In this document: positions 1 to 64,000 of the stretch, one piece after another
Layout: the number at the start of each line of letters is the position of its first letter
Numbering within the stretch: the first letter of the stretch is position 1
Notes under the pieces: generated by a model
What the model saw: the letters and a program-made list of their open reading frames with translations, nothing else
What the model was told of the DNA's origin: nothing
Database searches by the model: none
Program-made: the position numbers and the translations under genes
From: Hydractinia symbiolongicarpus
Lineage: Eukaryota > Cnidaria > Hydrozoa > Anthoathecata > Hydractiniidae
DNA length: 64,000 bases
Reading direction: 5' to 3'
Assembly: GCF_029227915.1 (NCBI RefSeq)
Contig: NC_079889.1
Span: 9,238,001 to 9,302,000, forward strand

Positions 1-155
1 GTGAACTTTCTGTCAAAGAAGGAACCGTATTAACCGTCATACAAAAATATGATCAGAAAGGCAACGAAGAATGGTGGTATGTTGAGTATGATGGCCAACA
101 AGGTTATGTTCCGCGCGATTATCTTGTTTTTGTAGATGAAAGTCAAATGTGTTGA
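1..155 (+). CDS. C-terminal SH3 domain, last coding exon of an adaptor/RhoGEF-like protein (partial)
   Basis: The window opens inside an exon read in the frame that starts at base 3 and ends at the TGA at 153-155. About 50 residues are visible. They form the back half of an SH3 domain: the ELSV start, a GNEEWWYVE strand with the WW pair, and the GYVPRDYL peptide-groove signature, then a short tail ending in SQMC. The D-x-x-GN-x-EWW pattern resembles the final SH3 domain of DNMBP/Tuba and ARHGEF37/38 proteins, so a membrane/actin adaptor is likely, but the rest of the protein lies outside the window and the exact family is inferred. No frameshift or stop interrupts the piece. Confidence 0.75.
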   Translation, partial: ELSVKEGTVLTVIQKYDQKGNEEWWYVEYDGQQGYVPRDYLVFVDESQMC

Positions 156-1031
156 TGCCTGTTTCGTCGTATTGTAGCGTCCTTCTCTTTTTAAATATAT
201 CGCGCCCCATCTTTCTCTCCACCTTTTTTAAATATAAAGTTTAGGATTTAAAAACCTTATTAAGGTCTTCCATATTTTTCTCATCAGATATAAGTTTAGA
301 TCAAAACTTACTTAAACAGATTGGAATTTAGTTTATTTGTGATTTTATAGAGGTGTACACCTCTATTTAGACGAATAAACACCATCAGTTGTGAGTGTGA
401 AACTCATTAGCTAAATTATCTTTTTTACTGAAATTTTGTGTGTATATATAGAGTAAGCCTGTAATTTTTGCCCCGCTTGTATTTTTATACTTACCTGCAT
501 AATTAGTAGCTCGTTAAAATTTAAATAAATTATTATTTACAATTATGATTATTACACAAAAATCCAACTTAGGCTCTTAGTCTGTCTTTTTCAAAGTAAA
601 AGGATGTAACAGTAAGGACTAAGTTGGAAGTTGTTTATTGCACAATAAAATTGCAGTTTAGACGAAAATAAAGTAGAAGTCGAATTATCTTTCTTTGGAT
701 GCAGGGACACTGTCTTTTGAGCAAATTGTTAATTTCGTTTACCAACAATTATATATCATTGTCTAAATCTGCAGAGTTTAAATGAATTTTTTAATATATA
801 CATATGTAATAAACTTTTTTATGTTTTTTGTATTTAGTGATTGCCCTGGGTTTACAATGATAAAATGTTACCGTGAGCATTCAAGAGTTAATGATTCTAA
901 CTAACTTGGGTTTTTTTTATTTGTAATGCAATATTTTCCCCACCAAATTTATTTGCACAAGCCGCAGAACTGTGTGTTAGGTTCTCTCCGGAAGATGAAC
1001 CTGCTCGTGTATTTCTAACACAAAGCCATCT
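156..1031. other. 3' UTR and intergenic DNA
   Basis: AT-rich sequence after the SH3 gene. It contains AATAAA-like motifs near 523-530 that could serve as poly(A) signals. I see no gene or repeat family in it with confidence. Confidence 0.4.
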
Positions 1032-1762
1032 CTAATGCGTTCGTACCCGTAGTGCTTTGCGTCGTTTTAAATCCCCTGGGCTTACCTTCCCGATACTTGC
1101 CCTGCTATTGGTTAGGCGATGTATCGTTTCCTGCGAAACCAGGTTAGTTACAACTCTGAAAGTATTATTGGGAAATTGCACGTTTTTATGTCATTCTCGA
1201 AATGTACAAACAGTTAGGCTGTAAGACTTTTACTTTGGCAGGGGTGTAGGCCGAGTAACCAAAGTCGGAAATACGCTAGCTCCACTTTCAGCAATGTCCG
1301 CATTATTAAAGTAATCCGCTCCACCACCCGGAGATGTCAGAAATTGGGGCGTGTCAACGTAAGTAAAGAATAGCTCTTTAAAATTTTTGATCTAACTAAG
1401 TATGAAAAATGTAGTTCAATAAGTTTAGACCGCGTTCTGAAATTCCACAGCTATCGATAAATCCTGTTTAAACTTTATTCATACAAAAATATTTACAATT
1501 TGAAGACATTTTTTGATAAACAAATTGTCATCATAGCGATTAATTTGTTTTTGCAAATTTCCATGGAATTATGTATGAAATGAAAAGTAAGGAGAGTACT
1601 TTTTAAGGGGAATTGCGAAAGCTTTTTTGATCAACTTCTTCTACCTCCTTTCGTGGAAAATACTTTTGCGTTTAACCCGTAGACTTCGTACACCGACACA
1701 CCAACATGCTGTCCATTAATCAGAACTCGTGACCACTCAACTATGAGATATAAGGTTGGGGC
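1032..1762 (-). CDS. Unrecognised protein, C-terminal three exons
   Basis: Three open stretches on the minus strand join with matching phases and GT-AG borders: 1762-1645, 1375-1234 and 1155-1032, ending in a TAG at 1034-1032. Together they give about 127 residues. The first exon reads LYLIVEWSRVLINGQHVGV, a beta-strand-like pattern. The second begins ELFFTYVDTPQFL and has a GGG turn and a proline-rich RPTPLPK end. The third is basic and ends KALRVRTH. The region is richer in GC than its surroundings. A possible preceding exon lies at 1977-1938, but its frame is less certain. I do not recognise the family. It converges on the SH3 gene to the left. Upstream exons would lie at higher coordinates and were not found. 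Confidence 0.5.
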
Positions 1763-1977
1763 CTACATGAAAGAGAATTTAAATTCGTTCAGGTAGTAAT
1801 AATCTGTTAAAAATTTACATCATGTCGAATTTCATCATTTACAATGGTTTTGTATAAAAGGATAAAGTAATTATTTTGCTCTTTGTTTTCCGCCGGTGGG
1901 AAGCGGAATCTTTAAAATCGCCCGGGAAGATAGATACAGCCCAGAGCCTTGATGCCTCGAATTTTTTTATATCCAGG

Positions 1978-2479
1978 CTATTGAAAAAGTTCCAGTACAA
2001 CGCTAATCTCTAGGTTGTTTTTTACTTGCTCTTGTCTGTTTACCCAGCATTCATTATAACTAACTGTACACATATATAAATCACCAACAACAAAACGAGT
2101 AAGTTGTTGATTTGTTATCCAAATCCTGTCCTGGAGTGATGTTAGTCAAAAGTTTATAGCTAGCTAGCTAAATGTGATTTTAGAATTAGTATCTAGTTGA
2201 AAGCAGAAAACGGTGACTTATGTAGCTAACCCTGTCTACCAGGTTTTACTAATATAAAACTGTAAGTTTAGCGTAGGGTAAGTTGACAATTGGTTTTCAT
2301 TATTGAGTCCTTTTTAGTTCTGGATGCTTCATCATGGCATTTTCACCCACATATTGCTATTCATTTTCCTGACTTTAGCTGACGTCATTTTAAGGGATGG
2401 GCAACAAATAGAGTATATCTAAGAGGGAAGATGTCTGCACCAAAATTGTCATGTTTATCAGCTATATGTCAAAAGTGTA
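1978..2479. other. Intergenic AT-rich DNA
   Basis: No open frame with plausible splice sites and no clear repeat. Short palindromic runs of the tetranucleotide AGCT/TAGC occur near 2158-2172. Confidence 0.3.
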
Positions 2480-2810
2480 GACCTTTTTGAATGTTTACAT
2501 ATTCCGTGGTAAGCCCTTTCGGCTTTAACAATTGCGTGGCAGGCAAAAGGATGCAAGCGCTAGGTAAAGTGAGGTCCTTTTTAGTTTATTTCTTTGCACA
2601 AAGGTATCATTAAAAGTTTATATGAATATATGTCAATCAGAAGTTATCCATCTACACTAAATAATAGTTTAAAGCCTCGAAAATGTCTCCGTAGAAAGAA
2701 ATGGGCTGAAAAAGACCTTTCTTCAGCAAACTTCTGCATCATTATTTTTGCCACACAGTTGTTAGAGCTAGAAGGGCTTACCTCAGAAAATGTAAACATT
2801 CAAAAAGGTG
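2480..2810 (+). mobile_element. MITE, family A copy 1
   Basis: The element starts ACCTTTTTGAATGTTTACAT and ends with the reverse complement TGTAAACATTCAAAAAGGT. It is about 330 bp and has no coding capacity. A second copy lies at 26657-26938 in the opposite orientation and shares both the termini and internal blocks, such as the GTGGCAGGCA and ATTTCTTT-CGG stretches. A MITE mobilised by an unknown transposase is the simplest reading. Confidence 0.7.
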
Positions 2811-3379
2811 TAAGCATGTATGTTTTTTAATCTCCCAAACACCAACTAACACCAAATTTTCTTTCTTCTTTTGATTAAGGTATATAATTTTTATGTATGT
2901 CTTTAAAGAGTTAAGGCGTGACTCAAAAAATGTTTGGCTAAACTTTTTTTGAGGTTCCCAAAGAGGTTTGCTTGGTCGACCGAAAAAAAGAAGCATTTTG
3001 TTTTAAATATTTGATCAGTACTCAATTACCTTACTGACCCTTTTTTTTTGTCTGCGCTTTTTACGCAGGCCTAATTCCGCCCCTGGAGAATTTTGGTGTA
3101 ATGTTACATCAACGATAGACTCGGTGCGACCTGCAAAAATTCCTAAAAACCGTTTTACCGCTCAATTTTTTACGCTCAAAAGGGATGCCGCGCTATTGAA
3201 GATATCAACGGACATCAAGACAAGTCACAAGACTCAGTATAGGTAACTTCAGTTATAAACGCTAACAAAATATGAAAGAAGGTTCACATGAAGTCAACAT
3301 TGTCGTGCAAGTCTAACTCACAACAGTTTGGTAGGTTTTCTTAACTAGCCGAGATACCTGGTGTCGAAACGCTGGGTTA
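2811..3379. other. Intergenic DNA
   Basis: Nothing recognisable. There is a T-rich run near 3041-3049 and no coding pattern. Confidence 0.3.
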
Positions 3380-4190
3380 AGCCACAAGTAACTGTGCAGA
3401 GTGCCTAATTAGAACCGCAATCAGTGTCACACATTCAGGTGGAGCGTTTTAGTACAGGTATGCAGTATGTTGTAAATGTAGTTAAGGCGACTACAAAATT
3501 TAAGTGTTTCAGTTGCAATGTATTTTTTAAAATATAACTTTAGCTGAAACAAAAACACAGTTTACAATTCGTTGCTTTCCCGTCATACCAGAAACAGTCA
3601 GCCAACCTTCTTTATTTTTTGGAGAATGTTCCCGGTGAAAGTTCAAAAATGAATTTTACTTCAGGCTAAGTGCTTAGTGCAAGTAAACAATGTTGCACAT
3701 CCATATAGGTGTAATATATACCCTTTACCGAAACAAACTTTAACGCAACTTCAGTTAAACAGAAATACAGGAAACAGCCCGTTGTTAACATTGGACTGAG
3801 CTTAGTACAGGAAAATCGTGTTACACATGCGTTTATGCTCAATACCCTTTTAGCACAGTTTACAACCCGTTGTTACCCCGTCTGGAAAAAACAATTAGCC
3901 AATATTACACTGGACTAGTGACACTGAACTAAGCACTTAGTACAGGTAAACTGTGTCACACATGCCTATAGGCGTAATAGCCTTTTCCAAAAAACGTATC
4001 ACAGATTCAAATTAAATAAAAACACACACAAAAGTCTGTTTTTAACACCAGATTAAACGTCTATTCCAGGTAAACCGTGTTACACATGAGTAATAGGCCT
4101 GATACTATTTTTCTAAAACATTTTATTTATCACAACGATTTAAACAAAAACACAGGAAACAGCCCACCGTTACACTGTCCAGTTAACAAA
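3380..4190. repeat. Diverged tandem repeat array
   Basis: The same phrase order recurs about four times: AGTACAGGTAAAC, then TGTTACACATG with a TATAGGCGTAATA variant, then an AAACAAAAACACAG block, then ACAGCCCGTTGTTA. The spacing is roughly 150-200 bp and the copies are heavily mutated. This points to an old tandem duplication or satellite fragment. Confidence 0.55.
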
Positions 4191-4522
4191 ATTTACTCTG
4201 CGGAATATGTTTTCATGACAATAATAAAATGTGTAGTCACCTAATTACCTTTAGCATCATAAAAGTTGTGGTAGCTAGCTAAAAACTGCATTTGGCTATT
4301 CTCACTTTTTAGCCAGAGGTAGCTTAAAAGCTATAGCTAGATCCTTAACTGTTTTGGGATCTAAAAAAGGCGTAGTTCATTGTTAGTAGATAATAGTTTA
4401 CGTCTTAGTTTCCGTGTAAATTGGTCAAATGTTGAAAGAGTTTTCATGTCGCTGTCAAGGAATTTGTTTCATAGTTCTAGTCCTCTAATCGTTTCTAGCG
4501 CATATTGTCTTTTTTACATCAG

Positions 4523-5023
4523 GACGGTGATATCAACATGACCCTGGAGGAGGCCTCGCTCCGTGACCCTCAAATCGTAAATTATTCAGTAGGTGGCTAC
4601 GTCTGCGGTAATGAAAGTTTAGTCAAACCTCCTGTAACATCAGACTATTATTGTTTTAGGGTAATTCTCATCGTGCGATTAAGAATTATGGCAGCGGTGA
4701 TAACCCCACAAGTATATGCTGGACGTCAACCCGACATCAGAGGGGAGGGGGGGGGGGGTAAACCTAAACCTTTGACACCTAAATAGTTTATACCGAAAAA
4801 GTATTTTTTAAAGAACAGAAAGTATTTTCGACTGTATTCTATATGTTTTAGAATGAATGTTGTAACGTCAAAGATTAACAATACCCAACTAAATATTACA
4901 TTTTTGAAGTTTGAAATTTAGACAGGGAATGGTTGGCTAGCTAACCTCGTTTTATACAAGGACACAACCAGATATGCTCATTTCCGCTGTACCTATGTTA
5001 AAGAAACGACAAGAGGCTGGAAA
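4523..5023 (+). CDS. Candidate exon chain of an unknown gene (tentative)
   Basis: Three stretches with plausible acceptor and donor sites keep phase across the joins: 4523-4576 (reads DGDINMTLEEASLRDPQI), 4660-4757 (starts GNSHRAIKNYGSGDNP and ends in a poly-G run) and 4961-5023 (reads TQPDMLISAVPMLKKRQE). The composition is protein-like, and the first segment follows a good polypyrimidine tract. No start or stop codon was located, the poly-G run makes the second donor uncertain, and I do not recognise the family. It may be a real gene fragment or chance. Confidence 0.3.
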
Positions 5024-6252
5024 GTAGGTCGCATATTCAACATAAACGTAGAAAGTTTAGACAGTCTAGTACCCAGTGTCTATATGACAACAGAGATAGA
5101 AAAAAAGGGTAGATACAAGGTTTTCATTAACTTTTTTGTTGTATTTTTTAAAAGAGAGTTGAAAGAAAGCTATACCATTGTTCTAAATAGATTCAATTCT
5201 AAACATTGGACTCGCTCAATCCTTTTTTAAATGTTGAAACACGGAAACGATCCCATTGTGTAAATTAGAGTCGTTTGTTCTAAGTACAGTTTGATCTCGT
5301 TCATTAAAATTACATGTAAAAAAGAAAGAAGAGGATTCGCTTAATTAAGTTAATTGTATACTATTTTGTGGATTAATATATAGCCTGAAATTTCGTTAAA
5401 ATAAAATTAAAAGTTAAAAAGTAAAGCCAGAAAAAAAAAAGCGAAAGAAATGTTTCCTATTTAACACTCCACCGCTGAGTTTCTGAATCTTAGCCCGATA
5501 AATATTTAGAATTGATAAAAAGCAGCTACACCGGAGCGTAATTAATGATACAATCAAGCCAGATGTTTTTCGTAGCATAGCTTTGATAAAACGAAGATGT
5601 TATCTCTTCTTTTGGGCGAAAATAAAAGAAGAAGAAGAAAAAAGATAATTTGACGAATTTGTTGAGTGAGTGCAGCCTAATTTGATTTCCGTGGAATATT
5701 TTTCCTACTTTGGGTTTTTCAATCCTTTCTTTGTTTACTCTTTGTTTATATTTTACTTTTTTATTTCCACCGTTTTTATATTTTGTTGTTTTGTAACAAA
5801 TTTTAAAGTTCACAACATTCGTTTATTATTATTATTTTTTCAATGTTTGTTGATTTTTGTGTAGTTAGTCCTTTTTGTTATTTTTTTATGGTTTTTAATT
5901 TCTTTATGAACATCTATATTTATTTACATTTCTCTCATATTTTTATGTCTATGATTACAACTGTACTACCCATTCTCCCTCTCTTTTTTCTTTGATAAAC
6001 TTTTTTAATTAGAACTTATGGAAGTCATTTTTAATTTAAAAGACAGTGTTTTCAAGAGCAAAATTTTAATATCAGCCTGTGTTGTTAAGAATAAGATTCG
6101 AATTTGACATTATTTCAGCATACATTTGTTGTTTTTCACTTTTATTTAATTGACTACAAAATAAAAAGATTAATCATTTTTTTAAATGATTGTTTCGCCG
6201 CTTGTTTGTTAGATCGCACAAATTCCAGCCTCAGTCGCTTAAATTTTCAACT
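5024..6252. other. Intergenic AT-rich DNA
   Basis: Long T-rich and A-rich stretches. Open frames here encode low-complexity F/Y/I-rich peptides with no splice support, and I consider them non-coding. Confidence 0.4.
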
Positions 6253-6259
6253 TGGTCAG

Positions 6260-6598
6260 CAACCTTGTCTCCAGGGTTTAAGGGTTTTTCTACATTGGGA
6301 CAGAATCTTGGAAAAAGACGCTTGCCTAGAGTGGTCACGTAACAAGCTCTGCTCAACAAAAAGAATTATTCGCCTTGCTTAACCATTTCTAAGGAGTGCG
6401 CAAATAATTGAGAGGATCGTTAGTCAGCCAAATTAACACGACGAGTTTAAGTTTTAGCTAGTTTTAAAGCAAGAACCCCCCCCCCCCCCCCCCACCTGCT
6501 TGTCAATTTTTGAGTTTTTTGTTTTTATGGTGAGTTTAAAAATAAAAGGTAGAAGTTGCATCCATCCCAAATCTAAAACGCCCTGTGGACGAGGTTGC
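6260..6598. mobile_element. MITE, family B (339 bp) with target duplication
   Basis: The left end reads CAACCTTGTCTCCAGGG and the right end is its near reverse complement, CCCTGTGGACGAGGTTG. TGGTCAG is repeated on both sides (6253-6259 and 6599-6605), which fits a 7-8 bp target duplication. The interior has no coding frame and contains a poly-C run at about 6475-6494. Two shorter relatives lie at 7178-7246 and 31436-31535. Confidence 0.75.
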
Positions 6599-7177
6599 TG
6601 GTCAGTTGGTTGCTGTAGGTTGCATAGTTCTCATTAACTTTAGCTAAAAATCGTTCGAAGTGTGTAACAAGGTTTAGGCCGAAATGTAACTTATAATTTC
6701 AACGTAGGATAACACATCCAGCTAAAATTCAGATTTTCTTGTAAAAAATAAGTTGGTTTCCTATAACCTAAAAATTTTAGCGTGGAGAATTCTGTACAAG
6801 ATTGACAACTTTTGTCAAAATACTGTTTTCTGTTTATTTTATTTTTTAGTTTTATTGAACATGAAATGAAAGAAGTCTTATAATAGCACTCCTGTCTTGT
6901 GACTAATAATTTCTTTTGTTTAACTTTAAGTCTGCCTATGAGATAATTCGAAAGGAAGATGGCTAACATATTTCTCATAAATATATTTACGAATGAGATA
7001 TGCCGATATTATCATGTTGTATTCTCCGGTAACCATAGTAAACGTTATATTTCTTATGTAACGAGCGCGCATGCGCATTACTCATGTTTATAAGGTAAGT
7101 CCAAGTGTCTAGTGTCTTTGTTCTCTTAAAAAAAATTATAATGCATGTAAGTCTGTAACTATTATATAGTATCGACC

Positions 7178-7246
7178 AACCTCGTCCCCAGGACCTCTTT
7201 TCGCTTTTTTGATATCGCGAAAAGAGGTCCTGGGGACGAGGTTGAT
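7178..7246. mobile_element. MITE, family B, minimal palindromic copy
   Basis: An almost perfect hairpin: the AACCTCGTCCCCAGGACC arm, a short TTTTTTGATATC-type loop, and the inverse arm ending GGGGACGAGGTTG. The 8-bp sequence TATCGACC is duplicated on both flanks (7170-7177 and 7247-7254). The element is essentially two terminal inverted repeats back to back. Confidence 0.8.
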
Positions 7247-7394
7247 TATCGACCTATTTCAAAAATTGAAAAGTTTATGGACGCCTGATATTGTTAACAT
7301 TTGCACGTTTTTCTTTTATTGCTTAGCACCTCTTTTCTATTTACGCACAAAACGTTTTCAACTGGCGCTAATTTGCCCAAAGCAGGTGTGGTAA

Positions 7395-7793
7395 ATGGAG
7401 TTACGTTTTACACGCCTAAAGCTTGGTTCACCCTGGGCGCTAAGTGGCGTTAATTTGCGTTACTTTCTAACGGTACCAATAGCTCTAATAAAAAATCGTC
7501 GACATGCACATGATGTAGCAGAATTACGTAGAGCATCAAAAGATGACTTGAAAACATGGCAACGAAAGTGAGCCATGCAACTAGACTACGTAAGAAAAAC
7601 GTCACAAGACAGAAAAGAGGTTCTATTTAATCTCGGAGAGTGGCTGTCACGATATAACAACAAGACAATAGGCGCTGGGAACGAAGCTGTGGTCCAAAGT
7701 AAAGGTGAATGCTTGTGTACAAAAGAAAGGAGGAGGATGTTAACTACCTTCACACTATGTGGATATCCAAATTACTTTGAAGAAAACAACTAA
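7395..7793 (+). pseudogene. Possible broken reading frame of unknown origin
   Basis: From an ATG at 7395 the frame stays open for about 58 codons (KTWQRK just before the break). A TGA at 7569-7571 interrupts it, and the same frame then runs on to a TAA at 7791-7793. Both halves are rich in K, R, E and D in a protein-like way, for example QDRKEVLFNLGEWLSRYNN. Alternatively the first half ends in a splice donor just before the TGA (GTGAGC). No family recognised. Confidence 0.25.
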
Positions 7794-7799
7794 ATGGCA

Positions 7800-9589
7800 T
7801 TGGGTTCGACACCCGAAGTGTGTCATCGTTTTTTAAATTAAACCTCGAAGGAGAGTAAGAGTCATTTTTGCGTCACAGAGCATCACGCTGTCACGAGGAA
7901 ACGTTTTGCTTCTTATATGTGTTGAGACAAGAAAATAGTTTGCGTATCTCTCATGATTAAGCTCGGTTTACACTATGGTTTCAGTATATTAAATAAGCTT
8001 AAATAAGTTAAACCACTCGTCGTGTTTGTGTTTTAATTTTTGACGTAAAAATCTGTTCTCCAGTATTCAGTTATCGTCGGTAAGTCGTGCAAGAGATATA
8101 ATGAATTAAAAAAACATAGTATGTTCAAGACAGTTGAAAGCAAGCTTAACAAATCACGACGTTTTAAGAAAATTTCGCTATATACTTTGAATTCACTGGA
8201 AAATATACACGCTTATTTATAAGAACAATTGTATAAGAACAAAATCTTCAGATTTTGCCGGAAAAAAGGAACGAAATATAAACAGCTTCAAGTTATTATT
8301 AAGAACAACCTGATTATGAAATTGGCAATCCAGGATTTAAATTCTCTTCCAAACCTCTCTTAAACTTAAGACTGCTTGTAGTTTTTTTGACTCGATTGTT
8401 TATGAACACTATTATAGAGCTCCATTAGCAACAAAAAATAAATATATTCTCATATAAACACAAAATTTTCCAAATAAGAACAAACAGACTGATAAGGTTA
8501 TAAAAAAAAACAGCTAGCCTCAGATGATCGTATTATACTTCATTTTTTTATCTCGCCATTAGACACAGATCATATAATGTTGTAAGAGATATTGCTTGTG
8601 ACATTATAATTATGCATGAGTCATGAAATTCTTTTCGTTACTATAAAACATGTTGTTTCCTCACCAAAACAACTCATCACATGCTTAGCTTATTTACTTT
8701 AAAAATATTTTCTTCAAGAAATTGACACACCATTCAGAGATTTGATCTCGCACCTCGCGAATAACATCCCGTGATTGTCACAAGCAAATATCCTTTGTAA
8801 AATAATGACGTCACAAAAATGTCAGCCTATTTTTTGTTTGCGGTCTGACAACGGGTACAATCATTTTGTTAGTGGGGGTCTGAATTTCCAATTTTTTTAC
8901 AACCTAAGTGTGAGGCGCGCATTTAAAAAAACCTTAGCACCAACTTTGTGTTTGCTCCATGTGCTTAGCACTTTTCAATAGCTGCGCACGGAGGTGTCAA
9001 AAATATTCTGTATAGTTAGTGAAAGTAAACTTCCTCAACAGGCCCCTAATTTTTATCGGTGTTAATTTCTTTGTTTTGCATTCGAGTGATATGCACGACG
9101 GAGTTGAACAATGAAGAACTATTTTAATAAATATTTACTGAGAAAGCTATTAAAAAATTTTTTTATTCGTTTCACAGTAGTCTGGTAACTAGTTAATGCG
9201 AAAAATTTTACTGTGGCAATATTGAGCTCCTGTTCGAAATATACAAAAGAGAGCAGGGAATCGAGCAAAAAAAATCAAAACATTTTTTAGCACAAATCAT
9301 GAGAACTTGTATTAAGAAGAAGTCTAAAGAAGTTTAAAGAAATTTAAATAAGTTTGTAGAATTTTTTGTTCTTTTCGTCTCTCAAGCTATTTCTACCTTG
9401 TGTTAAGAAAGTCATGGAAAAAGTTGGTTTTTTTATAAGAACGTGAGATTTTTTAATTTACTAAAAATTTTGCTCTGTGTATAAAAATATTCTTTGTGAA
9501 GAGATTTGGTGTAAAATCTTCTTCACACACTGTTATTGTAAATGATCATGGATATTTTAGAAAAAAAGAAAAAATGTAAAACCGATACA
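7800..9589. other. Intergenic AT-rich DNA
   Basis: No coding frame with splice support, RNA gene or clear repeat found. Confidence 0.35.
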
Positions 9590-9930
9590 ATTTGTCTCCG
9601 GAGCTCTGATGACGTGAAATATTTTCTCCACATCAGTCTCATTTACTCCGCCATATTGGCACACTTTTTCGTTTAATCTCATTTCGGATTTAATCCGATT
9701 TTGACGTCATTAAGTTGCTCGGAGTGCGCTGTTTATATAAACGGATCGAGCTATCGCCGTTTTGAGGCGAAAATTCAAACGCAAAGCAAGGCATACTTGA
9801 CGCACGTTGCTCCATAAATCCCCTATGAAAATTCGATCCTTTCCGACGACTTACGTAATGACGTCATATGATATTGATGATTACCGCTTTAAGTGAGAGT
9901 TCTTATTTAGGGGAACGATCGGATTGTATC
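9590..9930 (+). promoter_or_regulatory. Promoter-like island (CRE motifs plus TATA box)
   Basis: A GC-richer patch in AT-rich DNA. It contains TGACGTCA-type CRE motifs near 9702 and 9861, a TGACGTGA variant near 9610, and a TATATAAA box near 9734 followed by a structured CGGATCGAGCTATCGCCG stretch. No open frame follows within several hundred bases. It could be the promoter of an unseen 5' exon or of a non-coding transcript. The nearest downstream gene on this strand starts at 11814. Confidence 0.3.
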
Positions 9931-11813
9931 CAAATAAATTTTTTAAAAAACTAGTTGAAAATCGTTGAAATCCAGAATTATGTTCTTAATTTTTAACATA
10001 ATTTCAGCTTCAATGCTCATTAAAACTAGGTTTGTATAAAAAACATTGAGCACGGATAGCCTTTGTTTAGACAAACGAAAGATTGTCCCGTGCAGGTAAA
10101 CTAAGGTATTAAGATAAGTTCTAAGTGGTTGCCATTTAAAAACATGGTTTGCCATGCACCAGTGAATAATAATAATTGTATTTAAACACCTAGTTACAAT
10201 GTCATCACAAGAATTTGTTATTACACATACAAATAAAAATTTCACATCGTTGAATTGTTGTTTTTCCATAAACATAGCAGCTGTGAGGCTTCATTATAAC
10301 ACGTGATTTACCACGTGCATAGAAGTTAAAGGAATTTCACATTTTGTTATTCAAAAATAGCATAATTATATCCTAATATACTGTGGCTCTTAACTTAATT
10401 ATAAATATGTAATAATCGACAGTGCGAACAGGGTTTGTTAACGTGTTGTTTTCCCTTAAAGTTGAACTTTGACCCGAAACCATGGAACGATTAAGTCTGA
10501 TTCGGGGTTAGTTTTCTTAACATATAACAAATTGAATGACCGTGAGATACGAAGCGAGGTGTATCAGGTGGGGCAGTTAAAGTAAGAAAATATTAAACTT
10601 TTTTTTATTTAAAAGAATATAGATTCGAAACGATGCGAAACGAAACGATGCGAAACGAAACGATGTGAGACGAGACGAGACGAATACGATATGGTTATAA
10701 TTATTATGAATTTTTTAAAGAAATTTCTTTACTTTAAAATAAGAGATGATTTTAACTTACGATGTAACTTCGATACGATACGATTTGACACGGTGGAATG
10801 TGAATAAAAATGGAGACGGTTATTGAGAAAAAGATATATCACACCTCTCCTCACGGTTTTTTTGATGGGCAAACTGTAAACCCTGGTAGTAGCTACGTCA
10901 AAAAGCTTATAATAATAATTGAATTTATGTAAGTCTGGGGTGGTAATCAAACCATATAAAGTAATATAATGACGTAATCTGTCGTGTAACTTCGACTGTA
11001 AGGTTGGCAATTACACTGGAATGTCAAGAAACAAAAGTTATGTGTGGCTTCGTTCATGAAAATTTTTCCAACTATTTTTAAACACGAGCCTTAACAAGGG
11101 TTGTGTGAACAAGTTCTGTTAACGTGTATATTGTTGCATTTCTTTATTGTTTTTCATATTACTCAATTTAAAACCAAACCATTGGTAATGTAAATGGGGT
11201 TTTAGGGGATCGTCGTTTTAAAAGTATGTAGAGCAAAAACGAGTTCAATAGATTTCACGCACTTTATTATATCATCATAGCCATCATCGGACGATTTTTT
11301 TCCTGTTCTAAAATAATCGTAAATCTCGTAAAGAAATTTGCACGAGTGAAAACCTTCGCATCGACACTAGTGGCAGTAAAAACAGACTTCTGCTTGTTGA
11401 GTAAAGAAGAAGTCTCAGCATAATTCTTAATATTCGTCCTAAAATTTAGGACTTCAGACCCATAGGAACAAGGGAGTAATACCCCTGTCAAAAAATACCT
11501 CCATCCTACGGTCCTTAAGTTTTATAAGCTTTGTTATAAATTTATGTTGTTCATTATGTTGAATGATCAAAGTAAACTTCTCCCCGGTGGTGTTTTTTGT
11601 ATTAAAACTCCTCCCCAGTGGCTTTACTTGTGTTGGGTATGTCAGAGTTAATTAGAAACCTTGTTTCCAGGATTTTTACCACTACTTTCTTATCGTCCCA
11701 AAATTCTTTCAAATCATCAACCAGAAACAATTCTCTAATCTTCTATGGTGTAGAATTTATTGCTCATATAACAAATAATTTATTTATTTATTTTAGTGTA
11801 AATACACTTAAAA
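9931..11813. other. Upstream region of the C9-methyltransferase gene
   Basis: Mostly AT-rich. Holds a short minisatellite at 10622-10685 built from CGAAACGATG-type units. The bases before 11814 end in an AT-rich leader, and no intron or upstream coding exon is evident. Confidence 0.35.
10622..10685. repeat. Short minisatellite, CGAAACGATG units
   Basis: Consecutive imperfect copies of CGAAACGATG and related CGAGACGAGA units cover about 64 bp. Confidence 0.75.
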
Positions 11814-13478
11814 ATGGCTCCTAGTTTGAGGAAATCGTCATCTTCTGTGGACGGCATTTTGGATGGGGATTCGAAGGATGAAATCAGAATAGAAGAACTG
11901 AAATCAAGAAATATGGTCGAAGATAAAGCATGGACATACCTAACTTTAAAGAGAATTGCTTTTCTTCTCTTTTGTTTTGCCTCGATTATTTCATATTTTC
12001 TCGATTTACCATTTTATGCATTTGTACTGGTCGCAGTATTATTATTCGTGCCTACATTTAGTTTCTTCTTAGGAGTCAATAATTTTATTTATACTTTGAC
12101 CGAGCGTCGCAATCTGGTCAGCAAAATTGATCATTATGTAAAGATTTTAGACAACGATGTGAAACGTGAACATAGTGGACATTTTATTCCGATAAGAGAT
12201 TTATACGAACTATACGCAGAGGGAAAGATTGATTTTAAAGGTGATGTCTTAGACTGTTTAGAACACAGAGACGAGTATGTTACGTACAGGCTTCAATGGT
12301 GGCACTTGAAATTTTTCTTAACAAAATTTGTACCGGAAATGTTGCATTTTAAAAAGCAAGACAAAGAGCAGGTGTGTGATCACTACGACCGCGGAAACGA
12401 CTTCTACGAAAGCTTTCTCGGACCGTTAATGATATACACGAGTGGTATTCAGTACACCGGAAATGAATCTTTGGAAGAAATGCAAGAAAATAAAATGGAG
12501 GCTGTCTGTAAGAAAGTTAGTAAAAAGTCGTGATTATACAGAACGCTATTTTAAATATTTTCTTTATGTAAATCCTCGTTAAATTTTTAAAGTTACCTTG
12601 GTTGCGCTTACTACAAATTTTATATATAGTTTCTCTTTAGATTCTGCTTCGAAAAAACGACACACATTTGGATATTGGTTGTGGTTGGGGCACCTTAGTA
12701 AATTATGCAGCTGAAAAATATGGTTCATCTAGTACTGGTGTAACCATTGCACAAAATCAGGTATGTTCACTTCATAATTCGTAGTAATTGCAACTTCGAA
12801 TAAAAGGAAGCCCAAAGAAACAGTAATGGTTTGTTAATTTATCAATCTATCATGTCGTCTGTGTTGGTTTAGATCGAGTGGGCGACAAAAAAAGCTAAAG
12901 ACATGAAGCTGGACATCCCGAGTACATTTCTCTGTATGGATTATCGAGACATTCCGAAACGAAAGTATGACAAAATAACATGTCTCGAAATGGCCGAACA
13001 TGTCGGGGTCCGATTATTTCCGACCTTTTTGTCTCAAGTGTCGGATATGTTGGAAGAAGACGGTGTTTTCTTTTTGCAAATTGCTGGGCTTCGACGAGCG
13101 TGGCAGTGGGAGGATTTCTTTTGGGGATTCTTCATGGACACCTACATATTTCCAGGAGCAGATGCTAGCCTCCCATTAACGTTTCCAGTAGCGCAACTAG
13201 AAGCAGCTGGCTTCGAAGTTCAATCCGTCGAAACTATCGGGATACATTATTCGGAGACAATCAAGCGTTGGTATTACAACTGGGTGAAATCGGACACCAA
13301 AGAAAAGATGATCCAAAGTTACGGCAAACGACTGTATCGCGTGTGGGAGATTTTTTTGGCTTGGAGTACGATTATCGCGCGTCAAGGAAATTCAACATGT
13401 TACCAAATTGTCGCCCATAAAAATCGGAATGGGTTTGATAGAAGAAGGTTTTACCTGAAAGAAGCGGAGAAAGCATGA
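11814..13478 (+). CDS. Sphingolipid C9-methyltransferase (CFA-synthase family), complete, three exons
   Basis: Exons 11814-12515, 12641-12760 and 12873-13478 join in phase 0 to give 475 residues, close to the roughly 490-510 of fungal sphingolipid C9-methyltransferases. A polar N-terminus is followed by two membrane helices (about 46-64 and 67-89). Next comes the family block HYDRGNDFYESFLGP (190-204), then the S-adenosylmethionine loop LDIGCGWG (244-251), CLEMAEHVG, FLQIAGLRRAWQWED and PGADAS, and a C-terminal TIGIHYSETIKRWYYNW block. These segments follow the fungal enzyme more closely than bacterial cyclopropane synthases. In fungi the enzyme methylates C9 of the sphingadienine base of glucosylceramide at internal membranes. 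The introns rule out bacterial contamination. Function in this animal is inferred. The MITE at 13654 lies just downstream. Confidence 0.93.
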
Positions 13479-13653
13479 AAACAAAACTACCAAATAGGGT
13501 TTTACAAGAAACGAAAATTAATTTTTAGATAGTGCATTTACTTTGAAGTTAGATTTTATAAGCCTAAACTGTCATCTTGGACATATTACTGATTGGCTTT
13601 TTTTTAGCTTAGTATAGTTTTAAAAAGTTTACCTTCAAAAAAGTGGAGTTCTT

Positions 13654-13948
13654 AAGGGGGATTTTCACGAAGCGAATTGAACGCCGAATTCGACGGCGAA
13701 TTGTATCTGAGCATGCGCAGTTTTGTTTGTTATGATTTTGCATCGAAATATTCGCTTCGCTGAAAAGTAGAAACAGCTTCTACTTTTTCGCGGCTAAAGG
13801 TTTCGCTGCTACTTTTAGACCAATCAGAATGCAATTAACCAATGTAAACAATGAATTTGGCGTCTAATTTATTTTGTCGTGAAAATTAAAAAACGAATTT
13901 GCCATCGAATTCGCCGTTCAATTCGCTTCGTGAAAATCCCCCTTTTTA
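13654..13948. mobile_element. MITE, family C (about 295 bp)
   Basis: Long terminal inverted repeats: the left end starts AAGGGGGATTTTCACGAAGC, and the right end is the matching inverse, ending GTGAAAATCCCCCTT. The complementarity continues inward past GAATTCG for about 45 bases per arm. No coding frame. Target duplication not resolved. It sits about 175 bp downstream of the methyltransferase stop codon and could supply or disturb its 3' UTR. Confidence 0.8.
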
Positions 13949-15707
13949 AGTGAATTAACACTTAATAAAATTGACTTACTATATTATCAACAGTTCTTTA
14001 CAAATAAAAGAACATCAAAGTTATTGTGTTTTTATCACTGTTATTTTCTGTCTAGTTTTTTTTGCGCATGCGTATAATTTATCGAATATATTTTACGAAT
14101 AGAAAAGAGTTGTATACCGTACCCTCGGCTTGTTGCTAAAACTACCCAATATTTGATATATTATTTTTGAAGCACTTATAACCAGGAAACAAAAACTTAA
14201 AAAAGAGAATTCAAAGAATTTATTAAAATATCGAACAGTTCTCAAATTCCAGAGAAAAGGTGACTATCGGCGTTACCTTTTTTTTCGATAGATTCAAACT
14301 GAAGTGTTAAACTTACTTGCTTATTTATTTAAAGCTACAGCAGAAGAAACGCAACAGTATCCTGCATTGTATTAGGTGGAGTGAGCTGACAAACGGCGAG
14401 ACTATTACGTCACTTTTTGAAAAATTGGGAACTATAAATTTGACGAGAATTTGAAAAAGACAGTCATGTGTAATTGAGCATGATGTTGCTAAAAGTTGAG
14501 AAAAAATAACTTTTTAAAAAAAACTACGCAACGAGGGTTTATTCAAGGGTGGGCTAATTCCGCCAAAAGACTATTTTTCGGATGGACCATTTTTTGAGCA
14601 CTTACGGTATGCAAGTTTAGTAGAATTCTTTACTTTTGAAAAAGTATTTTTAATTTTTTTTAAATACATTAGGAATTTCATTGAATTTCAGCCTATAAGT
14701 CCAGATTGCAGTGTTTATTCTTCATCAAAAATGTATTTTATTTTAAATCATGTATCTATTTTTTTTTTCGCAGAATGTTACAATGTTTACAACATTGGTG
14801 TTTGATTAACTTGTTTTAGAAATCACCAAGTATTAAAAAAATTAAATTAGTGACATGGATAATCAGAGAAAAGTTGGAGAATTATAGAAAATTTTAGTCT
14901 TTCGTGAAGTTTTTCTGTTTGCTTTAAAATATTTCCATATCAGGTGACATTTTTTGATGAAAAATATTTCCTCGATACATAAAAATTTTTAGTCCTTATA
15001 TATTTTTGGGGTACGATAAATAGAATTTAAGTTGTTGTTATTAAAAAGCGAAATTTCGCAAAGCGTTTTTACCTTAGTCAAATAAAATTTACGTATTATG
15101 GTCACACACACTAAATATATCCTTCAAGAATGTACACATTTTTTTTCATTCGCGTGTGTGTTCATTATACGTACAACAGTGCTTTTGCTGTGCGCAGGAC
15201 GAAAACTCCAAGGAACAAAGGCTATAGTAAAAACGAAATAGAGATAACATTAAAATTAGATATAAACATATTACATTGCAGTGATTTAGAGTTAAAAATA
15301 TAGTTTTTATTCATGAAAAATATGCCCTTCCCAAATAAATAGTCTATTTAATATAACAATAATTGTCTATAATAATAATAATAATAATAAGAATAGAATA
15401 ATTTTTTTAAACTTCAATTATTTAAGAAGAATTAATGATTCATACATCATGTACAATCATACGTACGTTCCTTGCACAATTATTGGAAGTATTTGTGGCC
15501 ACCGTACTTAAATTACTGTCAATAAAAAAACTTTATTTTATTTCTTCAAGCACAGTTGAAGCTAATAAACAGGTTAAAAACTCACATTTATAAGACGACA
15601 CGGATACTTCAACATTAATTCATCTTCTTAACGCGCCGAGAAACATCTTCTCCGATGAAACTATTCTCCGTTGAACAAAGCGAATTAGAGAATCATCTTT
15701 TTGTGCC
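13949..15707. other. Intergenic DNA between convergent genes
   Basis: AT-rich, with an (ATA)n microsatellite near 15370-15390. No gene seen. The 3' ends of the methyltransferase (+) and the PPxY protein (-) face each other across this gap. Confidence 0.4.
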
Positions 15708-18183
15708 TCATGACAGAGAAATTTGTGTGAAAATGATGACAAAACCAAGAAGAAGGAGAGCAGCTCCACAAAGAAAATATTTTGGTAGCTGACCAAATTC
15801 TGAACAGCTTCGTGTATGTTCACTTCTCATGTTCCGTCCATTTCTTCTCTTCGCTACTTTCTCTTTCAACACCTACAAAGGACAACATACATTGTTGTTA
15901 TTGTTAAATTGAAACACCTTCCGATAATCGTCGTTACACTCACAAAAAATTAATGCACAAAGCATTTTGATGTACTGTATTTTGCACTGTACAAACTTTA
16001 AAAATTCGACATCACAGTGCGAAAGCGCATTAGGCCCTTAACTCCACCTCGATTCCAGGTCTTTTTTTCGTGGTCGCCACAGTAGAAAACGATTAATCCT
16101 TTTAATACAAAATTGCTTTTACTTCACAGGTGTGAGATGCTGTACGGAACGAATATTTAAAACACAGGAGGTCTGGAAACGAAGGTGTATAAATAGTTAA
16201 AAAATAGCGTCATAATATCCTGCATTGAAAGAAAAATGGAGTTTAACACCTGTCTGAAAAACAAACAAGAAGCCCTGCTAATTCGTTGTGCCAAACATTC
16301 GAAGAGGTTTGGTGCATGAAGCTGAATATAAAGCACACAAGTGACATTATATCTTACAACAAACGCAAATAAAACGAAACATGTCATAGAAAACTCACAT
16401 TTTAAAAGAAATTGCTAACAAAAATACAGCCTATCATTCATCGTTGAAAGTCTTGCGATTGAAACGTTTATGGTCTTAAACGGCATTTAGTTGAAAAATA
16501 TCAAAATTTTGATGTGAGCATCATTTTCAGCATACTTTTTTTATTAACTGTGCTAATTTTTGTCGAAAATAAAGTAGTTTTAATTTTTGGACAAATTTTT
16601 GCCTGTAATGACATTTAGGTGACAAAAAATCGAATTTTTGTATCATCATCATTTTCAGCATACTTTATTTGTTAACTGTGCCAAATTTAGCCGAAAATGA
16701 AGTTGTTTTAATTTTTGGACCAATTTTGGCCTAAAATGGCATTTAAGTGACAAAAATCAAAATTTTGATGTCGCCATTATGTTCAGCATACTTTTTTCGT
16801 TAATTTTGCTAATTTTTGTTGAAAATGAAGTAGTTTTAATTTTTGGACCAATTTTGGCCTAAATTGACAATTAACGTGCCAAAAAATCAAAATTTTGATC
16901 TCACCATTATGTTCAGCATACTTTATTTGTTTACTGTGCAAAATTTTGTTGAAAATAAAGTAGTTTTAATTTTTGAACCAATTTTAGCCTAAAATAACAT
17001 GTCGGTAACAAGAAATCAAAATTTTGATGTCACCATCATGTTCAGCATACTTTTTTTGTTAACTGTACCAAATTTTGTCGAAAACAAATACCAATTTTGG
17101 CCTGAAACGTCATTTTAATGAATTCCCAGTACTTAGAGAGCTTGGGTACGAAGTTTAAATCTGTGACGTTGCAGTTGACCATTTGGGACAAGGTTAGTTA
17201 GTTAGTCAGTTATACCAATACTATCCTCCTCTCAGAGGAACGTAAAATCCCAGGGTCGATTTTTTCTCAAAAAATGCTCCGAAAGAAAAAAACGACGGTT
17301 TTAAAGAATTTCCTACGCTTTTGGGCGCGGAAATTCAATAATTGTCGCTGTGGCGGTATGGTATGCGAACTATTTTTGTGTTCCCGTACAACGAATATAT
17401 TTAGTAACTTGCTAATTGCGTTTTTAAATTTCTTACCTCTTCTATGTTCACATGTACCCCCGTAACTGTTTCATAGTCTGGTGGGGAATCTATCAAAATG
17501 TTTTCCACAAGAGATTTATAAGACGGAGGTAAAGAGTCATCGATAGTAGACGAATGACAAGCGTTATCTGAACCTGAGACTTTTAAAAATGAACTGTTGT
17601 AAGTTGAGATATCTTTGTTACTGAATATTATCTCATTACGAGTTCTATCAGCTATTTCTTCTGATATAATAATTTCACAATTACTGTCATTATTTGAGAC
17701 CACAACGCTGTCATTTGTTAAGATGGATAAATTATCGGTGACCGGTAAATTGGAAATGCGTTTAACGTGATTCGCACAAAGTAATAATACTGAATTGTAT
17801 TGCTCTTCATCGCAGGTGCCTTGATTAGAAAAATATAAGGTATCGAGCGTTTTAGATTGTCCTATGTGGAGTGGAGTGTTATTTAAGGAGTCATTAAAAG
17901 AATCTAAGGATCTCGTATCATCTCTCTGTTCTGCGTTTTCTCCTTCGTTGATACAAACATCTGAATTGCGCATATTGTTTTGTTCAATACAAATTCCATT
18001 TTCTCGAATTAAATTTTTGGTAGGATTTGCATTGGTACATGCTTGGTTAGTGGAAATATTGTTTTCTTGCAGCGCAACATTAAGTTCTTTTTTGTTTTTG
18101 CTTGCTCTAACATCTCCAATTTCATCTGCTTGCTCAGCAAGGTAACTTTCAACAACTTCTATTTTAACAGAGGTGTCAGTCAT
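15708..18183 (-). CDS. Tail-anchored PPxY-motif protein, two exons
   Basis: Exon 1 (18183-17437, 249 codons) ends at AGAG/GTAAGA. Exon 2 (15872-15708) follows a TTTGTAG acceptor in phase 0 and adds 54 codons, giving 303 residues. The N-terminal 249 residues are acidic, polar and rich in N, S, D and E, without a signal peptide. PPSY (219-222) and PPDY (234-237) are WW-domain ligands. Exon 2 has a basic KEKVAKRRNGR stretch and then one hydrophobic helix (about 281-303) that ends the protein. Basic cytosolic flank plus terminal helix means a tail anchor with the whole N-terminus cytosolic. PPxY pairs commonly recruit NEDD4-family E3 ligases, so an adaptor role is a fair inference. I do not recognise the family. 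The 1.56-kb intron carries a tandem repeat array. Confidence 0.7.
16470..17115. repeat. 128-bp tandem repeat array
   Basis: Five units start at the phrase TCAAAATTTTGATGT near 16502, 16630, 16757, 16888 and 17016, a period of 127-131 bp. Each continues with TTCAGCATACTTT, AGTAGTTTTAATTTTTGGAC and TTTTGGCCTAAAAT. A partial unit lies at each end. The array is inside the single intron of the PPxY gene. Confidence 0.85.
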
Positions 18184-18959
18184 TTTTCAATTTTTTGCAT
18201 GCAAAAGCTGTTTCAGTCAGAGGCTATATATAAAAACAATATGGAAAATATAAAAACTTATTTAACAAACAAGAAAATTTATTAAACATGTCTGACAGCC
18301 AGGGAGATAATCAATCAAATTACGTACAGTCAAGGAGGGAAAGGGTGGTTTATTATGTACGCACACAAACTTTCACTATTTCTATTGTCTTTTGCAGCAG
18401 CATAAAAACTGACTTTTCTTGAAATATAAAAAGCAGAAATTGAAATCATGACCTCCAACAATATATATATATCCTAACAGATTTCAAAACAAAATCTGTG
18501 TTACTAGAAAACACTACAATTATAGAAAAATATATTAAAACAGGGCGTCAAAGGTGACGTCATAAAGTTCGTGTAGAAAATAATGACATCATCATGACAG
18601 CCTTAATTCCGCTTGCTAATTTCGTATTTCGCATCCACAAGTGATTGCGTTGGTTGTTTCTATATTAGCATCACGCATTTATGGACTTAAACTTCGTATG
18701 TAGTGTAGTTACTGTATGTAGTTACTATTCGTATTCAGGATTACTCATAGTATAACCTTATTGATGTAAACAATGAACTTCGACAGAAAGATTGGTCTTG
18801 TGTTTACCATTAAGTGAAGTGAAAGCTGTAAAGAATCTCAATACTACCTTAAATGAGACATTTAACAAACCTTTACCATTCATTGACAAGTGAGTTAAAG
18901 GAAGGCATTGTCCTTGGCTCGACAAAGATACGAAAGCTGCACAGAACAACCGTGACAAA
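18184..18959. other. Intergenic, upstream of the PPxY gene
   Basis: Probable promoter and 5' UTR side of the minus-strand gene. A TATATATATA run lies near 18461-18470 and a TGACGTCA motif near 18556. No coding exon seen. Confidence 0.35.
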
Positions 18960-20760
18960 GCACTATGTTAAGCATGCCGTATGAAGGACGAAAATAACTG
19001 AAAAAATCATAAGACACTCCGTAACCATTGTAACAATTTGAAGAAATATGCGAAAAGCAGATTCAAAAAAAATCTACTAGCCAAAAATCGTAACAACCCT
19101 AAAGGTTTCTGAAGAATCATTAAAAAGATCTTTCCTTCAAAAGCCTCACACAATGCCACATCATCCGGAGATTTTAAAAAAGTACCGGGTCGAACGTTTT
19201 TCTGAACATTATGTAAAAGTAATTCATTCACTTAAGTCGAAAGCCATCCAATTTCGGGATTTTGTTTGGCGAGACCTACACTCTACCAAGAACATTGAAA
19301 CTGTCTCAGAATAATCTATTCTGAATCAGTTAAAACAGCTGAAACGAAAAAAGGCTCCCGGTCTAGATGCTCTACCTCCAAACATGCTGAAAGACTGTGC
19401 GAAAACCTTCTACAAGCCTCTGACACATCCTGTTAACTTATCACTCAGGAGGAACACAGTACCATGCGTTTGGAAAAAAGAAAAGGTTACACCAATATTT
19501 AAAACCGCTAGTGCCAGCTATCCAGACAATTATCGATCAATTTTGGTGTTACCTATACTTTCCAAGATTCTTAAAAGAACAGTCCATGCTTAGCCCATTT
19601 AACACCTTGAGTCTGAAAACTTGTTATCTGAAGACCGACAGAGCTTACCTCTGCTATGTTCACCGATAATATTCGCATGGAGGCAAACAAAGGCAAGCTT
19701 ATTGGAACGGTATTTATAGACTTGTCCCAGGCATCTAACACAGTCGATCATAGTCAACTGTTTGCCAAATTACCATCGTACCTGGTTTACAAGTTATTTC
19801 TCGGACGCACCCAACTTGTTAAAATCGAAGGAATTTGATCAAGCGAGAAGTCAATATTCAACGGTGTCCCCAAGGCTCGATCTTGGGTCCGTTACTATTA
19901 ATTTTATTTTTTAATGACATTGCTGATTCACTCTTGCACTCACGTATCGTCATGTATGCAGATGATGGAGTAATTTTCTACGCCGACAAAAACGTCAAGG
20001 AAATTGGAAGGTGCTTGAATGAGGATCTTGAAAAAATCGAACAATATCACTAGAGACAAATGAACTTGTTATAAAACTTAAAAAAAGGAAAACGGAGTCC
20101 CTTTTCTTTTTTGTAGAGCGAAGCGATTGAGTAAAGTCGGCAATTTTGAAGTAATATATCGATCGTCTGTTATCAACAACGTCGCCGAGTATAAATACCT
20201 TGGAAATATTGTAGACGCATCGTTGACACTTAGTAACGATTTCGACGAAACTTTGTCCGTACCTTACGAAAACTGCAGCACTTAGCATCTACAATTTCAT
20301 GTTAACGCCAGTCCTGACATACTGCGGAATCATCAACATTAACTTGACTAGAACACAGAAGGAAAAGCTACCTTATTCGAACGCAGGTCAGCACGAATAA
20401 TCGGTGTTAAGCGTGTTTCTTCCATCAAGCACTAAACTTACAAAAGATCTGCTAATATTGTAAGAAGCTGTTTGAATAGAAAAATGTGTGAGAACATTAA
20501 CGAATACTTTAAGGTAAATGCTCATGCCAAATACATACGTAATAATAATTGTCGCCTCAAGATTCCCCCTGTTAACTTAGAATTTGTTAGGAATTCTTTC
20601 TATTATTTTGAATCTTATTTATACAATGCTTTTCCTTTACAAATTAGGAAAGAAACAATAACAAGAAGAAACAACAACAACAGCAACAACAACAACAACA
20701 ACAACGACAACATCAACACCAATAATAACAACAACAACAGCAGCAACAAAAATTGAATGA
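18960..20760 (+). pseudogene. Dead non-LTR retrotransposon (CR1/L2/Jockey-like reverse transcriptase)
   Basis: Degraded reverse-transcriptase pieces appear in order over several frames. They include a KAPGLDALPPNM block near 19350, a PDNYRSI block near 19525, a degenerate DFSQAFDTVDH-type motif near 19725, PQGSILGPLL near 19870, and the catalytic YADD motif near 19955. A C-terminal KIPPVNLEFVRNSFYYFESYLYN-type region lies near 20550; only its outline is given. Stops and frameshifts break every domain, and no endonuclease domain survives. The 3' end runs into a CAA/AAC microsatellite at 20660-20756, which fits the simple-repeat tails of this class. Not functional. Confidence 0.85.
20660..20756. 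repeat. (AAC)n microsatellite at the retrotransposon 3' end
   Basis: Imperfect run of AAC, CAA, CAG and AAT triplets directly after the retrotransposon C-terminal coding remnant. Confidence 0.85.
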
Positions 20761-23501
20761 CTGTTTTTTACCATTAAAAGTCTTTACTAGTAAGTATGAA
20801 CACTTTTTCATTCTAGAACTATCAAGGATGTGCGTTAAGGAAGTGGTAGTAAAGGCGGTTATTTCCAAACCAATTATAATTCCATAATAAATAACCTAAT
20901 AGTTGGCAAAGCCTAATTAAGTTGGAATGTTGAGTAATATTTGCTTTAGAAGGGGAAATTCCAGCCAAAGGAAACGTAAACTTGTAAGCAGCTTTACATG
21001 CAACGTGACACGTAAATGTTTCCTTTTTGATCACGCAAAGAAAAACAAAGCGAGAAGCATATCTTTTCGATTCTATAAATTCTTTCATAGAACACAGGGA
21101 AAAAAAATATTTTAAAAATTCGAATTCACGCACAAAAGCATTATGTCTCTGCAATAACCTATATTTATCTCCACAATTTATAGCTATTCTTAAAAATTGT
21201 ACTGTGACTATATAATGCGAGATTTCGGACCAACCGTGAGACAGGTGACAATAGCCGTCCATCTGTCTGCCTATCCGCAAAAATAGTAATTATGGACGAA
21301 AACAATTTGATATATGTAAGACGCATTTCCGTGAATTTTACACCAGCTAACGACTGGTCTCTATAATAATAGCTACCTTTTGTATGTTCACAAAAAGATA
21401 TAGGATATTTTCCGTACTTTTGGGATAAAGGTATGTGCTTTTCGTAAAAAAATTCGTCTTTTCTTTTAGTCTACAAAACAAACTGTTGCTTTCATCAAAT
21501 TCATGCAAACGACCTCAATGCCGGCATTTTTATCAATCACGGGATCAGAAAAATACAGAAAACGAACCTTGCACTGCTAACGTTATTTCGAACTAACTTC
21601 AATCCAAGGAAAAATTGTTTCTTTTTTGTATGTGGTGGTTAGAAAACATCAGATCTGTCAATAAGCAAAGCGCCAGTGTGAGACAAAAAGCCTGGAGGAC
21701 TTCGGATTGTTTTTTTATCCCCTGCTCCAGGCTACCTTTTATGATTTACAACCTGTTAGTTTATCCTGGAGAAGAGGTTATTAGTATTTCAAGGAAATAC
21801 TGCATCTCCAGGGTAACATTTTTAACCTTAGCCTTTTTAGCTTGGTTTATTTTATAGGAGGTATTTCGTGAATTCTACCACAAACTCTATTACCACACCT
21901 TTTTCAGCGCATGCGTAATCTCTTTTACTTCTATACATGATGTCTGACTCAAACATGGCCGGTTGAAAAAAACGTTTCATACCTTCACACGCACGGTCTG
22001 ATGACGAGAAAAAGTTTACTTCACTGTTGTCATATCACAAATTGGGAACACTTACTATGAAATCTCCGCATAAAAAAATGAGCATAATTATCTTTAATTA
22101 TTGACAATTTTATTTTTGTTGGTAACATTTAAGAAGGTTTTAAATTCACCAAGTTACTTTTAAAACATTTTTTTTTAAAATAGCCTTATAATTTCCATTT
22201 TAAAGGTGTATGGTTCTCCGTTGTATTTTTTTAAATAGTTATTTATATTTTTTATTATAAACCATTTTTATTTGTTTATTTCTTATGTTACCATAACAAC
22301 CATGATGTATGGGAGTGTGGGAGTATCTTTCTGTATGTTTTGAAGTTCAATTTACTCATTAAAATAAACATATAATTACTGACAATTAATTACGACACAT
22401 GAGATAGTTTTCTTAATATGTTTTTTTGCACATTATGAACAGGAAAAAAAGACATTTAGACTTTCTTTCACTCTATAACACTCGTGTAGCTTTCTGATCT
22501 GTACCCTACGTACTTTGGAAGGGTTCTCATTCTTTTGTGATGTGCAAGTTTATCCTTACTCCGACCAGATAGCCAGTGTTCAAAATAATCGTCGAATGTT
22601 TAAATAAAATGATTTTTTTATATATCCTGATTCACCACCTTTACTTGACGTACTGTATTACCCTATAAAATTATACCCTCCACTATCAAGAAAATTTCTT
22701 CTACAGAGAGTATTTTTTTGACTATGGTTTTTAGGTCACCTAGTTTATCTCAAAGTTTTCAAGGTGCGACAGAACCTATGTCCTATGTTCTTTTTACTTT
22801 TGGGGCCTCTGGAATACTAGAAATAATTAAATGGTCTGTACTTTTCTTTCAGTTCCGTCGTATTTGTTTCTTGTCAACATGCATAACCGCGTTCAAAACT
22901 AATTTTGTTTCAAACACACAGCACCGGACGTCTGTAATATTGAAGATTAACATCAATCAAACTGGAAAGCCAAAGTTTTGAGAACACGTGTTGCTAAAAC
23001 AAGAAAAAGCTACGCCAGTTCAGACAAGTTTCATAACCATTAGCACTAACACTTCCATCATAACTTTCCTTGGTGCAAAGGTTTGACGTAACTGTTTGTC
23101 GTAGCGACGATAACGAAGGCATCCAAATTAAATATATTTTCCAAATTTTTTGTCGCGTATTTGGTCCCGACGCACAAATAAAAGAAAATGTGAATGGCGA
23201 AAATATATTATTACAGTGACTAAAATACACTGTGTTTCACGGCGTTTAAATTATGTTTTATATAACTTGAATAAATATAAAAATATATAAATCTACGTGT
23301 TATGAATAATAAATATACCTTTAAAAATTCGAATTTGTGTCAGCCTAAAGTTTGGTCAGGAAGCAATAGGAAAAAGAAAACAGTTTGTAATAATATGAAA
23401 TGTCACCGATCAAATGATCGGATATCTTTTTGTCACGTGTGATTGTTTAAGGCGTCGTAAGAACTTGGACTCGGTTGAAAACCCGTTGAGTAAAAACATA
23501 A
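20761..23501. other. Intergenic AT-rich DNA
   Basis: No gene recognised. A Helitron-type junction occurs near 21354-21371, where CTGG is followed at once by TCTCTATAATAATA, the same start as the Helitron copies near 35 kb. Otherwise only AT-rich DNA and short ORFs without splice support. Confidence 0.4.
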
Positions 23502-25831
23502 TTATAATTCTTGCTGTTCTTCTATTTTCTTTATCTCTTTTTTGCTTAACGTGCGGCCATCACATAAGCACGCGTTGCGCTGTGCCTCTTTGAACGCTGC
23601 GCAGCCTAGACCAACCGTGCCAGAATGCATCAACTCGATCAACTGTTTACATTCCATCGATTTATCATTCGAACGTTTTCGATGAATGCTTTCGAATTCG
23701 CACGCGTTGTTTAAGCACTCTTTAAACTCTTCGTCGCAATTGTCTCGATTTGAATTGCATGTGTCGTAGCACAAATCGTGTTCGTTACAACATTCCGTAA
23801 ATCCAGGGTGATCAGACACATCAAACTAAAAAAACATGAACACTATTTCTTTCAGTGCTTGGAAAATATTTGACGCGAGTTGTAAGTTAAGGGGTGGTGA
23901 TGTTATGGGTGCAGGGGTGGTGATGTTATGGGTGGGGGATGTTGATGTTATGAAGAGGGGTGGTGATGTTATGGGTGAGGGGTGGTGATGTTATTGGTGG
24001 GGGATGGTGATGTTATGAAGAGGGGTGGTGATGTTATGGGTGAGGGGCGGTGATGCTTGAAGGAAAGGTGGGGGTGGTTAGGTCCTCTGGAAACTTTAAC
24101 TCTAGTTAATTAAGTAAAAAACCCAGCTACCAATTACTTAAATACAATGACAAAAAAATTAGTTTTGAAAAGACTTAACGTCCATGAAATTTAATTTTCT
24201 CTTAAGCAACGCACCTTTATACCCATAGAACCACACCCATTGCTTGATGGGATGTGTCTTGGATTTCTTGTAGGCTGATGTCCTTAAAAAAGCCAATGGA
24301 ATAAAATTGTCATATAAAGAGTAAGAAATTGCATACTTGTAACATTTAGTAACAATTTCAACATTAAATATCTCGAACAAACTATTCAATAATTTGTCCT
24401 TTCAAAAAGATTCAATGTGATCATTTAATGCACTTGTTAATTCAAAAACCACTCTGTACCTTTGAATTACCTTCCAATCGGATAGCATGGCGAAAATTTG
24501 ACAAAATTGATGACTATTGTCAACATACGCAAAATTGAGTGCAAGTTATAAATTCCCTTACATATCGAAAAAAAATTTGCTGTTTCGCATTTTAACAAAA
24601 TTTCATAGCAGATCTACAACAGACAAACTCCAAATAAATGCTTTATAAAAAGGAACTTTGTGTTCTTACCCAAACTTTCTTGGGTTAAGGAATATTCCTA
24701 ATAATGTGGTGTAAAACAACCTTTTTTAAAGTCAGTCAGTCAGTCAGTCAGTCAGTCAGTCAGTCAGTCAGTCAGTCAGTCAGTCAGTCAGTCAGTCAGT
24801 CAGTCAGTCAGTCAGTCAGTCAGTCAGTCAGTCAGTCAGTCAGTCAGTCAGTCAGTCAGTCAGTCAGTCAGTCAGTCAGTCAGTCAGTCAGTCAGTCAGT
24901 CAGTCAGTCAGTCAGTCAGTCAGTCAGTCAGTCAGTCAGTCAGTCAGTCAGTCAGTCAGTCAGTCAGTCAGTCAGTCAGTCAGTCAGTCAGTCAGTCAGT
25001 CAGTCAGTCAGTCAGTCAGTCAGTCAGTCAGTCAGTCAGTCAGTCAGTCAGTCAGTCAGTCAGTCAGTCAGTCAGTCAGTCAGTCAGTCAGTCAGTCAGT
25101 CAGTCAGTCAGTCAGTCAGTCAGTCAGTCAGTCAGTCAGTCAGTCAGTCAGTCAGTCAGTCAGTCAGTCAGTCAGTCAGTCAGTCAGTCAGTCAGTCAGT
25201 CAGTCAGTCAGTCAGTCAGTCAGTCAGTCAGTCAGTCAGTCAGTCAGTCAGTCAGTCAGTCAGTCAGTCAGTCAGTCAGTCAGTCAGTCAGTCAGTCAGT
25301 CAGTCAGTCAGTCAGTCAGTCAGCTTAAAAAGTGTGATGGCTACCTGGAACAACATTACATGGGACAAAACCACAAAACAACACAGAGTCAAGACAAACA
25401 TTTACGCAAAGTAATTACAAGGATAAATTTTAATTTAGAGGGACTGTCAAAAACTGTTAGCATCAAATCACAAAGCAACAATGGAGAGAAAGGAAAGCAG
25501 CTGCAATTTGAAAATGTAATCAGTTTTTATACGAGTTTATGAAATGTTTATGAAGGATTGCACTGGTTATGTTGAACAAATCCATATTGTGTGATACTTT
25601 CTCTCCTTATTGATCAATTTTAAAGTTATGGTTTACTTTTACTAGTGTTATTATAAGTTTAAAACCAGACAATAGACGTTGAAACCAACCTTTTGGACAT
25701 TTTAGCTCACATGTGTTTTGACCAGAAAGTATGGAAAAAACCTTTGCTAAATTTCCCAAGCCACTAAGATCTTGAGTGCTTGCCTGAATCACAACATAGC
25801 ACAAAATTTGAAAGATTTTTTTCCATTCCAT
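23502..25831 (-). CDS. PLA2G12: Secreted phospholipase A2, group XII, complete, three exons
   Basis: Exons 25831-25690, 24282-24215 and 23825-23502 join with matching phases and give 177 residues, close to the 189 of human PLA2G12A. The first ATG (context ACAATGG) opens a hydrophobic signal peptide ending near residue 20. Exon 1 contributes CELKCPK. Exon 2 carries the unusual calcium loop NGCGSMGI. Exon 3 has the active-site block CCNEHDLCYDTC with the His-Asp pair, followed by the group XII pattern of cysteines up to ACLCDG. The enzyme would hydrolyse the sn-2 ester of phospholipids outside the cell or in the secretory pathway. The retained histidine favours catalytic activity, unlike the XIIB branch where it is replaced. 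Intron 1 holds a 593-bp microsatellite and intron 2 a GT-rich minisatellite. Confidence 0.92.
23888..24060. repeat. GGGTGGTGATGTTATG minisatellite
   Basis: Seven or more imperfect units of GGGGTGGTGATGTTATGGGT and GGGGATG-TGATGTTATGAAGA alternate, giving a higher-order pattern. Located in intron 2 of the phospholipase gene. Confidence 0.8.
24731..25323. repeat. (GTCA)n microsatellite, about 148 uninterrupted units
   Basis: The tetranucleotide GTCA repeats without visible interruption for 593 bp. The repeat lacks stops in its frames, so a spurious SQSV-type reading frame arises, which is not a gene. It lies in intron 1 of the phospholipase gene. Confidence 0.98.
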
Positions 25832-25861
25832 TGTTTTTATACCTAAACACAATCAAGTTGT

Positions 25862-26520
25862 TTATACATACATTAATACATACGAAACTTCAGGTATCAA
25901 ATTTGTATACCATGGCACGAACATCTTTTCAATAGCTGCTCCTCTATAAGCATAATTTAAAAAAAATAAAGACATTCTGAAGGGTTGCAGTTTTTGCCCA
26001 TTTTTTGGCATATCATGACGAAGAGAAATTTCTGTCAATGCTGGTGGGAGGGCTGTACCCCATATGTATGCCTAAAGTGGAATAACAGACAGATTGATGG
26101 CATACTTCATCATCTTGCATTCATCCATTTGTGTTAACAGTTAAACTGCGGAAAGTTTGTGTAGCCAGGGTCAATGAGCTTTAAATGTTTAGTCCTTGTG
26201 CATAAAAGTGGCACTTGCAATTGCAAATTTAAAGTGTAATATTGGTTTCTCTCAGGCAATTCTGGTATTACTCCACTAGTGTTATTTATAAATCAACTGC
26301 AGCCCTGCTGTATTTAAGTTTTACATAATGATTTGCAGAACAGGTGCCTTGTATAAATATATATCAGGTTTTTTTATTAAACCAAGCTGATGTGCAAAGA
26401 TGATCAACTTTGTACTGTGTGATTCGAACAGGATGTTTGCCACATGTACAACAATCGAATTTTCATACCTACGTTTACCTCTATGTGATCTGCAGTTAAA
26501 CTCTTATAATAGCTATCCAT
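25862..26520 (-). CDS. Small unrecognised protein, two exons (83 residues)
   Basis: Exon 1 (26520-26479) starts in an ideal context, ACCATGG, with an in-frame TGA just upstream, and ends GAG/GTAAAC after 14 codons. Exon 2 (26071-25862) follows a pyrimidine-rich acceptor (TTCCACTTTAG) in the same phase and runs 69 codons to TAA. The protein reads MDSYYKSLTADHIE then AYIWGTALPPALTEIS and ends with a hydrophobic, aromatic segment containing FFLNYAYRGA and PWYTNLIP. The LNYAYR-type block loosely recalls 5-alpha-reductase proteins, but this is not a firm match. It lies just upstream of, and on the same strand as, the phospholipase gene, only 30 bp from its start codon, so it could also be upstream exons of that transcript. 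Confidence 0.4.
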
Positions 26521-26656
26521 GGTAATTGGTCATTGTCAATGACGTATAAGAACTTAACAGGGTAAAGTCTCCTATTCAAGGTACATGCATTTAAAAATAT
26601 TGACTAGCCTCGTTATTTGATCATGACAAGATAGCATCATAAGATTTAACATATAA

Positions 26657-26938
26657 ACCTTTTTGAATGTTTACATTTCGCGCGGAAAGCCCTTCTGGCT
26701 CGAACAACTGTGTGGCAGGCAGAAAGATGTGAAAGCTTGCTGAAGAAAAGTCCTTTTCAGCACATTTCTTTATACGGAAACATAAGGCTTTAAACTATTA
26801 TTGAGTGTAGCTAGATGGATAACTTCTATTTGACATATGACTAAAAAGGACCTCACTTTATCTAGCACCTGCATTTTTTTGCCTGCCATCCTGCCATGTA
26901 ATTGTTAAAGGGCGGAAATTGTAAACATTCAAAAAGGT
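26657..26938 (-). mobile_element. MITE, family A copy 2
   Basis: Same termini as the copy at 2480 (ACCTTTTTGAATGTTTACAT and its inverse) with internal blocks in reverse order, so it lies in the opposite orientation. It is about 280 bp and non-coding. Confidence 0.75.
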
Positions 26939-27746
26939 CTATTATTACTATATATACATTTTTAGGCCAATAAAGACCTCCTATCAGGCTGGTAGACTGA
27001 ATATATGCAAGTGAATTTAAATGACTTTTGTCCCAGATGGTAATTTCACAAACAATGTTTAGTAACAATTTCAAAAACATATTTAGGGGTTTTTTCATCA
27101 CAATCATAGCTAACTACCATCAAGTTAAAAAAAGAATTTGTAGAGACAGCCAGAAAGGCGTTAGCTAACTAGAAGAAAAACAATGCAAAAAGTAGGTTTA
27201 ATACCTGATGTTTCTTTGTACTTCCGGTTTGTCAAAAAGAAACATAAAAGCGAAATATTTGTTTACGTTTTTTGTGTCTATTTACAAGATTTTCTATGTG
27301 CGTCTACCGCATATGCAATCGATGCCATATAATCCTGCTAATAGGCAGTAGTTGTCTTCAACATTTTTTCAACGTAAAAGAACGTGTCAAAATCATGTTG
27401 AGGTCGATTTTTTACCCAGTCTCCGCTAAGTTCCCAGAAATTAAATATAATTTCATAACCGTTTGCGATCGATGTAAAAAAAATTTGGTTCATGGGTTCT
27501 GGAAAATAATTATTGCACCACAGAACAAAATGGAGACGACATATTACATCAGCAAGCTTGTCATAAATACTATAAAAAAACAAAACCCATGATTTCGCCT
27601 CCAGTTTAAAGTCAACCAAGATGAAGTGAAAAAATATGTAAGATTTTTGTTATATTTTACTTTCGGACCTTGTTAAATTTTAAAATATCTTTCTTGTTTT
27701 TCAAATTTTGATTTCTCTTTCTCCTTTTTCTAGAATTATTAGCTAA
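26939..27746. other. Intergenic DNA
   Basis: Open frames on both strands near 27272-27619 overlap each other and look like chance. No splice-supported exon recognised. Confidence 0.35.
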
Positions 27747-28394
27747 CTAGTCGATAAAACCCGTGGAAAAATCCACTTAGACAGAATAACAGTAAAAAAG
27801 AACCATTATTTAAATTTTGATGACGTCAGCAATGATCTGTCAGCAACAAAATATTTTTTCATGGAAATTTGTTTTCACGTTGCCTCTATTGTGTAGAGCA
27901 TAAACTGCTGATCAAGACAACGTATATGATCATGTGGTTTTAATAAGCAATTAATGAGATATAAAGGTTTAAAATGTTTCCTGACGGCAGCAATGGCCTG
28001 TCAAAACCCCAAAAAATTTTTTTAGAAATTTGTATACCTGTTGCCTTCATCGTATAGATCTTGAAATGCTGATCAAGAAAATGTATAGGATCATGTATCT
28101 TTGACAAGCGGTTGCGGAGATATCAAGGTTTAAAGGTTTTTTGATGACGTCATCAAACCGTCCATTCCGAAACAGATTTTGGGACCCAGGTTTGGAAAAC
28201 TTACCAAATTGGTCCCAGGTGGTCCCTAGTTACCCACGCGGTGAAAAATTATTGACGTCACCACCTTGTTTCCAAGTTATTTGGCCTCAAAGTTTTAAGC
28301 GCACTGTAATGGCTTAATTAATTTAATATACTTTCCTTTGACGTCAATACTATTTTATCTGTAAAGTTTGGTAAATTACAGAACAATTTTGTAG
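27747..28394 (-). mobile_element. Non-autonomous Helitron-like element, 5'-truncated
   Basis: Read on the minus strand, the element ends with the hairpin GTGGATTTTTCCAC followed a few bases later by CTAG and a host T, which are Helitron 3' features. Its body matches the two copies at 34816-35965, for example the blocks around AACCTGGGTCCC and the TGACGTCATC region. Its 5' portion is missing where it meets a SINE at about 28395. Confidence 0.75.
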
Positions 28395-28684
28395 GCGATT
28401 CAACATGGGTGAGTGAATGTTACCATAGCCCCGGGTTAACCCAAGCCATGTGAGGGAAATTGGGAAGATGGCACTGTGTGGGCCGTTGGATGTTGCCGGG
28501 AGTTGTCTAGTAGAGCGCGGGCTCTAATTGGGTCTGCGTAGCTCAAAATGAGCATTAAATACTCTAGGACTCTCCATCTACGCCATGGCCCCTCCTGGAA
28601 ATAATAGACAGGGTATATCCCTCGATATTTGTGAGGCTAGCCATGTAAAATATGCACATCTATCTATCTATCTATCTATCTATG
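28395..28684 (+). mobile_element. SINE copy 1, lacking the tRNA head
   Basis: Starts at CGATTCAACATGGGTGAGTG, carries the CCCGGGTTAACCCAAGCC core, and ends in (CTAT)n at 28661-28683. It matches the full-length copy at 29458 downstream of the tRNA-like part. Confidence 0.85.
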
Positions 28685-29223
28685 AGCATAATTATGGTAA
28701 CTAGCTAAATTTAAAATTTATGTAAAATGTTCAAAACGCGTAAAGTGAACGGCCAGAAAACATTTTTAACTTTATATGACTTGTCAAAATGTTAAATTAA
28801 CCCCCTTGCAGAGCATACTCTTGCATAGTTAGTGAATCTTCTTAGTCCAAATTCTATGTAAAGAACTAATCAAGAATTTTAAAAAAAATATTTAAATTTC
28901 TAGACAACCTTTCAAGCTCTTTCATATGCAATTAACATTATTTCTCACGGGAGGTAACCTTTAAAGTTCCAGCAGTAAGAGCCAAAAGTTCTAAGAACTG
29001 TCTATATGGTTTACAATAGTGCTGTAAATCTCCAGTTAAACAAGGGGGTATATACATGGTTATCATTAAATATTCGTGAAACCCACCATAACATTGGTTT
29101 TGCTCACATATATATAATATAGCTATGTACTATTTTAAGATTAAGCTGTCATTAGAATTTCACCCAAGCGTGCCACTTCATTTTTGTAGTCAATAATTTA
29201 ATGAATTTAAATGAATTCAAGAT

Positions 29224-29452
29224 TTATTTTGTTTTCTCTAAATCACCAAGTTGAACATTTGTGCCCTCTTTATTTATAATAGCTATAGCTGTTGAACATA
29301 CTTTTTTATGTTCAACATCATCTACTAAAAATATGTATGATTTTTTGGCAATTTTTACTCCCCATGAAGCTTTGACGGACAAGACAAAACCTATTGGAAT
29401 TACAGGAATCTTAAGTAACATTTTAAAAGTATTAGGCTTCTTTTCTTTTTTA
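29224..29452 (-). pseudogene. Coding-like fragment beside the SINE (unknown)
   Basis: A minus-strand frame reads about 75 residues, including VLSVKASWGVKIAKKSYIF and VDDVEHKKVCSTA, and ends in TAA at 29226-29224. The other side of the SINE (29796-29935) also has a protein-like minus-strand frame. If the SINE is removed at its target duplication the two frames are out of register by one base beside an A-run. This may be a broken gene split by the SINE, or chance. Confidence 0.25.
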
Positions 29453-29457
29453 ATGAT

Positions 29458-29790
29458 TAGTGGTTATAGCTCTCGTACTCTGTGCGGGAGACCGGGGTTC
29501 GATTCCTCTTGACGGCGATTCAACATGGGCGAGTGAATGTTACCATAGCCCCGGGTTAACCCAAGCCATGTGAGGGAAATTGGGAAGATGGCACACTGTG
29601 TTGGCCGTTGGATGTTGCCGGGAGTTGTCTAGTAGAGCGCGGGCCCTAATTGGGTCTGCGTCGCTCAAAATGAGCATTAAATACTCAAGGACTCTCCATC
29701 TAAGCCATGGCCCCTCCTGGAAATAATAGACAGGGTATATCCCTCGATATTTGTGAGGCTAGCCATGTAAAATATGCACATCTATCTATC
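29458..29790 (+). mobile_element. SINE copy 2, full length with tRNA-derived head
   Basis: Flanked by the 5-bp direct repeat ATGAT (29453-29457 and 29791-29795). The head contains an A-box-like TAGTGGTTATAGC and a B box GGTTCGATTCC within a T-arm-like GCGGGAGACCGGGG stretch, very close to tRNA-Asp/Glu genes. The body and a TATC-type tail follow. It could be transcribed by RNA polymerase III. Confidence 0.88.
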
Positions 29791-29966
29791 ATGATACTTC
29801 ATCACATTGATTGTGTTTTTCATCATCTAGAAAATGAAGGTTCAACCAACTGTTCTCTTGGAAGTTACAATGCTGTAGAGAGAATTGCAGGAGGGACCCT
29901 GCTTCAAACTCATAACTATTAAAATGTAAATCCAAAACACTCTTTAATGCATAGTCAAAAGACACA

Positions 29967-30566
29967 ATGGAAATCCAGCAAAATTGTCCCCGAAACAAAA
30001 TCAACATGGGTGTTGCTAATAATGTAGCAGAATTAAATTCATACGTTTTGGAAAACATTGTCAAGAAAAAAGCATATAAAACTGCTGTTACTGAACTTCA
30101 TCATAAAAGACAACAAAGAGATTTTCTGTCCCTAGTAAAGAATATTACAAAGGATTCTGACAACCAGGCTTACTTATCATACAATGAGGAAGATTTATCA
30201 ACATTTACCGTGATTCTGAAGCCAAATGGAGGGCTATATTCTGGGCACTCGTTTAATTTTAAAATTCATATGCCAGCAAAGTATCCCGCAGCCCCTCCAC
30301 AGATTACTTGTATGCAACATATCTACCACCCTAATATTGACGATGAAGGAGAAATTTGCTTAAGTTTGCTTGATGATTGGTGTGGAGACACCAATGACCT
30401 ACGGGATTGTGTTATTGGTTTGTTGTTTCTATTTCACCATCCTAATATTGATGATCCTTTGAGTCCATATTTTGACCCATATGAGTTGTCAGAAAAAGAA
30501 TTTCGTGAAAATGTTGAAAAGTCTTTGGTGGGGAAAGCGGTGGACGGAGTCATATTCAAATTGTAA
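29967..30566 (+). CDS. E2 conjugating enzyme, UBE2F/UBE2M-like, intronless
   Basis: An uninterrupted 199-residue frame. A polar N-terminal extension (1-35) is followed by a UBC fold. It contains the HPN motif (121-123) and the catalytic cysteine at 131 in EGEICLSLL, a context typical of the NEDD8 E2 UBE2F. The later FHHPNIDDPLSP stretch resembles the E2 NPEDPLN region. The enzyme would carry ubiquitin or NEDD8 as a thioester from E1 and pass it on with an E3. Other host genes here are intron-rich, so this may be a retrocopy that kept its frame. An ATG at residue 14 is an alternative start. It lies about 170 bp downstream of a SINE. Confidence 0.85.
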   Translation: MEIQQNCPRNKINMGVANNVAELNSYVLENIVKKKAYKTAVTELHHKRQQRDFLSLVKNITKDSDNQAYLSYNEEDLSTFTVILKPNGGLYSGHSFNFKIHMPAKYPAAPPQITCMQHIYHPNIDDEGEICLSLLDDWCGDTNDLRDCVIGLLFLFHHPNIDDPLSPYFDPYELSEKEFRENVEKSLVGKAVDGVIFKL

Positions 30567-31435
30567 AACTGTTTTTTTTAAAATATGCAACACCAACTGC
30601 TATGTCTGTAACAGTTATGTCTTCTTTCAAGCAGAAGGTAAATTTTCTCAGTGAATAATTTAACTAAAAGACATTGAACATATCCGTATCATAAATTTTT
30701 GAAATTTTGGTTTTCAACTGCTTTGTTTTTTAATGTTTTATTGTGTAGTATATAATTTAATGTTACCTTTTTGTATATTTCTACATCATTGTAATTTATA
30801 TTTGTAATATTAAAACTTGTGATATAAATCTATTTTTTTATTGTTAAAAAAACCCAGAGACGTGTTTTTTGGCGTGAGGACGAAGATGAATAAATACTTA
30901 CATAAACTCTTTTACTAACGATGACGAATTTTGGGATCAGGGTCATTTTTCTTTTCTATAAAACTCCTAAGTTAAGTCTTAACCCTATAAGATTACATTC
31001 AGATTTGCATATATTTCTACATACTGGCATTGCGTAGAGTCAATTTTTAATAATTTTTTGCGTTTTCGTACTTTGGAAACTCATGTAAGAAGAATTTTAT
31101 GCAACTGTTTTTAAACATTCAGAAATGAAACACTTTCCAAAAAATTTCAAAAACTTTATTTAAATACCTTGAAAACAAACAATGTGCATAACTTACCCAA
31201 GAAAATGACAGTTTTAGGGGGGTTACTCCTAGCTAAACAATAAGGTGAATAAAAAGAAAGTGTAATGCTTTATTAATGTAAAGAAAGATTTTTTGCTCGA
31301 CTTCAACAGTTACGAGAGGTTCTATTAATTGTTTTATGGAGTTCAAGAAGCTTGCAACAAGTTAAAAATGAAAAATCATTTCCCAAAAATTGGTATAACT
31401 CTTCCTCGAGTAATTAAACAAAATGTTAGCTTCTG
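30567..31435. other. 3' region of the E2 gene and intergenic DNA
   Basis: AT-rich, no recognised gene. AATATTAAAA-type motifs near 30808 could help 3' end formation. Confidence 0.3.
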
Positions 31436-31535
31436 TCAACCTCGTCCCCAGGGCTCTTTTATGACACGCCCATGATATTCTGAAGGGAATATCTTGGGAA
31501 TATATAGGCGTAAAAAAGCCTTGTGGAAGAGGTTG
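31436..31535. mobile_element. MITE, family B, 100-bp copy
   Basis: Ends TCAACCTCGTCCCCAGGG and CCTTGTGGAAGAGGTTG are inverted relatives. The 8-bp sequence AGCTTCTG is duplicated exactly on both flanks (31428-31435 and 31536-31543). Confidence 0.82.
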
Positions 31536-31543
31536 AGCTTCTG

Positions 31544-33867
31544 CACAGCGCATAACTCGCAAAAGTTTGGGAACTTTGTATTTTCTTTAAGGTACCTTTT
31601 ATTTACTTGCTTTTTAGTTACGTAACTGGTTATTATATCATCAAATTTGAATGGTTTCTACTTTACTTATCCCTAGGCTGATATTCTGACGGGGAACAAA
31701 AAACAAATGTTTTGAGACAATTTTGGCTAACTAGTCTTCTCCTATCCAACTTCGAGGCTCCCTCTTCTCATCATTTCATACAATGTGTTAGATACATATT
31801 TTAGCATCAGCCATTAACAGAAAATTATGCAAATATGGCAAAATTTAAAGTCAAAAATATAGAGTGGAACGTCTAATTTATATCAAATTAAGATATGAAA
31901 AGTTTATAGTTCCACTCAAGTTAATCAACAACTTTTGGAATACTCTGTAGACACCTAACGAAGTAATCTTGTCCCCAGCAGAGCTATACAATGTTTTGTT
32001 CAGAAACGAGCTGTCATAATTAAGGGGGTAAGACATTTACTTTAAGGTGTAAATCATACTAAGTTTTACTTTTCATGTGTCGTGAGCACATTTTCTTTCT
32101 GAATTTTTCATATAATTTTCCTCCCTAAACCCGCCTGTTGGCATGGGTTGAAATAATAATTCTCCAGAAATATCCCGTATGCTATCAACTTCGTTCCCAG
32201 GCCTATTTTTCTCTTTCTGACAGCGAAATTCTTGGTTGGCAATTGTTGTTGTATATATCTATAGAGATTGTAAATAAGAAAGTTAAAAAATGTACGAAAT
32301 TAAGATGAAAATCGAAATTTAACAAGTGTTTTTTTTTATGAGTCCGCTTTACACAAAGTTTTTTCAAGGAAAAATGTCATTTGGTGCAAATAAAAGTTTC
32401 CGTTAAGTGTCCTGCGAGAATTTGACCTGAAATCAGTCTGTTTCAAGAAATAGTGTCCGTTACATAGAGGTGTCCGCTTTAGACTGTGTCCGCTGCAGAG
32501 AGATTCCACTGTACCATGTTTAGAATCTAACTAATATTTTTAGATGTAATTTTTAACACCTTTTGAAAAAAGATATCCGTTGCAGAAATTTCTATTCGCA
32601 TGTTATAGTTCTTAGGCACCACCTTTCATCTATGACGTCATCCTAAAGGTGATGTTTTAAAAAAATTTTTTGTCATTGAATAGTATCCGAGTCAACAGTA
32701 CTCGACTGTTTCTCATAGTTGAGAAAAAAAAAAAAAAAATATGTGACAGTGTACGTGATCATCTTTATTCTGTCGCTACGTCTTTACAGCGTTGCTGTTT
32801 GCAATACGTAGCACGAACTTCGTTTGTATCCACGTCGAAAGCAATAGGTTACAACTATGATATACCATCTTCAAACTGTTTTTGTAAAAATTAAAATAAG
32901 GACTGAAACTTGGTATAATATGGTTTTAATATGGACCAGTTTAATAAAATTGCGCGAAAAATATGTTTAATATTATCATGGTTTCTCCATTCCTAAATTT
33001 AGCTATTTGCAAAGACGCTAATAAATTATTTTAAACTATGTATAAATTTTTGATAAAGATACAATTTTCAACTATGGCGGTGGATTTAGTATACTTCTCA
33101 AACAGGAAAAAAATTAAGCCTCAGATGTTTTAGGCAAAATGCTTTATCCAGTCAAAAGAAATTGGGATGTTTGATGGAATGTTTAATCGATTTGCATATA
33201 TGCTATTTTTAATTTTTTGAACAAAATCGTATTTGATAAAATATGATCCAGAACATATTATCATCAAACATTTTTCTTTGTCAAAATGAAATATTTGATG
33301 TTTGATCGGTTCGGGGAAGTTTTTCATCAAACATCTGACTTTCGAACGTTTTTATTCTTCCTTCGAACGTCAAACAGTTGAATTTTTAATTAGCCATGGA
33401 GAAACCGGAATAGTTAAGGTGGAAATATTACGTGTCTTAAACCATTTTTCTAAGGTTTTCTTTTTCTGTCATAGAAACTGAAAAACAAAATGTTTGATGG
33501 AATGTAAAGCTCGGTGCTAGCGGTACCAGAAGACAAAATACGTACTTCAAATAAATACAACAAATTTAAAGAATAAAACTGCCATTCATTTACAAAATGT
33601 TTTTTAAAAAATTCAATTCGTCCCGCGATAAAAACACATACACATATGCTAAACGTAAACATAAAAATTATGCTTCTTCAAATTAGATTTGACTACAATA
33701 CGAAGCAATTCATTTTCCACAAAGAAAAAAGAGAGGAAGATATTTTTTTCTTCTACTTACTGTAACATTCTGTACAACGTGGCAATATAAAAAAGCTAAA
33801 AACAGACATAAGGCGATGAATTTATTATACTTTTTAAATAGAAAAAAAAAACTTTAAAAATAAAGTT
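31544..33867. other. Intergenic DNA
   Basis: Holds a GTGTCCGCTTT/GTGTCCGTTAC repeat-like stretch at 32340-32515 and recurring TTTGATG/CATCAAA words at 33130-33380. No gene seen. TTTATT at 33821-33826 is a plausible poly(A) signal (AATAAA) for the minus-strand kinase gene. Confidence 0.4.
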
Positions 33868-36800
33868 TTATGTACGTGCACCAGGCGTTGTCCGTCCGCC
33901 AACATTCGTTGATCGAATATGTCCATTTTTAAAGTACCCCTGATTGTAAAAATCTGTATTGTTTAGATAACTTGCGTTTGGTGAAGGCCCAGGAATAGGC
34001 GTGTCTCTATAACCTGACATGGTGCCAAAATGCGTCGAGTCATTGATAGTCACTGGATTTAGAACGCACAGCTCGGATGCACTACTTGGCGAGCTAGATA
34101 AGCTTGTGTGCTGGTGCTTGTTTAGATCACAAAAATATACATGACCTTGGCGTGTTAGATGACTGTTTGAAGTATGCAGATGCTCTGTTATAGTTGGTCC
34201 ATACTCAGGAACTGGGTTTCTCCTATACTCAAGAGACTGCGGTCCTTGATACGGATAAGAAGCTGGTTGTTGAACACTGCTATAGTTCGGATGACGCGTA
34301 TGAGTCTGGATGTTTGATACTCGAACAGAAGAGCGATTCATTCCAGAAGGTGACACGGAAATCGGACCACGTTCTTCTGAAAATACTCTAGGAATCCGAG
34401 GTATGCTAATGTCATGCGATGGCCGAACATGTGAACCTGGTCGGTGAAAACTATCCTCTGGTAAGGAATAACTAGCTGGTGCGGATTCTCTTCGGTTGCG
34501 TAGTGGTTCTTTATTGATGCACGCTTTCTGTGTCGATGATCCGTCAACTGTTGCTGACCTAACAGGTCCATATTTATCATTGGGCGGCGAAGGAATATCG
34601 CTACCTTGTTCATCCTAAGATAAGATAATATATACATTACTTTAGGAGAAGAAACATTCACGGTAATTTACCGCGAAAGTTTATTCACGCGAAACGCGCC
34701 TAAGTTTTTTTACCGCAAAAGTTTATTCAAGTTTCCCAACCGTAAAAGTTTATCTCGCAAATCTCGCCTCAATTTTTCAACCACGAACGTTTATTCACGC
34801 GAAAAAGTACAACCATCTCTTATAATAATACGCTAAGTGTGTCCGTCTGTCTGTGACAGGCAAAGTGGATGTGTTCATTTTCCTTTGATGTTGCCGAAAA
34901 ATGCATGTCTAATATGTTAAATTTTCTGACGTTACGACGCGACGAAAATAACACTACTTTAACGTCAATATCCTATATTAAATTAATGAAGCCATTACAG
35001 TGCACCTAAAACTTTGAGGCCAAATAACTTGGAAACGAGGTGGTGACGTCAATGATTTTTCACCGCGTGGGTAACTAGGGATCAACTAGGACCAATTTGG
35101 GTAGTTTTCCCAAACCTGGGTCCCCGAATCCGTTTCGGAATGGACGGGTTGATGACGTCATCGAAAAACCTTCAAATCCTAATATCTCTGCAACCGATAC
35201 TATACATTATCTTGATCAACGTTTTAACATCTACACCTTGCAGACAACAAAAGGACTAAATTTCACCAATTTTCTTTTTGTATATGCACTGCTGACGTCA
35301 GCAAAAAAACTAAAGCAACCTATTTTTCCATTGTTCTTCTGCCATAGTGGATTTTTCCACGGGCTTTACTGACTAGTCTCTATAATAATACGCTAATTCC
35401 GTGTGTCTGTCTGTCACTTTTGCAAAGTGGATTACATTCTTCAAAATTTTCTTTAACAAATTCTTTAAAACATCGCCTATAAAATTGTTCTGTAATTTAC
35501 CAAACTTTACCGATAAAATAGTATTGACGTCAAAGGAAAGTTAATTAAGATTAGTGAAGCCATTACAATGCACTTTAAACTTTGAGGCCAAATAACTTGG
35601 AAACGAGGTGGTGACGTCAATGTTTTTTCACCGCGTGGGTAACTACGGACAACCTGGGACCAATTTGGGTAAGTTTTTCAAACCTGGGTCCCCGAATCCG
35701 TTTCGGAATGGACGGTTTGATGACGTCATCAAAAAACCTGTAAACCTTGATATCTCTGCAACCGTTTGTCAAAGATACATGATCATATACATTTTCTTGA
35801 TCAGCATTTCAAGATCTATACGATGAAGGCAACAGGTTTTCATATTTCTGAAAATTTTTTTTTGGGTTTTCACAGGTCTCTGCTGGTGTCTGCAAAATTT
35901 AAATGATGGTTGTTTTTCTCTGTTATCCTGCCTAAGTGGATTTTTCCACGGGCCTTATCGACTAGTTGTAAACTGTTACTCAAAATATATTTAAAATTGC
36001 AAACAGCAAAATTTACTCTCGCCAGTCGTACGAAAGTCTTGAATCGGCCGAAAGTTTAATTCCGTTAGGCCTTAGGCACATAGTAAGTTAATTTCTAACA
36101 TTGCTGTGATCGTGATGCAGCAAAAGTTTCTTCCAGCGAAAGTCTCCTTCCTCTCTTAAATATAATTTGCTGGGACAATAACAAAACAACATTTTAAAAC
36201 TATGCAAAAACAAAAGAAGCGGTTCACTTACCTCATTGTTTAGAAGATTTTCCAGTCTAAAAAAACGAGATGTGATTTTAAGTAAACAAAAACAAACAAA
36301 CAAAAAACATCTAAGCATGTTTAATTAATATTTGCAATGATCAAAAATGTTTAACTAATCTTAGCCTTTAGAAACACTGTTTCTATATCAATCTAAAACG
36401 TGTGAGCATAAAAACTCTTTCTCATCGTTACGAGTGTTCTATCTCATGGATATAAAAACAGCAGGAAGTGAAAACTTGAAATAACGTCTTTTTTTCTCAG
36501 AATCATTAAACATTACAGAAACATAGGCCCAAAATGATTCAATGTGTTGATTACGAACTATTTGGGTTGAATTATCGGTTGAAAAATACGTGTAATTTAC
36601 AGATTGACACTAAATTTTGCGTATAATTTATAGAAAGCTGAGGTACATTGTGAAGATCAGAAAAATTTAGTGAATGTACAGCATTCACGGAAGGTAAATT
36701 TCATAGAAATAATAAAAAAAAAAAATACTTTTTAAAAGTGTCTTCCATGTCGTCAATAATTTGGCTGCTGCTAAAAAAAACAAAGGAAAATTCGCTTATT

Positions 36801-39800
36801 TTTTCTAAAAAAATATTTAAAAAAATAGCGCAAAATTTGCCTCGTTTACCTTTCACTTTCATCTGCAGTGTCTAGTTTGCTCATCATGCTTGGTATAAAC
36901 GAGTTATTTGACGTCATAGAACTCCCTGGCGAGGATAACTAACAATGAGAAGGAATAGATAAGGACTAGGTGCGGAAAAAATTAATGCCTGAAAGAAAGA
37001 AGTCAATTTCTTGCCTCGCTCAACCCTAACCCGGTTTGAAAACTACATGAATTCATCACTCACCTGAGAACCAAATAATCTCCATAATAAACCTTGTCTA
37101 TATAACTGTCTCTAAAATAAATTAATATACAAATGAGTAAAAGAATCAAATAAATATAAAAATGAATGAATAAATGAATTATATGAATAAATAGAAAAAC
37201 ACACGAGGAGTTGAGATAAAACACACACAAAAGATGTTTCTACATCTTATGTTACAACTGTAAAATTTCTAAAATACCGAAAAAACTGCAATCTGAGTGG
37301 TAACAGAACAATTGACCAATTAAAAATCTACCTTTAGAATTATGTCTGCTTTATCCTTTAAAACTTGATTTTGTTCTGAGATTTTGTTAATTAAATCGGT
37401 CAACTTATATCTATTAACCACGACTTTCCTACCAAAGAAAGTAGAGGAGTAAGAAAAGCAGCAACAACAACAACAACAAAAACAACAACAACATAACAAC
37501 AACATAACAACAACAACCACAACAACAATAACAACAACATAACAACAACAACAACAACATAACAACAATATAACCAACTTACTTGAGATGCTCATAAAAA
37601 ATTCGAAGCAACCTTTCCTTTTCGGAGACACATTTCATTATTATTTCATAGATATGTTTCGAGTCATGTTTCTTATCTTTGTACTCTGGAGGCGCTCTCC
37701 GCAGTTTGTCTACTTTTTTCTCCGCTTGACACGACCTAAAATAAAAAACCCCAGAACAACTTTAAAGTCCATTTAACTTATCAAAAGACCTTCTTTACTG
37801 ACAACACACAAATCTTGTATACGTAGTGACATATGCTACTTATTTCTTAACATTTACTCGACTGCTGTTTTAAAAATAAGGAAATCATGAAATTTAAAAA
37901 GATGCTTAAGGTATGTTTGAAAAAATATGTTATTACTCAATGCCAATAATTTCAGAAATAGGAGGCAACATAACGAATAGAATATGCTCATTTATTATGC
38001 AGACACAGTCAGTACTTGTAGCTGCCGTCATTTAATACTGGATGTATTACAAATCGTGTCATGAAGAATAAAACAAGATATATTCACGAAGAAAATGTGT
38101 ATAAGGAAGTTCGCACGTCAAGGAAAAGAAGGACACGTTCTCAAAATGAAGCATTTATAAGACTCACAATTCTTCCAATTCATTTTGTTTCTGTTCAGAG
38201 ATCAGTGGGCTTTGTTGCAACTGCGAACACTGTTCTTGTACTTGAGTAATTTCTTTGAGTATATCGTTGTTAATACACTCTGCAAAACTTTTTACTTCAT
38301 CATACATTACTCTCCATTCCTCCAAAAAACTTGCCTCTTCCTCTGTGAGGTCAGTCTTTTTGTAAAATTGTAAATCGCAATTGTAACTTTCTTCATATAT
38401 ATTGATAATAGAGTCAAGCCGGATTGCTGCTTTCACGAACTCTTCTTTCAACTGCTCGCATTTTTTATACTTTGTGCGCACCATGTTAATCATTAGTGCC
38501 CGCTGACCACGAAGCAGCTGTTCATATTCTGATGCCATTTTACTGCAGTCGTACAGAGAGTGAGACCAATACAGCTTCAAGTCTGGATATTTACGTAATT
38601 CGTCTGGCGAGCCTGCAAGCTCTCGCACGCGTTGCGACAAGAAGATATTGATATTGTGCTCAGCGCGCTTGTTTTTGTTAAATAAGTAAATCAAATCTGG
38701 TTGTTGATGACATCTTTCTAAACTATCATCATCTTCTAGTTCATCACCACATGGAAATAAGATTAATTGGTTTTTAATAGGAATACCTGTGTGCTCTTTG
38801 AGGAAAGCTTTTAAATGGCTCCCACAGTCGTCAGGTCGACATTCATACGCAACGTCAATACACGTCAACACATTCAGGATGTGAATGATTTTCATGTCAA
38901 GAATGCTACTAATCGTTGTGTAACAAATTATTTCTCCTTTCTCATTCTTGCCACGGGTTTTTGGGTCATGTTTTAAAACCATTTGAAGCCTTAAAAATAG
39001 AAACAAAGTGGATAACATGTAACAAATAACAACTTAAAAATATCGCGTCTGACCAAACAGTAAGATTTATTTAGAAAAGAAAACAAATTATCTAACAAAA
39101 AATGAAGTCAAATAAAACTTGTATATACTAACCAGTTTTTGAATGCATCTAAAAGGGGTGGACACATGTGGTTAGGAGACGGAATATCTGCGCAAAACTT
39201 CACACTGTTTGATAAATCATCGTTGTAACCCCATATGTGTTGATCGCTTTTGTCTTTAATTAATTTTGGCCACTGAAAAGCATGTTCTGTCAACAAAAAG
39301 GGCCTGGTTCCAGTTATACATTCAAAAATAACAGTACCAAAACTCCAGTAGTCTGCTGTTCGGTTATAACCACTTTGATAATCGTATAATTCAGGAGCCT
39401 TGACAATGTATGAGAAATTATAAATAAGACATGCAAGTAATTGATAGATGTACTAAAAATGCATAGATTTAAAAAAAAAATTAAGAAAGAAAAATAAAAC
39501 TGAAAACAGAAAAAATACTGTGAAAGGAAGCCCTCTCTCAAACACCTCTTTTTGATTAACGCCTAAACAATTGGAGCTTTACATTTAAATTTATATAACC
39601 ACCTTAAAATACTTAACTGAATATTAACAATGGGTCTTTTATAACCTTTTCGTAAGTTTAAAAAAATCCACCCGCATCAGAATTAGTCAACTTTAAGATA
39701 TCTTTAGAGAGAAAAAAAGGACTAAGTACTAATCTCTCACTTACCAAATATTGAATAGTACCAACAAAAGACATACATATACTTCTGGCATCAAGTTGCT

Positions 39801-40845
39801 TAGCATAGCCTAGATCTGTTATCTTGTAGATTACATTATTACCTTGATGACACAACAAGATATTTTCAGGCTTTAAGTCTCTATGGACAATGTTTTTTTT
39901 GTGAAGAAATTCTAAGCCACATGAAACATCTTTTAATATATTTACAACCATTTTTTCTTTTAAGCCACAACTGTGTATTGCATTACCAAGGAGCTAAATG
40001 ATAAAATACAACTTTTTTATAATGGGACCACTCAAATGATAATAACAAGATGCTTAAAAATTTTTGTTTTCGTCAACAGTTTTTCAGGGACGTGAAATTT
40101 TGCCATTCTGTTTGAAATTTCTGGTAAATGGCAAAATAAAAAGTTAATTAACATGCCTTCCAGTTTTCACACCAGTTTTTAACACAGAGATAGGGGGATT
40201 AGCTACATTATTTCGACTAAATAAAATGTGAATATTACCTTTCTTAAATCGCTCTCACAATATTCAAGTCCCAACAATGGTTCTGGACTTCTCAAAGCAT
40301 TTTCAATCTCTGTTGGAATAGGACGGCCAGCAACTAAATTTATGTGTTTATTGGAGTTCATGAGCTGGATTTCGTCTTGCCAGCGACCCTTGTTTCTAGG
40401 ATCAAGTTTTTGCTTGCACTGCTTAATGACAAGCATTTCACTGGTTATCTATAAAAAAAACAAAATAGACATACGACTGCTAATATAACTAGACAAAAAA
40501 TAGTATAAATTAATTATTGAAGCAGTTATATACGACCTGGCGAAGCTTAACGTTGGAAACACATTATGGAAACACATTATGGCTATCCAAGTCATGCATT
40601 AAAAAGTATGGAATTTAAATACTCCAGGTTGCAAAATTTCACAATTTTTCTTCTTATAGCTGTGCATGTTCTGTTAAGACATCATGTGTTCTTTATATGT
40701 AGATGATGTTCACAAATCAGAAGCAGTTAAAAAGCAAATCAAAAACCTGATTCTTCCATGCTGTTACAAGTCCAAAGCCACCACTGCCTATTTCACGATG
40801 GTACTGCCAATCTCCAAATACTTCACCAGCTTCTACCTTATTCAT
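33868..40845 (-). CDS. IKK: IkappaB kinase (IKK alpha/beta type), eleven exons
   Basis: Exons, all phase-consistent: 40845-40747, 40448-40239, 39993-39745, 39398-39133, 38989-38168, 37735-37583, 37428-37332, 37111-37064, 36938-36850, 36256-36232 and 34614-33868, giving 934 residues. The kinase domain has the glycine loop GSGGFG (20-25), VIK lysine 42, HRDLKPEN (141-148), DLG (163-165) and the activation loop SICMSFVGT. The serines at 174 and 178 match the two phosphorylated serines of human IKKs. DLGYAK and TADYWSFGT place it with IKK alpha/beta rather than TBK1. A ubiquitin-like domain follows (about 310-385), then a long helical scaffold/dimerisation region. The last exon adds 248 Ser/Pro/His/Tyr-rich residues without a known domain. 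It phosphorylates IkappaB to release NF-kB. No NEMO-binding LDWSWL-type motif was seen. Confidence 0.93.
34816..35376 (+). mobile_element. Non-autonomous Helitron-like element, copy A of a tandem pair
   Basis: Begins TCTCTTATAATAATACGC directly after a host A and ends with a GTGGATTTTTCCAC hairpin shortly before CTAG. No coding capacity. It abuts copy B without a gap. Located in the last intron of the IKK gene. Confidence 0.8.
35377..35965 (+). mobile_element. Non-autonomous Helitron-like element, copy B of a tandem pair
   Basis: Begins TCTCTATAATAATACGC and ends with the same hairpin and CTAG, followed by a host T at 35966. The interior matches copy A over AAACTTTGAGGCCAAATAAC, the ACCGCGTGGGTAACTA block and the TGATGACGTCATC block. 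Confidence 0.8.
37455..37575. repeat. (ACA)n microsatellite in an IKK intron
   Basis: Run of AAC/ACA triplets interrupted by ATA, between the exons at 37583 and 37428. Confidence 0.85.
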
Positions 40846-42668
40846 CTAAAAATTCAAATTATATAATTACAAATAAGTTATAAGAAAATCATAATATATA
40901 ATAAATATAATAAGGATTTTCTTTTTATCATTTTTCTATCTATACAAAGTTGATTTTTACAAAAACCTTACACTGACATGATTAATTTTATTGGGAAATT
41001 TTTTGTTTTAAAAAAACCCCAAAAAACAAAAAGAATGGACACTTTAACATCACTATCATAAATAAAGATAAAGAAGCAATTAATGTTTGTTATTATTCAA
41101 CATTAATTTAATCCAGAAATATAAAAATATCCAATAATGATTTTTAAAAAACTTTTGCTAAAATTATTATTCACGCTATTAAAAAGTTTTAAAATAAAAG
41201 GAAGATTCTAGAATTATTTTGTATTAAAATAAAATAGGGCCTGTTTGAATGAGCAAAAGGTGCTGAAATACTATTACTATTTAGAAATGGAGTCATTTGA
41301 CATTTCTTTTAACTTTAACAGGGGCGGATACAGGAATTATAAAGTTAGTCCATGTTTTTTACCAAGTCACTATAAGAAAAAGGCATTAAAGGGAACACAA
41401 TTTACTACATTTAACTAGCCCAAAAACACATTACAAACATTACAAAATCTGCTTTTACCTATAACACGGTCCATTGATAAACAAAGTTTACCAGAAAATA
41501 GTAATTTTTGAGGTCTTTCAAAGTAAATCATTCTTTCAAGCTAAATCATTGATTTAAAAAGAGCATCTGCTTGTAATTTAAAAATTCGAAGTGCCAGGCA
41601 CAACAACTTCCTTTATTCAACTTAACTAAGAGCGAAGCTTTAATAAAAAACTTCGGCGGTAACGTATTCTTTCTCCAAAAAACTTTATACGAACACCACA
41701 CATACCATGGCTACAAAGTTTCATGTTTGGTTTATCATGAAATTCTGTTCAAGTAAGTTGCAATTAATTTACCAGGGGGTACTGCACAATTTTTTTCAAG
41801 TTGTTATTTCTTTGCTGTCTCATAACTTAATTAATAAATCTTTAAAAGTAAATATGTGTTTCATTATTTTGTTTTTGTTGCGAAAAACTATTGTGCAACG
41901 GAGTAAAGCATCATTTGTTTTGGTTTTTAATGGTATTTTACAGGCACTATGTACCCCTTCATAAAATATTCTCGATATACTTTGACATACTTAAGTCAAA
42001 ATTACAGGGGTTATCTTATGCTTTTTACCGTCACACATTACCTTTAATTATATTTTTTACCTCCTAATACAAGTACGTCAAGTAATGTAACAGAAAGTGA
42101 AAGTACGTCCAAGTAAATCGAGATTAGAGGCTATATGCTACTATTTCGATGGTATATCAAATCAAAAACTAAATTTTGTGCCCCTTAATGTAACAATATG
42201 GGTAGTAAGTCACAGAATAATTAAGCAGCTTCTTACGTATTACCCCATATCCTTAATGCTTAAACCCCATATCCTTAGGGCTTAACTATATAATATATGC
42301 ATGTGTGTATTATGTGTAGATATTTTATAGAAATTTAACGTAAAAGCCACCCGGGAAGATTTTTGTGTATACTGGAAGTACATTTTCGAAATTGCAACAA
42401 GAATTTTAACGGAAAATTAAATATGTCCATCTGGCTAGCTTAACATACCCTAAATCCATCACTGTTAAAACTCTTTAATTGTTGCATAGAGGTTGATGAT
42501 TGTAAAAAGATTTAATAAACTGAGATATATACTTAGTTTACAGAGAAAAATATCTTAAGAACAAAATCGAGAAGTCACTTTTTTTCTTCTATAACATAAG
42601 CTAACAACTCTCTATAACATTCTATTATTATGTTAGAGTCTCTTCAAATAACAACATTCTTTTTTTAC
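40846..42668. other. Possible first intron of IKK
   Basis: AT-rich; nothing else recognised. Open frames here are hydrophobic and lack splice support. Confidence 0.4.
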
Positions 42669-42752
42669 CTTTCCACAAAAACGACCCCGTCCATTTAGCG
42701 CCAATTCTACATTCAAGAATTGACTCATCACTTTTTTATGTGGTAATTTCAT
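42669..42752 (-). CDS. Possible upstream first exon of the IKK gene
   Basis: An ATG at 42752 opens 28 codons (MKLPHKKVMSQFLNV...) that end at GGAAAG/GTAAAA in phase 0. Joined to the next exon (40845), the frame runs straight into the kinase start, adding an N-terminal extension for a total of 962 residues. The acceptor of that next exon is followed at once by ATG, so the extension is optional and this exon could instead be 5' UTR. Confidence 0.45.
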
Positions 42753-43976
42753 TATTGTAAACTTGGTTATTATATAACAAACTACAGGTTATAAAATCCA
42801 AGTTTGTGCTTACAATTATGGTTAGCTACGTTTTATTAAAGTCATATGACGGTAAATGTACATGCCTACTTTAATTATCTACTGTAAGCACCTACAACAA
42901 CTGTCAACATGACATCACTTTTGACCAATACATATCAAAAAGGAATTGTTTATTAGAAAGCGAAAGTAGCAAGACTTTCCACCACGCACGGGCGAAAAGA
43001 TTATTTATAAACTTTTATTTACGCACCTAATTAAATCTTTCGCTAATCAAAGCAAGAACTAAAATACGAATGTCTTACTTTTAAACGGGTTTAAAGTCGA
43101 TATATCCAATGGTCGGCCATGTTTATAGCCATAATCAGGTTATAATCAGTTCTCGAGCACCATCTTTTGATAGACATTCCATTTAAAAGGCGAAAGCTCT
43201 ATAAGTCTATGACGTCATTACAGAACAATTAGCAAGTAAGATGTATAAAAATTCCTTGGTTTGTTCCTGCAAGGTAAAGTTAATAAATTTTTTATGACTT
43301 TGAAATCTTTTTTGAGTGATTTGCTGTTTCTTTTAAATATCGAAAGCATGCTATATCTTTACCTTAAACTATGATTTCCTTATCCAAAAAACTTATAAGA
43401 ACAAATCTTTACTTTGGTCAATTGTTTTGCGTTACCAGCTTGGCATGTAGACCAAAATTGTTTTCTGTCTAGTTTTACTTTGCAAATTACAGATAGTTTA
43501 CTTGCCAACTAGATGATATAAATGTTATGGAAAAGGTGCAGTCACGGAATTTTGGAATTTCAATGTCTGATCTGGTATTGAACTGTGTATAGCTATAGGC
43601 AATTTACCCGTAATATCATTATATCATCTGTTTATCTAATCAACTAATGTTGTATATATCAAACCACTCTTTTTCCCTGTTCTTAGGCGCAGACCCTGCC
43701 ATGCAAAAAATGGTCTTTTGCGAAATGATACAGTTAACTAGCTAGCTAGCTAAGCTAGCTAGCTACAAAAACAGAAATTTTGAATCGACCATTTAATAAT
43801 GTCCATTTCATATCCCTATTGGTTGCACGTGCCACATGTTTTACGCTTGCCTTTCTGATGGGCTAGCTAATAGTTATGTATAGCTTAGTTATGTATAGCT
43901 AGATATAGCTAGATACTTTATAATGGCTAGACTTTTTAGAATACCACCTGTCATTTTAATTTTACAATTAAATTAA
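42753..43976. other. IKK upstream region
   Basis: Probable promoter side of the IKK gene. Palindromic AGCTAGCTAGCT runs at 43739-43766 and GTATAGCTAGATATAGCTAG words at 43877-43916. No gene seen. Confidence 0.35.
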
Positions 43977-44159
43977 CCTACATGACCAACGCGTAGGCCA
44001 ACAAAAATAAAAAAGAGAATAAAATCCAAGTAATAATAAAAATAACAAACACAAAAATATAATAATTAAAATTAAATAACAAAAAACTACAGTAACAATC
44101 CAAACCACAAAAAGGAAATACATGTACAAACCAACGCGACCTACGCGACCAACGCGTAC

Positions 44160-44315
44160 ACCTGAAATTGCAATGTAAAGGTTTCTTCGCGCATAAAAGC
44201 AATGCATTGCAATCACGTCCGTTATTAACGATAGCTTTCTCCTAAAATTGCAATGCAAAGGTTTCTTCGCTTATAAAAGCAATGCATTGCAATCACGTCC
44301 GTTATATTAACGACA
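44160..44315. repeat. 90-bp subterminal direct repeat at the transposon left end
   Basis: Two copies, 90 bp apart, of AAATTGCAATG(T/C)AAAGGTTTC, continuing through AAAAGCAATGCATTGCAATC to CACGTCCGTTAT (from about 44165 and 44255). Each unit also holds the palindrome ATTGCAATG...CATTGCAAT. It lies 60-215 bp upstream of the ATPase start codon and could serve as promoter and transposase-binding DNA. Confidence 0.85.
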
Positions 44316-44378
44316 GCTTTAGCGACGAACGGCCGACGTAACAATATAGCTTCTTTACTGTATTAACAAAGAATTAAA

Positions 44379-46993
44379 ATGTCTATAAAAACAATCATAA
44401 AATCACAATCGGATGAAACTTGGGCAGAACTAAATAAGAAACTCATGGAGCATGAAATAAACTACAATAAAGTTTTGACAGAACCTTTGTATCAGTTCAT
44501 TGACGCCATCGCTAAGTCCGTCGGAACAAATATCGGATTCGTATTACCTTCAATTTTAACTACAATTAATTACTTAGCATCAAGCCAAAATTTCAATTGC
44601 GAAATAAGAGATGGTTATGCTGTTAATTTGAATACGTTCTTCTTATTCGCGGGACAACCATCGACAGGGAAAAGTCCAGCAATCAAAGTCAGCGTCAGTA
44701 ATCCTTTAACAGGTTTGGATTTACATAAGGAATTAATTTCCTGTTCTACATCATCCGGTTTAACAAAGTTATTATCAAAAATACAAAGAGCATTTATTGT
44801 TAATCCAGAGATTCAGGAATATCTGCTAAAAATAATTAAACAAAATGACGAAAATGCGGCGAGCGATGTCGAAATATTATGCAAAGTTTTTAGCGGAGAA
44901 TCTTGCACCTTCAATTATGGGACTGAAAACAGAAGAGAGATTTCATCTGACACCACACTATGTATATTAGGTAAGCATCGGCTATTAATATTTAACTACT
45001 GATTAACATCCGCGAGCACACTCCTCCTTACTCAAGCAACTAACACGGAAACTCTCTTTCTCTCTCATTATTCTATATATAAACATTCTTTTTTTATATA
45101 TGTGCATAACTGAGTTGCAGCTTTATGATACTGTAACATTCTCGTTCTTTATAAGTGCATATCTGCGATGCGCTGCTGCTTTTATATGATGATCAAGATT
45201 TTGCTGTACGAGTTCTACACTAGTTTAGCAAAAATTTTGGACACAGTATTGAAGCAAAGGCATGCAATTACACCATTTTAAACTGTATTTTCAAAAAAAC
45301 ACATCACCATTTACATTACGTTAAAATGAATTGTATCAAACTTGGTGTATGCAACCACCTTTAATGTAAATTTTAAAAGCAAAATTGTACTTTTTTTATC
45401 CAGGTGCAACTCAGATCAAGACATTGGCATTATTGTTATCAAAAATGGATATGGGCAATGGCCTAATCGATAGATTTATAATTTCTATACCAACATGTTA
45501 TCGACCATTGCCAGAAGAACAATCACAAGCTAGCACTTTTTTAAAAACCAAAAATTTTAAAATAGATGACATCTACGAAAAGTTAGCAAAAACAAGTTCT
45601 GAAAACACACAATTTTATTTCGATGACGATGCTCAAAAGTAAGTTAACGGATACAACGAAGATTTTTTTAAATAAAGTTACGTCGGAATTTTGATCAGTC
45701 CAACTAAAACCGTTCATATATCATTGTTTAAATAAGCTGTAAAACTCAGGTAATAATTGAGTTAAAAGATTTAATTCGAGCTGTGTGTAGAGCTTGTGTA
45801 TTGATTCACAGGATCGCTCCATGGTTGGTTCCTATACGGGTGCGTTGACTCGGCTTTGGAAATTGGCCCTATTTTGTTCTAGGAGATCTATCTAGTTACC
45901 CACCTGGTTGATTACATTGATTATTTTTATTTATTGACCGTAGAAATCTATTTTACACTGAATTAATTTAAATAATCTTACTAATTACTTAACAAATAAG
46001 ACCTTTCATTTGCCGATTAATGAATCTGTTCTATTTTTACCAACATATCCCTAGTTGTCTACAAATAATATTATTTCTAGAATGTTTGATGAAATGGAGA
46101 AAAACTTTCTCATCGAACTCAATGACAATTTAAAAAATGGCAGACCAACTCAGAAAAATAAAACAACGGACGTCATTCCAAAATTAGCTGTTGCTATTCA
46201 TTTGTTGGAGCATATTTTTTTGCAAATAAATTCTGGAAGAAATAATACAACATTTCCAGAATCAATCACCTTACAAACCATGCAAAAAGCTTATTATTAT
46301 TCTCAAATGTTGACCGAACAAAAAGAATTTTTCAATGGTGTAAGTGCAGTTCTATTACTTAACATAATTTACAAGAACCTTTATTAAATTTTTCTAATAT
46401 TTATCAATCCATTTTTTTCTACAGATCTTATTCTAAAAACGAGCCAGTGTTTATATAATTTTATACAGCACACACACATTGCCTCATTTTGACAAAGGTG
46501 TCCCATTTCATATTTCATGCAAGCTTGACCGTTATATATTTCATTTTCAGCATTAATTTTTGTTATCTGATTAAGTATCACATTTGTCTTGTTTTAGTTT
46601 GTTTCAGACATGGTTTGCGAAAAAAAAATTAAAACCATCAAGCCACCAACTTTGAAAGATTACACCATTGCACTGTTAAATATGCAAGGTCGAATTGTCA
46701 CCTACCGGTCGTATAAACAATGTGCATCTAAAAGGTTGAGATCAATGATATCAAGTGACTACAAAAAAATATGTGAAGACTTAGTAATGATTAATGCTGG
46801 GAAGTTGAATTCAGTGAGATTGAATGGTCAGAGTGAAGAGTCATATATTTTCGTTAAGTTGCCGTACGACGAATTACCAGAGGAGGTCAAATCAAAAATG
46901 CAAAAAAATACTTACCTAACGAAATATGAAATGAATTCCCCGAAAAGCATCACGCAAAACATTATTGACGCGGTGCAAGACATCTTTCAATAA
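44379..46993 (+). CDS. Transposon-borne P-loop ATPase, DUF3987/primase-helicase-like, four exons
   Basis: Exons 44379-44970, 45404-45638, 46081-46337 and 46608-46993 join in phase to give 489 residues. A helical N-terminus is followed by a Walker A motif, GQPSTGKS (92-99), introduced by a hydrophobic FFLFA strand. About 40 residues later comes a Walker-B-like AFIVNPEI strand in which the usual Asp is replaced by Pro. Then come KVFSGESCTFNYGTENRRE and ILGATQIKTLALLL, with GNGLIDRFIISIP. These features match the DUF3987 family of helicase/primase-associated ATPases known mainly from bacteria and phages. The C-terminal 130 residues are basic and may bind DNA. Role in transposition or element replication is inferred. 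It sits on the same strand as, and upstream of, the transposase, separated by 0.9 kb. Confidence 0.8.
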
Positions 46994-47914
46994 AATATTT
47001 TTTTTATTTTCATTTTCATTTTATTTTCATTTTCAAAGTTAAGTAATAAGGATTATCGTTGCGTTTGTAAGTAATGAAAACCAATCAAATCCTTGCCTTT
47101 AATAACAAATTTATATTTTCTTTAGCAATAGGGTTGTTACAGAGTGTCTTACACACGTATTGTCAATAAGTTTTTTTTCACATAATGTAATAAAATTAAA
47201 AAATTTCATTGGTTTAACCTTGGAGGAAAGAATTAACTAATACGCTATAGCTAAAATCAAATAATCTACAAATAAAAACGCACTTCTATTTTTCCTAAGA
47301 AACGGTTGTTAAAGTGATGCCATAAAAGAATTTGTTTACTTTTAAAATTTTTATTATGTTTGTGCATCTTTACTTTGTTAATTTTTATTAGATTTATTCT
47401 CAATGATTGCCTATCAGAGTTGAATGTTATTTAGAAAGGTTACAAATAATGACTTAATACATGACCTACATTTTCAAGAAATTTTGCTGTGTCGACTTTT
47501 TTGTAAGAATATATTATGTAAAAATGTCGAAGCATAAAATTAATAGGAAAATATTTATACAAATATAAAAGATTATACTTGAATTTACGGTTAAATTATC
47601 TACTTATACAAAAATTATACATCACATTTCCTACTTTCATTTTTTTTTAACTTGAAACAAGGTCATTATTTGTTTTTTAGGTTAATATAGATTTTGTTAT
47701 TGCTTTATTAAATTAATTTTGAATGGCATGTTATGATTTAATTGAACACATGCATCATGTATTTTTATAGTCTTATTCATGCTATTTCGTTACTTGTTAA
47801 ATCGTTTACAATAATATTTCTCTGAGATATAAAATATATAAAACCCACAATCCTTAACGTTATTAGTGTATTTAAAAAAAATTTTGTTTTTCAGGTGCAT
47901 AAATAAATTAAACA
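46994..47914. other. Spacer between ATPase and transposase genes
   Basis: Very AT-rich, no coding frame. It probably holds the ATPase 3' end and the transposase promoter. Confidence 0.4.
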
Positions 47915-49252
47915 ATGAAACGAACGCGAGAGCATGCTAGCCAAACAATACAAAAAGTTGCATCTACATCAGACGTTTCCACTCAATGTGGATATAGCAC
48001 AAGTAGTTACAATAGAGCTACGAAGTCATCGTACATTAATTTCAGGTACCATACATATATGCATCAACATCTTTGTGTCATATTGGCTTATATTAACATC
48101 TTATTAATATCACTTTTTAATAAAAATATTAATTTCATTTTAGATACCTATTGAAAAATGTTATTTCAGACAAGGAAACCACTATTAATTGGTGTTTCCA
48201 CAACAAACTTCTAGCAAATAAAAGAAAGTGTCCTGTATGTAATTGTGACATGAAATACACGTTGTCAACAACATATTCATCGGATGGTGTAAAGTGGCGT
48301 TGCCAAAAGTTAGATCACACGAAAGATGTATCTATACGAAGAAATTCTTGGTTTGAAGGTTCAAACATGACATTAGAAGAAGTAATTGAACTGACGTACT
48401 GGTGGAGCACAGGTATGAAAATATTAATGAGATGCAAAACTTTTTTTATTTTGAACATCTTAAAAAAAACTTTAACTTATTCAGTGTTTTTCATTTTACC
48501 ACTTTTTTAAAAGACCAAACTCTCTAATATTTTTTTGGTTGAACAATCTCTTCTGGTTGTAGCTAAAAACACCTGTTTTATAGTTTCGCAGACCTTACTT
48601 TGTTGTTGATACTCTATTCCTAAAGTAAAAATCCGATCTTCTTTTATAAACAGGAACCGAACAAGTAAACATATGCCAAGAAATGGGTTTATCATCAGCA
48701 ACTATTGTGGACTGGGCAAACTTTTTGAGAGAAATTTGCGATGAGATAGTGATAAAACGTTCAAAACCGATTGGTGGAAAAGGCGTCAAAGTGCAAATTG
48801 ACGAATCTAAATTTGGAAAGCGGAAGTACCACCGCGGTCATAAAGTAGAAGGACAATGGGTCTTCGGAGGGATAGAATCTGAATCAAGAAAAAATTTTAT
48901 GATTCCTGTCGAAAAGCGAGATCGCAATACCTTGATCCCCATCATTGAAAGGTACATCTTACCAGGAACGACAATTGTCAGCGACTGCTGGAAAGCCTAT
49001 GACATTCTCGATGAACTAGACTATCACCATTTAAAAGTGAATCATTCAATTGAATTTGTAAACGAGTCTGGTGATCATACCAACAAAATAGAGGGGCATT
49101 GGCGACAAGCGAAAGCAGTAATGCCAAAATTTGGTGTCAGGAAAAAATTTTTTTCGTCACATTTGGGAGAATTTATGTGGCGATATGAAAATAAGGACAA
49201 AAATTTGTTTATGCAAATTATATCAGACATTTCTTCTATTTATAATTTTTAA
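47915..49252 (+). CDS. ISXO2/Merlin-type DDE transposase, three exons
   Basis: Exons 47915-48045, 48144-48412 and 48654-49252 join in phase to give 332 residues, a usual length for the family. A Ser/Thr-rich N-terminus is followed by a zinc-ribbon (CPVC 73-76 with Cys78 and Cys97). Next is the WFEGSNMTLEE helix region, and then the ISXO2 catalytic core: QIDESKFGKRKY (Asp183), IVSDCWKAYD (Asp244) and TNKIEGHWRQAK (Glu280, or Asn277 in the IS1595 sense). This is the bacterial IS1595/IS1016 fold that defines eukaryotic Merlin transposons. The protein would cut and join the element ends in the nucleus. All key residues are present and no stop interrupts it. Confidence 0.9.
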
Positions 49253-49392
49253 TAATCATGTCAGTTTTTGCTATTATAAATCCTTTATAAAATATAAAAG
49301 TTCTGCAGCTTGTGGAAAAATACTACTACATTCTTGACTCAAGCCTCCGTAGCATGTGAAGACTAACATTTGAAAACTATAACTAAAACTGT

Positions 49393-49735
49393 CGTAGGTC
49401 GCGTACTTTTATAAAAATTCGATCGTTCCGATACAAATAGAACGCGTAGGTCACGTAGGTCGCGTAGGTTACTTTTATAAAAATTCGATCGTCCCGATAC
49501 AAATAAAACGCGTAGGTCACGTAGGTCGCGTAGGTTGCTTTTATAAAAATTCGATCGTCCCGTTACAAGTAGAACGCGTAGGTCACGTAGGTCGCGTAGG
49601 TTACTTTTATAAAAATTCGATTGTCCCGGTACAAGTAGAACGCGTAGGTCACGTAGGTCGCGTAGGTTACTTTTATAAAAAATTGATCGTCCCGGTACAA
49701 GTAGAACGCGTAGGTCACGTAGGTCGCGTAGGTCA
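49393..49735. repeat. 66-bp tandem repeats at the transposon right end
   Basis: Five units start with ACGCGTAGGTCACGTAGGTC at 49442, 49508, 49574, 49640 and 49706, a strict 66-bp period, plus a partial unit before them. Because 66 is divisible by three, a repetitive LRDLRDLR-type frame appears on the minus strand, which is an artefact. Confidence 0.92.
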
Positions 49736-49792
49736 GTTTTATAAGAATTCTTATTTATTGCAGGGGGTATTCTAAAGTCGCTCCCTTTATAA

Positions 49793-50083
49793 TATAGATA
49801 GATGTGCATATTTTACATGGCTAGCCTCGCAAATATTGAAGGATATACCATGTCTATATTTCAAGAAGGGACCATGGCTTAGAGGAGAGTCCTGGAGTAT
49901 TTAATGCTCATTTTGAGCTACGCAGATCCAATTAGGGCCCATGCTCTACTAGACAACTCCCACCAAAACATCCAACGACCCACACAGCGTGCCATCTCCC
50001 CAATTTCCCTCACATGGCTTAAGTTAACCCGGGGCTGTGGTAACATTCACTCGCCCATGTTGAATCACCGTCAAGAGGAATCG
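49793..50083 (-). mobile_element. SINE copy 3 (minus strand)
   Basis: Reverse complement of the SINE family. The tail GATAGATG is on the left and the 5' end, at CGATTCCTCTTGACGG inside the B box, is on the right, so it is truncated within the tRNA head. It lies about 55 bp from the Merlin-like element. Confidence 0.85.
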
Positions 50084-50971
50084 ATAATGATAATGGCATC
50101 AATTGAATCTTATTCCCAGATATAATGCTGCCAAGACTGATTTGAGCTTATTTTATATTTTGTTGTTTGAAAATGACTGATATGTTTTGTATGCATGTCA
50201 GTTTTTTTAAGTTTTTTTAGTTTAGTTTGCTACACATATATACCAATCTTCACTACATATCTCATTTGCAAAACTTATGCTTCAGATGTATATTATGCTT
50301 GGTGTGGAGTGCTTATACATTTTTAACAGCTAAGCTATTTGACAGACTTTATATTGAACATTAGTTTCTGTATCAGAAGTGCTTGAAGTAATAGAAAAAC
50401 AAAGAGTCTGAGTAATATCTGTTTATATTTGGTTTTAACTGCGATTATTTTCACATTCCTTATTAGAAATATTAGTGCCAAGGTCTTATAGCATCTTTTT
50501 TTTCTTGTTTTGGCAACTTATTGCCTAACTTGATTGTCTGTCTCAAAACAACTTGTTTCCTGTTAGGTTTACTCTGTATAAAAAATTATTGCTTTGCATT
50601 CAATTATCTTCCCAGGATAGAAAGCTGTTTTTCCTCAGAAAGGATGTTTTTTTGTTTATTCTTATAGTGTTGTATTACTGAAGATGTATACCAACGATGT
50701 GTCTTATATGTTCCTATACCTAAAAGTATTTAAGTTTTACACCTGGAAAATACATGGAATTTACTACTTGAAAAGTGGCGACCCTGATTTATCTTTTTTT
50801 TCCAAAATTAACATCAAAATGGTGCTAACACTTTGACCCCTTATTCCCTTGCAGTTAGTGTCACTACCCAATTTGAGGAAAATTGATAGAAAACTCAAAA
50901 ATCCTAAGGGGATAAACCCTTCTGTCACTTACTACACACATATTCATTACATCAATGTAAAAAACATTATT
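50084..50971. other. Intergenic DNA
   Basis: AT-rich, nothing recognised. Confidence 0.35.
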
Positions 50972-51242
50972 TAGATAGATGGCTAGCACCACAAATATTA
51001 AGGGATGATTACCCTAGCCCCTGAGAGGCTATGGCATAGATGGACAGTCCTGAAGTATTTATGCTCGATTTGATCTATACGTAAACCCAATTAGGGTCTG
51101 TGCTTTACCAGACAACCCCCTGCAAAATTCAACGGGCCCACACTATGTGTCAGTTCCCCATTTCCCTCACATGGCTTGTGTTAACCCGGGGGGGGGGGGG
51201 GGCTATAGTAACATTCAATCACCCATATTGAATCGCTGTCAC
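50972..51242 (-). mobile_element. SINE copy 4 (minus strand, old)
   Basis: A more diverged copy with the same block order. The core CCCGGG has expanded into a run of about 17 G residues at 51188-51204. Confidence 0.8.
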
Positions 51243-52515
51243 ATGTTCACCTTATGTGGCAGAGAGCCTAAAAATATATAATTTTATTAGATTGAGAGTT
51301 GATTTTGGGGTACAAACTTGTACTGTTCCAACAGCTGCATGTTCCATAAACAGCAGAGAAGGTTAAGTTACATAGCAGTCCTGGTGATATGAATTTTAGC
51401 AGCTAAGTGATACTTCAATCGCCTTGATTGTTGTAGGTGCGTGATGAATTTCACTCGTGTTGCCTTAATTGAGGAGAGTGATTATTCACTTTTCATAATT
51501 TGAGGTGCGTGATAACACATATGAAAAGTGCGGTTGTATGGTGGGCCTACCAAGTAACTAAATGTATTTGCATCTTTATTAAAGGACTGTCTCAAAATCT
51601 CCGTACATAATTCGTATAATTCGTATCAAAACTTCGTATCAATTCAGCCCTTAAAATTAGCGTCGGCATTCTGCAATGCCGACGTAATTGCTAATGTAAA
51701 ATACGAAGATACTGTAATTGCTTCAGCAAAAAAATTGCTGAATCAATGTCACGATCAAGAGCGGTTGGTGTTTTATGAAGAATGTAAGTATAGAGAACAT
51801 TAAAGTCGCCCCTTTCCTTTATGCTGACACTCTTATGCTTGGCTGGTGCATTACACTGAGACTCGAACGAAAGATGAAAGACCATTTGGAACCATGCCAC
51901 AAGTCAGTTTGACCTTCTTCGTCACAGAGAATACTGCGAGAAGAGTGCGCACCCAAGCAAGTTAAATATAACCAGAACATGGGAGAGGTTAGGTGTCCTG
52001 TACCTTGATACAGCTTTCAGACGAATGTTCTCGTGATGTAATAGCAAAGAAAAAACATGTTAAATAAAGTTTAAAAAATCTTTTTAAAAGGGGAAAGAGA
52101 AATCAAATATGCTTAGTAATAATAATAGAAGAAACTGTATAGGGTATTAAAAAGAAATCCAGAATTTCTGTCTCCCACATGACACAGCAGGCAATAAGTC
52201 AGCCCTGCCCTTGGTTTTGTGAGAAGAGATGTTCTGCAAAGACTCTAACAATTAAGTCTCCTGTACAGTTTTGCTTTATGTTTTAAGCTGTGCTAGTGAC
52301 AAGCATTTTCGAAGCATACCACCAGCGACTTCAGCGATATACAACCTAATGATGCCCTAACCTAATAAATTCATCTCAAAACAAAAAAGCCAGTAACATT
52401 TGAAAAGAACAACAGGTGTTATTACGCAATGCAACGTATTCAATTTCTAAAAATAATTCATTTTTAAACGTGCATGTTTTTCATTCAAATTCCGAACTTT
52501 AAGTCATTTCTTTGA
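51243..52515. other. Intergenic DNA
   Basis: A short hairpin at 51662-51686 (GTCGGCATT and AATGCCGAC arms) lies in a GC-richer patch. No gene seen. Confidence 0.35.
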
Positions 52516-52647
52516 CTAGTCGTTAGTCTGTGGAAATTCCACGGGTTCACCCGTCCTTTTTATACCGCATTGCGTGCTTCTCGCTATTGCGTAGCTAAGC
52601 TACCATTTTACGTGACAGACAGACGTATACGGGCATTATAATATAGA
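52516..52647 (-). mobile_element. Minimal Helitron-like element (132 bp)
   Basis: On the minus strand it starts TCTATATTATAATGCCCG after a host A. It ends with the hairpin GTGGAATTTCCAC and CTAG before a host T. The interior holds the TCTGTCTGTCACG phrase shared with the larger Helitrons. Confidence 0.75.
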
Positions 52648-52845
52648 TTATAGTAACTAATTACTTTATACAAAAGACATTTCAGGTGCGCATTATTGAA
52701 GTGTTTAAAGTGTTCATGGTGCGTGATTGTAAACGCTGCTCCATTGTTGCAGGAGCGTGCAAAGGTGCAGGGGCGCGATCGCGCACCTCAAAAGACCTGG
52801 ACTGGTTAGCGTCATTCAAAACTGCCCACCCACCCAATATTAGAT

Positions 52846-53050
52846 AAATAGATAGATGTACATATTTTATATGCATGGCTAATCGTACAAATATCGATGG
52901 ATATACACTGCCTATTATTTCCAGGAGAGGTTATGAGAGTCCTAGAGTATTTAATGCTCATTTTAGCTACACAAACCCAGTTAGGGTCTGCACTCAACCA
53001 GACAACTCCCTGCAACATCCAATAGTCCAAGCAGTGTGTCAGTGGGTAGG
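52846..53050 (-). mobile_element. SINE copy 5 (minus strand, 5'-truncated)
   Basis: Contains the GAGTATTTAATGCTCATTTT and TAGGGTCTGC blocks and the GATAGATG tail. It lacks the CCCGGGTTAACC core and everything upstream of it. Confidence 0.8.
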
Positions 53051-54995
53051 AGAACAAAGTGATAATGACAAGTGCTTGTTCATAAGAAATTGTCATAAGA
53101 GACAGGCCTATCAATAAGAAAATAACACCCGAGCAATAAATCGCTCCCCCAAGGTTACAATAATTTAAACTGGGTGAGCAATCTATATAAATAGTATAAG
53201 TTAAAAAAATGCATATTTTATCACAGAGTCTTTTTTAGCTATTTTATGTTATCTTTTTTTTATATATTTTGGTTTTTTTTTTTACTGTAAATAATAAGAA
53301 ACAACCTTGATTTTCAAGTAAGATGAATTGATATTGCTCAGCCAGAAAAACTTTTTATGGAATTGGGGGAGCAATTAATGGCTCAGCTAGTTTTTTATTT
53401 CTCAGAATTGGGTGAGCCTTTGGGTGAGCAAGAGTGCTTTCCCCTTAACGATATGCCTAAAGAGACCCCACAGTTTTGTGATAACATGCTGTTCTAACTT
53501 ACAGAAATATAGTTTATTCTAGTTAGAGAGCTCAAATATTTATTAAAATTTCAGCTTCTTCTTTTTAAATTGTTAGCATTTAAAGATTTTGGATAATTTC
53601 GATAATTTTCTGAAAACGGTTATTCCTTCATTTTTAGATGCAAATATTTTTCTAAAGCAGTATATTATTTAAATTTATTTTATAAATAAAGAAAGTAACA
53701 ATGTCAAATTTATATGACATTACAGTCAATGATAGTTTGCCTCTGAAAATGCAAAATATTTGCCGAAAATTAGGTAAATTTTTAAATAGCATTTTTAATA
53801 CCTTTATCTATTCAAATGGTAAAAAGCACACTCATAAAATTTTATATTTTTCTTATTTGTTTGATTAAATTTGATTAAAAATAGTACTTTCGATTGCTAA
53901 ATTCTTTATAACAAAATGCTATTTTTATGTTTGTAGAGGTGTTTTCTCTTTAGAAAGAAGTACAGCGATTTTAAAGCGTTGAAAGGATTTTCCCCTGCAT
54001 TTTAGAAGGATGTACAGCTACTGCTAAACAGAATATATTTGTTTTCTAGCATGTTAATAAATCAAACAAGAAAGCAACGAAACAACAAATGAATTTTATA
54101 ACTCAAGCTAAATAGCATTCCAAGAGCCATACATTTGCATCTTTTGCATAACTCACGATAAATAAAATGTTTATCACACACATTTTTTCCATAACCAACA
54201 CACTGCCATTTTTATATTTGTACGTTGATTTTATGCCTCTTTGTGTCCTTTAATTAAAAAACTACTAATTAAAAAACTTTTTTTGTTCAGCCATTCATCA
54301 CCAGTAAAAAATGGTAACTCAAAATTTTGCTACCTAAACCAAGCACTCGAATTTTGGGGAGCATTTAATTTGGTCATGGACTAAATTAATTTTTTTGGCG
54401 AGAATTTAGTTTAGCGATGGCAAAATGGCATTTAATTTGGGGATGGACATTTTGACTTACATTTGATGTGTATTTAATTTGGTGATGGAAAGATTTTCTT
54501 TCGTTTTTTATGTTGCTAACAAATTTTATCTTAATTTAGGAAAAAAAGACTGTTAAATCATGCTTTATATTAAAACAAAAAGAAGTGTTGTAAAATTTAG
54601 CCTAGTTTCTTTTGTCAATTTTTTTTTATTATCATATAAAAAATGGCCAAAAAGTTAAAATAATCAGAAATGGCTTTTTTTTTTCTCTTTAAAACATATG
54701 CTGCATGTATATGATTAAGAAAAATGAAATAATTTGATGACACTGACAACAAGGATGCTATGTTCTTTATGTATTGAGAAAAGAAGTTATCCATTCAAAA
54801 AAAAAGCTGTTAAAACTTCAGGCAGTTTTTCGCATGAGAAATTATCAGACCCTTTTACAGACTTTTTTCTTAAAAAAAGAAAAAACATTTAAAATGTTTT
54901 TTCCCAATGTATGTTTTTAACCAATCAATGTTGCATTCTTTTTAGAAAGTAAAAAACAAAGCATGTAAATATTTTTGTCGGTAAACAAGTTTACA
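53051..54995. other. NCKAP1 upstream region
   Basis: AT-rich. GCATTTAATTTGG(T/G)GATGG phrases recur at 54360-54490, with a related phrase at about 63397. No coding exon seen. Confidence 0.35.
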
Positions 54996-57900
54996 ATGGA
55001 TAGAGGAATGACTTCTGCAGAGCAGAAGCTTGCCGAGAAGCTTACTATTCTCAATAATCGAGGGCTAGGCATGTTGACCAGAATTTACAACATTAAAAAG
55101 GTGATACAATTTTAGATTTTTTAAAAAAATTAGTTTTTCTTGATGCGCTATTAAATGGCTCAATTTGTCAATATTTAATTTAGGCATGTTCTGACCCAAA
55201 ATCAAGACCAGCTTTTTTAAATGACAAGTCAATAGAGTCAGCTTTAAAAACGATTGTAAGAAAATTTCCAGTGATGGAAAATTCTAAGGTATGTGGTTAA
55301 ATCAAATATTATTTAGGGCTTCTATAATTTGCAAGCATGTAAGAATGAAGTGTATCTTTTTGGCTACATTTCATTTTAATAAATCTGAAATCTGGTTCAA
55401 AATTAGGACACTTGCAACATTATGAAATGCAAAATTTTGCCAGCGTCTTCAACCCCTAAAGGTACCATTAACTTTGTACACATGTAAATTACAATTGAAT
55501 TATACACCAGGCTGATTTTAATACTAGACAATACTGTACTTCCTTTTTTCTTTGTTTTCTGCATGTTTGCGCCACCTCTGAACTGTTTGTTTCATTACAA
55601 CACTGTAATATTTTTTTTAAAAAAGTCACCTTAAACGAACAAAAAATATGAAGAAAAAAAACTGGTAACCAGAATTTTTAAATGTCATGGTATGTCGTGG
55701 CAGATCTTCTTTCTCTATCTAAAAGTGAAGGTTAAGAATTAAAAAATTATATCCTATATAATTAAAAACAGGTAAAATTATAGAGATCCTGGCAGATTCC
55801 AAAAATGAAACAAGCATATGTACAAAGTGAAATCCTATAATTTGGTTTAAGTTTTAAGGAGGTAGTTAAAGCAGTGTTTATCCATTTCAACTTTCCTTCT
55901 GGTGAACATAACCCTATAAATGCTAGTTTTAATCACATTTGTGGTCAAAGGTTTGCAGTTTTTTAAATGTTACATCCTATTGTAAATGGTAGAAGTTATG
56001 CAATATTGTTTTTAAAATTTTGTTTTACAGGCGACAATTATGCAACCAGTTATGCAGATGCATGTTGACATTGTGAAGGGATTGTCAAATTATTATTTCA
56101 CTTTTGTAGATGTCATGATTTTCAAGGTAACATTTTTAAGTTTTTGTATTAATTCTCTTAATTCAATAGGGCTTAACGAAAAAGAATCTACAGATTGTTT
56201 TTTTGTGGCTTAAAAATTCTTCCGTACCACAAAGGCAATGTGGCATAATTCTTTTAATTTATGTTGAAATTTCAAAGCACTATAGTTTAGCCAACGGTGG
56301 CAGCCATTATCCCTTTGGGCTCTAAAATCTTGAGAAACAAAGTTATTAAAAAAAAAGAAACACTGATTTATATTCACAGTGTAATTCAAGACTGTGTTTT
56401 TGTCAATTGTTAGTTTGTAAAGAAATGTTTTTCTCCTGGTCTTATTTAGGATCATGTGTCAGAACTTCTGACCTCCATTGATGCAAGCTTTGTTCACTTT
56501 GATATTGTAAGTCTATATTAAAGTTAAGGCAACCCTTACGTTAACTATTTTGACCTTGTGTTATAGTTATTTTTCCTGTATGGTATAAAAAGCTGTACAA
56601 CAATTCTAAAATTTTATTTTTGACTCCTGACATGAAATGCAGTAACTAAGTAGCTATTTTATTAAAAATTAATTATGCTTTTGGTTGATAGGAATTTATG
56701 TGACTAACTTGTGGTATATCTTTGCAACACTTATCTTTTCTGCGTGTAAGGCAGCCCTCACAAATGAAAAAAAAATTGAAAAAAAAGCAAAACCAAGGTG
56801 TAATAACTTTGGGAGTAAAAGAGTAAAGATAATGGACCCACAATCATTCCAAAAACATTTTCTGTCATATTGTGTATTTTTATACTATACACATTACAAG
56901 TTTTTCCTTTTGTAATCAGAATATCTCGTGTTTCCTTTATTTGTGACCATCATTTTTAGTTATTTGTCAACTTTAGATACTTTAACGTATCTCGAAACAT
57001 TAACAAATTTTTCAAATGTACTATATATATGTCTTGTTTATACAACCAATGTTGTATCAGTTGAAAGTTCCCTTCAATAGTGCATTAGGAGTTGACCTTC
57101 ACCAATTTAAAGAAGAAGCAATATAAATTTAATTCATTATCTGTTTGTTTTCGTTTTTTTATTGTCCACAACCTTTTTTTAAATTTGAAATATCGGAAGG
57201 CATTACAAGTTCACTACAGATTTTTAAACTTGGTCAACTCAATACTTTTCTGTCATCTTTTAAAATCCTTTACAACATTTTAATTTTGAATTGTGTATCA
57301 AGTAAACAATAATGAAAAAGCAAAAAATTATGAAGTTCAATGTTTTATAAATTATAAGAAAGGAGTGTGCATCCACAAAGTTGTACTTGGAGTGCTTTTT
57401 GATTTTTATGTAACATAGTTTGCTCTTTTTGTCTTCCCTTTCTGCTTATAAATCTTATTCTTTAGACACTCAATTTTGAATTGACAAAAGCATACTTTGA
57501 ACTGGTGACAACTTATGCATTTGTTTTTGCCTTAATCGCAAAAGTAGATGATCGCAAAGCTGTATTGAGTTTGTTTAATCACGCTTTTGACATGCAAAAG
57601 GGGCATGGGTAAGAAACAATCTATGTCAATATTAATAGTTATTAAATAGAGCCAATCGAATGAGAAAAAGTTGTTTTCTATTATTGTGTAAAATAGTTTA
57701 CTTCTTGTTCTAGAGAACACAATTTTCCACGATTGGGACAGATGATAATTGATTTTGAGCATCCATTTCGTAAACTTTCTGAGGAGTTTACTCCACATGC
57801 TCAGCGGATTGGAATTGCACTAAACTCGTTAAACATGTTATACAAAAGACGGAACTTAGGTGGAGAGCAGGTAAATGCTTTACTTTTTGTTGTTTTGTTC

Positions 57901-60900
57901 CCTTCTGCCTCTACTGCTTTTCAAGAAATTAATCATGTTCAACGAAGATTAAGATATTTTTTAAAATTAATAACAAAAAAACACTGAGCCAATACAGGGT
58001 GACCACTCCTCCTTAAATTCCTTACATAACCTTAGAAAAAGAAAATCTCCTTAAAAGTACTTAAATATACTTAAAAAAATTGAAATTTTAGCTATTCTCC
58101 TTAATTTCTCCTTAATTCTTTTTTTTTCTAATTGTAACTTTTTTGGAAATGTGTTCATGGATTGTTTGTCACCAGTAAAATAAGACATATTTCTCTGTTA
58201 CCCGGAATCCATATTTTCTATCTTTCAGGACATAATTTACCTTAAGGGAAGAAATTTTCGCGGGAAGAAAATTTCGCGGTTTTCGCGGTTTTTGGAAAAA
58301 ACCGCGAAATTTTCTTCCCGCGAAAATTTTAAAAATTCACCGACCGCGAAATTAAATTCCCGCGAAATTTTTCGAAATTTGTTGACCGCGAAATTAAATT
58401 CTCGCGAAAATTTTTGATTTTATTTGCATTGGAATTATAAATTCAGTGAAAACTGAGAATGGAGAAATGGCATATACATAAAAGTATCTTTTCTAACATA
58501 AGAGATGCTCTAAGAATTACAATAATCAATAAAACTTTCATTAATCAATCAGAGTCAATCGTGATAATCTTTTCCGTTTTCTTCTTGCCATCTCGCCTTT
58601 TAGTAGTTGTTTTAATGCTAATGGTCTTGCTAAAAAAACTTCGGATATCTTTCTGATTGCTCGCTTCATCTTTGGACTTGCTCTTCTTCGATTGGGATGA
58701 AGTGGAAGGTAAATTGATGCTTTCCTCGGTCACATTATTAGGTTGTAAAAAGGATCCCAGATTTTCCTCATTCTTGGGTTCAATGTACAATTCCTCTATA
58801 AGTTGTTTATATTTTTCCATCAACAGAAGGTTAATACAAATACCAGCAATTTTCACTGTGATTTTACATGGAATCTCCATACCGCCTTGAACGATGGGAG
58901 AGCGTCTATAATGTTCACTTGTAAGCTTGGCATTAACGATTGCTCCTCTATCCATGAAAAATTTTGTAACACGCGAGATCTCTCGTGGAAGATGACCAAC
59001 TGCATTTGTATCTCCTATTTCGCAAACCTTGATCGCGAAACGATCAAAGGGATTTCCAAACTCGTGATGACATTCTAGAAATTGTTCTCTCTGAGGATTC
59101 CAAAAGCTTTTATAATAATGGTATCCTCTTACTGCTGCTGAAAATTCGAAAACTTTACTGTACGCCATCTTACAGTGACAGTAACTTTCTTCTGTACTTT
59201 CTTGTTTCCTTCTTGTCTCAATAAGTTTGTCCTCATTGTTTGACTCTCTTTTACTTCAGTCTCCTTTACTTCAGCGAGTAAGGGGTTTCCCCCTCAAACA
59301 ATAGGATAAACACGCGGGAAAATTGTTGTCTGGAAAATTTTTCTTTTCGAATGTTCATTTATTTGCTCTCCCGAAACAAAAAAAAACCATTGAAAGTTTT
59401 TAATAGAAATTCGTCTCGTTTTGGATATATAGAAATGGTCTATTAAACCACAAATTTTGTATATTTGTATTGTTCATCGATCAAAATATCTTTCACTCGT
59501 GTTCTTGAGTTTGGGTGATAAACTGACACATGTAAACAAACGCGTTCATGTGAAAAAGACAAAACAAGACGAAAGAAAAATGTCAAGTTCAGGTAACACT
59601 ACTTTTTATTATTAACTTTCATATTGTAATACTTACTTTTTAAGCAAAAATCTTCCGAGTTTAAAGCCTTGTTAGAATTATTAAAATTCTAAAGCAGTTG
59701 ATATTTATTTGATACAAATGTAATACCCAGATATCCCTTTAATTTTTCAGAATCGTCGCGTAACTTGCAGAGAGAATCAGGTTTAGGACCGTTAGATTTC
59801 CAAGCTGCTGCCCAAGCCGCATCTACTCCTCGAAAGACCAACAGAAAGTCCTACCAAAAATGGTCAAACGAAGACAGATTTAATATCGGCAAATATGCTG
59901 CAATCCACGGCCCCGCTGCTGCTACGAGGAAATTTTCATCAAGAAGCCAACCATTGAACGAAAGTACTGTTAGAGGGTGGTGTAAACTGTATCAAGACGA
60001 GGTAAAAAAGGCGAGTAAGGAGAAGCGTTCTGTCGGACGTGAGTTGGCAGTTCTCAGAAGAGGTCGACCACTTTTACTAGGAACTTTGGACCAAATGGTC
60101 CAAAAATTTCTACTGGCGGTGCGAAACAGAGGGGGGATAATTACGTCTGCCATTGCGGTATCAGTTGCCAAAGCTCTAATTGCACGAAACCCACAGTTAA
60201 ATTTAGCACACATCGATCTCGATTCGTCATCTTGGGCTAAGAGCTTATTTCAAAGAATGGGGTTTGTAAAACGCATGAAAACAACAGGAAAGGTCGAAAT
60301 ACCCGAAGGAGCGAAAAAAGAAGCACAACTACTCTATTTGCATGATATCGTATCCCTTGTCGAAGAACATAACATTCCAGACAGTCTCGTAATGAATTTG
60401 GACCAAACTCCACTCAAGTACGTACCAAGCGGCAACCATACATTGGCCAAAAAAGGCACAAAGTCTATCGGAATCGCAGGCTCATCTGATAAACGTTGCA
60501 TAACAGCTACCTTTGTGGTCACATTGGATGGAAGCTTCCTACCAATCCAACTTATTTACGGCGGAAAGACTACCCAAAGTCTCCCAAGATTCAAATTCCC
60601 TGATTCATTTAGCTTGAGTGTTAACCCAAAACACTTCAGTAATACAGCAGAATCAATAAAAGTTATCGATGAGGTTATTCTACCATATGTCAAGGCTCAG
60701 CGAGAAGCACTGGGAAAGCCAGACCAAGCAGCTCTCTTGGTATTCGATGTGTTTCGTGGCCAAATCACCGACGAAGTCACGTCTCACTTAACACGAAATA
60801 ACATATTTTTCATCATGGTACCCAACAATATGACCCATCTATTCCAGCCGCTGGATTTAACAGTAAACGGCCATTGCAAGAAATTCATGAAAAGCAAGTT

Positions 60901-63900
60901 TTCTGATTGGTACACACAACAGGTTCAGAACGCCCTTGATGCTGGAGTAAAAGTGGAAAACATCAACATTGAGTTCAAACTAACGACTATGAAACCATTA
61001 CATGCAAGTTGGATTGTGGACTACTACAATCACATCGCCTCAGTAGCTGGTGTTGATGTTATTGTTAAAGGTTGGAAAATTGCTGGAATTTATGATGCGA
61101 TAAAGAAAGGAAAGTTGAATCTACCAAGCGTCGACCCGTTTAATGAGATAGCGCCGTTGGCTATGTCACCGGATGAGATTGCTAACCAGCCCAGCTTCAT
61201 CGAAGTATCGGACGAGATACGGGAAGGATACGTAAACGAAATCGTAGAAAATGATGAAGATGACGACGACAATGATGATGATGCAGAATGGGGGTTCGAA
61301 GAAGACTTTGATAGAAACGCATTTGACTTCATTATCGATGATGAATGTAACGAGTAATTAACAATTTAGAAAGACTATTTTTTCTCGACCGCGAAAATTA
61401 TATTTTTTTCTCGACCGCGAAATTAAATTCCGCGAAAAAAATCGTTTTGATCAACCGCGAAATTAAATTCCCGCGAAAATTTCTTCCCTTAAGGTATATG
61501 TATATTTGTATAATATGTATAATTTTCTTATCATAGAACATAGTATGTAACATTTAAGATAGACAACTAAAATTGGTTTTCTCCTTAATTATCCTTATTT
61601 TTTTATTCTTTATCCTTAAAAAATGTCAAAATATCTCCTTACTTTTGTTCTCATTTAATTAGTGGTCACAATTATTAGTATTTATCTACGTTATTTAAAA
61701 ATTTTTGCACACACAAATGTGCATAATTTATTTCCTCCAACATTTTGTGTAACGCATTGTAAAAGGATAGAAAAATCATGAGAGATAAGGTATGGGAAGG
61801 AGCTTACTGATAATAGATTTCATAACTTTAAAAGTTAAAGTTTATTTTTTATAGAGTCTAGAGTGGTCAGAACTCCCCCTTACAAAATTAACCCCACCAC
61901 CTTTAAACCAGAATCCCATGTAAAATGCTAAAAGTTAAGTTCAACCACCGAAACTATTACAGAGAAGTTGATAAGTTGCATATGTCTTAAAAAGTGACTT
62001 TTTTATGAAGTGGCTTGAATTCGCCCTTAAATGCAGCCATTTGTAGCATAAGAGTTCGCCCTTATATGCACGCAGCCATTTGTAGCATAAGAATTTGAAG
62101 CATAGCAATTTATATATTTAAATTTGAGGTTTCTATTTCCTAGATCATTGTCTTAAATCGCACCTAAAATAAATTACTCCCACCTTTATTTCCAATTCAT
62201 CAACCTCAAATTTGGCTTAACCTTTGTCTAAGGTGGCAAAAGAGGAGAGCAGAATATAAGTAGTACAAGTCTATTTTTTATATAGATGAGGCAAGCTCAA
62301 TTGTTAAGCTTAACGAACATGCCACAACAAATGTTGAGTCCTGCACTCAGTGAAACGGTAACATTATTACATTGTTTTAAACAATTTTGTGCATAAGCTG
62401 AATTTGAAAGTTTACTTTTTCAATGTTTTTCTGATGTTTTAATTAAGACGTTATTTTCCAGGTGCCTTGTGAATATGTCTCATTAGAAGAAATGACTCGC
62501 TGGATTCTCAGTGAGTATTTCCCGTAATAATCTCTGCAATAACTGGTCCATGCCAATTTAAGTTTATCAATTATCTATAGGTTTAGAAAAATGGAAAACT
62601 TTTAAATTATAATTAATTCAAGACTTCGTAGTGACTATTACGAAATAATAAGTCAGCCTACTACTCTGACCCAAAAATATTTATACTTAAATTCATTTCT
62701 AAAATATCTATCACAGACCATCTTTCTATTAATTTTAGAAAAATGAAAATTTTATAAAAAACCGCAAAATGTGAGAGTAACTATAGTTTGCTTGTCAGTT
62801 GGCTAATCAGTTTTTAAATAGATAATTATTATCCTTGATAGTGGTTTTATTTTTTCCAGCAGAAAATAATTTATTATCATATTCTTTCATACTAGTAACA
62901 TGCACATTATGTCCAAGCCAGATTACTGCAGTCGCCACAACATTGGAAATATGGAGAATGTGTTTGCAAGACGGCTACTGCATTACAATATTTCGAGATG
63001 AAGTTTTATACATGCATAAAGAATTACAACTGTTGTTTGAATCAATGAAAGGGTAAAGCCCCTAAAAATGTTTACTTTTTTTTCTGTGTAGTAATTTTAT
63101 ACTTTCATTATTTTTTATTTTATTTATTGGACAACACTGCTATTAGCAATTGAGTTTTCAAAATGTACAAACTTATTCGGGTGATGCTGTTGGAGCCTAT
63201 TGTGTTTACTGCAATTACTAGCAAGTGAATCAGTGCATATGATGAACCAGTAAAACTTAAGATGGAGAGAACAAATTGAAATGTGGAAGTGAAATAAAGT
63301 GAATTAAAATAAATCATTCAAATTTATTTACCATTGCTTTATTAAAAGCATCGTACTCGATACAAAGAGGAGATGATTTTGTTGTTATTTGATGTGCATT
63401 TAATTTGACTTGAGACAAATTTTGATTGAAATGTTGTCTTGATGATATTTAAGTTTTTTTACATAGAAATTTTAGTAGATCTGAGAAGTATCTTGACATT
63501 AATTTTATGGAAAAAGTCAAATAGTCAAAACAATAAATGTACAATCAGATCACCCAAAACTAATTATTCTTTCAAATTGAGGCAGTATATTTAGTTCTGC
63601 TACTTGTTGTCACCTATTCAGTCGAAAATAATCTGTAAGCATTGTAATTAAATTTGTAGGCAATCAAAAAGGTCTAAAGAAGTTCAAGACTGTTTGGTTC
63701 ACTCATTACAGACCAGGTAAGCCAATCATGATGGGTAGAGTATGCACAAATTTCTTGTTTAATACAGTGTGATGTGTACGGGACAGAAAATGTTTTTTTT
63801 TTAATTATGAGACCAATTATAACTAATCTGATGTTTATTGTACTTTTCTACTTTTTAAAGTGCTGCATTTCACAGAGAAAGAAGGAAATATTTACTCACA

Positions 63901-63957
63901 GCTATGGAAGAAATTATTTCCATTGTGAGTGACCAACCTGGTTTGCTTGGTCCAAAG
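54996..63957 (+). CDS. NCKAP1: NCKAP1 (HEM/NAP1), WAVE-complex subunit, N-terminal eleven coding exons (partial)
   Basis: Exons: 54996-55100, 55184-55288, 56031-56126, 56450-56506, 57466-57608, 57714-57870, 62286-62357, 62462-62510, 62860-63052, 63660-63716 and 63861-63957. All joins keep phase and give 377 residues, and the gene continues past the window (the human protein is about 1,130). The start [14 protein letters not shown], then [36 protein letters not shown]-like [10 protein letters not shown], and the closing [10 protein letters not shown] are hallmark NCKAP1 segments. The protein pairs with CYFIP in the WAVE regulatory complex, which relays Rac signals to Arp2/3-driven actin assembly at the membrane. 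Intron 6 (57871-62285) holds an entire pogo transposon that must be spliced out. Confidence 0.93.
58545..59168 (-). CDS. Transposon-borne HIRAN-domain protein with PIP box
   Basis: A single 207-residue frame. Residues about 8-110 form a HIRAN-type domain: [11 protein letters not shown], then [15 protein letters not shown] and [11 protein letters not shown]. In HLTF this domain binds 3' ends of single-stranded DNA. After a Ser/Lys-rich linker comes QKDIRSFF (172-179), an exact Q-x-x-I-x-x-F-F PCNA-binding box. The last seven residues, IITIDSD, look like a SUMO-interaction motif (hydrophobic core followed by acids). [11 protein letters not shown] may be a nuclear signal. It is divergently transcribed from the transposase across a shared 411-bp promoter region inside the same element. 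A role in host replication or repair during transposition is inferred. Confidence 0.8.
   Translation of the reverse strand: MAYSKVFEFSAAVRGYHYYKSFWNPQREQFLECHHEFGNPFDRFAIKVCEIGDTNAVGHLPREISRVTKFFMDRGAIVNAKLTSEHYRRSPIVQGGMEIPCKITVKIAGICINLLLMEKYKQLIEELYIEPKNEENLGSFLQPNNVTEESINLPSTSSQSKKSKSKDEASNQKDIRSFFSKTISIKTTTKRRDGKKKTEKIITIDSD
59169..59579. promoter_or_regulatory. Bidirectional promoter region of the pogo element
   Basis: The only non-coding DNA between the two divergent start codons, so it must hold both promoters. No clear TATA pair or factor site identified. Confidence 0.55.
59580..61357 (+). CDS. pogo/Tigger-type DDD transposase, two exons
   Basis: A 13-base first exon (59580-59592, MSSS plus one base) joins exon 2 (59751-61357) in phase, giving 539 residues. 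The first exon supplies the ATG that the long frame lacks. A basic N-terminal region ([16 protein letters not shown] and a helix-turn-helix [10 protein letters not shown]) would bind the terminal repeats. The catalytic core has LDQTPLKY (Asp222), [10 protein letters not shown] (Asp337) and [11 protein letters not shown] (Asp373); the 36-residue spacing of the last two fits pogo/Tigger DDD enzymes. The C-terminus is strongly acidic ([10 protein letters not shown]). No stop or frameshift is present, so it may be active. Confidence 0.92.
61497..62285. other. NCKAP1 intron 6, right part
   Basis: AT-rich. The phrase TCTCCTTAATT(A/T)TCCTTA occurs on both sides of the pogo element (about 58084-58110 and 61582-61596). 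It contains a short GTAGCATAAGA repeat at 62042-62092. No coding exon. Confidence 0.4.
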
Positions 63958-64000
63958 GTGTGATGTAATTTTTTCTCCTAGTATGCAACAATGGGATTAA

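Follow-up and report, generated by a model that had tools for sequence, protein, structure and literature searches.

A Merlin-type transposon of Hydractinia symbiolongicarpus carries a DUF3987 ATPase gene beside its transposase

Bacterial elements such as IS21 (IstA/IstB), Mu (MuA/MuB) and Tn7 (TnsABC) combine a DDE transposase with a P-loop ATPase partner, and the ends of Mu and Tn7 carry repeated binding sites. For eukaryotic cut-and-paste transposons, one transposase together with host factors is usually thought sufficient. Elements of the eukaryotic Merlin superfamily, as described in the available portion of the source, have inverted ends of 24-462 bp that start with 5'-GG, highly imperfect ends being accepted, and some families contain internal tandem repeats (PMC8101967). 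The same portion describes a single transposase gene in bacterial IS1595 members and reports no second gene for Merlin (PMC8101967). DUF3987 proteins are predicted to be replicon helicases, and in PrimQH the ATPase precedes a winged-helix domain, according to the accessible part of their description (PMC5862659). Here we describe an element within a window of 64,000 nucleotides from Hydractinia symbiolongicarpus (contig NC_079889.1, positions 9,238,001 to 9,302,000 of the forward strand; all coordinates below are those of the window) in which a transposase and a DUF3987 ATPase insert jointly between one pair of GG-starting ends, with target-site duplications of 8-9 bp.

The complete Merlin-type two-gene element occupies 43925-49784 on the + strand (5,860 bp). 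Its termini begin 5'-GG and are flanked on both sides by the 9-bp target duplication CTTTATAAT, at 43916-43924 on the left and, identically, at 49785-49793 on the right. The left inverted end, GGCTAGACTTTTTAGAATACCACCTG (43925-43950, + strand), is by eye an imperfect inverted match to the right inverted end, GGAGCGACTTTAGAATACCCCCTG as read on the - strand (49761-49784). We placed these ends by eye from the flanking sequence; in an alignment of the ends the top score, 28 (95% of 300 random pairs scored 21 or less, with a random maximum of 135), fell on a subterminal repeat and not on the outermost bases. Both other full copies, L009 and L010, match the ends at 43925 and 49784 exactly, aligning over positions 1-5860 of the element and each having its own target duplication at the equivalent boundary. 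A preliminary description of the locus had bounded the transposon at 43977 and 49738 by inverted ends rich in ACGCGTAGGTC; these blocks are real, but they sit subterminally, and we rejected the proposed limits because the true ends lie about 50 bp further out. On the left, the subterminal motifs ACCTACATGACCAACGCGTA and ACCTACGCGACCAACGCGTA (43976-44158, + strand) are oriented opposite to the right array, and an 80-bp tandem duplication, present too in L009-L012, lies between the left end and the start of the ATPase (44161-44320, + strand). The right subterminal array consists of a 66-bp unit repeated 5.3 times, with CGTAGGT sites grouped by three (49404-49750, + strand).

Between these ends lie two genes on one strand, both open and with GT..AG introns (splicing predicted), in agreement with the earlier report of two intact spliced genes. 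The transposase gene encodes 332 amino acids in three exons (47915-48045, 48144-48412 and 48654-49252, all + strand). The third contains a DDE_Tnp_IS1595 domain (E 7.6e-17, 62.2 bits, cut-off 27) with D183, D244 and E280 at the residues originally given, so that the domain and D-D-E triad of a Merlin-superfamily transposase are both present; the zinc ribbon also claimed for it falls in the cysteine-rich region of exon 2 and scores below cut-off (14.6 versus 25.4 bits). Among four proteins scanned against NCBIfam, the L025 transposase introduced below was the sole match.

The ATPase gene has four exons (44379-44970, 45404-45638, 46081-46339 and 46598-46993, all + strand) and encodes 493 amino acids, not the 489 first counted. 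Exon 1 contains GQPSTGKS at residues 92-99 and FIVNPE at residues 139-144, which we take to be Walker A and a possible Walker B; exon 2 contains the ATQ of ILGATQ and a DRF motif; and exon 4 encodes a conserved C-terminal region that appears winged-helix-like by eye, with no profile match to a winged helix. The suggested kinship to DUF3987 is borne out by Pfam (PF13148, E 8.8e-20, 71.6 bits, cut-off 27), against which five relatives score 45-82 bits; in Pfam scans of the ATPases DUF3987 alone exceeded its cut-off, and no IS21-, Mu- or Tn7-type transposition ATPase family did. Protein P0001 resembles a phage 'DNA helicase' (phrog_2373, E 7.5e-9) and a phage 'DNA primase' (phrog_3022, E 1.9e-4), and no primase domain was found in the window element. 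Profile searches of solved structures gave no match in one case and a single match at E 0.99 in another, and the two AlphaFold models, with mean pLDDT of 38 and 47, were too poor to use.

Three Hydractinia families, with two gene arrangements between them, and one unrelated contig all carry this pair of genes. The further full-length copies of the window's family (family A), L009 and L010, lie on other chromosomes, are 99.4-99.6% identical and hold both genes between the same ends; all three full copies have their own duplications (CTTTATAAT, CTATCTAG and TGTTAAAG, of 9, 8 and 8 bp), and two of the three have broken genes. Since L009 and L010 share these ends, hold both genes and have their own 8-bp duplications, the transposase and ATPase genes move as one unit, as the preliminary description had supposed. 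In family B, whose proteins are 46% and 61% identical to those of family A, exact 8-bp duplications flank all four copies with both ends read (GTTTGCTC, CATTTCGC, GGTAAAAA and TCCGATTG). Families A and B thus show the 8- or 9-bp target duplication of the Merlin superfamily, which aligned copies had been expected to reveal. In family C the two genes stand head to head and the duplication matches at 7 of 8 bases. By eye, the target duplications have no common sequence. Elements of all three families start with GG and have short, imperfect inverted ends, judged by eye for A and B and with 20 bp perfect in C; look-alikes of the family A left end are present in B and C. Contig L025, wrongly filed under a bacterial MAG, codes for both proteins, the best tblastn matches being 34% and 49% identical; an intron is inferred at the site of ATPase intron 3, and the right end is similar to those of the Hydractinia families. 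At their right ends, families A, B and C as well as L025 bear arrays of short sites, all forward, regardless of which gene adjoins them.

That families A, B and C have a further gene between their ends departs from the sole transposase gene that is usual, if not strictly defining, for Merlin, and retention of an ATPase gene beside the transposase is unusual for a Merlin-type element. Walker A, the Walker-B-like E, ILGATQ and DRF are retained across A, B and L025, and the divergence of the A and B ATPases at codon positions 1, 2 and 3 (0.41, 0.27 and 0.64, with dS between the families saturated) suggests coding constraint. A 1,807-bp family B derivative, L027, lacks the ATPase and has an exact 8-bp duplication; thus either the ATPase is not required in cis, or this copy lost it once inserted. 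A further nine transposase loci have no ATPase close by. On the transposase tree, the two-gene label requires 4 changes. A protein database yielded 1,085 transposase relatives, with Clytia and corals among the 120 listed, and ATPases in only 5 and 5 rows, with Hydractinia among the sources; because scoring covered only 7,992 ATPase candidates, these few do not show absence. The imbalance leaves room for the reading that most Merlin relatives may be without the ATPase. A widened ATPase protein search added one fragment, P0126; viral contigs, scanned with the ATPase alignment and with the transposase of L025, contained no relative that could be confirmed, and no phage record was matched by the L025 ATPase in tblastn.

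Could two unrelated elements have been nested by chance, or could repeats have come to enclose a host gene? Of the 47 counted ATPase loci, 20 have no transposase match within 10 kb, as such an origin would allow, although one of these, L024, was later found to carry the start of a transposase. The three A and four B copies, however, have the same ends with differing duplications, and an ATPase lies within 10 kb of 27 of the 39 transposase loci in the genome, where about 0.002 per locus would be expected at random placement (the 27 are not independent, since one family accounts for many of them). Separate insertions of the two-gene unit refute chance nesting, which the recurrence of the pair in three families and an unrelated contig likewise rules out. 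A single-copy host gene, the other caveat raised at the outset, is rejected by the presence of at least 47 ATPase loci, with part of the candidates scored. We regard any explanation of this kind as extremely improbable.

The element is a two-gene Merlin/IS1595-type DNA transposon, and we think it probable, with real room for doubt, that the helicase-like ATPase is its own second component, a motor working at the array-bearing right end. The transposase would cut and join the element ends, and the ATPase, kin to prokaryotic replicon proteins, would remodel or unwind the transposase-end complex at the right end or, alternatively, power the DNA synthesis by which transposition is completed or repaired, perhaps being able to act in trans. 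Judged from sequence, a motor at the repeat-rich right end is the most likely role for this protein. It might instead coat or select target DNA and recruit the transposase with no unwinding, as IstB, MuB or TnsC do; partner ATPases of bacterial DDE elements are used in this way, and the site arrays would suit a large complex. Such a role seems unlikely to us, since the profiles point to DUF3987, near phage helicases and primases, and to no transposition ATPase family; the lack, by eye, of a common sequence among the target duplications also counts against such a role, although it is compatible with it. Distinctly unlikely, in our view, is that the ATPase is a passenger of other benefit to element or host, such as copy-number control, outside the chemistry of transposition. 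The transposase-only L027 with its exact duplication, the scarcity of ATPase relatives beside many transposase relatives, and the single transposase gene of IS1595 members in the portion of the description available (PMC8101967) would all fit a passenger, but the pair has stayed together in distant families and despite rearrangement of the genes, and both the resemblance to helicases and the arrays at the right end point to a role on DNA.

More tentatively, and at somewhat less than an even chance, the element may belong to an old eukaryotic Merlin branch with a dedicated ATP-driven second component akin to prokaryotic replicon helicases, a separately evolved counterpart of the bacterial transposase-plus-ATPase systems, possibly with replication-coupled movement at the right end where the array lies. 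That an animal element has kept a transposase and an ATPase together raises the question of whether energy-driven control, target choice or replication evolved there as in bacterial elements. It also places DUF3987, known from bacterial and phage replicons, in animal nuclear DNA. Since this hydroid serves as a laboratory model, its near-identical copies with open genes bring the question within experimental reach.

Compared with IS21, Mu and Tn7, the window element is eukaryotic and its ATPase falls outside their ATPase families by profile. Some Kolobok lineages of eukaryotic DDE transposons likewise encode accessory proteins that process DNA, as KolobokH does with its RecQ helicase, but the Kolobok transposase belongs to another superfamily (with 4-bp TTAA duplications) and the helicase to another family, as far as the available text describes them (PMC9587614). 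With PrimQH and All3500, the putative DUF3987 helicases of primase-bearing mobile elements in the accessible part of that work (PMC5862659), the ATPase shares its Pfam family; unlike them, it is encoded by a gene with predicted introns in a eukaryotic DDE transposon, and its C-terminal region looks winged-helix-like by eye only. With Merlin and its bacterial counterpart IS1595 the element shares a DDE_Tnp_IS1595 domain bearing D-D-E, 5'-GG ends and 8-9 bp duplications, as described in the portion of the source available (PMC8101967); the unit in the window differs from both in including a second gene, the DUF3987 ATPase.

Within the window (C15:9238001-9302000 of the 480.9-Mb assembly), the element occupies 43925-49784; its left end starts GGCTAGACTTTTTAGAATACC, its right end, read inward, starts GGAGCGACTTTAGAATACC, and CTTTATAAT borders it at both ends. 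The preliminary description had set the ends at ACGCGTAGGTC repeats, which is too far inside: the true ends lie ~50 bp outward and were placed by eye, the alignment score having favoured the subterminal repeat over the outermost bases. The proposal that both genes lie between common ends is borne out by two further copies, L009 (C6, 5,866 bp) and L010 (C11, 5,854 bp), which align end to end to element positions 1-5860, each with a duplication of its own (CTATCTAG and TGTTAAAG, respectively). Compared with the window copy, they show 25 differences in 5,858 and 36 in 5,848 aligned bases, respectively (gaps excluded). Because one two-gene unit has been inserted three times, each with a different duplication, the transposase and ATPase genes of this family (family A) travel together as one unit. 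Both genes are open only in the window copy among these three full copies: L009 has a frameshifted ATPase and an early stop in the transposase, and L010 has frameshifts in both.

Left-end fragments of family A also occur at L012 (C7), L014 (C3) and L011 (C14). The L012 fragment covers ~1-1331 of the element plus its last few bases, and that of L014 ~1-122; in each, a duplication (TAAAGTTT in L012, (A)ATTTGTTT in L014) directly follows the break. No duplication was found at the L011 break. Such fragments may have arisen by cutting at an end followed by faulty repair. Elsewhere in the window are a repeat at the element's right flank (49794-50081; 78% identical to a stretch near the family B copy L018), a perfect (AGTC)148 microsatellite (24730-25323, 594 bp) and a tandem repeat of 4.7 copies of a 128-bp unit (16484-17088).

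The predicted gene models match, within small limits, the two open spliced genes first described: an ATPase of 493 aa (exons 44379-44970, 45404-45638, 46081-46339 and 46598-46993) and a transposase of 332 aa (exons 47915-48045, 48144-48412 and 48654-49252). The ATPase matches DUF3987 (Pfam, E 8.8e-20) and is 96% identical to P0001 (LOC130613599) in a protein search; P0006 (LOC130614603) is 99% identical over 76% of the transposase. The transposase was called an ISXO2-fold protein with a zinc ribbon; it does match DDE_Tnp_IS1595 (Pfam, E 7.6e-17), with D183, D244 and E280 all at the residues named, and the zinc ribbon falls under the Pfam cut-off.

A tblastn search of the genome with P0002 (90 of 130 candidates scored) gave at least 120 exon matches, and two further two-gene families are present. 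Family B is 4,885 bp long in L018, L019 and L023, with the gene order of family A; its ATPase is 46% identical to that of the window, with matching intron places and phases, and its transposase is 61% identical and intronless. Exact 8-bp duplications flank all four copies in which both ends were read (L018, L019, L020 and L023). The ATPase is open in all three copies validly read (L017-L019), as is the transposase in the same copies, being truncated in L020; pieces of L023 match family B proteins at 94-100%. In L017 the left end is present and a ~2.3-kb insertion separates the two genes; the right end lies outside the stretch covered. The ends are similar in family C (L016, 6,235 bp), where the transposase gene is on the other strand and the two duplication copies differ at one base (CCCAGGCC/CCCAGGTC). 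Parts of both genes also survive in L013 and L021, decayed kin of A and B. Divergence between the A and B ATPases by codon position is 0.41, 0.27 and 0.64, a pattern compatible with selection on protein sequence; dS between the two families is saturated.

A genome search with P0006, in which every candidate was scored, yielded 77 matches, grouped into 39 transposase loci. An ATPase locus lies within 10 kb at 27 of the 39, on the same strand in 26 of these 27, where random placement would give ~0.002 ATPase neighbours per transposase locus; among the 27 are many members of a single family and two C3 loci that resemble one duplicated stretch, and the L013 ATPase was entered by hand. Three of the 12 unpaired transposase loci were inspected: L026 and L028 have ATPase remnants nearby, and L027 has none, its 5091-6897 being a transposase-only deletion derivative of family B (1,807 bp) with an exact 8-bp duplication, GATGTATG. 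Conversely, 20 of 47 ATPase loci (47 being a lower bound) have no transposase match within 10 kb. Among four of these inspected, L024 contains a transposase start, L011 and L012 are the family A left-end fragments, and L029 (C8:13577001-13583500) has no transposase match or element end in that stretch, its ATPase fragment being 55% identical to family B over residues 1-128.

Outside Hydractinia, 273 stretches were hit in a scan of prokaryote genome contigs; the one locus confirmed, L025:1-4876, is filed as a Lentisphaeria MAG and encodes an ATPase and a transposase head to head (34% and 49% identical, best tblastn matches). Its ATPase reading is interrupted at the place of the window ATPase's intron 3; six junctions are compatible with the break, of which one with a GTAAGC donor yields IFVE/FLGEL versus FFNG/FVSDM. 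Because this junction points to an intron in a transposon gene, L025 appears to be misbinned eukaryotic DNA. It has GGGTATTCTGCAGTTACTCCC, resembling the window's right end, beside a 75-bp array; the left end of its element lies beyond the contig. A second right-end-like sequence sits within the putative intron (3273-3298).

A quick tree was built from 114 transposases (six two-gene rows plus P0007-P0125 rows of at least 255 aa). In it L025 branches far from the families of Hydractinia, and four changes are needed to account for the two-gene label, so the pairing may be old and often lost, gained repeatedly, or common but unseen. Most tree rows have no known gene neighbourhood, hence a common pairing could go unseen; against this, the transposase search found 1,085 relatives (120 listed) and the ATPase searches five rows each, P0004, P0005 and P0126 among them, though with only 7,992 ATPase candidates scored.

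The ATPases of A, B and L025 all retain a Walker A motif and a Walker-B-like E, together with ILGATQ and DRF; that of family C, a decayed copy, deviates in some of these. Families A, B and C and L025 share a conserved C-terminal part; to the eye it resembles a winged helix, for which profile searches give no support. The right ends carry arrays of short sites, all forward: CGTAGGT x16 in A, CGTTGGT x12 in B, CGTTGG x10 in C and CGTATCC x9 in L025 (picked by eye per family; shuffled sequences give at most 4). Left-end sites are few and all reverse (1 in A, 1 in B, 3 in C), and the L025 ATPase gene contains one forward and one reverse match. The array keeps to the right end whichever gene adjoins, which is more in keeping with a function of the end than with a promoter. 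According to PMC5862659, DUF3987 domains are predicted helicases that substitute for known helicases next to primases in prokaryotic elements, and PHROG matches of the ATPase agree with that prediction. On these grounds and that of the array, we favour an ATPase that would act as a helicase-like motor at the element's right end; the main rival, by analogy, is that it would select targets, as in IS21 or Mu.

No description of a Merlin/ISXO2 transposase paired with a DUF3987 ATPase was found by title or abstract start among the matches listed, Repbase and subscription journals aside. The main text of PMC11067881 mentions neither Merlin nor DUF3987, that of PMC10411563 does not mention Merlin, and that of PMC8101967 contains none of 'second ORF', 'two ORFs' or 'Hydractinia'. 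PMC8101967 characterizes Merlin by its GG ends, its 8-9 bp duplications and its kinship with IS1595, whose members carry one transposase gene only, whereas the Hydractinia families carry a transposase and a DUF3987 ATPase. Kolobok has accessory genes, a RecQ helicase among them (PMC9587614); the second gene of the window element is instead a DUF3987 ATPase.
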